From contig CAIXUG010000046.1 of the NCBI GenBank assembly GCA_903922605.1, positions 1 to 44,960 of the forward strand: a stretch of DNA of 44,960 nt, in the 5' to 3' direction. The DNA comes from an uncultured Verrucomicrobiota bacterium. GTDB lineage: Bacteria > Verrucomicrobiota > Verrucomicrobiia > Limisphaerales > UBA9464. Made by a program: the position numbers and the translations under genes. The notes under the pieces are model-generated. The model had not been told where the DNA came from. It did no database searches and saw only the letters and a program-made list of their open reading frames with translations. Below, in pieces: positions 1 through 44,960 of this stretch. Each line of letters starts with the position of its first letter. Within the stretch, counting starts at the first letter, position 1.

Positions 1-1
1 G

Positions 2-1837
2 ACCACGCCCGGCCTCGCCGTGACCAAGCTCTGCCCGGCCGTGCCGGTCGCCCCCGGCGGCCTGCTGACCTTCACCGGCACGCTGACCAACACCGGTGAC
101 GTCACCCTGACCAACGTCTTCGTGGTCAACAGCCAGCCCGTGCCCAACACGCCGGTGCTCGGGCCGATCACCCTGGCTCCGGGTTCCGGCACGAACTTCT
201 CGCACAGCTATCTGACCCCGCTCAATGCCTGTGAGGTCACGGATACCTTGACCGCCACTGGCAACAGCGCCGCCACCGGCCTCGTCCTCTCCGACACCGC
301 CACCGCCACCTGCGCACTCGTCACCACGCCGGCCATTGCCGTCATGGAAACCTGCCCGGCCGGACCCGTGACTGCTGGCAGCACCGTGACGTTCACCGGC
401 GAGGTCATCAACTCGGGTGACATCACGTTGACGAACGTCTTCGTGTTCGGGACGCAGCCGACCAACAAGACGCCGCTGCTGGGCCCGATCACGCTCCTCC
501 CCGGAGCCTCGGCCCCGTTCACCGGGAGCTATGTTGCCCTGGGCGGGTCCAACCCGACCACCAACTTCACCATCATCACCAATCAGAGCCTGGTGGTGAT
601 CACGAACAACACGCCCGTTGTGACCACGAATGCCGTGACGCCCACCTTCGGGACCATCAACCCGGTCACCGGAGCCCTCACCGACCGGTTTAACGTCCCT
701 GCCGGTCTGAGCGGACTGATGTACGCGGACCAGGATGAAAACTGGGGGCCCACGCTCTTCTATTCCGTCCGCCATCCCGCCAGCGGTTCCGACCAGTTTG
801 ACGCCATCTCCACCATTCCCCCCGCAGTCGGCGTGGTCACCGATCATTTCGGCCTCAGCTCGATTGGTTACGATGCGCTGACCTTGTCGGCGCCGGATGT
901 CGGCTATGGCGCGGTGAACTTCTACTACCTCCGCCATAACAATGCCGGCGCGTTCACCTTCGGGGTCATCAAGGCCGCCGGGGCCTCCTCCTCGTCGGAT
1001 CTCTGGGCCGTTCCCGGCACCGGCTACACCGGCCTCGCCTTTGCGGCCGCCAATGTCGGCGGGTATGGCGCGAACCTGTTCTATTATGTCCGCCAGGACA
1101 CGACCGGGATCTCGACCTTCGGGACCATCAACCCGACTCCGGGCGGCATCGTCACGGATCGCTACACGGTCGCCCCGAACATGGACACGCTGGTCTTCGT
1201 GCCGGGGGCTGTGTCCACCTGGGGAACGGCGATTTTCGCCTATCTCCGCCATGACGACGTCGGGTCCATCATCGGAACCATCGACCCGGTGACGCATCTC
1301 GCCACCGACCGTCTGCACCTCGGCACCAACCGGCTCAGTACCCTGACCTTTACAGCCACGGACGTGGGCTATGGGCCGAACCTGTTCTATTACCTCCGTC
1401 CGGCCGGGCTCAGCCTGCAGACGAACCTCGTCACGACCTTCACCACCAACACCGTGCTCACCTTCCTGACGAACAGCGTGTTCCTCTTCACGCCGACCAA
1501 CACGGTGACGGCGATCGGGACCGACATCTGCCAGGCCCGGACGGTAACCGCCGCGGCCAACTGCCTCGGACCGGTGACTCCGGGCCCCCTGTTCATCCTG
1601 CCGCTGTCGACGGCCGCCCCGGACGTCAGCAATGCCGCCCTGACCAATGGCGGCTTCATGCTCTCATTTCTCACGGAGAAAGGGAAAAACTTCACCGTTC
1701 AATTTAAGGACGCCTTAAGTGACCCGGTCTGGACCGACCTGGAAACGGTCGTCGGAACGGGCACAAAACGGTCCGTCGTGGACATGGACTCAGGGCAACA
1801 CCCGGCCCGGTTCTACCGGACCCTGTCGACGCCCTGA
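2..1837 (+). CDS. Repeat-rich secreted surface protein, 5'-truncated by the window edge
   Basis: The reading frame is open from base 2, so the true start lies outside the window. At least 611 residues are visible. The N-terminal part holds two DUF11-like Ig-fold repeats of about 95 residues, each with the pattern P..TFTG...N.GD.TLTNVFV followed by P.LGPITL.PG. Next come about five beta-rich repeats of roughly 50 residues built on GTI.P..G..TDR and a YG.NLFYYLR end (around residues 215-465), which look like propeller or solenoid blades. The last 70 residues form the short domain with W.DLE and FYR that ends many verrucomicrobial secreted proteins. The role is probably adhesive or structural at the cell surface, and no enzyme motif is seen. 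A decayed paralogue of its 3' end lies at 7120-7599. A strong terminator follows directly. Confidence 0.85.
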   Translation, partial: TTPGLAVTKLCPAVPVAPGGLLTFTGTLTNTGDVTLTNVFVVNSQPVPNTPVLGPITLAPGSGTNFSHSYLTPLNACEVTDTLTATGNSAATGLVLSDTATATCALVTTPAIAVMETCPAGPVTAGSTVTFTGEVINSGDITLTNVFVFGTQPTNKTPLLGPITLLPGASAPFTGSYVALGGSNPTTNFTIITNQSLVVITNNTPVVTTNAVTPTFGTINPVTGALTDRFNVPAGLSGLMYADQDENWGPTLFYSVRHPASGSDQFDAISTIPPAVGVVTDHFGLSSIGYDALTLSAPDVGYGAVNFYYLRHNNAGAFTFGVIKAAGASSSSDLWAVPGTGYTGLAFAAANVGGYGANLFYYVRQDTTGISTFGTINPTPGGIVTDRYTVAPNMDTLVFVPGAVSTWGTAIFAYLRHDDVGSIIGTIDPVTHLATDRLHLGTNRLSTLTFTATDVGYGPNLFYYLRPAGLSLQTNLVTTFTTNTVLTFLTNSVFLFTPTNTVTAIGTDICQARTVTAAANCLGPVTPGPLFILPLSTAAPDVSNAALTNGGFMLSFLTEKGKNFTVQFKDALSDPVWTDLETVVGTGTKRSVVDMDSGQHPARFYRTLSTP

Positions 1838-1864
1838 CCAACGGAACTGTGGTGAGTGCGACAG

Positions 1865-1899
1865 CCCAGCCCGAGGCGAATTCCTCGGGCTGGGTTTTT
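1865..1899 (+). terminator. Rho-independent terminator after the surface-protein gene
   Basis: A perfect 12-bp GC-rich stem (1865-1876 with 1883-1894), a 6-nt loop CGAATT and a run of five T lie 28 bases after the stop codon at 1837. Confidence 0.93.
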
Positions 1900-2183
1900 C
1901 ATTCCGGCGCGGGACTTGGAGCTACGGAGAGAAGCGAGCAGACGAGCTTGGGAGCAGGTGCGGCGAACGCAGTGGCGTCCTGGTGCGGGTGGCTTGCCAC
2001 CGCTTTTGGCCGTGAGCGCCGCTCACGAATAGCGACCCAGGTTTGCGCGCACCATCGCTCGCGCCCGAAAGCGGCAACTGCGCCTCGCTCCGCCGCCCGC
2101 ACTCCACGACGCGCGCGCGCTCATCGCCGGCATCGGGACCCGAGTGTCCACATGCCTTCCAAGTTCAGCGGGTGATCGCAAGT
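1900..2183. other. Gap without a convincing gene; small perfect palindromes
   Basis: Short open frames exist here, but they have no recognisable protein features and overlap each other on both strands, as expected for GC-rich non-coding DNA. The gap contains two perfect hairpins: GGTGGCTTGCCACC at 1988-2001, and an 8-bp stem with a one-base centre at 2011-2027. It lies between the convergent surface-protein gene and the minus-strand operon. It could be the relic of a mobile or repeated element. No terminator for the minus-strand operon was recognised in it. Confidence 0.4.
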
Positions 2184-2702
2184 TCAACGACGAACGACAC
2201 CGCCCAGCACACGGTCATTCGGGCGGAATCCCGTCCGGGTGAAGGGCGACCGGATAAGCCACCAGCCAAGGACGACAAACAGGACCCCGTTCGCCAGCCA
2301 GAGCATGTCGAACAGGAACTGATGCGGGTGACCGGGGAGAACGTGATGAATCCCAAGCAACTGATGATCAATCACGCCCTCCAGGAAATTGAACCCGCCG
2401 CATCCCGCCAGCATGGAGCCCGATAAAACCCGGCCGTTCCACCCCGCGCCAGCGTGACGTGGGGCGCGAAAAAGCATCACCGTTCCTGCCAGCGACACCA
2501 GCCAGAGACCCAAATGGAAGAATCCATCCTGCGTATTCTCAAGCTGGAGCTGCCCGATGGAGGTGGGCTGGCAATGCGGGGCATAGCAGACCAGATGATG
2601 CCAGCCGAGAATCTGATGAAGCACGATCCCGTCCGCAAAGCCGCCGAACCCCACGCCGAGCACCAGGCCGGCCCGGATCAACGGATTTCCAGGGATTGGC
2701 AT
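2184..2702 (-). CDS. DUF2243-family membrane protein
   Basis: This 172-residue protein has four hydrophobic segments. Its conserved residues, including GF.DGIVLHQILGWHH near the N-terminus, NLEGVIDHQLLGIHH-like histidines in the middle and H.H near residue 135, fit the DUF2243 (COG4329) family of predicted integral membrane proteins. The repeated H.ILGWHH / H.LLGIHH motifs suggest a metal or heme site within the membrane, which is inference. The biochemical role of the family is unknown. It is the last gene of the four-gene minus-strand operon: its ATG lies one base after the stop codon of the decarboxylase upstream, so translation is probably coupled. Confidence 0.85.
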   Translation of the reverse strand: MPIPGNPLIRAGLVLGVGFGGFADGIVLHQILGWHHLVCYAPHCQPTSIGQLQLENTQDGFFHLGLWLVSLAGTVMLFRAPRHAGAGWNGRVLSGSMLAGCGGFNFLEGVIDHQLLGIHHVLPGHPHQFLFDMLWLANGVLFVVLGWWLIRSPFTRTGFRPNDRVLGGVVRR

Positions 2703-2703
2703 A

Positions 2704-4407
2704 TTAGCAACCTTCGCCCGAATCGAGCTGATTGGCCTTCGCCATGGACCGTCCGGCGCTGCGCAGCGCCTCAGGACAATCCCAACGTCCGGTGTGAACC
2801 TCGATGAACACGAGACCGGCCGCTCCGGCCGCCTTCGTCAACGCGTCCTCGAGCTCCCCTTCCGTGCGGACCTCAAGACCCGGGCGGCCACCGAAAACCT
2901 CCATGAGCCGGTGATAGCGCCAGGGTTGAAGGTCATTATAGGGACGGTCGCAGATCACACGCTCAATCGTATAGCCGTCATTGTTGATGAGAAATAAGGC
3001 GCACGGAAGCTTTTGCCGGATGATGGTCGAGACATCCTGGCAGGTCACCTGGAAGGACCCGTCGCCAATGAACAGCACGAGGGGACGGCCGGGCCCCGCC
3101 AAACCGGCGCCCAAAGTGGCCCCGACCGTAAAACCGATTGATCCGTAGAAGCTCTGGCCGATGAAGGTCGCTCCCGCCGGCAGGAGCGTCTCGGCGGCGC
3201 AGAAGAGGGACACGCCCGTTTCGGCGATGACGATGGAATTGTCCGCCAGAAAATGACTCACGCGGTCGAAGAAGCGCCGGATCGTGATGGGTTTCGCCGC
3301 TTCAGGTTGATACGGCTCGGTGCGCCGGTGAACACAGCCGGCCGTGGCGCTATGAATTTCCAAGGTCGAGCGATCCCGGAGCGGGAGCTTTTCCGTCAGC
3401 CCCAGGATGAAATCGCGGAGCGACACGTTCTCGTAACAGCGATCCTTGATCTTCACGGAACGGATGTTCGCCCGGATTGACTTTGCCTCGTCGAGCTGGG
3501 CCGTGAAACCACCCGTGTTAAAATCGGTCAGCAGGGCTCCCAACTGCAGGATACAATCGGCTGATTCCACGCGCTGGCGCACGTAGTCGCGGCTCCGGTC
3601 ACCCTCGTAGAGGCCGATGAATTGCGGGTGCTGTTCCGAAAGGACGGTCTTGCCCAGCATCATCGTGGCATACGGGAATCCGGTCCTGCCGAGCAGGCCG
3701 GCGAATTCGCCCTGCAGTTTGAAGCGGATCAGCTCGACGTCGCCGATCACGACCGGCTTCCGGGACATGTTCAGCATCCCCAGCGCCTCCCTGACCGCTT
3801 CATGGAGCGCTGCCGGATCGCTGGCGGCCGGTGCCGGGAAAACAAATGCGCCGGGCCGGTTGCAGGTCATCAGCACCACGTCGGCAGGGATGCTGATGTA
3901 AACGGGCAGCCGCGTGAGAAGACAGGCCGACAACACCCGGTCAATCTCGGCGGGCGCAGTTTCGCCGCTCGCCAGCTGCGTGGCCGCGGTGGTGACGGAT
4001 TCATACATCCGCATGGGAATCTGATAATCGCCCAGCGTGTGATGCAGCAGCGGCCGCGTGCGAAAATAGGCCGTCGCGGGTGAGCCCGTGATCGCCACCA
4101 CCGGAACTTTCTCAGCAAAAGCCCCGGCCAGACCGTTGATGGCGCTCAATTCGCCGACGCCGTAGGTCGTGGCGAAGGCGCCGATACCATGGATGCGCGC
4201 GTATCCGTCAGCGGCGCAGGCGGCGTTGAGCTCGTTGCAGGTACCCACATAGGTGATGTCGCTTTTCAGCACCTGATTGAAAAAGCCCAGGACAAAATCT
4301 CCGGGCACACCGAACAGGTGATCCACGCCGATCTGTTTTAACCGGATAAGCAGGTATTCGGCCACGGTGACCCGGTCGTCCCTTGCCTGAATGGATTGGT
4401 GTAACAT
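2704..4407 (-). CDS. ThDP-dependent 2-oxo acid decarboxylase (pyruvate/indolepyruvate decarboxylase family)
   Basis: The 567-residue protein has the full three-domain layout and usual length of the pyruvate/indolepyruvate/phenylpyruvate decarboxylase family, which releases CO2 from a 2-oxo acid to give an aldehyde. Family catalytic residues are visible: Asp37 in GVPGDF, Glu59 in CNELNAA (the cofactor-activating glutamate), the His122-His123 pair in LLHHTLGD, and the ThDP-Mg motif GDGSFQVT...NNDGYTIE with the expected glutamate. The His pair separates it from acetolactate synthases. The natural substrate cannot be read from the sequence. It starts 11 bases after the stop of the PSD-like gene and ends one base before the DUF2243 gene, so it is part of an operon. 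The two neighbouring decarboxylases suggest linked amino-acid or keto-acid metabolism, but this is inference. Confidence 0.88.
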   Translation of the reverse strand: MLHQSIQARDDRVTVAEYLLIRLKQIGVDHLFGVPGDFVLGFFNQVLKSDITYVGTCNELNAACAADGYARIHGIGAFATTYGVGELSAINGLAGAFAEKVPVVAITGSPATAYFRTRPLLHHTLGDYQIPMRMYESVTTAATQLASGETAPAEIDRVLSACLLTRLPVYISIPADVVLMTCNRPGAFVFPAPAASDPAALHEAVREALGMLNMSRKPVVIGDVELIRFKLQGEFAGLLGRTGFPYATMMLGKTVLSEQHPQFIGLYEGDRSRDYVRQRVESADCILQLGALLTDFNTGGFTAQLDEAKSIRANIRSVKIKDRCYENVSLRDFILGLTEKLPLRDRSTLEIHSATAGCVHRRTEPYQPEAAKPITIRRFFDRVSHFLADNSIVIAETGVSLFCAAETLLPAGATFIGQSFYGSIGFTVGATLGAGLAGPGRPLVLFIGDGSFQVTCQDVSTIIRQKLPCALFLINNDGYTIERVICDRPYNDLQPWRYHRLMEVFGGRPGLEVRTEGELEDALTKAAGAAGLVFIEVHTGRWDCPEALRSAGRSMAKANQLDSGEGC

Positions 4408-4418
4408 GGTGAGACTGC

Positions 4419-5465
4419 CTACACGGGGTCAGGCCGACTGTTGATTGCCTGGCCGATTTCTCTCCCTTGGTTATAATGGCTGCCGACCGTGGCATCGAGC
4501 CGGACCCGGCCTGCCTCGAAAAGGGTCACGATGTCCGAACCGCCAAAGGAAAAGAATCCAAACTCCTCCCCCTTGCGAAGCGCCGCGCCCACCTCGGCGG
4601 TGAGATTTACGGACGAGACCTGCGCCATGCCGATCGGCAGCACCGCCACGCAGCCCAATGGGGAATCCAGCACGATCAACCCCCGGTCCTGCGCAAATTG
4701 GTAGCCGGTCCCGTCGACAATCCCGAGTGATCCGTCAGGCCTACTGACCACGTCCATGGTCGCCTGGCCCGGAATCTTGCGCGCCTCCCTGACCACGCCG
4801 GCCACCGGAACGTGGAACCAGTGGTAGTCATTGATGTTCAGAAAGCTGTGCGTAAAGATTCCACCCCGGAATTTGTCCTGATACGGACTGCCTTCAAGGA
4901 GATCAAATATCGACCACGTCAATCCCTTCACCGTGATCTTCGAGTCGTCCTGGATCGCCCATTGCCCTTGGAAGACGCTGTCTGCCGGAGAAACGATGAT
5001 GCTGTCATCGCTCCAGGAATCCACCGGCCGCTTCCCGGGCCGCACCTGGCGCGCGAAAAACTGGTTGAACGTCAGCCATCCGCTCGGCGCCACGTAATAA
5101 TCCCCCAGATGGTAGTCGGGGTTGGAGAGGAAGCTGGGGATATCCCGCGCGGATTCCGTGGTGTCGAGAAAGGCCCCCCAATCCTTGGCGAACTTGCAAA
5201 CCCATTGCTGAAAGGACGCGTCCCGTTGCAAGACACCCCCGGGAGACAGGGCGATGAGATAATAGAACTTCAGGACAAACGGGTTCAAATCCCTGTCCCT
5301 TGGGATCAACGTGACCATCTCATCCAAGAAGTCGTAATACTGCGGCAGGGTCGCAATCCCCGGGCGGACCGCCTTGCGGATTGATTCCTGGAGGGCTTCC
5401 GCCAGTTTCGGCATCGCTTCCAGAAGCGCGATCAGTTCAATGACGATGGGTTGATGGTGGGTCAT
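4419..5465 (-). CDS. Phosphatidylserine-decarboxylase-like pyruvoyl enzyme
   Basis: The protein has 348 residues. The C-terminal two thirds match the phosphatidylserine decarboxylase fold (FNQFFAR.VRPG.RP near 130-145, SPADS near 160, H..NINDYHWFH.PV.G near 210-225). The N-terminal ~100 residues resemble the PSDC-associated domain (PF12588) found in soluble PSD-like proteins. The self-processing site, normally LGST, reads FGGSD here, with Ser310 as the predicted pyruvoyl precursor. This variant, the absence of a membrane anchor and the extra N-terminal domain point away from the ordinary lipid enzyme. They point toward PSD-like decarboxylases acting on small molecules, a group that includes the fungal tryptophan decarboxylase PsiD. 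The substrate is unknown. The gene is second in the operon, 56 bases after the cytochrome gene. Confidence 0.82.
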   Translation of the reverse strand: MTHHQPIVIELIALLEAMPKLAEALQESIRKAVRPGIATLPQYYDFLDEMVTLIPRDRDLNPFVLKFYYLIALSPGGVLQRDASFQQWVCKFAKDWGAFLDTTESARDIPSFLSNPDYHLGDYYVAPSGWLTFNQFFARQVRPGKRPVDSWSDDSIIVSPADSVFQGQWAIQDDSKITVKGLTWSIFDLLEGSPYQDKFRGGIFTHSFLNINDYHWFHVPVAGVVREARKIPGQATMDVVSRPDGSLGIVDGTGYQFAQDRGLIVLDSPLGCVAVLPIGMAQVSSVNLTAEVGAALRKGEEFGFFSFGGSDIVTLFEAGRVRLDATVGSHYNQGREIGQAINSRPDPV

Positions 5466-5521
5466 GATTCCAAATGTCCGGCCTGGTTGTGACTGGCTTC
5501 AATCCACGGGGTGTGGCCACG

Positions 5522-6904
5522 TCACAACGCCCGCAAAAAGGCCAGCAGATCGCCCTTTTCCGCCGCGCTGAGCTTGGATCCCAAAATCAGGTTAAAGAAC
5601 TCGATGGCGTCCTCCAGGGTCAGCAATCGGCCGTCATGGAGGTAAGGCGGGGAATCCTTGATCCCGCGCAGTGGGAACGTCTTGATCGGGCCGTCCGCAC
5701 TGGCGACCCGGCCTTGGAGGGTGCGGGTCTTGAAAAACCGCTCCACCTGGAGGTTGTGCATCGTGTTGTCGGTGTAATAAGGCGGTGTGTGGCAGGCCGC
5801 GCATTGCGCTTTGCCAAAGAAAAGGTCCTGGCCGCGAAGCTCGGAGGCGGAGGCCTTTTCCGGAATTAACCGTCCGAACAGGTCGAGCTTGGGCGCGGGC
5901 GGAAAATCGAGCAGCTCCTGAAACTCCGCCATGAAATGGACCTGGCTGCCCCGCTCCAGGATATTTGCCCCCTTCTTGGTGGCGAGCACCGGATCACCAT
6001 CAAAGTACGCCGCCCGCTGTTCAAACTCGGTGAAGTCCTCCACGGTCTTCAGGGCCCGTTGCGAGCCGAAAAGGCGCTGGATGTTCACGCCCCGGAGCGA
6101 CGGCGTATCGATCCGATGGCGGTATTCCTGCGGCCGCACGTCACCGGCAAGATGCGTCGCGCCGTTGGCGTGGCCGTTGGCATGGCAATCGAAGCAGGCC
6201 ACGCCCCGGCTCGGCCGTTCGGAACGGCGGTCGCCGGTCTGATTGAACTGCTGCTGGGGAAACGGGGTCAGCAGCAGTCGCAGCCCCTCGATCTGCTTCG
6301 GATTCAGAATGCCGTCGAACAGCTCAAAATAGTTGTCGATGGTGACGAGCTTGCCCTGGGAGACGTCGCCGAGGTCCGGGCGTGTGGTCAAAAAGATCGG
6401 CGCGGGAAATTCCGGGAGAAAGTGATCGGGCAGATCAAAATCCAGATCGAACCGCGTCAAATCCCGCCCTTCCTGCCGCTTGATTTCGGCGATCTCAAAC
6501 AGCGGAAACACCATGCCGCCCTCCGGGTGATTCGGATGCGGCAGCGGCAGAAAACCCGGCGGAAACAAATCGCCGTCGCGGATTTCCCCGGGTGTCAGCG
6601 TGCCCAGCCTCTCCCAGCTGGTGCCGGGGGCGAGTTTTACCCGGATGCCCTGTTGGACGGGCTTGCCGCGGGTCATGGCAATCCCGGGCGAGGGATCGTT
6701 GCGCAAATCGTAACGCGTCTGCAGAAGTTCCGCCTGCCGTTTCGTCACGGCGGCCTTCTCCGCTTTCATCCGGACCATCGTGGCGGAGAACTCCTCCTTC
6801 GGGACCACGGGTGAGTAGCTCGATTTTCTTTCCTCCTGTCCCAGTAACGAGCTGCCGCAACATGATGTCATCAGGACCAGCAATGGCATCATATTGCGTT
6901 TCAT
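5522..6904 (-). CDS. Secreted di-heme c-type cytochrome, cytochrome c peroxidase/MauG-like
   Basis: The 460-residue protein begins with a short hydrophobic export signal containing a Cys pair near residue 15 (possible lipoprotein signal, not a perfect lipobox). Two c-type heme motifs are present: CFDCH near residue 235 and CAACH near residue 366. The C-terminal signature F.LRGI.DSPPYLHDGRL.TLEDAIEFFN is typical of the bacterial di-heme peroxidase / MauG superfamily. It is longer than classical CcpA (about 320-340 residues) because of about 200 extra N-terminal residues. It should act in the periplasm in electron transfer or oxidation. It is the first gene of the minus-strand operon. The 5' leader (6905-7119) shows no clear promoter, only a CCCTATAGGG palindrome at 7045-7054. 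Confidence 0.85.
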   Translation of the reverse strand: MKRNMMPLLVLMTSCCGSSLLGQEERKSSYSPVVPKEEFSATMVRMKAEKAAVTKRQAELLQTRYDLRNDPSPGIAMTRGKPVQQGIRVKLAPGTSWERLGTLTPGEIRDGDLFPPGFLPLPHPNHPEGGMVFPLFEIAEIKRQEGRDLTRFDLDFDLPDHFLPEFPAPIFLTTRPDLGDVSQGKLVTIDNYFELFDGILNPKQIEGLRLLLTPFPQQQFNQTGDRRSERPSRGVACFDCHANGHANGATHLAGDVRPQEYRHRIDTPSLRGVNIQRLFGSQRALKTVEDFTEFEQRAAYFDGDPVLATKKGANILERGSQVHFMAEFQELLDFPPAPKLDLFGRLIPEKASASELRGQDLFFGKAQCAACHTPPYYTDNTMHNLQVERFFKTRTLQGRVASADGPIKTFPLRGIKDSPPYLHDGRLLTLEDAIEFFNLILGSKLSAAEKGDLLAFLRAL

Positions 6905-7119
6905 CTTGATCTAATAGTCGGAGATCCCCAAGCCGGGCCGGCTTTGCGTGGTTGTACTGACCGCCAGTGGCTGGTCCCAAAATCTGTTCTGAAGTTTCAG
7001 ACAGATACCCTCAAAATTCGCCGCTGCCTGCAATGGGGTCTTCACCCTATAGGGCGTGCCAGGGTTCCGGCCATATGCCTGTGCGCATTGTGGATGCCAG
7101 GCTGGCGCCCCTGGTTTCC

Positions 7120-7599
7120 ATCGGTCCTTGGCAACAACGCGGCTCAGGGTAAAAACCTCTGCGCTATTGCCTCCGCCCTGCGGGAATCACCCTGCGGACG
7201 AACTTCACCTCCACCACGGTGCGCAGCTTCCTGACCAACCGCGTGGTCAATTCGTCGCGCACCGACACGGTCCTGGCGGTCGGGATCGACATCTGCCAGA
7301 CCCGGACTGTGACCGCCGCCGCCAACTGCCTCGGCCCGGTCGATCCAAGCACCCTGGCCATTCTGCCGCCGCTGGCCGGCCCGGCCATCAGCCTTCCCGC
7401 CTTCGCCAATGGCCAGTTCCCCCTCTCCTTCCCCACGGAGAACGGGAAATCATACACGGTGCAATTTAAGAACGACCTGAGCGACCCGGTCTGGACCGAC
7501 CTGCAAACGCTCGTCGGCAACGGCGGCAATCTGCCCGTCATGGATGCGGAAGCGGCCCAACACCAGGCCCGGTATTATCGGATCCTGGCGAAGCCCTGA
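7120..7599 (+). pseudogene. Decayed 3' end of a paralogue of the surface protein at 2-1837
   Basis: From about 7120 on, the DNA aligns with 1350-1837 of the first gene. The matches include RTVTAAANCLGPV, ILPPL versus ILPLS, the V.FK..LSDPVWTDL stretch and the Q.ARYYRIL ending. Upstream of about 7175 the match continues at DNA level but the reading frame is broken: the segment equivalent to NLFYYLR carries a 2-base insertion. No signal peptide, DUF11 or complete blade repeat remains. A 126-residue open frame (7219-7599) survives but has no plausible start context. It is best read as a gene remnant. The minus-strand operon lies between this remnant and the intact copy. Confidence 0.75.
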
Positions 7600-7702
7600 G
7601 AAACGCAATGGAGGTGCGTGCGTCCGCCTTCCAATGGCAGGACGGCTGGCTGGCTGGCTGGACCTTGGCGCCGCCCCATCCAGGGGGTGCGCGGCGCGCG
7701 GC

Positions 7703-8146
7703 TCAGGGCTTGGCTTTCGCAGTCGCCGGGCGGCGGACGGGCGGTTTCGCGGTCTTCGGGGCGGCTTTCGCCGCCTTGGGGGCGGTCTTGGCCGCCGTTT
7801 TGGCACGGGGCGCAGTGGGCGACCTCTTGGGCGCGGCGGCTTTGGCGGGATTGTTCAGCTGGAGCAGCCAGGACTCCGGATCGCCGACGGCGGCGGTCCA
7901 GGAACCCCGGCCCGGGCGCGTGATCACGAATTCTCCGGATCGGACGCCAAGCAGGATCTCCCGCTGATGCAATGACCGTGTAGAGCCAGCCACGTCACGC
8001 CGGTAGCGGACATAGTAGCCATCCATTCCTGTCACCTCAAAACGCAGACCGTCAGTCACACGCTGAAGTTCATCACCCTTACGAAACAGATTGATAAGGT
8101 GCCTAGTTTGCCTGAATGCGGGGGAAAATGCAAAGGTTTGTGACAA
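7703..8146 (-). CDS. Hypothetical protein with basic Ala/Lys/Pro-rich tail
   Basis: The frame encodes up to 147 residues. The N-terminal half (about 25-85) looks like a small folded domain (F.KGDELQRVTDGLRFEVTGMDGYYVRYRRD) of no family I recognise. The last 55 residues are low-complexity Ala-Lys-Pro-Thr with repeats of the AAPKTA/KTAAK type, like the tail of histone H1 or bacterial H1-like proteins, which suggests nucleic-acid binding. The start is uncertain: the longest frame uses TTG at 8146, and the first codons (8090-8146) look more like an AT-rich leader than coding DNA, so translation may begin further in. It runs divergently from the O-antigen ligase-like gene. Confidence 0.6.
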   Translation of the reverse strand: MSQTFAFSPAFRQTRHLINLFRKGDELQRVTDGLRFEVTGMDGYYVRYRRDVAGSTRSLHQREILLGVRSGEFVITRPGRGSWTAAVGDPESWLLQLNNPAKAAAPKRSPTAPRAKTAAKTAPKAAKAAPKTAKPPVRRPATAKAKP

Positions 8147-8185
8147 CTTGAAATCAACCTGGGCCTATCCGGTCGCGGAATCCCT

Positions 8186-8220
8186 GTGGGAAGGGCTTTC
8201 CCACGTACCTTGCGCAAGGT
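8186..8220. other. Two adjacent hairpins between divergent genes
   Basis: A stem GTGGGAA/TTCCCAC (8186-8192 with 8198-8204) is followed by a perfect 14-bp palindrome ACCTTGCGCAAGGT (8207-8220). They sit in the 191-base gap between two divergently transcribed genes. Neither is followed by a T run, so an operator or structured leader is more likely than a terminator. No other element is recognised in this gap. Confidence 0.4.
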
Positions 8221-8337
8221 GCAGAATCCAGCCCGTAACCCCCTTGGAACGGCGGCGGAAAATCACGTAAGGCCGTGAATTGAGCTTAGTTCGGCCTTCC
8301 GCTTGGCCATCGAGTTGCTTAAACTCGCATTTTCAAG

Positions 8338-10200
8338 ATGTGGGGAAAATCCCAGTGGGACGAATTTTGTGAGCGCGCCATCACCGCGCTGTTGCTGGTC
8401 ATGGTTGCGGTCACCGTGCTGTTTTTTGGCGGCACGATGAACCCCGAACTGCGGGGTTTTGCCCTGCTGGCCCTGCCGCTCTGGCTGGTGCGCCTCTGGC
8501 TCGGCCGGTCCAACCGCGTGCTGCTGCACCCGGCGATCTGGCCGGCGCTGGCCTTTCTGCTCTATGCCATCTGGCGGGCCTTCCACGTGGAGGTGACCTA
8601 CCCGGCGCGCATGGAGCTGTTCGAGCTTTCGGTGACCGCCCTGGTGGTTGTGCTGGCCATGCACAACCTGCAACGCCAGGAAATCACCCCCTGGGTGGTG
8701 CATACGCTGGCCACCGTGGGCGGCCTCGTGGCGGCCTATGCCATCGTGCAGCTGCTCCGGCAGTCGGAGCATATCCTGTGGCTCAGCCAACCCGCCAGCT
8801 ACGCGCATCGGGCGGGGGGCACGTTCATCAACCCGAACCATCTGGCGGCCTTCCTGGTGACCGTTTTCCCGCTGTCGGCGGCGCAGGTGTTCCTCGGCCG
8901 GGAAAAGCCGATCGTCAAGGTGCTCCACGGCTATGCCGCGCTGATGATGCTCGGCGGCATCGCCGTGACCATGTCGCGGGGCGGCTGGGCGGCGGCGGTG
9001 CTGGCGCTGCTGCTGCTGCTGGGCTGGCTCTTCTGGAAGCGCCGGGAACTGCGCCTCCCGCTGGCCGGTCTGGCCGTGGTGCTGCTCCTGGGCGGGGTGG
9101 TCTTTGTTCTCAGCGTCGAGAAGGCCCGCGCCCGCATCGAAAACATCGGGGCCACGGACAATGCCGACGCCGGCTCCTCCCGCCAATGGCTCTGGGAGAC
9201 CGCCACGCGGATGTGGCACGACCACCTCTGGCTGGGGGTCGGTCCGGGCGAGTTCGCCTCCCGCTTCCCCGCCTACCGCAACCAGTTCATCCAGCTCAAT
9301 CCCGGCTGGGTGCATAATGAGTATCTGAACCTGCTGGTGGATTACGGGCTCGTCGGTGGCCTGCTGTTTGCCGCCGCCGCCGGCCTGCTGATCTGGTGGG
9401 CGGTGCGGACCAGCAAATATGTCGAGCGCGGCTCGGACCTCGGCTGGAAGTCGAGCAACCGCTCGGCCCATTTCACCGGCCAGGTCGTGGGCCTCTCGGC
9501 GCTGGCGTTTCACTCCCTGGTGGAGTTCAACCTGCATGTCCCCGCCATCGCCCTCACGGCGGCGGTCCTAGTGGGCCTGCTCGCGGCCAATGTGCGCCAT
9601 GCCACCGAACGCTTCTGGCTCGGCTCGGGGCTTTGGAGCCGCCTGTTCATCAGCCTGGCCGGGGTGGCCGCGCTCGTGTGGCTCGTGCCCACCACCTGCC
9701 GCGCCACCGCCGAAAGCTACCACCTGAACCGCGCCGCCGGGGCGAGGAGCATCACCACAGGGCTGATGCAGGACCTGGAGGCGGCCTCGAAATGCGAGCC
9801 GGACAACCCGCGCACGGCCTACGAGCTTGGCGACAACCTCCGCCGGCTGAGCGCCCAGGGCCGCTCGGACTGGGAAAAGGAGGGCAAAACCGCCGTCCAA
9901 TGGCTCGAATACAGCGCCAAGCTGGACCCGTTCAACGCCCGCACCCTGATCAGCCTGGGCCGCACCCGCCACTGGCTCAACGACACAAACGGGGCCGCCG
10001 CCGACTTCGACCTCGCCCTGAAACTCGGCCCCAATGACGTGACCGTGAACAACTACGTCGCCTGGAACTACCTTACTCGGGGCCGTACCAACGAGGCGGA
10101 GGCGCTGCTGAAGCAGTCGCGGGAGTGGAACAGCTGGGACAACTGGATGGCACTGCATTATCTTGTGGAAATTGAAGCGGCCAAAAAAGCGGCCCACTGA
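8338..10200 (+). CDS. O-antigen ligase-family membrane protein with C-terminal TPR region
   Basis: The 620-residue protein has about ten to twelve hydrophobic segments between residues 10 and 460. It carries the Wzy/WaaL-type periplasmic loop with GVGPGEF..RFP.YR and the downstream HNEYLNLLVDYGLVGG motif near residue 320-345 (PF04932). Residues about 480-615 are soluble and helical with tetratricopeptide-like spacing (LGDNLRRL..., LISLGRTRHWLNDTNGAAADFDLALKL, VAWNYLTRGRTNEAEALLKQ). Proteins of this layout join or polymerise glycans at the periplasmic face of the inner membrane. Here there are no glycosyltransferase neighbours to say which polymer. The gene stands alone between the basic-tail gene and trigger factor. 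No strong ribosome-binding site was seen before the ATG. Confidence 0.87.
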   Translation: MWGKSQWDEFCERAITALLLVMVAVTVLFFGGTMNPELRGFALLALPLWLVRLWLGRSNRVLLHPAIWPALAFLLYAIWRAFHVEVTYPARMELFELSVTALVVVLAMHNLQRQEITPWVVHTLATVGGLVAAYAIVQLLRQSEHILWLSQPASYAHRAGGTFINPNHLAAFLVTVFPLSAAQVFLGREKPIVKVLHGYAALMMLGGIAVTMSRGGWAAAVLALLLLLGWLFWKRRELRLPLAGLAVVLLLGGVVFVLSVEKARARIENIGATDNADAGSSRQWLWETATRMWHDHLWLGVGPGEFASRFPAYRNQFIQLNPGWVHNEYLNLLVDYGLVGGLLFAAAAGLLIWWAVRTSKYVERGSDLGWKSSNRSAHFTGQVVGLSALAFHSLVEFNLHVPAIALTAAVLVGLLAANVRHATERFWLGSGLWSRLFISLAGVAALVWLVPTTCRATAESYHLNRAAGARSITTGLMQDLEAASKCEPDNPRTAYELGDNLRRLSAQGRSDWEKEGKTAVQWLEYSAKLDPFNARTLISLGRTRHWLNDTNGAAADFDLALKLGPNDVTVNNYVAWNYLTRGRTNEAEALLKQSREWNSWDNWMALHYLVEIEAAKKAAH

Positions 10201-10308
10201 GCCGTTTGCGGTGGTTTACGCCCAAGAACCGGCCTGAAACTGGCCTTTTCGGTGGTTCACCACCGGGACCGGGAGGCGGACTGGCCAAAGGTATCCCTAA
10301 CGCGACGC

Positions 10309-10338
10309 TTGACCCGTCTCCCATCGACTACCTAGTTT
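10309..10338 (+). promoter_or_regulatory. Possible sigma-70-type promoter for trigger factor
   Basis: TTGACC at 10309-10314 and TAGTTT at 10333-10338 are separated by 18 bases and lie about 70 bases upstream of the trigger-factor start. The -35 match is good and the -10 match is moderate. The assignment rests on sequence pattern only. Confidence 0.35.
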
Positions 10339-10409
10339 GCCCGCTCTTTGCCGGCCCGCCCTATGGCGGCGCGTCGGCGCGTCCGAACGTCAGTTGAAAG
10401 GAAATCATT

Positions 10410-11732
10410 GTGAACGTGTCCGTTGAACCGCTGGGTCCGTGCAAGAAGCTCCTCCGTGTCGAGGTGCCCGTCGAGAAGGTGAACGCCACCTTTGACGAGC
10501 TGACCGCCCTGTTCCAGAAACAGGCGCAGCTCCCGGGCTTCCGCCCCGGCAAGGCGCCCAAGCACATCGTCGTGAAGTCCTACGAGGGCCGCATCAACGA
10601 GGAGACGCGCAAGAAGCTCTTCGAGGATTCCTATCGCCAGGCCGCTGCCGATCAGAAGCTGCGGGTCATCGTCACCATCGACGTCGAGGAGCAGTCCTTC
10701 GGCCGTGGCGTGCCCTTCGGCTACACCGTCACTCTCGAGCACGCGCCCGAGTTTGAGGTGCCCAGCTACAAGGGCCTCGCCGCCAAGCGCGAGACCACCC
10801 TGGCGACCGACGCCGACGTGGACCGCGCCCTCGGCATACTGCGCGAGCAGCAGGTGAAGTATAACGACGTGAACCGTGCCGCGCAGACCGGCGACGCCGT
10901 GGTGCTGAACTACAAGGGCACGTCCGAGGGCAAGCCGCTCACGGATTTCAACCCCACCGCCAAGGGCCTGACCGAGAAGCAGAACACCTGGATGATGATT
11001 GCCGAGGGCTCCTTCATCCCCGGCTTCACCGAGCAGCTCGTCGGCGCCAGCGCCGGCGACAAGCGCACGGTCACGCTCACCTTCCCGGCGGATTTCGTCG
11101 TCAGCGAGGTCGCGGGCAAGCCCGGCAGCTTCGAGGTCGAAATCGTGGGCGTGAAAGAGAAGATCCTGCCCGAGGTGAACGACGACTTTGCCAAGGGCTT
11201 CGGCGCTCCCAACACCGAGGCGCTGCTCCAGGGCATCCGCCGCGACCTGCAGAACGAGCTCGATTTCCGCCAAAAGCGCGCCGTGCGCGACCAGCTGCTC
11301 AAGCAGCTGCTGGAGCAGGTCAGCTTCGAGCTGCCCGAGAGCGTCGTCGTCAGCGAGACCAAGAACCTCGTTTACAACATCGTCAACGAGAACCAGCAGC
11401 GCGGCGTCGCCAAGGAGGTCATCGAGGCCCGGAAGGACGAGATCTTTGCGAGCGCCCAGACCAGCGCCAAGGACCGCGTGAAGGCCGCCTTCATCCTCAA
11501 CCGCATCGCCGAGGCCGAGAAGATCGGCGTGAGCCAGCAGGATGTCTCCCAACGCGTCGTCGCGCTCGCCCAGCAGAACAACCAGACCCCCGAGAAGATG
11601 GTCAAGGTCCTGCAGGAGCGGAACGCCTTCCCCGAAATCCAGCAGGACATCCTGACCGGCAAGGTGCTCGACTTCATCGAGCTGAACGCCGCGATCCAGG
11701 ACGTGGCGCCTGCGGCTGCGCCGGCCGCCTGA
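10410..11732 (+). CDS. tig: Trigger factor, ribosome-associated chaperone and peptidyl-prolyl isomerase
   Basis: The 440-residue length fits the family. The N-terminal ribosome-docking signature GFRPGKAP (around residue 45) is intact. A FKBP-type isomerase domain follows (about 155-245, with VVLNYKGT...F.PGF.EQLVGA and GD.RTVTLTFP). The long helical chaperone domain runs to near the C-terminus (LL..I..DL....R....A.R.QL...LL). The GTG start at 10410 is supported by an AAAGGA Shine-Dalgarno sequence seven bases upstream. In many bacteria tig precedes clpP-clpX, but here it is followed by a terminator and then a repeat, so it is a single-gene unit. It folds nascent cytoplasmic and exported proteins at the ribosome exit. 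Confidence 0.97.
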   Translation: MNVSVEPLGPCKKLLRVEVPVEKVNATFDELTALFQKQAQLPGFRPGKAPKHIVVKSYEGRINEETRKKLFEDSYRQAAADQKLRVIVTIDVEEQSFGRGVPFGYTVTLEHAPEFEVPSYKGLAAKRETTLATDADVDRALGILREQQVKYNDVNRAAQTGDAVVLNYKGTSEGKPLTDFNPTAKGLTEKQNTWMMIAEGSFIPGFTEQLVGASAGDKRTVTLTFPADFVVSEVAGKPGSFEVEIVGVKEKILPEVNDDFAKGFGAPNTEALLQGIRRDLQNELDFRQKRAVRDQLLKQLLEQVSFELPESVVVSETKNLVYNIVNENQQRGVAKEVIEARKDEIFASAQTSAKDRVKAAFILNRIAEAEKIGVSQQDVSQRVVALAQQNNQTPEKMVKVLQERNAFPEIQQDILTGKVLDFIELNAAIQDVAPAAAPAA

Positions 11733-11769
11733 ACCGGTTAACCGCTTAACCGCTCACCGGTTTTCAAGC

Positions 11770-11801
11770 AAAGCCCCGGATGTCCGCATCCGGGGCTTTT
11801 T
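11770..11801 (+). terminator. Rho-independent terminator of tig
   Basis: A 13-bp stem (11770-11782 with 11787-11799), loop TCCG and a T run begin 37 bases after the tig stop codon. The stem reads AAAGCCCCGGATG on the left arm. Confidence 0.94.
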
Positions 11802-11807
11802 CGTGAG

Positions 11808-11896
11808 AAACCGCTGATCTGCACTCATCTGCACTGATAAAGCAATGGCGGCTGGAAACGTATTTATCAGCGTAGATGAGTGCAGATCAGCGGTTT
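11808..11896. repeat. Long imperfect inverted repeat of the ATCTGC(A/G)CTCATCTGC type
   Basis: Arms of 34 bases (11808-11841 and 11863-11896) match at 32 positions in inverted orientation around a 21-base centre. Each arm contains a degenerate short motif built on CTGATCTGC and CATCTGC. It sits between the tig terminator and the convergent gene at 11914. Its size and position fit a dispersed intergenic palindromic element (REP/MITE-like) and not a terminator. Confidence 0.85.
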
Positions 11897-11913
11897 AAAA
11901 ATTTCCTCTCCCG

Positions 11914-14100
11914 TCAGAACTCGATGCTCAGCGTGCGCGGGGAGGCCTCGTTGGGGAATCGCACACGCAACAGGCCTTCCTTGTCCTCGAACGCAAGGGT
12001 GGTGAGCGGTTGGCCATCCAGGGTCACGGAGCGGGGTGCCCGTTTGGCGGAGAACAGCAGGATAGCTTGCGTGTTGCCGACGCCTTCGACGGTCCAGGAG
12101 CGAGTGTCGCCCTTTCCTGCGGCGGGTAGCGCCTTGCAGCCGGCGGCGAGGAGGCGTGGCGTGGATGTTTTTACGGCGTCGATATCCAGCAGGAAGACAC
12201 GCGTTCCGGGATTGAGCGGCACGGAGCGCTGCACCTTCAGTTCGGGATCGAAGAGATTCACGAACCGGCCGGAGATGCTCTTGGTCGTTGAAAGATCCGT
12301 TTCATCGAGACCCGCTCCGATCCAATAGGGTCCGCGTTTGAGGGCGAGATAGTTGCGCTCCTGCCAGTCCAGGCCGGCGCGTTGGGCGGCGACCTTCAGG
12401 GCGGCGACCAGCCGGCCGTCTCCTTCCTTGGTGAGGGCAAAGCGGACGGGATTTTCGCACAGCCATAGCACCGCACCCTGGCCGACTTTGACGACGGAGG
12501 TTCCATCCTGATTGAAGCTGCTGTCCGCCACGCCTAGCCGCTCGAAGAGGTCCTGCCGGGGAATGCGCCCGGTCTTGCCATCATTGTTCCACCATTCGCG
12601 GACGTGGTTGTAGGGGTCCTTGTCGTCGTCGAGCATCACCAGCACACCGCCCTGCTTCACCCATTGCGCGAGCGCCTCGTGGACGTTCGCGGTGAGCGGT
12701 TTCTGACCCTGATAGGTGAGCAGCAGCACGCGCTGGTCCGCGAGGAAGTTGCGCAGGCCGACATTCTCCAACTGAACCGGAGTCACCGGCAGGCCGCGTT
12801 TCAACAGCGGCAGCAACTGGCCGTAAAGCTGGGCCATGTTCGGATCGCTGGGCGTGGGCTGCTCGCGCTGGAACATCATCGAGTCGCTGATGAGCACGCC
12901 GATGCCGCGCGTGCCGGCGTCCCACTGGACCGTGGCCTGCTTCATGTTGCCGAGGGCATTCATGACCACCTGGAGTTCGGTGCCGTACTCCGGCGGGATG
13001 CCCTTGCGCTGCTCCTTGGGGGCGTCCTGCGGATACGTGCCACCAAACACCCGCTCGGGCCACGGCGACACCTCGTAGCGCCACACTTCCGGCTGCAGCA
13101 GCGAGGCGGTGAGCGTGGATTCCCAGTTGTTCCGGTAGTCCGTCCAGTCGTGGCGCGGGTTGTCCTCCACCGGATCATTCAGATACCAGACCGTGCGGCC
13201 GGTGGAGCGCACGAGGTTCTGCATCGCGCCGTACTCGAGGAAGGCCGTTTCAAAGGTGCGCTCCTTGCGATTGCCCTGAAAATGATTGGGCGTGCGGGAA
13301 GTGCCGGTCCACACCTGCGCGATATAGCCGTCGCACCCGTCGATGGTGGCGAGGCTTGATTGCGGGCTCACGATGCACCAGTGGGCGTAATTGATCAGGC
13401 TGTGCGTCGGCACGTAACACTTCACCTGACGTCCGGTTTTCTGGTTGTACTCCTGCACGTGCCGGAACACCTGTTGCAGCGCCCGGCGGTAGAGAAAATA
13501 CTTCAGCTTGGAGGCCTTCCATTGACCATCCACCGACTCATGCGGTGCCTGCCAGGGCTCGTGGTAATAGCTCTGCCACTCCCGCTTGAATCCCTCGGAA
13601 TAACCGGCCCGGGCCCAAAACTCGGGCTCTTCGAGATGCACCGCCTCCACCCCGGCATCCAGTCCCCGCTGCACGCCCACGCTCAGGTATTCGCCGTAAT
13701 TCTCGGCCGGGCACATGTAGTACACGTCACCGCCGTGGCTGATCTTCTTGCCGTAGCGGTCGGTCTGCGCGTTGTCCACGTGGTTCGTCCCGTCGAAACG
13801 GCCGTAGAGGTAGTCCTGATACTGCCCCCACGAAACCCCGGTCATCAGGTGCACGCGATAACCACGGTCGCGCCAGCTTTTGACGCGGTCAGGCAGGCTG
13901 CTGTCGATGCCGTAAACCATGGCCACATCCGAGCGCAGGTTGCCCAGCGGGCTCCAGGCCTTCGAGGTCTGGAAGCTGGTCCGCTCCAGAACCTGAGCGG
14001 GATCGGTGGGAAAAGCCGGCGCATTCGTTGCAGCCTCCACCGAACTGGCGGAAACGAGCGCGGCCAACACCGGCAGCAAGGTCTTCGAGTTCAAAAACAT
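11914..14100 (-). CDS. Secreted TIM-barrel-like protein, putative glycosidase of unknown family
   Basis: The 728-residue protein starts with a clear signal peptide (cleavage near SVEA-AT, residue 24). The first 350 residues read like a glycosidase-type barrel: alternating hydrophobic strands and an acidic pair in AVHLEEPEFWARAGYS near residue 150, where a catalytic acid/nucleophile could sit. Further conserved blocks are CYVPTHSLINYAHW and GYIAQVWTGTSR. Around residues 450-530 there is a glutamine-amidotransferase-like segment (LLLTYQGQKPL..NVHEALAQWVKQGGVLVMLDDD) of the kind found in the trimerisation domain of GH42 enzymes. The C-terminus is beta-rich. I do not recognise a named family. The nearby ROK protein, symporter and beta-propeller support a role with carbohydrates. 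It is probably periplasmic or surface-exposed. Confidence 0.7.
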   Translation of the reverse strand: MFLNSKTLLPVLAALVSASSVEAATNAPAFPTDPAQVLERTSFQTSKAWSPLGNLRSDVAMVYGIDSSLPDRVKSWRDRGYRVHLMTGVSWGQYQDYLYGRFDGTNHVDNAQTDRYGKKISHGGDVYYMCPAENYGEYLSVGVQRGLDAGVEAVHLEEPEFWARAGYSEGFKREWQSYYHEPWQAPHESVDGQWKASKLKYFLYRRALQQVFRHVQEYNQKTGRQVKCYVPTHSLINYAHWCIVSPQSSLATIDGCDGYIAQVWTGTSRTPNHFQGNRKERTFETAFLEYGAMQNLVRSTGRTVWYLNDPVEDNPRHDWTDYRNNWESTLTASLLQPEVWRYEVSPWPERVFGGTYPQDAPKEQRKGIPPEYGTELQVVMNALGNMKQATVQWDAGTRGIGVLISDSMMFQREQPTPSDPNMAQLYGQLLPLLKRGLPVTPVQLENVGLRNFLADQRVLLLTYQGQKPLTANVHEALAQWVKQGGVLVMLDDDKDPYNHVREWWNNDGKTGRIPRQDLFERLGVADSSFNQDGTSVVKVGQGAVLWLCENPVRFALTKEGDGRLVAALKVAAQRAGLDWQERNYLALKRGPYWIGAGLDETDLSTTKSISGRFVNLFDPELKVQRSVPLNPGTRVFLLDIDAVKTSTPRLLAAGCKALPAAGKGDTRSWTVEGVGNTQAILLFSAKRAPRSVTLDGQPLTTLAFEDKEGLLRVRFPNEASPRTLSIEF

Positions 14101-14169
14101 CAGCGCTCTATCGACGAGGCCGATCCGGCCAGCATTCAGCGGCAGAGGGCGGGGTCAGCCGATGAGTGG

Positions 14170-14243
14170 AACAACCAAGAAACGAAGGAACTAAGAAGGG
14201 CAGGACCCGTCTCTGTACTTGGTTCCTTCGTTCCTTGGTTGTT
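14170..14243. repeat. Inverted repeat, family of AACAACCAAG(A/G)AACGAAGGAAC
   Basis: Arms of 26 bases (14170-14195 and 14218-14243) match at 24 positions around a 22-base centre, in the gap between two divergent genes. A single further arm of the same family, with 24 of 26 matches to the left arm, lies at 32016-32041. The family is therefore dispersed in this genome. Confidence 0.85.
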
Positions 14244-14308
14244 AACACCTCCCCTTCGGACCGCTTCTCTGCTGGCCGCTCGCCCTCGCTTCCGCCTAGC
14301 CTCACGGC

Positions 14309-15559
14309 ATGATACGCCGTTGCTGGTTCCTGCCGCTGCTGTTCGCCGCCTGCCGCGTCGTCGCGCTCGACTGGCCGGAGTTTCGCGGACCCGATGGCAA
14401 CGGCCACAGTGCCGCCACCCAAGTGCCGTTGCACTGGAGCGCCACGGAAAATGTCGCGTGGAAAACAGCCATCCCGGGCAGCGGCTGGTCCTCACCGGTG
14501 CTCGTGGGTGAAAACCTCTACCTCACCACGGCCGTACCCATCGAAAACTCGGGCGACCTGTCGTTGCGGACCCTTTGCCTTAAGGCGGCGGATGGGAAAA
14601 TCCTCTGGGCCACCGAGGTGTTCCGCGAGGAAAAGGGCAAGGCCCCCAGTATCCACCAGAAGAACGGCCACGCCAGCCCCACGCCGCTCGTGCTTGATGG
14701 CCGCGTGTACGTGCATTTCGGCCACATGGGCACGGCCTGCCTGGATACGGCGGGCAATGTCCTCTGGCGGCAGGACACGCTGAAATACATCCCCATCCAC
14801 GGCAGCGGCGGCTCCCCCATCGCGGTGGGCGATATGCTCTATTTCAGCTGTGACGGCGGCAGTGATCCCTTCGTGGTGGCACTCGACCGCGCCACCGGGG
14901 CCGTGCGCTGGAAGCAGCCGCGCGTCACCACCGCCAAGAAGACCTTCTCCTTCAGTACGGCCCAGCTGATCGAGGTGGAGGGCCAGAAGCAGATCATCAG
15001 CCCCGGCAGCGGCGCGGTGGTGGCCTATTCGCCCAAGGACGGCTCCGAACTCTGGCGCGTGCGCTACGGCGAGGGCTATTCCGTGATTCCGCGCCCGGTA
15101 TACGGCCATGGGCTGCTCTTCCTTGGCACCGGCTACGACCGGCCGCTTGTGTATGCCATCCGCCCCGGCAAACCCAGCGAGACCGGCGACCTGACCGACA
15201 CCCACGTTGCCTGGACCCTCACCAAGGGCGCGCCGAACACGCCTTCACTGCTGCTGGAGGGCGACGAGCTGTATTTCGTGTCCGACGCCGGCATCGCCAC
15301 CTGCGTGGACGTGGAGACCGGCAAGGTCCATTGGAGCGAACGCCTCGGTGGTGACTTCTCGGCTTCGCCGGTACTGGCGGAGGGCCGCCTGTATTTCCAG
15401 AACGAGTCCGGCGTGGGCTTCGTGGTGAAGCCCGGCAAACAGTTCGAGCTGCTGGCCAAGAACGACCTGGGCGAACGCTCCCTCGCCAGCTACGCCGTGA
15501 CCGACGGTGCCCTGTTCATCCGCACCGCTGAACATCTCTACCGCATCGGTGCGAAGTAA
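14309..15559 (+). CDS. Secreted PQQ-like beta-propeller protein
   Basis: This 416-residue protein has a signal peptide (cleavage near VVA-LD, residue 20). It begins with DWPEFRGPDGNG, the usual entry motif of PVC-phylum PQQ-like propellers. Blade motifs such as ADGKILWATEV, DTAGNVLWRQD, DRATGAVRWKQP, KDGSELWRVRYG and VETGKVHWSERL recur about every 40-60 residues. The propeller is the whole protein; there is no heme or dehydrogenase domain, so catalysis with PQQ is not implied. It may be a binding or scaffold protein in the periplasm. It runs convergently with the ROK gene and divergently from the secreted barrel protein. Confidence 0.88.
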   Translation: MIRRCWFLPLLFAACRVVALDWPEFRGPDGNGHSAATQVPLHWSATENVAWKTAIPGSGWSSPVLVGENLYLTTAVPIENSGDLSLRTLCLKAADGKILWATEVFREEKGKAPSIHQKNGHASPTPLVLDGRVYVHFGHMGTACLDTAGNVLWRQDTLKYIPIHGSGGSPIAVGDMLYFSCDGGSDPFVVALDRATGAVRWKQPRVTTAKKTFSFSTAQLIEVEGQKQIISPGSGAVVAYSPKDGSELWRVRYGEGYSVIPRPVYGHGLLFLGTGYDRPLVYAIRPGKPSETGDLTDTHVAWTLTKGAPNTPSLLLEGDELYFVSDAGIATCVDVETGKVHWSERLGGDFSASPVLAEGRLYFQNESGVGFVVKPGKQFELLAKNDLGERSLASYAVTDGALFIRTAEHLYRIGAK

Positions 15560-15635
15560 GCCGGCAGTTAGCCAATGGAAACGGTCTCGTCGCCCAGCGA
15601 CCACGTCGGCAACGCGACTGCGTCCGGGATCACTT

Positions 15636-17045
15636 TTACGGAAGCGCGCTCAACACCGGCAAACTAGCCGCCGCGACTGCCTGTCCATGGCGCTTGTCAT
15701 GTTCATCAGGCGTGTGGAAGCGGACGCGCTCGAACAGCGCGGGGAATTCCGCCTTCAGCACGCGGCGGGCGGCGTCGAGGATGACGTCGCCGCCCACGCC
15801 GGTGGTCACACGCCCCAGCACCAGCACATGCTCAAAGGCGTAGAAATCCGCGTCGTGCGCCAGTCCGTAGCCGAGGTAGGTGCCGATGGTGTCGTAGATG
15901 CGTGCGGCCCGCACGTCGCCGTTCTCCTTGATCAGCGACTGCACGAGCTTGAGCTTCTCGGGCAGCGGCAGCTTCGGGTCGCACTCGATGCCGGCGGGCC
16001 CGATCAGGCGGCCGACGGCCTGCTGGGAGAAGTATTGGGAGCCGACGCCGAAGTCGCCGCTCCACTCGTCGCGCGGCGCGGCGGGATTGTAATCGGCGGG
16101 GTTGAAGGCCAGCTCGTTCAGCCAGGAGGTGATGTTCCCGTCGGCGGTGACGAAGCCCGCCGCCGTGCTTGTGCCCATTGCGATGCCGAGCACCGAATCC
16201 ACCCCGAGTGACATCGAGGCCGCGAGCGCGGTCACCTCGCCATCGTTGACCACGTCGAACGGAATGCCCTTCCACTCACGGCGCAGCTCGAGGAAGAGAT
16301 CCTTCACGCGCGAGTTGAACAGGTCGGGCGGTACGCCCCGGAAGAGTGAGGCGACCTTGACGCGGTTGTTCACGTACACGCCGGCGGCGCTGCCACCGAT
16401 GGCGTCCACGCGGGGCAGGTGCGCGGCGGCCTTGCGGAGCGAATCCATCACGCCGTCGAAGTGATACTGCGGATCGGGCTGGAAATAGGGGTCCCAGACG
16501 GTTTCCTCGCTGAAGACGCAGCGGCCATCCATCACGGCAGCCACCTTGCGGTCGCTGCCACCCAGGTCGAAGCCGATGCGGCAACCTTCCCAATGCCGGC
16601 CCAGTGGTGCGGTCACCGAGCGCGGTACAGGCAGGTCGGCGAGGGTCGGGGCGTGGACGACCTCGATGGCGCGGTCGTAGATGCGCTGGCCAATGATCTC
16701 GGAATCAAACCGGCCGGTCGCCGTGTCGGTGTAGTGGCGGCGAAGCGCGTCGGCAAGTTCCACGGGACCGGCCACATGGATGCGCCAGCCGCCGTAAGCC
16801 CAGAGCAGGAATTTCACGAGCCGTTCGACGAAGAACGGGTTGGCCTCCGCGGCGTCCGGATGGGTGGCGGCGAGCACGCTCATGGCATGGTGGAAGACCG
16901 AGCCGTCGGCCTGTTCCAGCGCCAGGGTGACGGGCACGGTGGCCTCCGCCGCGAACGCGCGCGTGGCGAGCGAGGCGGGACGGAACTGCGGATCGAGCAC
17001 CGGCACGCAGCGCGGCGCGATGAGGAAGCGGTCGAGCGAACTCAT
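15636..17045 (-). CDS. ROK-family protein with long N-terminal extension
   Basis: Of 469 residues, the part from about 155 onward has the ROK fold: the phosphate-1 motif IGFDLGGSDRKVAAV, the VNDGEVTALAAS segment where ROK kinases carry their catalytic Asp, and the phosphate-2 region VLGIAMGTSTAAGFV. About 150 residues before it (with YGGWRIHVAGPVELADALRRHYTDT) are not part of a standard ROK kinase, which is usually about 300 residues. The zinc motif HxCxxCxC of typical ROK proteins is not visible. It may be a sugar kinase or a non-canonical member. A symporter gene lies divergently next to it, which fits sugar uptake followed by phosphorylation, although the symporter frame is broken. Confidence 0.8.
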   Translation of the reverse strand: MSSLDRFLIAPRCVPVLDPQFRPASLATRAFAAEATVPVTLALEQADGSVFHHAMSVLAATHPDAAEANPFFVERLVKFLLWAYGGWRIHVAGPVELADALRRHYTDTATGRFDSEIIGQRIYDRAIEVVHAPTLADLPVPRSVTAPLGRHWEGCRIGFDLGGSDRKVAAVMDGRCVFSEETVWDPYFQPDPQYHFDGVMDSLRKAAAHLPRVDAIGGSAAGVYVNNRVKVASLFRGVPPDLFNSRVKDLFLELRREWKGIPFDVVNDGEVTALAASMSLGVDSVLGIAMGTSTAAGFVTADGNITSWLNELAFNPADYNPAAPRDEWSGDFGVGSQYFSQQAVGRLIGPAGIECDPKLPLPEKLKLVQSLIKENGDVRAARIYDTIGTYLGYGLAHDADFYAFEHVLVLGRVTTGVGGDVILDAARRVLKAEFPALFERVRFHTPDEHDKRHGQAVAAASLPVLSALP

Positions 17046-17093
17046 GAGCGGGCAGAGGCTGGCGGAGGCGGTGCACGGGTGGCAAGTCCCTCA

Positions 17094-17143
17094 GAGCCGG
17101 TCTGAAAATTCGGCAGCACCCTTCCCAATTCTCAGACCAGCTC
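17094..17143. repeat. Inverted repeat upstream of the ROK gene
   Basis: Arms of 20 bases (17094-17113 and 17124-17143) match at about 17 positions around a 10-base centre, each built on GAGC(C/T)GGTCTGA and AATT. The element lies 49 bases upstream of the ROK start, in the gap toward the divergent symporter. It could be an operator or an intergenic palindromic element. A smaller dyad CTAAGG/CCTTAG is at 17239-17256. Confidence 0.65.
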
Positions 17144-17303
17144 TCAGACGTGCGATGGCCCGCCTCTTGCGGAGCAGAGGGCATATTCCATGAAGAGAAT
17201 GGCCGCCGGCCCGCCGCTCCGGTTACATCTAGGCAACGCTAAGGTAGATTCCTTAGGAACGAGTATGCTGCAATTTGCACCAACACGTCTCCCCAAGCAC
17301 TGA

Positions 17304-19075
17304 ATGCATCTCACATCTTTGGACTGGGCCATTATGGCCGTGGCCTTTGCGGTTTATCTGGCGATCGGACTGATCGCCGGAAAATCCGCCGGCAAAGATT
17401 ACGGAAGCTACTTCCTCTCCGGGCGTTCCATGCCCTGGTGGTTGCTGGGAACCTCCATGGTCGCCACGACCTTCGCCACCGACACGCCTAACCTCGTCAC
17501 CGGCATCGTCCGGCGTGACGGCGTGTTCGGGAACTGGATCTGGTGGTCGTTCCTGCTCACGGGCACGACGACGGCGTTTCTCTATGCGAAGCTCTGGTGG
17601 CGCAGCGGGGTGCTGACGGACATCGAGTTCTACGAGCTGCGCTACTCAGGCAAACCGGCGGCGTTTCTGCGCGGCTTCCGGGCGCTGTACCTCGGGGTTT
17701 TCTTCAACCTCATCATCATGGCCAACATAACGCTGGCGGCGGTGAAGCTCGGGGGCGTGCTGCTCGGCCTGACACCGTTCCAGACCATCGCCATCGTCTC
17801 CGTGGTGACCGTGGCCTACAGCATGATCGGCGGATTGACCGGCGTGCTGCTGACGAGCCTGGTGCAGTTCGCCGTGGCGATGGTCGGCGCGATCTGGGCG
17901 GCCGTGTACGTGGTGCAGCTCCCGCAGGTCGGCGGACTGTCCAAGCTCCTGGCCCATCCCAACGTGGTGCCGCATTTTCACATGCTGCCGGATTTTTCGG
18001 TGCCCTCGGCAGACACCTTCGGCGTGCTGTTCTTCTTTCCGCTGCTGGTGCAGTGGTGGTCCGCCTGCTCCCCCGGCGCGGAACCGGGCGGCGGCGGCGG
18101 TGTCGTGCAGCGCGTGCTGGCCGCGAAGAATGAGAAGCATGCCGTGGGGGCGGTGCTCTTCTTCAATGTCCTGCACTATGCGCTGCGCCCCTGGCCGTGG
18201 ATCCTGGTGGCGCTGGCCTCGCCTCGTTGCAAAAGGCCTTCCCGCAGATGGACCCCAGGATCGTCCAGCATGACATGGCCTATCCGGCGATGCTCACCTT
18301 CCTGCCGGCGGGACTGCTGGGCCTCGTGGTCACGTCGCTCATTGCCGCCTACATGAGCACGATGTCCACCCAGATGAACTGGGGTGCCAGCGTCCTGGTG
18401 AACGACCTCTACAAGCGCTTTCTCAAGCCCGACGCCTCCGAGCGCGAGCAGGTCTGGGCGGGCCGGTTGGCCACCCCGTTGCTGATGCTCGCCGCGTGCG
18501 CCCTCGCCCTCGTGCTGCGCGACGCGCTCAGCTCGTTCGAGCTGCTCCTGCAGATCGGTTCCGGCACGGGACTGGTGATGCTGCTGCGCTGGTTCTGGTG
18601 GCGCGTGAACGCGATGGCGGAGATCACCGCGATGGCGGTCTCGTTTCTGGTGGCCTTGGCGTTCCAAATGTCCAAGGGCGGCGATGGCGGCGACTTTTCC
18701 GCATCCCAACAGCTATTGATCGGCGTGGGCGTGACCACGGTGGCCTGGGTACTGGTGGCGTTTTTCACCGAATCCACCGACAAGGAGGTGCTGCGGCGGT
18801 TCTACCAGCGTGTGCAACCCGGCGAGCTGGGCTGGAAACAGGTGCTGGAGGACGCGGAGCATGAGCGCGTACAGATGCGCGACACGAAGCTCCACAGCGA
18901 TCTGCCCTCCGGCCTGCTGGCGGCGGCCTGCGCGAGTGTCGCGATCTGGGCGCTCATCTATGCCACCGGCTACTGGCTCTATGGTCGGCCGCTCTGGGCG
19001 CTGGGCATGGGGGCCGTCGCTGTGGCGGCCGGTACCGGCGTCGCGCTTTGCTGGCGGCGGCTTTCGCTGCGCTGA
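17304..19075 (+). pseudogene. Sodium/solute symporter (SSS family), frameshifted
   Basis: Two overlapping frames together give one SSS-family transporter. The first (from ATG 17304) encodes the N-terminal half with YFLSGRSMPWWLLGTSMVATTFATDTPNLVTG and runs to LRPWPWILVALAS. The second, in another frame, resumes at LASLQKAFPQMDPRIVQHDMAYPAMLTFLPAGLLGLV and contains AAYMSTMSTQMNWG, ending at 19075. The switch happens near 18216-18226, in a tandem CCTCGCCTCG, and some 5-10 residues normally present at this point appear to be missing. A small deletion between short repeats would explain both. As sequenced, the first product stops at 18356 after about 45 out-of-frame residues. It is either a recent pseudogene or an assembly error. 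Confidence 0.8.
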
Positions 19076-19165
19076 GGCCGGCACGAGGGACGATTGCGGT
19101 TCCCAAGGGTTGCCAGGGTGAATCTGCGACCCACCTTGTGCGTCGTAGCCGCGCCTTTGACCGCC

Positions 19166-21037
19166 ATGTCCCGCCTGCACCATCTCATTTGGGTCGCCCT
19201 GTCCACCGCCACGTTGGCGATGGGTGCGGACGACGCCTATGTGCGTGAGCTCAGGCCGCAGCTTCAGAAATACTGCGTCGACTGCCACGGCGGCAAGAAA
19301 ACCAAGGGCGGTGTGAACCTGGTTGGCTTTACCAACACCGTGTCGCTCTTCCACGAGCCGGCGCTGTGGGACAAGGTGGTCCGCCAGATCGAGGAGCGGC
19401 AGATGCCGCCCGAGGACAAGCCCCAGCCGTCCGCCAATGAGCGCCTGCACCTCGTCGAGGGGCTGAAGCAGGTCCTGGACGATCCCGATCCGGCCCTGGT
19501 GCCCCGCGATCCCGGGGCGGTGGTCGCGCACCGGCTGAACCGCAACGAGTACAACCTGACCATCCGCGACCTGCTGGGCGTGGACACGCGGCCGGCGGAC
19601 ATTTTCCCGGTGGATGGCGGCGGCGGCGGCGGCTTCGACAACAATGCCGACACGCTCTTCGTACCGCCGATCCTGATGGAGAAATACCTCGCGGTCGCCG
19701 AGGACGTCCTGGCCGCCGCGAAGCCGGAACGGCTTTTTGTCCTGCTGCCGACCTGGTGGCGGCGTGACCGCAGTGTGGCCGAGGACAATCTGCGCTGGTT
19801 CGCCAGCCGGGCCTTCCGCCGGCCAGTGTCAGCCGACGAGGTCGCGCGGCTGCTGCCCCTCTACGATGCGGCCCGGGCGCACAGCCAGCCGTTTGAGGTT
19901 GCCGTAAAGTCGGCCTACAAGGCCGTGCTGGTGTCGCCGCATTTTCTCTTCCGCCTCGAGCATGAACCGGAAGGCAACGCCCCGGGCCGGCTGAACGACT
20001 ACGAGCTGGCGACGCGCCTGAGCTACTTCCTCTGGTCCTCCATGCCCGACGACGAGCTGTTCGGGCTGGCTGACGCCGGCCGGCTGTCGGATGCGAAGGT
20101 GCTGGAGGCGCAGGTGCGGCGGATGCTCGCCGATCCCAAAGCGCACATGCTCGCGGAACAATTCACCAGCCAGTGGCTGGGCACGAAATCCCTCGCCACG
20201 ACCTCCAACCCCGACCGGGGCCGTTTCCCGCAGTATAACGACGCGCTACGCAACGCGATGATGGCGGAGCCGGTGGAATTCTTCGCCGCGCTGCTGCGGG
20301 ACGACGCCAGCCTGCTGCAGCTCCTGGACGCGAATTTCACCTACGCCAATGCCGACCTGGCCCGGCTCTACGGCCTCTCGAATATCACTTCGACGAATTT
20401 TGTGCGCGTGACCCTGCCGGACCGTCGCCGGGGCGGCATCGTGGGCATGGCCGCCGTGCTCACCAAGACGAGCTATCCGCTCCGCACCAGCCCGGTGCTC
20501 CGGGGAAAGTGGATTCTCGAGGAAATCCTCGGCACCCCACCGCCACCGCCGCCGCCGCTGGTCAAGACGCTGCCGCCGAACGACGAGAAGCACGACGGGC
20601 TGACCTTTCGCCAGCAGCTCGAACAGCATCGCAAGGACCCCAACTGCGCCGGCTGCCATTCGCGCATGGACCCTCTCGGCTTCGCCCTGGAGAACTTTGA
20701 CGCCATCGGCGGCTGGCGGGACAAGGTCGCCGGCCAGCCGGTGGATGCCTCGGGCACACTGGTCGGCGGCGATAAGGTGGATGGCGTCATCGGCCTGAAG
20801 GACGCGCTGCTTGCGCGAAAGGCGCTCTTCCTGCGCCACCTCGCCGGCAAGATGCTGGCTTACGGGCTGGGCCGTGGCCTGGAATACTACGACGCTCCGG
20901 CCGTGAAACAGATCGCCGAACATCTCGGCCAGCGTAACTACCACGCAACCGCTCTGATTCTGGAGGTCGTGAACAGCTACCCCTTCCAGTGGCGGCGCGG
21001 CGAGGAGACGCCGAAGGATGTGGTGGCCAGCCCCTAG
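19166..21037 (+). CDS. Secreted DUF1587/DUF1592/DUF1588/DUF1585 cytochrome-type protein
   Basis: I place the start at ATG 19166 because it gives a clean signal peptide (MSRLHHLIWVALSTATLAMG), while the upstream in-frame codons do not. The protein of 623 residues has an N-terminal c-type heme motif CVDCH (about residue 36). The DUF1587 block RLNRNEYNLTIRDLLGV follows, then DUF1595/DUF1592 (FASRAFRRPVSADEV, RLSYFLWSSMPDDELF), DUF1588 (RRGGIVGMAAVLTKTSYPLRTSPVLRG) and a second CAGCH inside the DUF1588/1585 junction (about residue 493, MDPLGFALENFDAIG). Such proteins are abundant in Planctomycetes and Verrucomicrobia, are exported, and are nearly always paired with a DUF1552 protein, here at 23002. 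The function is not established. Confidence 0.88.
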   Translation: MSRLHHLIWVALSTATLAMGADDAYVRELRPQLQKYCVDCHGGKKTKGGVNLVGFTNTVSLFHEPALWDKVVRQIEERQMPPEDKPQPSANERLHLVEGLKQVLDDPDPALVPRDPGAVVAHRLNRNEYNLTIRDLLGVDTRPADIFPVDGGGGGGFDNNADTLFVPPILMEKYLAVAEDVLAAAKPERLFVLLPTWWRRDRSVAEDNLRWFASRAFRRPVSADEVARLLPLYDAARAHSQPFEVAVKSAYKAVLVSPHFLFRLEHEPEGNAPGRLNDYELATRLSYFLWSSMPDDELFGLADAGRLSDAKVLEAQVRRMLADPKAHMLAEQFTSQWLGTKSLATTSNPDRGRFPQYNDALRNAMMAEPVEFFAALLRDDASLLQLLDANFTYANADLARLYGLSNITSTNFVRVTLPDRRRGGIVGMAAVLTKTSYPLRTSPVLRGKWILEEILGTPPPPPPPLVKTLPPNDEKHDGLTFRQQLEQHRKDPNCAGCHSRMDPLGFALENFDAIGGWRDKVAGQPVDASGTLVGGDKVDGVIGLKDALLARKALFLRHLAGKMLAYGLGRGLEYYDAPAVKQIAEHLGQRNYHATALILEVVNSYPFQWRRGEETPKDVVASP

Positions 21038-21149
21038 GCGGTGTCCGATTTCCGAGAGAACAGTGCGGATTGCTGCTGAGGTGATTCATGAGGAGACGGA
21101 GTTGCCCGGCTTCCTGCCGTGTGATCCCGTGGGGCTCCGCCATCCTTCC

Positions 21150-22250
21150 ATGAAATCAACCGCTCGGTTCTGTTTTTGCCCGGCCGCAGCAACCTTCCTC
21201 CGGTGCGTTGCCGCACTGCTCCTGCCCACCCTTGCGTCGGTGTTGGCGCAGGGGCAGGGGCCGTTTCCTTTCACCGTCGAAGAAACGGCGGAACGCATCA
21301 CGCTGCGCGGGGATGCGCTGGAAGCGTCCATCCGGAAGCGGGGGTATGTCAGCGGCATCGAGGCGGGCAGTTTTCTCGACCGGAAGACCGGAGCGCACGA
21401 CCTCGGCTTCGGCCTCGATATCCAGGACTGGATCATGGAGCCGGGCAGCGATGCGGCCTGGCGCAGCCAGCTTCCCGGCGACCTGCCGTATGACTTCAAC
21501 AACGCCTATCACGGCAAAACTCCGAAGCGCAGCATCGAGGGGCCCCAAATTTGCACCCAGGCGAAGGAACTCAGGCCGCGTGTCTTCCAAGGCAGGGATT
21601 TCGTCGCCATCGAGCAAAGCTGGAACTACACCCTCGCCGCGCCGGGAAAACGGACGGGTTCGGAGTGGAAGCAGACCCTCGTCTTTCCCGCCGGCAAACG
21701 GTATTTCATCTCGTCCGACCGCATTCTCAGCCGCAATTCGGGCGCGGCGCTCTTCTTTCGGCAGGACATGCCCGGACACCTGAAACACCAGGGCGGTGAC
21801 ACCTTCAGCGAGGTCTATCTCAGTTATCGCGGGAAGATCCCGGCCAGCGAGTTCGCGGCGGACTTTGCGCCGGACGAGAAGTTCAACTACCGCCGTGACC
21901 GCGACGGCGTGCCGAAGCGGATGATCCGCGCCTACCACACCCGCGACCCGAAGACCGGCTTGGACGGACCATGGCTGGCGGGCATGACGCTCAATCCCGG
22001 CGACACGTCCGAGGCGTGGTGCCATGAGCGCACCGGCTACGTGTGCTTCATCCACGAGGTCGGCGAACGGCCCGTGAAGGCGGGCGAATCCTTCGGCGCC
22101 GCCTATGTCGTTGGCTGGTTCGACAGCATCGGGGAGATGGAGCGCGTCTATGACCAATACCGTGGCTACAGCGCTCTGGAGGTGACGGCGAAGGGCTGGA
22201 AATTGATTCCGTCGGGCCTCCCAACCGGTGCGCGACCCGTGGTTCCGTGA
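21150..22250 (+). CDS. Secreted protein of unknown function
   Basis: From ATG 21150 the protein has 366 residues with a signal peptide ending near SVLA-QG (residue 31); the longer upstream frame is not export-like. The mature part is beta-rich, with conserved-looking blocks GFGLDIQDWIMEPGSD, YHGKTPKRSIEGPQICTQ, FRQDMPGHLKHQGGD and WLAGMTLNPGDTSEAWCHERTGYVCFIHE. I do not recognise a family; the layout resembles secreted sugar-active or ligand-binding sandwich proteins of this phylum. It lies 112 bases after the DUF1592 gene in the same direction and may be co-transcribed with it. Confidence 0.7.
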   Translation: MKSTARFCFCPAAATFLRCVAALLLPTLASVLAQGQGPFPFTVEETAERITLRGDALEASIRKRGYVSGIEAGSFLDRKTGAHDLGFGLDIQDWIMEPGSDAAWRSQLPGDLPYDFNNAYHGKTPKRSIEGPQICTQAKELRPRVFQGRDFVAIEQSWNYTLAAPGKRTGSEWKQTLVFPAGKRYFISSDRILSRNSGAALFFRQDMPGHLKHQGGDTFSEVYLSYRGKIPASEFAADFAPDEKFNYRRDRDGVPKRMIRAYHTRDPKTGLDGPWLAGMTLNPGDTSEAWCHERTGYVCFIHEVGERPVKAGESFGAAYVVGWFDSIGEMERVYDQYRGYSALEVTAKGWKLIPSGLPTGARPVVP

Positions 22251-22270
22251 AAGGCGGGTGTCGGCGCGAA

Positions 22271-22879
22271 TCAGCTCACCGGATCGGCCACGCGCGGCTT
22301 GCCCGGGGCGAACACGATACGGGTGAAAATCTCGCCCAGCGGAATTTCACAGCCCAGTGAGACGAGCTTCAGCGTGTGGTCGAGCCCGAAGAGATCCGTC
22401 AGCAGCCAGTTCCCGTCAGTTTGGCGGACGAACAGTTCGACACGGGGTTCATGCTGCGAAATCAGCACGTATTCCCGTAACGAGGGCAGTTGCCGATAGC
22501 TGCCGAACTTGCCGCCGCGATCCCACGCCTCGGTGGATTCCGAGAGGATTTCGAGCAGTACGGTCGGGTTCGTGACCGTGTCCTCTGTCCCTTGAGCGAA
22601 CTCCAGCGGGCCGCAGATCACAGTCAGGTCGGGATACGTCAGCAGGCCGGTGTCCGGCGTGCGGATTCGCAGGTCGTTGCCGAAGGGTTGGCAGCGGCGG
22701 TTGCGCAGCCGGCTTTGCAGGGCGAACAGCAGATCACTGGCGATGGCGGCGTGAACCGGAGTGGCCCCCGCCATGGCATAAACCTCGCCGGCCAGAAACT
22801 CATGCCTTTCCGGCGACTGGCGCTCGAAATGCAAGAATTCGGCTTCGGTCATCCTGACGGTTGATGCGGCCAATCCCAT
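22271..22879 (-). CDS. Uma2-family (DUF820) nuclease-fold protein
   Basis: This is a 202-residue protein with the Uma2 pattern: MTEAEFLHFERQSPERHEFLAGEVYAM at the N-terminus, H..I...L...L, then YPDLTVICGP and PTVLLEILSESTEAWDRGGKFGSYRQLPSLREYVLISQ. Asp, Glu and Lys of the restriction-endonuclease-like core (PD...E.K arrangement) are all present. Uma2 proteins occur in many copies in Verrucomicrobia and cyanobacteria and their role is unknown. The gene is opposite in strand to its neighbours and separates the DUF1592 and DUF1552 genes, so it may be an insertion. The ATG at 22852 (MTEAEF) is an alternative start. Confidence 0.87.
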   Translation of the reverse strand: MGLAASTVRMTEAEFLHFERQSPERHEFLAGEVYAMAGATPVHAAIASDLLFALQSRLRNRRCQPFGNDLRIRTPDTGLLTYPDLTVICGPLEFAQGTEDTVTNPTVLLEILSESTEAWDRGGKFGSYRQLPSLREYVLISQHEPRVELFVRQTDGNWLLTDLFGLDHTLKLVSLGCEIPLGEIFTRIVFAPGKPRVADPVS

Positions 22880-23001
22880 TGCACTACCAACTTAGCCAGA
22901 AGGGCGGGCCGCAGGCAAGTCAGGCTGAATCCGGAAACTTTCTGCGCCGTCCGATGAACCGGCCTTGCGGGCTGAACCCGCCGGCCTATAAACAGCTCCG
23001 C

Positions 23002-24432
23002 ATGCCCGCCCAGCCCATCTCCCGCCGCACCCTGCTCAAGGGCATGGGGGTCACCATGGCCCTGCCGCTGCTGGAGGCGATGCAGCCGCTGAACGCCTGG
23101 GGTGAGGTCATCGCCAAGGCCGCCGGCACCGCTGTCGCGAAGCCGCCCGTGCGCTTCGCCGCGCTCTACATGGCCAACGGCGCGAACATGGCGCAGTGGA
23201 CCCCCAAGGGTTTCGGCCGGAACTTCGAGCTGTCGCCCAGCCTCGCGCCGCTGTCGCCGTTCAAGGACGACCTGCTGGTCCTGTCGAACCTCTGGAACGC
23301 CGCCACCGACACCGGCGATGGGCATTACGTGAAGACCGGCGGCTGGCTCACCGGCACCACCATCACGCGGACGACCGGCGCGAACATTTGCGCCGGCAAC
23401 ACCTCGATGGACCAGGTGATCGCGCGCAAGATCGGCAACTTTACGCCGCTGCCGTCGCTGGAGCTGGGCATCGAGCCGCCGGCCACGGGCGTGGATACCA
23501 ATGTCGGCTTCACGCAGCTCTACGGCGCACACATTTCCTGGAGCACCCCCACCACGCCGCTGACGAAGGAGATCAATCCCAAGCTCGCCTTCGACCGCCT
23601 GTTCCGCTCGACCGCCGCCGCGCGCGTCAATGCGCTCGGCGACGATCAGAGCGTACTGGACCTCGTGGCGGAGGACGCCCGGGCCCTGCAGAAGCGTTTG
23701 GGCCGCGCCGACCGGCAGAAGCTGGGCGAGTATTTTGACAGCGTCCGTGCCGTGGAGCGCCGGATCGAGTTCGACCGCAAGCGCAAGTCCGCCGAGAACC
23801 TGGAGGATGCGCTGGTGCGCGCCGAGATCGAGCGGCTGGGGCGCGAGGTGGACCTCTATGCGGACCCGGCCAAAGTCAGCGAGCGGCGCGACAACCACAC
23901 CCAGCAGGTGCGGCTGATGCTCGACATCATAGCGCTGGGTTTCTGGAGCGATTCCACGCGGGTCTCGACGTTCATGTTCGGCAACTCGGTGAGCGGGCGG
24001 AACTTCTCCTTCCTCGAGCCGGGTCTGGGCAGCCACCACGAGAATTCGCACCACGAGCACAAGGCCGAGAAGCTGGAGCGCTACCACAAGATCAACTGCT
24101 GGCACGTCACGCAGTACGCCTATTTCCTCGACCGGCTGCGCGGCTACAAGGAGGGCGGCGGCAATGTGCTGGAAAACTCCATGATCCTCTTCGGCGCGGG
24201 CATGAGCGACGGCAACGCGCACGATCCGCACAACCTGCCGCTGCTGCTGGCCGGCCAGGGCGGCGGCACGCTCGCCACCGGGCGCCACCTCAGCTACGCG
24301 AAGAATTCGCCGATGGCCAACCTGCACGTGTCCCTGCTCAACCGCATGGGTGCCAACACGGAGAAGTTCGCCGACAGCACCGGCGAACTGGCCGGCCTGA
24401 AAGACCCGGATTATCAGGGCGAGAAGGCCTGA
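23002..24432 (+). CDS. DUF1552 family protein with Tat-type signal
   Basis: The start at ATG 23002 gives SRRTLLKGMGVTMALPLLEAM, the twin-arginine-like export signal that opens DUF1552 proteins; upstream in-frame sequence lacks coding character. The 476-residue protein has the family blocks RFAALYMANGANM..W.P, LSPFKDDLLVLSNLWN, GHYVKTGGWLTG, DQVIARKIG and SMILFGAGMSDGNAHDPHNLPLLLAGQGGG, as in the sulfatase/DUF1501-like superfamily. DUF1552 genes normally stand next to a DUF1592 cytochrome gene; here two other genes lie between them. The role is unknown, probably a periplasmic process specific to PVC bacteria. Confidence 0.9.
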   Translation: MPAQPISRRTLLKGMGVTMALPLLEAMQPLNAWGEVIAKAAGTAVAKPPVRFAALYMANGANMAQWTPKGFGRNFELSPSLAPLSPFKDDLLVLSNLWNAATDTGDGHYVKTGGWLTGTTITRTTGANICAGNTSMDQVIARKIGNFTPLPSLELGIEPPATGVDTNVGFTQLYGAHISWSTPTTPLTKEINPKLAFDRLFRSTAAARVNALGDDQSVLDLVAEDARALQKRLGRADRQKLGEYFDSVRAVERRIEFDRKRKSAENLEDALVRAEIERLGREVDLYADPAKVSERRDNHTQQVRLMLDIIALGFWSDSTRVSTFMFGNSVSGRNFSFLEPGLGSHHENSHHEHKAEKLERYHKINCWHVTQYAYFLDRLRGYKEGGGNVLENSMILFGAGMSDGNAHDPHNLPLLLAGQGGGTLATGRHLSYAKNSPMANLHVSLLNRMGANTEKFADSTGELAGLKDPDYQGEKA

Positions 24433-24758
24433 ACCGGCGGGGGTTCCGGCTCTTCGCCGAGGTACCAGACAGAAAGGGTCACCCAACCCCGGAGCGTTAT
24501 CCCGGGCTAAGTTGTGCTGGCCTTCCATCCCAAAGGAAGGCCAGCGTGAGCAACCCCATCTGCCGGACCTGAAAGGTGCTGCCACGCCCTCCGACGATGC
24601 GGAGAACACCCCATGGAAGCCTGGTTTGGGAACGCCAAGCTGGCCGGATGAGGCATGGAAAACCGTCCTGCCGATGCCCGGGGTGGCGACGATGCCGTGA
24701 GCCATGTAATGGCAGGTTGAGTCCTTAACAAGATCTGGTTGGTGCGAGCGCCAGACAA
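24433..24758. other. Gap without a gene; one strong hairpin
   Basis: No convincing frame is present. A perfect 11-bp hairpin, GCTGGCCTTCC with its complement (24516-24526 and 24535-24545, loop of 8), lies 83 bases after the DUF1552 stop. It has no T run on either strand, so it is not a standard terminator. The rest (24546-24750) has open frames on both strands with no recognisable protein, and looks like the remnant of a dispersed element. Confidence 0.4.
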
Positions 24759-26726
24759 ATGGCAATCAATGGAATCATGAATGCCACCCTGGAAACACCG
24801 CCTGGAAATATGCGGAAAGACCCTCTGCGGCCTCCGCCAGATCTGGTTCCGTCATCAGCCTCGCCCTGGTATTCGCCGGCCAACCTCTGGCATCGGAAGT
24901 CCACCGTCATCGCGGCGTGCTCCATCCTGGCCATCCTGCTGCATCTGGCGCTCCGCTTCGGTTTCCAACTGGGTCCGTCCGCGTACCGGATCCCCCTGTA
25001 CGTAACGCTTGTGCTCGGCGGCCTGCCGCAGCTCTACGATCTGCTGCAGAAGGTGCGGAAGCGGGAGTTTGGTTCCGATCTGCTGGGCGGCATCGCGATC
25101 ATCACCTCGGTGCTGCTCGGTGAATACCTCGCTGGCGCGATCATCGTTCTGATGCTTTCGGGCGGAGAAGCCCTGGAGAATTATGCGTTGCGCAGCGCCT
25201 CCTCGGTGCTGGCCGCGCTGGCCAAGCGCATGCCTTCCATCGCGCACCGGAAGCGGGAAGCGGAAATTGTGGAGGTGGCGCTGGCCGACGTTGCCGTGGG
25301 CGACATCCTGGTGATCTATCCGCACGACATCTGCCCGGTGGATGGCACCGTGATCGAGGGTCACGGCACAATGGATGAATCCTACCTGACGGGCGAGCCG
25401 TTCCAGATCACCAAGACCTCCGGCTCGGCGGTGATCTCGGGCGCCATCAATGGCGAGTCGGTGCTGACCATCCGTGCCACGCAGCTCGCCGCCGATTCGC
25501 GTTACGCGAAGATCATGGAGGTGATGAGGGAGTCCGAGGCGAAGCGGCCGAGCTTGCGCCGGCTCGGGGACACGCTCGGCGCGATCTATACGCCGGTGGC
25601 GCTGGTCGTGGCCGCACTGGCCTGGGCCATCAGCGGCGAGTCGGTCCGTTTTCTGGCGGTGCTGGTCATCGCCACGCCCTGCCCGCTGCTGCTCGCAATC
25701 CCCATCGCCATCATCGGGTCGATCTCCCTCTGCGCCCGCCGGGCGATCATCGTGAAAAGTCCGGTCGTGCTCGAACAGATCGCCGAATGCCGCGTCGCGA
25801 TCTTCGACAAGACCGGGACGCTCACCTACGGCGAGCCGGCCCTGACCGAACAGCTCATCGCCCCGGGCTTTGTGCAGCCGGAAGTGCTGACGCTCGTGGC
25901 GAGCTTGGAGCGCTACTCCAAGCATCCGCTGGCCCGGGCGATTCTGGCGGCGGCGAAAGAAGCCGGAGTGACGCTTCCGGAGGCCACCCAGGTGGGCGAG
26001 CAACCGGGCCGTGGCTTGCAGGGAACCGTCTCCGGCCACCTCGTGCAGATCACCAGCCGCAACAAGCTGCTGGCCGGGAATGTTCCCGGTGCCGACCAGC
26101 TTCCCCCGGTTGCCGGCGGACTCGAATGCGTGGTGGTGATTGACGGGCGCTACGCGGCGGCCCTGCGCTTTCGCGATGCGCCGCGCGCGGAAAGCCGCTC
26201 CTTCGTCAAGCATCTCGGTCCGAAACACCGCTTCCAGCGCGTGCTGATCGTGTCCGGCGACCGGGAGTCGGAGGTCCGCTACCTCGCCGAGCAGGTCGGC
26301 ATCAACGAAATCCATGCCGAGCAGAGTCCGGAGCAGAAGCTCGCGCTGGTCCGCGCCGAGACCGTGAAGGCAAAGACGCTCTATGTCGGCGACGGCATCA
26401 ACGACGCCCCGGCCATGATGGCGGCGACCGTCGGCATGGCCATCGGCCAGAACAGCGACGTGACGGCGGAGGCGGCGGGGGTGGTGATCATGGACAACTC
26501 GCTGAGGAAGGTGGACGAGTTCATGCACATCAGCCGCCGCATGCGCCGCATCGCACTCCAGAGCGCGGTGGGCGGCATGGCGCTCAGTGTCATCGGCATG
26601 ATGTTTGCCGCGACGGGCCATCTGACGCCGGTGGCCGGTGCCATCGCCCAGGAAGTCATCGACGTGCTGGCAGTGCTGAACGCCTTGCGCGCCGCGTTCC
26701 CACCCAAGGTCATCCATGATCTGTGA
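24759..26726 (+). CDS. P1B-type heavy-metal-translocating ATPase with TPC motif
   Basis: This 655-residue protein has all P-type ATPase motifs: LTGEP (Glu213), the phosphorylated Asp350 in DKTGTLT, the His389-Pro390 pair of heavy-metal pumps (SKHPL) and the hinge GDGINDAP (544-551). The transmembrane metal motif reads ATPCPLLLAIP (Cys308); the first Cys of the usual CPC is replaced by Thr. That rules out a typical Cu+/Zn2+ CPC pump and points to one of the less-studied P1B groups. There is no N-terminal CxxC metal-binding domain; about 70 residues of cytosolic or first-membrane sequence take its place. Two C-terminal helices close the membrane part. It probably exports a transition metal ion. 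No metal-sensor gene is adjacent. Confidence 0.9.
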   Translation: MAINGIMNATLETPPGNMRKDPLRPPPDLVPSSASPWYSPANLWHRKSTVIAACSILAILLHLALRFGFQLGPSAYRIPLYVTLVLGGLPQLYDLLQKVRKREFGSDLLGGIAIITSVLLGEYLAGAIIVLMLSGGEALENYALRSASSVLAALAKRMPSIAHRKREAEIVEVALADVAVGDILVIYPHDICPVDGTVIEGHGTMDESYLTGEPFQITKTSGSAVISGAINGESVLTIRATQLAADSRYAKIMEVMRESEAKRPSLRRLGDTLGAIYTPVALVVAALAWAISGESVRFLAVLVIATPCPLLLAIPIAIIGSISLCARRAIIVKSPVVLEQIAECRVAIFDKTGTLTYGEPALTEQLIAPGFVQPEVLTLVASLERYSKHPLARAILAAAKEAGVTLPEATQVGEQPGRGLQGTVSGHLVQITSRNKLLAGNVPGADQLPPVAGGLECVVVIDGRYAAALRFRDAPRAESRSFVKHLGPKHRFQRVLIVSGDRESEVRYLAEQVGINEIHAEQSPEQKLALVRAETVKAKTLYVGDGINDAPAMMAATVGMAIGQNSDVTAEAAGVVIMDNSLRKVDEFMHISRRMRRIALQSAVGGMALSVIGMMFAATGHLTPVAGAIAQEVIDVLAVLNALRAAFPPKVIHDL

Positions 26727-26765
26727 CGGCCCAATAGCGAGGTCGCGCTTGCCCTGACGGCTCCA

Positions 26766-27059
26766 TCAATCGCCCAGCAGCGACTTCAAGGCCGCCCGGG
26801 CGGAGTCTTCGCGGGAATTCTTCACCGCCCCGCCCCAAGTGCGCCGGGCGAACTCGAAGAATTCACAGAAATTCGCCTGCTCCTTGTTGGCCTCCGGCTC
26901 GGCCCGGCGTTCGCGGCACTGGTGCGCGGCGCGCAGGTCGTAGTAGGTGCAGTTCAAGCAGGCGCGGAGGTCGGCCCGGCATTGGGGACAGGTTTCGCTG
27001 CGGCCGGGCTGCGCCTTGAGGGTCCATTCCCAGCCGCACTGATGACAATGGCGCGTCAT
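26766..27059 (-). CDS. Small zinc-ribbon protein
   Basis: This 97-residue cytoplasmic protein has a tight series of Cys pairs: CHQC (residues 5-8), CPQC (24-27), CLNC (36-39), then CRER and CEFF. The pattern CLNC.YYD...A.QCRE...E....KEQANFCEFFEF is a known type of short hypothetical protein in PVC bacteria and suggests two zinc sites. The function is unknown; it may bind nucleic acid or protein. A terminator-like hairpin facing the same way lies 26 bases before the ATG, so transcripts from upstream may be attenuated before this gene. Confidence 0.8.
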   Translation of the reverse strand: MTRHCHQCGWEWTLKAQPGRSETCPQCRADLRACLNCTYYDLRAAHQCRERRAEPEANKEQANFCEFFEFARRTWGGAVKNSREDSARAALKSLLGD

Positions 27060-27084
27060 GGGAGTGAGCGTGTCAGAGAGGAGG

Positions 27085-27255
27085 GGAAAAAGAAAGAAGG
27101 CCGGCCTTTCGGCCGGCCCCCCAGTGATGAGGTCTTAATACGCACTCACCAGTGCGCTCAGATCAGCGGCAGGGCCAACTGGAGACAGTGTCCGCACCCC
27201 GCCGCAAGCCAGACCCCTCTGCCAACCCTTAGCGGACACTGAACCAACCAACACA
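27085..27255 (-). ncRNA. Candidate structured small RNA or leader ending in a terminator
   Basis: Read on the minus strand, the segment starts just after a promoter-like region and folds into three hairpins. The first is a perfect 10-bp stem CAGTGTCCGC/GCGGACACTG (27232-27241 with 27186-27195) enclosing 36 bases. The second is CGCACT-GGTG-AGTGCG near 27141-27156. The last is an 8-bp GGCCGGCC/GGCCGGCC stem with a GAAA tetraloop (27099-27118), followed by a T-rich tail. That last part is a good minus-strand terminator. No protein frame explains the segment. It could be a free RNA of about 165 nucleotides or a terminator-containing leader of the zinc-ribbon gene. It matches no RNA family I know. 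Confidence 0.45.
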
Positions 27256-27274
27256 GTGTAAGATTACACGGTGT
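27251..27274. promoter_or_regulatory. 24-bp palindrome, possible operator over a minus-strand promoter
   Basis: ACAC-A-GTGTAA-GA-TTACAC-G-GTGT is symmetric at all but one base pair outside the two-base centre. On the minus strand it covers a -10-like TAATCT, with TTTGAA about 16 bases upstream of it. This is the size and shape of a dimeric repressor site. It would control the candidate RNA and the zinc-ribbon gene. Confidence 0.4.
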
Positions 27275-27363
27275 CGAAAATGTTCAAAAACGCTTCGGCC
27301 AGGCTGACGCCACGGCTGCTTGCTCTTGCAGAGCCAACGGACGTCGGGGAGGTTACAAAAAAT

Positions 27364-28071
27364 TCAACGGGCCAGAAAAATTGTGGCCGGATGGCTCCTA
27401 AGAACCCGGGCAAGCGGGGTGTCGGCTCCGGGGGCAAGCGATTGGAGCAGAACGGCTTCCTTGCCATCACCGGAGACGAGCACCCAGATCATTCGGGCGG
27501 CCTGAATTGTGCGAAAGGTCAGCGTGAGGCGTTGCGGCGGCGGTTTCGGCCCGATGACGGGCAGGTAACAGGCGGTGCTTTCTGCAACACTCGCCGGGGC
27601 TCCGGGGAACAGGGAGGCCACGTGACCATCTTCCCCCATGCCGAGCAGCACCAGGTCGAGCACAGGTTGCCCCTGGGCATCAGTCGGGCAGGTGGCGCGC
27701 AACTCCGCCTCGGCTTCGCGGGCCGCAGTGGCCGGGTCGGCCTCGCCTTTGAGGCGGTGGATGCGCTGGGCAGGAACGCCCAGCGGCGTCAGGAGATTTT
27801 CCTCGGCGAGCAGGTAGTTGCTATCCACATGGTCTGGCGGCACGCAACGCTCGTCGCCCCAGAAGAAATCCACCGCCTCAGGCGAGAGACCGCGGCGACG
27901 GGCCTCGACGGCGACCGCAGCCATGAAATCCTTGGCCACACGTCCGCCGGAGAGCGCGACTCTGAACGGCGCATTCCGGGCGGCGGCGTTGGCGGCCTCA
28001 TCCACCCAGCGCCGGGCGACGTCGGCGGCGAGGGCGGCGGCATTGGGGAAGTCGAACAGTTCAGGTTGCAT
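27364..28071 (-). CDS. pgl: 6-phosphogluconolactonase
   Basis: With ATG at 28071 (MQPELFDFPN) the protein has 235 residues, the normal size; the upstream in-frame extension to 28200 is low-complexity and covers a repeat. The family motifs are clear: ALSGGRVAKDFM, FFWGDERCVPPDHVDSNY and DLVLLGMGEDGHVASLFPG, which bind the 6-phosphogluconolactone substrate and hold the catalytic His. It hydrolyses the lactone in the oxidative pentose phosphate pathway in the cytoplasm. The usual partner zwf is not in the window. Confidence 0.94.
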   Translation of the reverse strand: MQPELFDFPNAAALAADVARRWVDEAANAAARNAPFRVALSGGRVAKDFMAAVAVEARRRGLSPEAVDFFWGDERCVPPDHVDSNYLLAEENLLTPLGVPAQRIHRLKGEADPATAAREAEAELRATCPTDAQGQPVLDLVLLGMGEDGHVASLFPGAPASVAESTACYLPVIGPKPPPQRLTLTFRTIQAARMIWVLVSGDGKEAVLLQSLAPGADTPLARVLRSHPATIFLAR

Positions 28072-28115
28072 GCAGTCGGGGCCGCGAGATTCCGCGAGCA
28101 CCGGAAATGAGGCAA

Positions 28116-28162
28116 TTTGGAAAGCAGGAAAACAGGAGAAACCCGTTCCTTCCTGCCTTCCA
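28116..28162. repeat. Imperfect inverted repeat upstream of pgl
   Basis: TTTGGAAAGCAGGAAAACAG at 28116-28135 is partly complementary to CTTCCTGCCTTCCA near 28150-28162, with GGAA, GCAGGAA and GA matching. It lies in the divergent gap between pgl and the riboswitch and resembles the other short AT-biased intergenic repeats in the window. Confidence 0.4.
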
Positions 28163-28269
28163 GTGTCATCCCGCCTCCGCTTTTTCCCGCAGTTATCCAA
28201 TCACTCTGAGAACAGACTTGCCAGCCGGGCATTTCGGGTGATTCCTCTTGGCCGTTCTTTGAGCCCGCC

Positions 28270-28442
28270 GGCCCTTCGGAGCCGGCATCGTTTCAAAACA
28301 ACACTGGAAGTGCGGGAACCCCGTGAGAATCGGGGACGGTAGCGCCACTGTATCGGGACACAAACCCCCAGGTCGCAAGACAGCCACTGGATGCAAGTCT
28401 GGGAAGGCGGGGATGAGGTTTACGCCCGGAGTCAGGACATCG
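28270..28442 (+). promoter_or_regulatory. Cobalamin (vitamin B12) riboswitch
   Basis: The conserved core of the adenosylcobalamin aptamer is plain: GGGAA at 28315-28319, then CCCGTGAGAATCGGGGACGG (28320-28339) and CGCCACTGT (the B12 box, about 28343-28351). AGCCACTGG (28382-28390) and GGGAAGGC (28401-28408) follow, with a closing GGAGTCAGGACA near 28428-28439. The order and spacing fit the family. A rho-independent terminator 110 bases downstream makes it a transcriptional off-switch: B12 binding should stop transcription of the three genes at 28679-31692. The 5' boundary is approximate. Confidence 0.95.
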
Positions 28443-28551
28443 CGCCAGGGTTGCTCGTCAGGCCGTGCCTCGGGTGCGGCCGCTTCGCCGCCAAGCGAAG
28501 GATGAGGCCAGCCGGGCCGCCTGTCTGCGCGCCCGGACTTGTGGATGCCAC

Positions 28552-28597
28552 ACGCCTTCATTCTCGGTCTTGCGGGAGGAAGGCGTTTTCGTTTTTT
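28552..28597 (+). terminator. Riboswitch expression platform: intrinsic terminator
   Basis: ACGCCTTC (28552-28559) pairs perfectly with GAAGGCGT (28579-28586); inside it, TTCTC can pair with GGGAG after a one-base bulge. The stem is followed by TTTTCGTTTTTT. It lies between the B12 aptamer and the first gene, so it is the likely switch point. A further GC hairpin (GCCCCGG at 28643-28649 with CCGGGGC at 28660-28666) stands just before the start codon. Confidence 0.82.
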
Positions 28598-28678
28598 ACG
28601 GAGGCGTTTTTCCACCGCGACTGGTCTCTGGACATCAAAACCGCCCCGGCTGGGAACACCCGGGGCCGCAGAGAAACC

Positions 28679-29497
28679 ATGACCATGCAGTACAGAACCA
28701 TCGCGCTGGCGCTTGCCGCCGCGCTCCCCTCGCTCGCCCTCCGCGCGCAATACGCCAGCTCGGTCACGAGCTACATCGCCGGTACGGGCGTCACCGCCGG
28801 CTACACAGATCCCAGCTCCGCGCTCGGCGAACCCAGCCGCGTCACCCCCGGCCAGTTTGGCGGGCCGGTCGATCCCTTCAATTCCGCCTATCTCGGCTCG
28901 CAGCTCGTCGGCATCGGCACGGGCGGCTCGCTCACCGTGCATTTTGATTCGCCGGTGCGGGACAACCCGGCCAACGCCTTCGGCCTCGATTTCCAGGTGT
29001 TCGGCAACTCGTTCTTCGTCGTGACCAACGCGACGGACGCCAATTTCAACTACATCGGCACGCCGAAGACGGACGGCTCGGTGTTCGGGGCGGACGGCGT
29101 GTCCACCCGCGTGTCGGTGAGCAAAGACGGGCAGACCTTCTTCACGCTCACGCCCTCGCTCGCGCCGGTGCTCAAGAACCTGTTCCCCACGGACGGCAGC
29201 GGGAGTTTCACCGTCCCTGTGAACCCCGCGCTGAAGAATGCTGACTTCGCCGGGCTCTCGCTTGACCAGATCCGCGCCAAGTACGGTGGCAGCGGCGGCG
29301 GCGCCGGCTTCGACCTCGCCTGGGCGCGCGATGCTCAGGGCAACCCGATCACGCTCGACGAGATCAGCTATGTGCGGGTCGAGGTGCTCTCCGGCAATGT
29401 CGAGATCGACGGTTTCAGCATGGTGCCCGAGCCGTCCACCTGGGCGCTGCTGGGCCTCGGTCTGGGGACGCTGGCGTATTCCCGCCGTCGCCACTGA
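28679..29497 (+). CDS. B12-riboswitch-controlled PEP-CTERM surface protein
   Basis: The 272-residue protein has a signal peptide (ALALAAALPSLALRAQ, cleavage near residue 24) and ends with VPEPSTWALLGLGLGTLAYSRRRH, a textbook PEP-CTERM sorting signal (PEP motif, membrane helix, basic end). The mature domain is beta-rich, with DPSSALGEPSRVTPG, GGSLTVHFDSPVRDNPANAF and GLDFQVFGNSFF; this ALG.P / GGS.T..FD.P / D..VFGN.F pattern is reminiscent of surface proteins near B12 uptake genes in other bacteria (from memory, not checked). The ATG at 28679 is chosen over upstream codons because those lie inside the riboswitch. It probably works at the cell surface when B12 is scarce, for example in binding corrinoid. 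Confidence 0.85.
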   Translation: MTMQYRTIALALAAALPSLALRAQYASSVTSYIAGTGVTAGYTDPSSALGEPSRVTPGQFGGPVDPFNSAYLGSQLVGIGTGGSLTVHFDSPVRDNPANAFGLDFQVFGNSFFVVTNATDANFNYIGTPKTDGSVFGADGVSTRVSVSKDGQTFFTLTPSLAPVLKNLFPTDGSGSFTVPVNPALKNADFAGLSLDQIRAKYGGSGGGAGFDLAWARDAQGNPITLDEISYVRVEVLSGNVEIDGFSMVPEPSTWALLGLGLGTLAYSRRRH

Positions 29498-31692
<2,195 letters not shown>

Positions 31693-31743
31693 GGCGTGCG
31701 GAAGGGCCAATGTGCTGCCGATAGACGGAACGGTAGGACGTGA

Positions 31744-31951
31744 GCGGGAAAGCTCTCCCGCCACAGGGGGCGTATCTTTCATCGTGGCCGTTCCCCCTCA
31801 CCCCGGCCCTCTCCCGCCAGGAGAGGGAGAATGGCCGCCCGCCGGTCGGCGAAAGTGTGCGCAGGATTGGCCGGAGAATCTTCCCAACAGCCAGCGGCAT
31901 TCCCGGCTGTCCCCTCTCCCAGCGGGAGAGGGTTAGGGTGAGGGAGAACGG
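31744..31951. repeat. Large inverted repeat of the CCCTCACCC...CTCTCCC type
   Basis: The left arm at 31788-31828 and the right arm at 31911-31951 match at most of 41 positions in inverted orientation around an 82-base centre. Each arm has the CCCTCACCC and CCCTCTCCCGC blocks of a repeat found in many bacterial genomes, recognisable in translation as LTPALSRQERE or HPGPLPPGEGE. A small hairpin GCGGGA/TCCCGC lies just before it (31744-31761). The gap 31693-32065 holds no gene. Confidence 0.85.
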
Positions 31952-32015
31952 CCCGCGTCCATCAGTACGAATTTTGTTCCGAAGTTAGCGACCGACTATC
32001 GTATCAAGATGCGTC

Positions 32016-32041
32016 CTTTGTTACTTCGTTTCTTGGTTGTT
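32016..32041 (+). repeat. Single arm of the repeat seen at 14170-14243
   Basis: The 26 bases end in CTTCGTTTCTTGGTTGTT and match the reverse complement of the left arm at 14170-14195 at 24 of 26 positions. No second arm is seen nearby. It lies 24 bases after the end of cinA. Confidence 0.75.
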
Positions 32042-32065
32042 CAAACAAAATAGCGGAACAGGGGC

Positions 32066-33340
32066 TTACGCCCTACTAACCGCTTGCAGCTCCCGGTACA
32101 GCATCATCATGACCTGCTGGGCGGTGAGATACTTGAACGTCTCACGGTCGAAGCGGTTCAGGTGGCGCGCGACCGTGGTGCCCTTCGCCGAGGCGAGCGC
32201 CATAAAGACCGTACCCACCGGTTTTTCGTCGCTGCCGCCACCGGGGCCGGCAATGCCGGTGACGGACAACGCATAATCGGCTCCGGTGACACGGCGCGCG
32301 CCCTCGGCCATCTCGCGTGCGGTCGGCTCGCTCACTGCGCCGTGGGCTTTCAGCGTTTCCTCGCGCACGCCGAGCGTGGCCATCTTTGCCTCGTTGGCGT
32401 AGGTCACGAAGCCGGCCAGCAGGATCGCGGAAGCGCCGGGAATGTTCGTGATGCGGTTGGCGATGTGGCCGCCGGTGCAGGATTCCGCGAGCGCGAGTTT
32501 CTGGCCCCGGGCCGTCAGCTCGCGCACCAGCACCGATTCCAACAAGTCATCCTGTTCGCCGAAGATGTGTTCACCCGCTCGCCCGCGGGTGATGGCCTCG
32601 GCCTCGGTGACCATCATTGCCGCCTGTGGTCCGCGCGCCACGAAGCGCACGTCCACCTCGCCCACACGCGCGCAAAAACCGAGGTCCATGCCCGCATCGG
32701 TGAGGTGTCGCAGCGGCGCGCTGATACGTTCCTCCATGTACGACTCGCCGATGCCCGTGGTCTTGAGCGTACGGCACACGAAAGCTTCATTCTGTGGAAA
32801 ATGCTGCGCCAGCAGCGGCACGACCTGCTGCGAGAACATCGGCCGAAGCTCGCGCGGCGGCCCGGGCAGCATCACGAGCAGCGACGGGCGGCCATCGGGA
32901 CGGAAGGGATTTGGGTTCACCTCGATGGCGAGTCCCGGCGCCGTGCCGTTCGTATTCATCAGCACCGTGGCACCCTCGGGCACCAGCGCCTCGACCTTGG
33001 TGCGCTCGGGCATGGGCCGGCCCCGGCCGGCGAAGAAGCGGGCGATATTCTGCAACACCGCCTCGTCATGCAGCAGGCGACGGCCGAGCAGCTGGGCGAT
33101 GAGGTCGCGGGTGAGGTCATCACACGTCGGACCGAGCCCGCCGGTGGTGATGACGAGATCGGCGCGGCCCAGCGCCTCGCGCACGGCCTGTTGGATGTCA
33201 TGCCCGCCGTCGGGCACCGCCACCTGCCGGCTCACCGTATGGCCGAGGTCGGTGAGCTGCCGGCAGATCCACTGCTGATGCGTGTTCAGCACGAAGCCGA
33301 GCAGCAGCTCGGAGCCGGTGTTGATGAGCTCGATCGTCAT
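32066..33340 (-). CDS. cinA: CinA: damage/competence-inducible protein, NMN amidase-type
   Basis: The 424-residue length is normal. The N-terminal molybdopterin-binding-like domain carries GSELLLGFVLNTHQQWICRQL, the TTGGLGPTCDDLTRD motif (about 65-80) and MLPGPPRELRPMF. The C-terminal nicotinamide-nucleotide amidase domain (from about 265) has LALAESCTGGHIANRIT with the catalytic Ser, GFVTYANEAKMATLGV and VTGIAGPGGGSDEKPVGTVF. It hydrolyses NMN in pyridine-nucleotide recycling. It follows recQ in the same direction, but a repeat lies between them. Confidence 0.95.
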   Translation of the reverse strand: MTIELINTGSELLLGFVLNTHQQWICRQLTDLGHTVSRQVAVPDGGHDIQQAVREALGRADLVITTGGLGPTCDDLTRDLIAQLLGRRLLHDEAVLQNIARFFAGRGRPMPERTKVEALVPEGATVLMNTNGTAPGLAIEVNPNPFRPDGRPSLLVMLPGPPRELRPMFSQQVVPLLAQHFPQNEAFVCRTLKTTGIGESYMEERISAPLRHLTDAGMDLGFCARVGEVDVRFVARGPQAAMMVTEAEAITRGRAGEHIFGEQDDLLESVLVRELTARGQKLALAESCTGGHIANRITNIPGASAILLAGFVTYANEAKMATLGVREETLKAHGAVSEPTAREMAEGARRVTGADYALSVTGIAGPGGGSDEKPVGTVFMALASAKGTTVARHLNRFDRETFKYLTAQQVMMMLYRELQAVSRA

Positions 33341-33351
33341 GCGGGCAGGTA

Positions 33352-33447
33352 ATCAGTGATCGGTAAATCAGTAATCAGTATTCAGTCAGGCAGCGTAAGG
33401 CTGCTCACTGGCCCACTGATCACTGATTTACTGATTACTGACCCACT
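33352..33447. repeat. Short direct and inverted repeats of CAGTGATCAGTAATCAGT type
   Basis: The 110 bases between recQ and cinA consist of many overlapping copies of ATCAGT/ACTGAT, with the left part (33352-33387) imperfectly complementary to the right part (33406-33447). The final copy touches the recQ stop codon at 33450. The structure is a simple-repeat-derived palindrome and not a standard terminator. Confidence 0.75.
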
Positions 33448-33449
33448 GA

Positions 33450-35642
33450 TCACTGCTTCACCGCCCGGAAGAGCCGCAACCGTCCATAATCCACCTGGCC
33501 GCCGAGCAGCGTATGCGCGCCGCTCAGCGTGCCCCAGCCGGCTTTCTCAAAGGCGGCGCGGATGGTCTGAGATTCCGCTTCGGTGAAGAGCCGCGCAATG
33601 TCCAGTGCTTCGCCGACTTCCAGCGCGCTGGCGAGATGGCCGTAGGTGGTGCCAGCGGTCAGACCCCGGTTGCGCGCGACATCCTCGGGCGAGTTTCCCG
33701 CGCGGAACTGCCGCAGGGTCTCGCGCACCGTGTCGTTCATCAGCTCGCCGCGCGTCTTCTTCACCGCTGTCGGCGTGGGTGCGGTGAACGAATCGTCGGC
33801 GAAGATCTGACGCGGATTCGTCCCCAGGTGCGCCGCGATCTCCTCAAGGAAGGCCGCGCCGTAAGCTTTGAGCTTGGTTTCGCCGACACCGGAAACGCGG
33901 CGAAATTCGTCCGCCGTCACCGGATACTGCCGCGCCATGAAGCGGAGCGAGGTGTCGCCGAAAATGATGTACGACGGCACGCCCTGGTCGTCCGCAATCC
34001 GCTTGCGGAGCTGGCGCAGCTTCTCGAAGAGCAGCTCGTCGCAGGCGATTTCTCCGACGCGTTCCGCCCGTGGCTTCGGCGCTTCCAGCGGGCGCGTGAG
34101 CATGATGGTCCGCCGGTCCTTCAGTGCCGCGAAGCCTTCCGCCGTCACCTCGACCGTGGGGAACTGCCCGGTGCTCAGCCGCAGGAAGCCCAGCCGCATC
34201 AGCTCGCGGCCGATCGCACCCCACTCATTGCGCGAATGCTCCTTTCCGATGCCGTAGGTCGTGAGCTGGTCATGGCCCCACTGGCGGATCTTCTCCGTGT
34301 CGCCGCCGAGGATCACCGCGACGACGTGGTTCAACCCGACGCTGAAGCCGCTGCGCTGTTTGATCCGGTACACGCAGCTCACCAGCTTCTGCGCGGCGAC
34401 CGTGCCGTCGTAAGTCGCACGCGGGCTGAGACAGTTGTCACAAGAACCGCAGCTGGTCTCGGGGAACTCCTCGCCGAAATAGTCGAGCAGCGCGGCGCGG
34501 CGGCACTCGGAGATCTCGGCGTAATGGACCATCTGCTGGAGCTGCTCGCGGGCGCGGGCGCGTTCCTGCTCGTCGGGCTTCTCGTCGATGAAGATGTTCT
34601 GCTTGGCCACGTCGCCGGCGCTGAAGAGCAGAAGGCATTCGCCGGGCAATCCGTCGCGGCCCGCGCGGCCCGTCTCCTGGTAATAGCCCTCGATGTTCTT
34701 CGGCAGGTCGTGGTGGATGACGAAGCGGACATTGGGTTTGTTGATGCCCATGCCGAACGCGATCGTGGCGCACACCACGCGGACCTCGTCGCGCAGGAAG
34801 GCCTCCTGATTTTGGGAACGTGCCTTGGGGTCCAGCCCCGCGTGATACGGGGCGGCCTTCACGCCATCCTCCAGCAGCTTCGACGCGAGCGATTCCGTGC
34901 CCGCGCGGCTGGCGCAGTAGATGATGCCGCTGTCCTTCGGCCGCGCGCGGAGAAAGTCGAGCACCTGCCGGTAGCCGGCGGTCCGGGGCGTGACCCGGTA
35001 GGTGAGATTGGGCCGGTTGAAGCTCGCGACGAAGATGCCCGGCTCGTGCAGGTGGAGCTGCGTGACGATGTCTTCGCGCACACGTTCCGTGGCGGTCGCG
35101 GTGAGCGCCATGAAGGGCACGCCCTCGGGCAACCGCGCCCGGAGCTCGCGGAGCTGGCGGTATTCCGGGCGAAAATCATGACCCCACTCGCTGATGCAGT
35201 GCGCCTCGTCCACCGCCACGCAGTTCACGCCCCAGCGGCGCAGGTCGTCGATGAGCGTGCCGACCATCAGGCGCTCGGGTGCGAGGTAGAGCAGGCGGTA
35301 CTCGAGCGCATTCAGGCCGCGCCAGCGCGCGCTGCGCTCGGCGTCGGTGAGCGAGGAATTGAGGAAGGTGGCTGCGACGCCGTTCGCGGTAAGGGCGTCC
35401 ACCTGGTCCTTCATCAGCGCGATGAGCGGCGAGATGACGACCGTGAGGCCGGGCCGCACGAGTGCGGGCAGTTGGAAGCACAGGGACTTGCCGCCACCCG
35501 TCGGCAGCAACGCGAAGACGTCGCGTCCCTCCAGTGAGGCGCGGATGATGTCCTCCTGCAATGGCCGGAAGCTCGCATAGCCGAAGACCTCCTTCAGCGG
35601 AGTGAGCAGATCGGCGTTGACGGCAATGGACTCGGCGGGCAC
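33450..35642 (-). CDS. recQ: RecQ-family ATP-dependent DNA helicase
   Basis: The 730-residue protein has the full RecQ order. Helicase lobes carry Walker A LLPTGGGKS (about residue 45), DEAHCISEWGHDFR and TGRAGRDGLPGECLLL. A Cys4 zinc site lies in the RecQ-Ct domain (CRRAALLDYFGE..., CGSCDNC), followed by a winged-helix segment, an HRDC domain (about 525-605, with RVSGVGETKLKAYG) and a further helix-turn-helix-like tail, as in RecQ proteins carrying the C-terminal HTH_40-type domain. The start is GTG at 35642. It unwinds DNA during recombination and repair. Confidence 0.95.
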   Translation of the reverse strand: MPAESIAVNADLLTPLKEVFGYASFRPLQEDIIRASLEGRDVFALLPTGGGKSLCFQLPALVRPGLTVVISPLIALMKDQVDALTANGVAATFLNSSLTDAERSARWRGLNALEYRLLYLAPERLMVGTLIDDLRRWGVNCVAVDEAHCISEWGHDFRPEYRQLRELRARLPEGVPFMALTATATERVREDIVTQLHLHEPGIFVASFNRPNLTYRVTPRTAGYRQVLDFLRARPKDSGIIYCASRAGTESLASKLLEDGVKAAPYHAGLDPKARSQNQEAFLRDEVRVVCATIAFGMGINKPNVRFVIHHDLPKNIEGYYQETGRAGRDGLPGECLLLFSAGDVAKQNIFIDEKPDEQERARAREQLQQMVHYAEISECRRAALLDYFGEEFPETSCGSCDNCLSPRATYDGTVAAQKLVSCVYRIKQRSGFSVGLNHVVAVILGGDTEKIRQWGHDQLTTYGIGKEHSRNEWGAIGRELMRLGFLRLSTGQFPTVEVTAEGFAALKDRRTIMLTRPLEAPKPRAERVGEIACDELLFEKLRQLRKRIADDQGVPSYIIFGDTSLRFMARQYPVTADEFRRVSGVGETKLKAYGAAFLEEIAAHLGTNPRQIFADDSFTAPTPTAVKKTRGELMNDTVRETLRQFRAGNSPEDVARNRGLTAGTTYGHLASALEVGEALDIARLFTEAESQTIRAAFEKAGWGTLSGAHTLLGGQVDYGRLRLFRAVKQ

Positions 35643-35730
35643 CGCCGCGAGTGTGGGGGAGAGAGGGAGCGGCGTGCCAAAGGAAATTGCGAAGTGACAG
35701 GGAGGAAACCGGACCGCCTCTCATTGCGCA

Positions 35731-35792
35731 GCAGCCGACGTGAGGAGGCCCTGACTTGAAACGAGAAAATGGATCCTCCTCACGTCGGCTGC
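35731..35792. repeat. Perfect 18-bp inverted repeat GCAGCCGACGTGAGGAGG
   Basis: Arms at 35731-35748 and 35775-35792 are exact complements around a 26-base centre containing an A-rich segment. The arm sequence (AGCAGCCGACGTGAGGAGG) is of the dispersed intergenic type. It lies between recQ and the divergent NTF2-like gene. Confidence 0.85.
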
Positions 35793-35895
35793 TACGAAAC
35801 TGGAAAAGGTTTCCATAGAGTGGAGTTTCGGCAAACCCACCACCGAGAATTCCGGGTGTATTTCCCGCGGCTGCGAGCTACTATTCCAGCTCAAT

Positions 35896-36348
35896 ATGAA
35901 AACCCTCGCCCTGTTCTGTGCCCTGTTCGCCCTCCTGCTCCCGGCCACGGCTGCCCCCGACCACATTGGCGCCTGTCGGGCCGCGGACGACGCCCGCGTC
36001 GCAGCGATGATATCCGCCGACCCGGCCAAACTCGCCGCCGTGTTTTCCGACGACCTCATCTATGTCCACTCCAACGGCAATCGCGACACCAAGACCAGCC
36101 TCAGCACGGCCCTTACCTCGGGCAAGGCCGTGTACCACGCGATTGAATTCGAGCAGCGCGAGTTCCGTGAGGTCGTGCCGGGCCTGGTGCTCATGCACGG
36201 CCGCTGCGTGGTGACGCTGGGCAAGGCCGCCCCTTTCACCGAGCTCCGCCTCAGTTTCCTCGCCTCCTACCGCCTGGAGAAAACGGGCTGGCGGTTCATC
36301 GCCTGGCAGTCGTGCAAGCTCCCTGATCCCGCGGCGGCAAAGCCCTGA
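35896..36348 (+). CDS. Secreted NTF2-like (SnoaL/DUF4440) protein
   Basis: The 150-residue protein has a signal peptide (MKTLALFCALFALLLPATA-AP). The mature part fits the NTF2-like fold used by DUF4440 and SnoaL proteins: ADDARVAAMISADPAKLAAVFSDDLIYVHSNGNRDTKTSLSTAL, then strands V.GLVLMHGRCVVTL and FLASYRLEKTGWRFIAWQSC. Such domains bind small molecules or act as simple enzymes; the ligand is unknown. It stands alone after a repeat. Confidence 0.85.
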   Translation: MKTLALFCALFALLLPATAAPDHIGACRAADDARVAAMISADPAKLAAVFSDDLIYVHSNGNRDTKTSLSTALTSGKAVYHAIEFEQREFREVVPGLVLMHGRCVVTLGKAAPFTELRLSFLASYRLEKTGWRFIAWQSCKLPDPAAAKP

Positions 36349-36378
36349 GCCGGACTCAGCGTCAACTGATTGGAAATA

Positions 36379-36408
36379 AAAAACGCGCCGGAATCGTTCC
36401 GGCGCGTT
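36379..36408 (-). terminator. Rho-independent terminator of the tandem surface-protein genes
   Basis: A perfect 12-bp stem AACGCGCCGGAA (36382-36393 with 36397-36408, 3-base loop) is followed on the minus strand by a run of six T. It lies 26 bases past the stop codon at 36434. It may also stop the convergent NTF2-like transcript. Confidence 0.9.
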
Positions 36409-36433
36409 CGGGGAAAACTGGAGGAAGGCCGGT

Positions 36434-37180
36434 TCAGGCCTTCGGCTGCGCCTTGGCGCGCTTCACGCGGCGCTTCACGCGGCGCTGCAGCCAGGTGAGG
36501 CCGACGAGGCCAGCGAAGCCATACACGGCGCAGTCACTGGCTTCGGGGACAGCGAGGCCGACCCGCACGTCATCAATGCTGAAATTCACGTTACCGGAGG
36601 TGGCACCGGAGCCGCCGTAGGCATAGAGCCGGAAGGTTACCGCAGTGCCCAAGACGGTGGAGGACAGCGTGGTGAAGGTGTTGTTGTTGTAAGCCCAGGT
36701 GCTGTTCGCGGTCAGCGTGCCGGCGGTGATGTTCGCGGCGTAGGAATCCACGCTCCAGCGCAACACGTAGTTGAGGGGACCGGTCGTGGTGGTGCTCACC
36801 GCACCGAAATCGAAATCCGTGATCTGGACGATGTTGCCCGCGTTCGGCGTGACCGTGAACTGGTAGTACGCCGAGGAGGTCGTGCTCAAACCCCCGTTCT
36901 GCGTGACCTGGTCGTAATTGAAATTGCCACTGGCGTTGGCGTAGCCGGTCGAAGGATTGGTGGTGTTCGGGTTGGTCGTGATCGTGCCCAGCGTATTGAC
37001 GATGGACATCGCGCCCACCGTCGAATTGAACGGCGTGCCCGCCGTGGTGTTGAGCGTGGCTGTGCTCGTTCCAAAGTTAAACTCGACCGTGTAGGCCCCA
37101 CCATGAGCGGCTACAAGACCACCGGCGACGGCAATAACGCCGATCGTCCATGATCGAAAATTAACGAAGGAGGCAGTCAC
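36434..37180 (-). CDS. Surface protein with variant PEP-CTERM tail (tandem copy 2)
   Basis: The 248-residue protein has an N-terminal export signal (VIAVAGGLVAAHGG) and a Thr/Asn/Ser-rich beta domain (AYTVEFNFGTSTATLNTTAGTPFNSTVGAMS). The end VPEASDCAVYGFAGLVGLTWLQRRVKRR has the PEP-CTERM layout with PEA in place of PEP, and is followed by an unusually long basic tail (KRRVKRAKAQPKA). It is about 80% similar by eye to the upstream paralogue at 37380, so the pair arose by tandem duplication. The start appears to be GTG at 37180, with no good Shine-Dalgarno. Confidence 0.8.
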   Translation of the reverse strand: MTASFVNFRSWTIGVIAVAGGLVAAHGGAYTVEFNFGTSTATLNTTAGTPFNSTVGAMSIVNTLGTITTNPNTTNPSTGYANASGNFNYDQVTQNGGLSTTSSAYYQFTVTPNAGNIVQITDFDFGAVSTTTTGPLNYVLRWSVDSYAANITAGTLTANSTWAYNNNTFTTLSSTVLGTAVTFRLYAYGGSGATSGNVNFSIDDVRVGLAVPEASDCAVYGFAGLVGLTWLQRRVKRRVKRAKAQPKA

Positions 37181-37379
37181 GATTGTTTGGGCGACAATTT
37201 GTCGAACAAGTTGAAACTGCTTCCTAGGGCGAGCGGCGACAAGCTAAAACGCATCCCAAACCCAACCCTTTCAAGAGGTTGGACGGCCAGTTTTTGCCCG
37301 TCTTGGAAGCCAATGGCACCCGGCTGAGGATTACGATGAACCGGAATAATCCCGACCATCGTCGAGCCAACGCCTGCGT

Positions 37380-38102
37380 TCAGACCAGCGGCGACTGCGA
37401 CTGCGCGCGGCGCCAACGGCGCTGCAACCAGGTGAGGCCGACCAGTCCGGCGCAACCATAGAAAGCGCAGTCGCTGGCCTCGGGTATGGCGAGTCCGACG
37501 CGGACGTCATCAATGCTGAAGTTGGAGGTGCCGGAAGTAGCCCCGGAGCCGCCATAGACGTACAGCCGGAAGGTCACCGCCCCGCCCAGGCTCGTGGAGG
37601 ACAGCGTGGTGAAGCTGTTGTTATTGTAAGCCCAGGTGCTGTTCGCCGTCAGCGAACCGGAGGTGATGTTTGCCGCGTAGGAATCCACGCTCCAGCGGAG
37701 CACATAGCTCAGCGGCCCCTTGGAGGTGGTGCTGTCCGAGCCGAAATCGAAATCCGTGATCTGGACGATGTTGCCCGCCGTCGGCGTGACCGTGAACTGG
37801 TAGTACGTCGAGGTGCTGGTGCTCAACACGCCATTCTTCGCCACCTGGTCGTAATTGAAACCGCCGCTGGCCGTTGCATAGCCGGTAGAGGGCGTGGTGG
37901 TGTTCGGATTGGTCCCGAGTGTGCCCAGCGTGTTGGCCAGCGACATCGCGCCAACCGTGGAATTGAACGGCGTTCCGGCAGTCGTGTTGAGCGTCGACGA
38001 GGAGGAACCAAAATTAAACTCGACAGTGTAAGCCCCGCCCTGCGCGACCGTGAGGCCGCAGGCGGCGGAAACAATGCCGATCACCAATGAATTTACCTTC
38101 AT
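37380..38102 (-). CDS. Surface protein with variant PEP-CTERM tail (tandem copy 1)
   Basis: From ATG 38102 the protein has 240 residues; in-frame codons upstream lack a signal. It has an export signal (LVIGIVSAACGLTVAQGG) and the same beta domain as its neighbour (TVEFNFGSSSSTLNTTAGTPF, YQFTVTPTAGNIVQITDFDFG, LRWSVDSYAANITSG, FRLYVYGGSGATSG, SIDDVRVGLAIPEASDC). It ends with the PEASD variant sorting tail. The 199-base gap to the second copy shows no terminator, so they may share a transcript. The function is unknown; the proteins are expected on the outer surface or in exopolysaccharide. Confidence 0.82.
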   Translation of the reverse strand: MKVNSLVIGIVSAACGLTVAQGGAYTVEFNFGSSSSTLNTTAGTPFNSTVGAMSLANTLGTLGTNPNTTTPSTGYATASGGFNYDQVAKNGVLSTSTSTYYQFTVTPTAGNIVQITDFDFGSDSTTSKGPLSYVLRWSVDSYAANITSGSLTANSTWAYNNNSFTTLSSTSLGGAVTFRLYVYGGSGATSGTSNFSIDDVRVGLAIPEASDCAFYGCAGLVGLTWLQRRWRRAQSQSPLV

Positions 38103-38363
38103 GGTAGATACGGTCAGAGCAAGGGGCTGACAACCAGACGAGCACGGTGATATGGGCTCAAAAGCAGGCCAGAATGGCAAGTGAAAGTTATTGGCAACTC
38201 AAACCCGATCAGGTAGTTGCATGGAATCATCCCGGCCCAACAATGATTCGATCGGTCGCTCCCTTCCCGGTCGGCAGCGCGAAAAGCATTGATTCCGCGC
38301 ATTTTTCGAAATTCCACGTGTGAAGATTCCTCCTGGCCTCCTCCTGTACTGTGGCTTAGGCAG

Positions 38364-38432
38364 TTGCGGGGAAATTGCCCTGCAAGCAGGTGGGATTCTG
38401 CTCTCGGATCGGAAAACCCGGTGGAAACCGGG
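38364..38432 (+). other. Two hairpins in the leader of the permease gene
   Basis: Within the 373-base gap 38103-38475, TTGCGGGG (38364-38371) pairs with CCCTGCAA (38378-38385, one G-U pair). CCCGGT (38417-38422) pairs perfectly with ACCGGG (38427-38432) around a GGAA tetraloop. They may form a structured leader of the permease mRNA. No known riboswitch core was recognised, and the rest of the gap shows nothing clear. Confidence 0.35.
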
Positions 38433-38475
38433 AAAAGAGTTGGGGTGGCCGCCCGGCGACTGCTAACAAACGGAC

Positions 38476-39888
38476 GTGAGCCCGGACCCCCACGCGACGA
38501 CCAGCCCGCCGCTCGAACGTCGCCTCACGCTCTTCCCCGCCACCGCGCTGAACATGGCGAACATGATCGGCGTGGGGCCGTTCATCACCATCCCGCTGCT
38601 GATGTCCGCGCTGGGCGGGCCGCAATCCCTGCTGGGCTGGCTCGTGGCGCTGATCATCACCCTGCCGGACGCGCTGGTGTGGAGCGAACTCGGCGCGGCC
38701 CTGCCGGGCTCCGGCGGCACCTACCGCTGGCTGCTGGAAGGCTTCGGCCCGAAGTCATGGGGGCGGCTGATGGCCTTTCTCTTCATCTGGCAGTTCATCA
38801 TCAGCGGCCCGATGGAGATCGCCTCGGGGTACATCGGGGTCGCGCAGTATCTCGACTACCTGTCGCCCGGCATGTCCGTGGCCGGAAAACTCACGCTGAA
38901 GGGTGGCCTGGTGGTGGTGGTGCTGGGCCTGCTGAACATCGCCCTGCTCTACCGCCGTATCAGCGGCATTTCCAAGCTGATGATCGCGCTCTGGGTGGGC
39001 GTGATGATCACCGTGGGTATCGTGCTGGTGGGCGGCGCGCTGAATTTCGACCCGAAGAAGGCCTTCGATTTTCCCGCCAATCCGTGGGCCTTTTCCAGCG
39101 GCTTCCTGCTCGGCCTCGGCGCGGCGACGCGGATCGGGCTCTACGATTTCCTGGGCTACTACGACGTGTGCTACCTCGGCGACGAGGTGAAGAACCCCGG
39201 CCGCACCATCCCGCGTGCGGTCATCACGAGCCTCGTGGCCGTAGCCCTCATTTATGTGGGGGTGAACCTCTCGATCAATGGCGTCATCTCCTGGCGCGAA
39301 TTCGTGCCGGCGGAGAGCCACCCGGAGATCGTGAACTTCATCGGCTCGATCTTCATCGAGCGGCTCTATGGCCGGACGGCCGCGTCCTTCTTCACCCTGC
39401 TGGTCGTGTGGACGGCGCTGGGCTCGGTCTTTGCGCTGCTGCTGGGCTACTCACGCATCCCGTTTGCGGCGGCGAAGGACGGGACGTTTTTCCGCATCTT
39501 CGGCAGGGTGCATCCGCGCGGGCATTTTCCCCACGTCGCACTGGTCGTCATGGGCGTGCTCTCGATCGCGGCGAGCTTCGTGTCGCTGCCGGTGGTGATC
39601 GACACGTTGCTGGCGGCGCGGTTCCTCATCCAGTTCATCGGCCAGATCGTCGCGCTCGTGCTGCTGCGCCGCAACCGGCCCGAGCTGGCGCGTCCCTACA
39701 AGATGTGGCTCTACCCGCTGCCGCTGCTGGTGGCCGGGACCGGCTGGCTGTGGGTCTTCGCGACCACGCCACCCCGGGTCGTCGCCTTCGCGCTGGGCGC
39801 GCTGGCGCTGGGCGTGGCGGGCTATTTTGGGTGGGCGAAGATGGCAGCGAAATGGCCGTTTGCGACGGAGGACACGGCGAATAGCTGA
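38476..39888 (+). CDS. APC-superfamily amino-acid permease
   Basis: The 470-residue protein has about twelve membrane segments with the APC opening ATALNMANMIGVGPFITIPLLMSALGG, the second helix block ALVWSELGAALPGSGGTYRWL and the motif LGYYDVCYLGDEVKNPGRTIPRAV typical of amino acid/polyamine permeases (COG0531). It is a proton- or exchange-driven transporter in the inner membrane; the substrate cannot be told. The start is GTG at 38476 (MSPDPHATTS). Confidence 0.9.
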   Translation: MSPDPHATTSPPLERRLTLFPATALNMANMIGVGPFITIPLLMSALGGPQSLLGWLVALIITLPDALVWSELGAALPGSGGTYRWLLEGFGPKSWGRLMAFLFIWQFIISGPMEIASGYIGVAQYLDYLSPGMSVAGKLTLKGGLVVVVLGLLNIALLYRRISGISKLMIALWVGVMITVGIVLVGGALNFDPKKAFDFPANPWAFSSGFLLGLGAATRIGLYDFLGYYDVCYLGDEVKNPGRTIPRAVITSLVAVALIYVGVNLSINGVISWREFVPAESHPEIVNFIGSIFIERLYGRTAASFFTLLVVWTALGSVFALLLGYSRIPFAAAKDGTFFRIFGRVHPRGHFPHVALVVMGVLSIAASFVSLPVVIDTLLAARFLIQFIGQIVALVLLRRNRPELARPYKMWLYPLPLLVAGTGWLWVFATTPPRVVAFALGALALGVAGYFGWAKMAAKWPFATEDTANS

Positions 39889-39965
39889 TCCCGTAGTCAG
39901 TCGCGGAGCGACCGAGAAAATTAGTCACGCACACCGTGCCTGGTAGTAACGCGCGAAAAGCACAC

Positions 39966-40097
39966 CGTCCCGGCGGGACGACGGAAACGCGCAAGTTTCA
40001 TCCCATCGTTTCCAACGTCCTTTCAGGACGGATCACGCGATTGCCCAACCCCAGACACTTCGTATCTGGCTAATTTCCGCTTGTCCCTCCGGGACAA
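39966..40097. repeat. Cluster of three GTCC...GGAC hairpins
   Basis: CGTCCCGGCGGGACG (39966-39980), CGTCCTTTCAGGACG (40016-40030) and TTGTCCCTCCGGGACAA (40081-40097) are spaced about 50-65 bases apart after the permease gene. All have the same plan, a short GTCC(C) stem with a small loop. They are probably pieces of a degenerate dispersed element; no gene lies in 39889-40134. Confidence 0.7.
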
Positions 40098-40134
40098 CGA
40101 GGCCCGCTGAACGGTCGTGGGTAGCGGATTCACT

Positions 40135-40593
40135 TCAAAGTCGGCGTTCCCAGTTCAAGACCTTCTTGAAACCAAGTTCGGACAAGGGAATGACGACCTG
40201 ATTCAGGTTTGATTTCGTGTTGGCGTAGAATGTGGCGTACTCGTCGTGATCGGCATAGATGACGAATGGCTTCGGCGTCGGCACGAACAGGAAGTCTACC
40301 CAATCGGAAAAAGCAGCGCGGAGCAGCGGTCCCACTTCGTCAGGACTCTCGGCGGTGAGGGAAGCGTCACGAACCAGTGCTGTCGGGGGTGAAGTCCGTA
40401 GCAGGGCACTCAGGTTGACCGAATCAATCGCCTGATCCAGGGTGACCACGCCTGCTTCAACCTTCCCAGGGCCGGAGATGATCGCCGAAACGAACCGGTC
40501 CAGATCAGCCAGAGGCGTCTGAAAGGTTTGCTGGAACCGCCACGGGGTACGACGAAACCGCTTCATCGCCCCCGGGGTCGGTAAGACAGTCAT
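40135..40593 (-). CDS. Hypothetical protein
   Basis: From the ATG at 40593 the frame gives 152 residues; ATG 40566 (MKRFRR) is an alternative and TTG 40599 a third. There is no signal peptide. The C-terminal half contains FVIYADHDEYATFYANTKSNLNQVVIPLSELGFKKVLNWERRL. Codon use looks normal, so it is probably real. I do not recognise the family and the neighbours do not suggest a function; similarity to contact-system immunity proteins is possible but not shown. Confidence 0.6.
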   Translation of the reverse strand: MTVLPTPGAMKRFRRTPWRFQQTFQTPLADLDRFVSAIISGPGKVEAGVVTLDQAIDSVNLSALLRTSPPTALVRDASLTAESPDEVGPLLRAAFSDWVDFLFVPTPKPFVIYADHDEYATFYANTKSNLNQVVIPLSELGFKKVLNWERRL

Positions 40594-40661
40594 GACCAAG
40601 ATCCAGTGTGACTCACCCTTCGACGGCCGACTCGATCTGCTGATGGCAGTCTGCCACAGGC

Positions 40662-43625
40662 TCAGTTCTTGAACGCCGCCGCATCCGCCTTGCCGTTGCT
40701 CAGCAGGTAGGCGAGCAGGTCGAGGATTTCATCCTTCGTGAAGCTGCCCAACAGGCCTTCGGGCATGGGCGAGATCTTTGAGGCCGTCTTGGATTTCACG
40801 TCGGCCTTCTTCACCTCCGTCTTGCCGTTGTTGAGCGGGTCGGTGAGCACCAGGTACTTGTCGGCGGTGTCCTCCAGCAGGCGGCCGGTGACCTCGCTGT
40901 CGTTGTTCAGCGTGAAGGTCAGCGCCTGGTACTGCTCGGAGATGACGAGGCTCGGTTCGGTGAGGGATTTCAGGACATCCGCCGGGGCGTAGCGTGTGCC
41001 GACGCCCGTGAGATCGGGGCCGACGGCGCCGCCCTGGCCGTTGAACTGGTGGCACACCACGCATTGTGCGGCGGCGAAGACTTCCTTGCCCCGGGCGAAG
41101 TTGCGGCCGTGCGTGGTGTCGGCGAGCGCCGGCAGCAGGTCATCGGTCTTCCAGTCCTTCACAAAGGCGCGCTTCTTGGCGGGCACGCGGACGGGGACCT
41201 GTTCCTGGCCGGAGATGACGCCCGCCAGTTCGCCCTTCTCATTGTCACTGAGCGAGGCGATGGCCTCCTTGCGGAGGTTCTTGAGGAAATTGTCGAAGCT
41301 CGCGCCGTTGCTGGGCTCGAGGCCGACATCCTTGAACCACTGCACGAAATAGTCGGGATGTATCACGCTGCGGCTGACGAAACCGCTGTCAGCGGCCGCG
41401 CTGCCGGGCCGGTTGAACCAGGCGAAGTAGCGCTTGCGGTCATCGATCGTCCAGCCGGACTTCGCCTTGCGGAGCGCCATCTGGTAATGGAGCTGTTCTT
41501 CCTGCGTGGCCGAGGCGTCGCGCAGGTCGAGCACCTTCGGGACAATGCCGGGAGCATCCACCGCAATCAGGATCTGGGAAAGCTCGCGGTTCAGCGGCCA
41601 GGTCTTGGCGGGAAACGCCTTGCCCAGCTTGTCGATGGCGATGGAACGGAATCCGTCGGGAATGCCCTGGCGGGCGAAACTGACCTCGATGACGCGGAGC
41701 TTGTTGAGCTTTCCTTCCTCGTCGAGCGTTTCGAGGGGCCAGTTCGACAGGTACTTGAGGATGGCCAGCTGGTCCTCCTTGGCACCGACGCGAATCTGGC
41801 CCAGCAGGGCGGTGAACGCTCGCCGGCCGACGTTCTCGGTCATCGCGAGGTGGCGCCAGATGTTGGGCGGCTGGCTCTCCAGCGCCACCCGGGTGGCGTA
41901 GCGGATGAACCGGTCGGGCGACACGAGGCCGGGGCCGATCAGGGAGTAGTTGGTGCCGATGGGCCGCGAATGCAGCGCCTCCAGCGCATGCCGCTGGCGG
42001 CGGGCTTCCTGGGTCTTGGTGACCTGCAGGGTCCGCAGGTTCAGCGGTTCGGTCTTCTCGGTGCCGACGTAGCTCACGCGGTAGAGCCCCGCCTGGGTAC
42101 CACGGCCGCCGGTGGTGAAATACATTGCGCCATCGGGGCCGAACTCAAGGTCGGTCACGTTCAGGGGCTTGCCCGACACAAACGGCTCCAAGGTGCCGGC
42201 GTAGGTCGAATTGGTCTCCCGCATGTGCACGGCGAGGATGCGGCCATAGCTCCAGTCCATGACGAACAAGGCCTGCTGATACTTCCCCGGGAACTTCGCG
42301 CCCGTGCCGAACTTCACGCCCGTGGGCGAGCCGATGCCGACGTTCACCACCGCCGGCAGCGAGTCGGAATAGTACTCGGGATACTTGGCGCTGCCCTCGC
42401 GGAAGCCCTGGTCGCCGCCGCTCACGATGTGATAGACGCGCGTTGGGCGGTACCACGGCGTACCCCAGTCCCACTCCATGTCGGAATCAAAGCCGAACAG
42501 CTCCCCGTCGCGGTTGAAGGCGATGTCGTAGGTGTTGCGCTCGCCGGCGGCGAACAGCTCGGCGTCCTTGCCGTCCTTGTCCACACGGAGCACGAAGCCG
42601 CCCGGCGGCTTGCGGCCCGCGCCGAAGCCGTTGCCATCCTCCATGCGGGGCAGCACCAGGTCATCGGCGTAGTTCTTCACCCGCGAGGTCGGGGCGAGGT
42701 CGCCGGGCACGTCCACGAAGTTGCCGCAGACGATGTAGAGCTGGCCGTCGGGGCCCTTCACGATGCCGTGCGCGCCGTGTTCGCCGTCGCCGCCCTCCCA
42801 TTTCCGGAGCAGCTCGACCTTGTCGTACTTGTCATCACCGTTGGTGTCGGTGAGGCGGTAGAAATGATAGCCCTCGGCCCCGCGCCCGTTCACGTACAGC
42901 GCGTCATAGGCGTAGAGCAGGCCCATCGCGCCCGTCACGGGCAGGTCGATCGTCTCCACCTTGGCGATGTGGCCGGAATCGTCCAGCGTGAGGCGCTCCA
43001 TCGGTTCACCGCCCTGCGGGCTGACGATCAGGCGGCCCTTGTTGTCCACGGTCATGGACACCCAGGAACCTTCCTCCGGCTGGGCCGAGCGCAGCAGCTC
43101 GACCTTGAAATCCTTGGCCACCGTCAGCGATTCCGCCGGCGTGGCGATGGCGGGCCTGAGCACGTCGCCCCACGGCTGCACGCCCAGCGCGCCGATCGAT
43201 TTGGCGGCCACCCAGCCACCTTTGCCGTCGGCTGAGGTCTGCCAGCTCGCGTCGGACACGATTGCCGTCGGCTTGCCGCCACCGAGGAGTTCCACCTTCA
43301 CCAGCAGGCCGGCGACATCGCCCTCGTTCTTGGCGGTGACTTCCAGCGTAGCGGGGCCGGCCTTGGGAGACTCCAGCTTGACCGTGCGCGGCTGGTTCCA
43401 GGAGGTGTTCTTGGCGACGACCTTGCCGTTGAGCTTCACCTCGGCCTCGTTGTCGGCGGCCACGGTCAGGATGGCCCGCTGGGTGCCGGCGGGGATGGTG
43501 AAGGTCTTGCGGAAATGACGGGTCTCACCGTCGAAAGCCTTGGCACCCCAGATCCATTCGGGAGTCTGGGCAGCGAGGCGGGTCGCGGCAAAAACGAGCA
43601 GAAGCAGACAGGCACGGAGATGCAT
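40662..43625 (-). CDS. PVC-type secreted heme-binding dehydrogenase-like protein
   Basis: The 987-residue protein opens with a signal peptide (cleavage near LAAQ, residue 20). Residues about 25-150 form a beta-sandwich resembling the ligand-binding domain of other PVC proteins (FRKTFTIP...A.LTVAADNEAEVKLNG). Residues 165-520 are the membrane-bound-dehydrogenase-type propeller of the PVC family (TIGR02604: DGKGR...G.ERLTLD, YVNGRGAEGYHFYRLTDTNGD, HGAHGIVKGPDGQLYIVCGN, PGGFVLRVDKDGKDAE). A helical repeat region leads to the C-terminal heme domain with CVVCH near residue 853 and GAVGPDLTGVG. It is an exported electron-transfer or sugar-oxidising candidate; the family role is unproven. Confidence 0.92.
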   Translation of the reverse strand: MHLRACLLLLVFAATRLAAQTPEWIWGAKAFDGETRHFRKTFTIPAGTQRAILTVAADNEAEVKLNGKVVAKNTSWNQPRTVKLESPKAGPATLEVTAKNEGDVAGLLVKVELLGGGKPTAIVSDASWQTSADGKGGWVAAKSIGALGVQPWGDVLRPAIATPAESLTVAKDFKVELLRSAQPEEGSWVSMTVDNKGRLIVSPQGGEPMERLTLDDSGHIAKVETIDLPVTGAMGLLYAYDALYVNGRGAEGYHFYRLTDTNGDDKYDKVELLRKWEGGDGEHGAHGIVKGPDGQLYIVCGNFVDVPGDLAPTSRVKNYADDLVLPRMEDGNGFGAGRKPPGGFVLRVDKDGKDAELFAAGERNTYDIAFNRDGELFGFDSDMEWDWGTPWYRPTRVYHIVSGGDQGFREGSAKYPEYYSDSLPAVVNVGIGSPTGVKFGTGAKFPGKYQQALFVMDWSYGRILAVHMRETNSTYAGTLEPFVSGKPLNVTDLEFGPDGAMYFTTGGRGTQAGLYRVSYVGTEKTEPLNLRTLQVTKTQEARRQRHALEALHSRPIGTNYSLIGPGLVSPDRFIRYATRVALESQPPNIWRHLAMTENVGRRAFTALLGQIRVGAKEDQLAILKYLSNWPLETLDEEGKLNKLRVIEVSFARQGIPDGFRSIAIDKLGKAFPAKTWPLNRELSQILIAVDAPGIVPKVLDLRDASATQEEQLHYQMALRKAKSGWTIDDRKRYFAWFNRPGSAAADSGFVSRSVIHPDYFVQWFKDVGLEPSNGASFDNFLKNLRKEAIASLSDNEKGELAGVISGQEQVPVRVPAKKRAFVKDWKTDDLLPALADTTHGRNFARGKEVFAAAQCVVCHQFNGQGGAVGPDLTGVGTRYAPADVLKSLTEPSLVISEQYQALTFTLNNDSEVTGRLLEDTADKYLVLTDPLNNGKTEVKKADVKSKTASKISPMPEGLLGSFTKDEILDLLAYLLSNGKADAAAFKN

Positions 43626-43700
43626 AGGCGTGATTTTGACAAAGCCGGCCCCAAGAGGAAAGCGCGGCGTGCTGACCGACGCGGGAAACCGGGGAAATGT

Positions 43701-44315
43701 TCAGCCGCTTACGAGGTCTTCCGGCCGATTCCAGTTCGTGAACAGCCGCTGGTCCGCCGCGCTGACCGGGTATGGGCGCAGCCAGCCGGCGGCAATCCCG
43801 GCCCGGACGAAGGGTTGCAGGGCCAGTTCGCCCCGCAGCAGCCGGAGTTCCGCCTCGGCGTGCGCCTGGCGGGGATAGACTGCGGCCAGCGGTTCAAACC
43901 GGTCGCCGATCACCGGCACCACGCCGCAGCTGGGAATCGCCTCGGCCAACAGCGTGCGGAGGAAATCGGCCGTCATGGCCGGCAGGTCCACCGCCAGCAC
44001 CAGCACCAGATCGTGATGGGCAAGGGCGAGGGAACGCTCCAGGCCGGCAAGCGGACCGGCTTCGGGAAAGCGGTCACCGATCACCCGAGGCTCGGGGGAG
44101 AGCAGTGGGAGCGCGGTATCCGGCCCGGCGACGGAGACGAGGCATTCCTGGCAGCCGGCCTCAGCGAGCAGGCGCAGCTGCCGCACCAGCAGGGTCTCCC
44201 CGGCGACCGGCAGGGCGGCCTTGTCGCGGCCCATGCGGGAGGATTTTCCGCCAATGAGCACCACCCCGCTGACGGCGGCCTGGATCGCGGTAGTGAGGGG
44301 CGAAAGGGGGGTCAT
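43701..44315 (-). CDS. mobA: Molybdenum cofactor guanylyltransferase-like protein MobA
   Basis: This 204-residue nucleotidyltransferase has the signature GVVLIGGKSSRMGRDKAALPVAGETLL (about 15-40), the metal-binding LVLAVDLPAMTADFL block near residue 107 and FTNWNRPEDL at the end. These match MobA, which attaches GMP to molybdopterin. The related CinA also carries a molybdopterin-type domain, but is 10 kb away. No other molybdenum genes are in the window. Confidence 0.88.
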   Translation of the reverse strand: MTPLSPLTTAIQAAVSGVVLIGGKSSRMGRDKAALPVAGETLLVRQLRLLAEAGCQECLVSVAGPDTALPLLSPEPRVIGDRFPEAGPLAGLERSLALAHHDLVLVLAVDLPAMTADFLRTLLAEAIPSCGVVPVIGDRFEPLAAVYPRQAHAEAELRLLRGELALQPFVRAGIAAGWLRPYPVSAADQRLFTNWNRPEDLVSG

Positions 44316-44393
44316 AAACAGGACTTGCCAAACCCCGGGCCACGAGCTTTCTTTCCGCTGTCACTGCCATCAAACGTTTCACCACTTAATTCC

Positions 44394-44714
44394 ATGAAGA
44401 GTCTGCTCCAATTCGCTGTCGTCGCCGCGCTTACGCTCGGTGCCACCTCCCTTCGCGCCGAAGAGAAGGCCATCACCCTGAGCGGTGAGGGCAAATGTGC
44501 CAAGTGCGCGCTCCACCTGTCCGACAAGTGCCAGAACGTCGTCGAGGTCAAGGACGGCGACAAGACCAAGACCTATTACCTCACCGGTGACACCAGCAAG
44601 GCGTTCCACCATGACAACCTCTGCTCCGGCTCCAAGCAGATCACCGTGACCGGCACGCCCTCCGAGAAGGACGGCAAGATGATGCTCGCCGTGACCAAGA
44701 TCGACGCCAAGTAA
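44394..44714 (+). CDS. Small secreted Cys-containing protein (DUF6370-like)
   Basis: From ATG 44394 the protein has 106 residues with a signal peptide (LLQFAVVAALTLGATSLRA-EE). The mature part has CAKCALHLSDKCQNVVEVKDG, a YYLTGD strand and AFHHDNLCSGSKQITVTGT, so four Cys and two His could bind metal or form disulfides. It resembles short DUF6370-type proteins, with tentative assignment. It is divergent from mobA and followed by a strong terminator. Confidence 0.75.
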   Translation: MKSLLQFAVVAALTLGATSLRAEEKAITLSGEGKCAKCALHLSDKCQNVVEVKDGDKTKTYYLTGDTSKAFHHDNLCSGSKQITVTGTPSEKDGKMMLAVTKIDAK

Positions 44715-44731
44715 GCTTTCGTTTTCCCGAG

Positions 44732-44768
44732 CGCCCGCCCTTCGCCCTGTGCGATGGCGGGCGTTTTT
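44732..44768 (+). terminator. Rho-independent terminator
   Basis: CGCCCGCC (44732-44739) pairs with GGCGGGCG (44756-44763) and is followed by TTTTT; it lies 17 bases after the stop codon of the small secreted protein gene. Confidence 0.85.
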
Positions 44769-44839
44769 GTTTTTGGATAGCGGACTAATTGGAGCGTCTT
44801 GATCGCTCTGGGTAGGGACGGTGCGCTGCTGTAGAGTTG

Positions 44840-44959
44840 TCAACACATCGGTAACACTTCGGCGACGGGATGGACAAAGGGCTGGGTGGTGTGGCCCTCG
44901 AGGTCCAGTTCGCGCAGATACATCTGGCGGAAGCGTACGAGGACCTGTGCTCCCAGCGG
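44840..44959 (-). CDS. C-terminal end of an unidentified gene, cut by the window edge
   Basis: On the minus strand a frame is open from the window edge to a TGA at 44840-44842, giving 39 residues ending in RELDLEGHTTQPFVHPVAEV and four more. Third positions are mainly G or C, as in real genes of this window. The fragment is too short to name a family. Confidence 0.45.
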   Translation of the reverse strand, partial: PLGAQVLVRFRQMYLRELDLEGHTTQPFVHPVAEVLPMC

Positions 44960-44960
44960 C

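Follow-up and report, generated by a model that had tools for sequence, protein, structure and literature searches.

What could unite a cytochrome, a phosphatidylserine decarboxylase (PSD)-like enzyme, a ThDP decarboxylase (KDC) and a DUF2243 protein encoded side by side in an uncultured Verrucomicrobiota bacterium? We analyzed a 44,960-nucleotide stretch of its DNA (the window) in which an earlier note had described these four genes as one unit. Four minus-strand open reading frames were confirmed (Table 1), encoding proteins of 460 (cytochrome), 348 (PSD-like), 567 (KDC), and 172 (DUF2243) amino acids and separated by gaps of 56 (cytochrome/PSD-like), 11 (PSD-like/KDC), and 1 (KDC/DUF2243) bases, as described. 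The unit holds by spacing; from spacing and strand only, we infer that the genes are co-transcribed. Scans for promoters (3 found versus 1.2 expected) and terminators (5 found versus 5.8 expected) were uninformative either way. The cluster is flanked by a direct repeat of ~430 bases, the copies of which are 76% identical. The exact four-gene order was found nowhere outside the window among the loci compared, and comparison with other loci suggests two modules, an inner one (PSD-like and KDC) nested within an outer one (cytochrome and DUF2243).

Table 1. Positions of the cluster genes and flanking repeats in the window
Feature	Position	Strand	Basis
Di-heme c-type cytochrome, first gene; distant MauG/di-heme peroxidase relative, probably exported	5522-6904	-	N-terminus, CxxCH, 1iqc match
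Pyruvoyl decarboxylase of the PSD family, N-terminal domain helical; S310 the predicted self-cleavage site	4419-5465	-	PF02666, alignment, AlphaFold model
ThDP-dependent 2-oxo-acid decarboxylase (KDC), probable pyruvate decarboxylase	2704-4407	-	Domains, catalytic and pocket residues
DUF2243 His-rich membrane protein	2184-2702	-	PF10002, invariant His
Left copy of flanking direct repeat (3' end of gene 2-1837)	1433-1860	+	Repeat comparison
Right copy of flanking direct repeat (frame 7219-7599)	7198-7622	+	Repeat comparison

The PSD-like protein matches PF02666 (2.6e-46; 158.3 bits versus a gathering score of 22) and scores 92.3 bits against the PSD equivalog model TIGR00163, below its cutoff of 111.75. 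Its AlphaFold model (pLDDT 89.5) is nearest in fold to PsiD (Z = 21.5 over 297 residues, model residues 2 to 307) and to the A. oryzae arginine decarboxylase (Z = 19.8 over 294 residues), followed by E. coli PSD (Z = 15.9 over 203 residues); the match to PsiD includes the N-terminal helical domain. Residues G308-G309-S310 are invariant in 53 rows, S310 (in FGGS) being the predicted cleavage serine. Judged by the model, the protein is probably an amino-acid decarboxylase, so that the amino-acid decarboxylation proposed earlier stands as a probable assignment. That it is a true phosphatidylserine decarboxylase serving lipid remodelling seems to us improbable. Such a role would agree with the PF02666 match, with E. 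coli PSD as the best hit of a single-sequence PDB search (3.1e-17, ahead of PsiD at 2.2e-13, an order that a profile search reverses), and with the conservation, across the 53 rows, of three positions that we take to be PSD self-processing residues (D162 and H215 without exception, H218 in at least 90%). Against it stand the TIGR00163 score, FGGS where E. coli PSD has LGST, and the fold, which matches soluble amino-acid decarboxylases over the full length. A housekeeping PSD, as the simplest reading, was rejected because a separate, canonical short PSD is encoded elsewhere in the genome (G000:C52:58609-59124), as a short PSD is in congeners too, and because the fold is closer to PsiD.

The KDC has three TPP_enzyme domains (Pfam). 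Its best NCBIfam model is indolepyruvate decarboxylase (TIGR03393; 428.2 bits, under the cutoff of 946), and its best PDB scores are to KivD/KdcA; by identity it is about equally distant from KdcA (40%) and yeast pyruvate decarboxylase (PDC; 37%). The catalytic Asp, Glu, His-His, and Glu are conserved and, being common to other decarboxylases of the family, are not specific to PDC. The pocket has the Thr, Phe, Ile, and Ile of yeast PDC and differs at one position, a Leu. Within the KDC subfamily, the Thr (10 of 10 rows; Gln in KdcA), the Phe (9 of 10; S286 in KdcA), and both Ile residues (10 of 10) recur; the Leu (Ile in L146) corresponds to Ala in yeast PDC and Phe in KdcA.

The neighbors of KDC homologues bear on its substrate as well. 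A Zn-dehydrogenase gene (ADH_N/ADH_zinc_N) adjoins homologues of 60 to 76% identity in five loci (L170, L147, L033, L014, and L019), and nearby genes encode pyruvate kinase (L170 and L033), enolase (L033), PEP synthase (L231), or phosphoketolase (L172). Two Elusimicrobia loci (L010 and L148) pair a dehydrogenase of this subfamily (63 to 65% identical to that of L033) with a ThDP enzyme of a different subfamily, which has Zymomonas-type pocket motifs; in the PDB, the L010 enzyme matches an ancestral construct best, followed by bacterial pyruvate decarboxylases. Because the mostly yeast-PDC-like pocket and the neighboring genes both lean toward pyruvate, the KDC is probably a pyruvate decarboxylase belonging to a fermentation/stress gene pool, and an aromatic or branched 2-oxo-acid substrate is unsupported, although the best PDB scores are to KivD/KdcA. 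The L170 dehydrogenase reaches no NCBIfam cutoff (best models, scyllo-inosose dehydrogenase and threonine dehydrogenase); its substrate is unassigned, and ethanol as the product is therefore a guess. Pyruvate decarboxylase is uncommon in bacteria, and if the KDC subfamily makes acetaldehyde from pyruvate, it would represent another bacterial PDC lineage, one that occurs in several phyla next to genes of dehydrogenases and glycolysis.

Of 18 other loci with a close homologue of the PSD-like gene (at least 64% identity), 5 have fermentation-type genes nearby (L004, L010, L014, L019, and L033), the neighbors in L004 being phosphoketolase, acetate kinase, transaldolase, and zwf; no clear fermentation gene was present in the stretch examined around the other 13 or around any of 17 homologues at 47 to 61% identity. 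This enrichment is partly circular, its queries having been drawn from the KDC and cytochrome loci and from L033, and the controls (66 loci, 258 kb, 0 matches) were shorter than the test loci. The 22 fermentation/stress queries had no match in the window. In a search of an open-access literature collection, none of the papers listed concerned a bacterial cluster of the PSD/PDC/phosphoketolase/ADH type, judged by titles and abstract openings, and no paper was returned on PSD-family/pyruvoyl decarboxylases or on DUF2243.

Adjacency of the two decarboxylase genes in this genome only had been named as the sign of a chance arrangement. A neighborhood search across bacteria gave a divided answer: direct same-strand adjacency occurs only in the window among the loci fetched, but the two genes are linked elsewhere more closely than expected by chance, within ~4 kb in 3 of the 5 other genomes that have close homologues of both (L014, L019, and L033). 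In these looser arrangements, the surrounding genes encode a Zn-dehydrogenase, pyruvate kinase, enolase, or phosphoketolase. Across 293 genomes of the order, a close PSD-like gene was found in 3 and a close KDC gene in 4, overlapping only in the window's own genome; across 22 genomes of one Myxococcales order, the KDC was found in 4 and the PSD-like gene in 3, with an overlap of 3 (P = 0.0026, or 0.014 without G013, both uncorrected for kinship).

Turning to the outer module, the cytochrome has no Pfam match at 0.001 and matches MauG-type NCBIfam models weakly (TIGR03791, 41 bits versus a cutoff of 443.85); its C-terminal part resembles the di-heme peroxidase 1iqc (PDB search, 3.6e-07). Every one of the 22 aligned rows has both CxxCH motifs (C237-C240-H241 and C368-C371-H372), and the N-terminus is hydrophobic and, judged by eye, signal-peptide-like. 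The DUF2243 protein matches PF10002 (1.2e-42; 145.8 bits versus a gathering score of 25), with H29, H35, H63, H113, H119, and H120 invariant in 7 aligned rows. The two genes lie at most 3 genes apart in 7 of 17 cytochrome loci, the window included (the others are L171, L203, L204, L206, L207, and L214), and DUF2243 thereby gains a recurrent neighbor, the di-heme cytochrome. Such pairs exist without PSD or KDC, and L171, from a different family of the same order, has cytochrome, DUF2243, and KDC genes on one strand. Because such pairs occur without the decarboxylases, and because neither enzyme class carries out a redox reaction in a simple decarboxylation, a single pathway passing electrons from the decarboxylations to the cytochrome and DUF2243 is unsupported. 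One pathway uniting all four products is unproven; the exported di-heme cytochrome and the His-rich DUF2243 protein would probably form an envelope redox or metal/heme-handling pair.

Sequence comparison indicates that the cluster was probably acquired horizontally. We propose this because a congener, 94 to 96% identical, is alignable beside the cluster and is without the three genes searched: the sister genome G172 aligns from window position 7702 onward and has no match to the PSD-like protein (E 1e-3), the KDC (1e-60), or the cytochrome (1e-30). Past the alignment start, G172 has kdp-like and sigma-factor-like genes (by eye), and when a 2,571-base segment of this flank was compared with the window's genome, all matches were short (67 to 96%). 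A clean empty site is not shown, the alignment beginning at 7702 and the window contig ending at base 1. The trees of the PSD-like protein and the cytochrome do not prove transfer; AU tests did not reject grouping with congeners for either (P = 0.27 and 0.37, respectively), and placing the PSD-like protein with Verrucomicrobiota together gave a P value of 0.17. A phage or plasmid origin was rejected: in IMG/VR the KDC has no relative and the PSD-like protein matches three contigs at 48%, and the plasmid records matched (46 for PSD, 119 for KDC at E 1e-60) are all below 60% identity.

Our best explanation, held tentatively and at somewhat less than an even chance, is a horizontally acquired two-module operon combining pyruvate and amino-acid decarboxylation with envelope redox for low-oxygen/stress survival. 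Its basis is the gene order, the families, the conserved catalytic residues, the recurrent linkage to fermentation genes, and the patchy distribution; the substrates, co-transcription, transfer, and the low-oxygen role are inferred. The PSD-like protein would be a soluble pyruvoyl-dependent enzyme converting a free amino acid to an amine with consumption of a proton; the KDC would convert pyruvate to acetaldehyde, which a putative Zn-dehydrogenase encoded outside the window would then reduce. Together, the modules may serve survival of oxygen limitation or stress through NADH re-oxidation, proton consumption, and peroxide or electron disposal. A broader proposal, which we regard as doubtful, is that a PsiD-like amino-acid decarboxylase is a recurring part of mobile fermentation islands (PDC with Zn-dehydrogenase, or phosphoketolase with acetate kinase) across Verrucomicrobiota, Elusimicrobiota, Myxococcota, Sericytochromatia, and Proteobacteria, joined in the window in one operon with the cytochrome and DUF2243, so that cells would deploy fermentation and proton consumption together with envelope redox to survive anoxia.

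Besides lipid remodelling, two alternatives were weighed. The genes may be accidental neighbors brought together by insertion, their modules functionally unrelated, as the restriction of the exact order to the window among the loci compared, the separate occurrence of cytochrome-DUF2243 and KDC-dehydrogenase pairs, and the mostly differing neighborhoods of PSD-like genes would allow; the single-strand arrangement in L171, the three loci with PSD and KDC within ~4 kb, and the Myxococcales overlap (kinship uncorrected) argue otherwise, and we consider chance a rather doubtful account. The reading given in the earlier note, an Ehrlich-like amino-/2-oxo-acid pathway to amine and aldehyde with the cytochrome and DUF2243 as electron outlet, appears unlikely. 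Although TIGR03393 and KivD/KdcA are the best matches of the KDC, the PSD-like fold is nearest PsiD, and the KDC-adjacent dehydrogenase, with no assigned substrate, could reduce other aldehydes, this pathway is at odds with the shortfall from the TIGR03393 cutoff, the pocket, which is PDC-like at most positions, the glycolytic genes near KDC homologues, and the cytochrome-DUF2243 pairs found apart from decarboxylases. Moreover, the sole aminotransferase among the 25 neighbor families listed is of class V (2 of 91), and a second neighbor listing has none.

Compared with known systems, the PSD-like protein has the fold of PsiD (an L-tryptophan decarboxylase) and the A. oryzae arginine decarboxylase over ~295 residues, N-terminal helical domain included, and its alignment runs up to the FGG at which the PsiD chain ends; it differs in being bacterial and only ~20% identical in the structural alignment. 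It would add to the soluble PSD-family amino-acid decarboxylases, known from fungal structures, a bacterial branch whose physiological setting is open to testing. The KDC resembles yeast and bacterial PDC paired with a Zn-dehydrogenase in ThDP fold, catalytic residues, the pocket residues Thr/Phe/Ile/Ile (as in the yeast enzyme), and the dehydrogenase partner in several loci, whereas it forms its own subfamily, has a two-residue deletion after HHTL and a Leu at one pocket position, and is without a dehydrogenase in the window itself. The cytochrome shares two CxxCH motifs with MauG and di-heme cytochrome c peroxidases and is similar to them in the C-terminal heme region but falls far under the TIGR03791, TIGR03981, and TIGR04039 cutoffs. 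By analogy of possible role only, the cluster may be compared with the lxa locus of Burkholderia cenocepacia, an island of low-oxygen-activated genes with predicted functions in metabolism, transport, and electron transfer.

Four genes of the window follow one another with gaps of 56, 11, and 1 bases. They encode a cytochrome, a PSD-like pyruvoyl decarboxylase, a ThDP-dependent 2-oxo-acid decarboxylase (KDC), and a DUF2243 protein, all on the minus strand, which confirms the order and positions that the earlier note had given for a four-gene operon. From strand and spacing, we infer that the four genes share one transcript. Their GC content is 59.1 to 61.6%, versus 63.2 to 66.8% in five neighboring frames. 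A Pfam search gave no match for the cytochrome; both of its CxxCH motifs were invariant in an alignment of 22 rows, as were six His residues of DUF2243 in a 7-row alignment.

Coordinates of features in the window and in compared loci
Feature	Location	Positions	Strand	Remark
Gene 2-1837	window	2-1837
Repeat, left copy	window	1433-1860
DUF2243	window	2184-2702	minus	PF10002
KDC	window	2704-4407	minus	TPP_enzyme N/M/C domains
PSD-like	window	4419-5465	minus	PF02666
Cytochrome	window	5522-6904	minus	MauG-like NCBIfam matches far under cut-off; PDB match to di-heme peroxidase
Repeat, right copy	window	7198-7622		looks like 3' end of truncated paralogue of gene 2-1837
Match to sister genome G172	window	7702-11648		94-96% identical; 11648 is the end of the fetched piece
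Cobalamin riboswitch	window	28271-28463	plus	64.2 bits vs gathering score 31.5
Diaminopimelate-epimerase-family gene	L014, Myxococcales	9420-10286		downstream of PSD-like
Diaminopimelate-epimerase-family gene	L019, Myxococcales	8449-9309		downstream of PSD-like
Tandem PSD-like genes	L016, Bacteroidetes	3172-5338		two copies of 58-59%

The cluster was likely acquired. None of PSD-like, KDC, and cytochrome had a match in the sister genome at the search thresholds applied, and a direct repeat of ~430 bases, 76% identical, flanks the cluster. A PSD-like gene is present in two congeners, at 70% in G099 and 68% in G329; their fetched stretches were without KDC, cytochrome, and DUF2243, and G099 has a cytochrome of 76% elsewhere in its genome. 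The best trees placed the window's PSD with two Opitutae (89/80), not with the congeners, and its cytochrome in an unresolved group that includes a congener; its KDC was nearest by path to that of L171, from another family of the window's order. Grouping with the congeners was not rejected by AU tests for PSD or cytochrome.

Of 293 genomes sampled across the window's order, 21 have the cytochrome, counting the window's own (E 1e-30), as do 7 of 35 genomes with a PSD-like relative (E 1e-20); one of these 7 (G011) is, judging from coordinates, the same genome as congener G099. Across 17 cytochrome neighborhoods (15 fetched, L171, and the window), DUF2243 lay near the cytochrome on the same strand in seven: the two genes overlap by 4 bases in L171, L206, and L207; DUF2243 (38%) is the next gene in L214, from Myxococcales; and they are separated by a low-affinity iron permease gene in L203, by three genes in L204, and by PSD and KDC in the window. 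In the window, PSD and KDC thus sit inside a recurrent cytochrome-DUF2243 pair. The order in L171 is cytochrome-DUF2243-KDC, with no PSD found in the stretch examined. A low-affinity iron permease gene (PF04120) directly follows the di-heme cytochrome in three genomes (L203, L204, and L208).

A KDC of at least 60% identity occurred in 5 of 35 PSD-carrying genomes (at least three of the 35 in the window's order), lying 0.4 to 4.1 kb from PSD in three (L014 and L019, opposite strand; L033, same strand) and on a different contig in two. Such proximity is unlikely under random placement in a 6-Mb genome (binomial, 1e-7; 3e-5 with L014 and L019 as one). In one Myxococcales order of 22 genomes, KDC occurred in four and PSD in three, all three shared (0.0026, or 0.014 without G013, kinship ignored). 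Against linkage, close KDC (four genomes) and close PSD (three) coincided among the 293 genomes only in the window's genome. For the PSD-like/KDC pair of the earlier note, closeness thus recurred in three loci, but direct same-strand neighbors were seen only in the window.

Clear fermentation-type genes lay within the stretch examined in 5 of 18 close PSD-like loci, the incomplete L035 being left out: phosphoketolase, acetate kinase, transaldolase, and zwf in L004; a dehydrogenase, a pyruvate-decarboxylase-type enzyme, and the start of a phosphoketolase in L010; a dehydrogenase and KDC in L014 and L019; and KDC, dehydrogenase, pyruvate kinase, and enolase beside PSD in L033. L003 had an acetate-kinase-like match of 35% and L015 a P-type ATPase match of 24%. 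Fermentation and stress queries, drawn from KDC or cytochrome loci and L033 so that the enrichment test is partly circular, matched 0/17 loci at 47 to 61% identity, 1/44 at 35 to 43%, and 0/66 controls; the matches in L004, L010, L014, and L019 were not self-hits.

KDC relatives of 60 to 76% occurred in ten genomes, the window's included: four of the 293 in its order (with L170, L171, and L172), Elusimicrobium L146, Sericytochromatium L033, and four of one Myxococcales order (L014, L019, L147, and L231). Nearby were a Zn-dehydrogenase (L014, L019, L033, L147, and L170), pyruvate kinase (L033 and L170), enolase (L033), PEP synthase (L231), phosphoketolase (L172), and zwf (L171); in L033, KDC, dehydrogenase, pyruvate kinase, enolase, and PSD form a single run. 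No partner of these kinds was recognized beside KDC in the L146 ORF list. In Elusimicrobia L010 and L148, a dehydrogenase of the same subfamily (63 to 65% to that of L033) adjoins another ThDP enzyme, just 37 to 39% like the window's KDC, with motifs ETG-SWF and NDYTT-GWT, which we take to be Zymomonas-type. Both enzymes fall under the TIGR03393 cut-off; the L010 enzyme ranked an ancestral construct best in the PDB, with bacterial pyruvate decarboxylases next, and that of L148 was assessed from motifs and TIGR03393 score only.

Pocket residues and partner genes favor pyruvate as the probable KDC substrate. We aligned ten KDC-subfamily rows with KdcA and yeast pyruvate decarboxylase (PDC). All ten retain the catalytic residues (Asp, Glu, His-His, and Glu) and also match yeast PDC in Thr at the KdcA Gln377 position and in the two Ile after GYT. 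The position of Ala (yeast PDC) or Phe381 (KdcA) held Leu in nine rows and Ile in L146. At KdcA S286, nine rows had Phe, as in yeast PDC, and L146 had Leu; a directed-evolution study (PMC12312269) lists S286 among sites for Kivd engineering. Counting against pyruvate are the similar identities of the window's KDC to KdcA (40%) and yeast PDC (37%) and its top PDB scores, which went to KivD/KdcA.

Among the 80 of 93 PSD-like relatives kept from a search of genome contigs, 19 shared at least 64% identity, spanning Verrucomicrobiota, Elusimicrobia, Proteobacteria, Myxococcales, Chloroflexota, Sericytochromatia, and one Aerophobetes contig. G308, G309, and S310 were invariant (53 aligned rows). A single-sequence PDB search placed E. 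coli PSD (3.1e-17) ahead of PsiD, the fungal L-tryptophan decarboxylase (2.2e-13), and a profile search placed PsiD first (6.1e-28 versus 3.1e-24). The AlphaFold model (pLDDT 89.5, pTM 0.84) matched PsiD (Z 21.5, rmsd 4.0, 297 aligned), A. oryzae arginine decarboxylase (Z 19.8, rmsd 4.2, 294 aligned), and E. coli PSD (Z 15.9, rmsd 3.0, 203 aligned, model 87-307). The match to the first two covers ~295 residues, and the PSD-like model therefore has the N-terminal helical domain common to these soluble amino-acid decarboxylases. On this model, the substrate is probably a free amino acid; the diaminopimelate-epimerase-family neighbor in L014 and L019 may hint at a candidate. PSD-like relatives of 35 to 36% and 26 to 28% are adjacent to each other in Flavobacteriaceae and comparable loci (L056, L058, L063, L067, and L072), and PSD-like genes (48%) occur on three IMG/VR viral-labelled contigs (L227, L228, and L229), one of 416 kb.

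The operon-like cluster is real and partly explained. Taken as a whole, our main reading is that two modules from a fermentation/stress gene pool were brought together in it, which we entertain with slightly more doubt than confidence. KDC would convert pyruvate to acetaldehyde and CO2, the acetaldehyde then being reduced by a putative dehydrogenase encoded elsewhere; PSD-like would convert an amino acid and a proton to an amine and CO2; and the cytochrome and DUF2243 would handle peroxide or electrons in the envelope. We hold this reading less firmly because the Zn-dehydrogenase beside KDC relatives, in its L170 copy, reaches no NCBIfam cut-off. Near KDC or cytochrome relatives lie stress-type genes: L170 has Dps, GrpE, DnaJ, BON, and an RNB exonuclease; L208 also has RNB; L171 has ferritin; and L231 and, by similarity, L203 to L205 have PRC-barrel. 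These neighbors agree with an analogy to the low-oxygen island of Burkholderia cenocepacia, the lxa locus, for which roles in metabolism, transport, and electron transfer are predicted (PMC6127331); the likeness of the window's cluster to that locus is offered as an analogy only.
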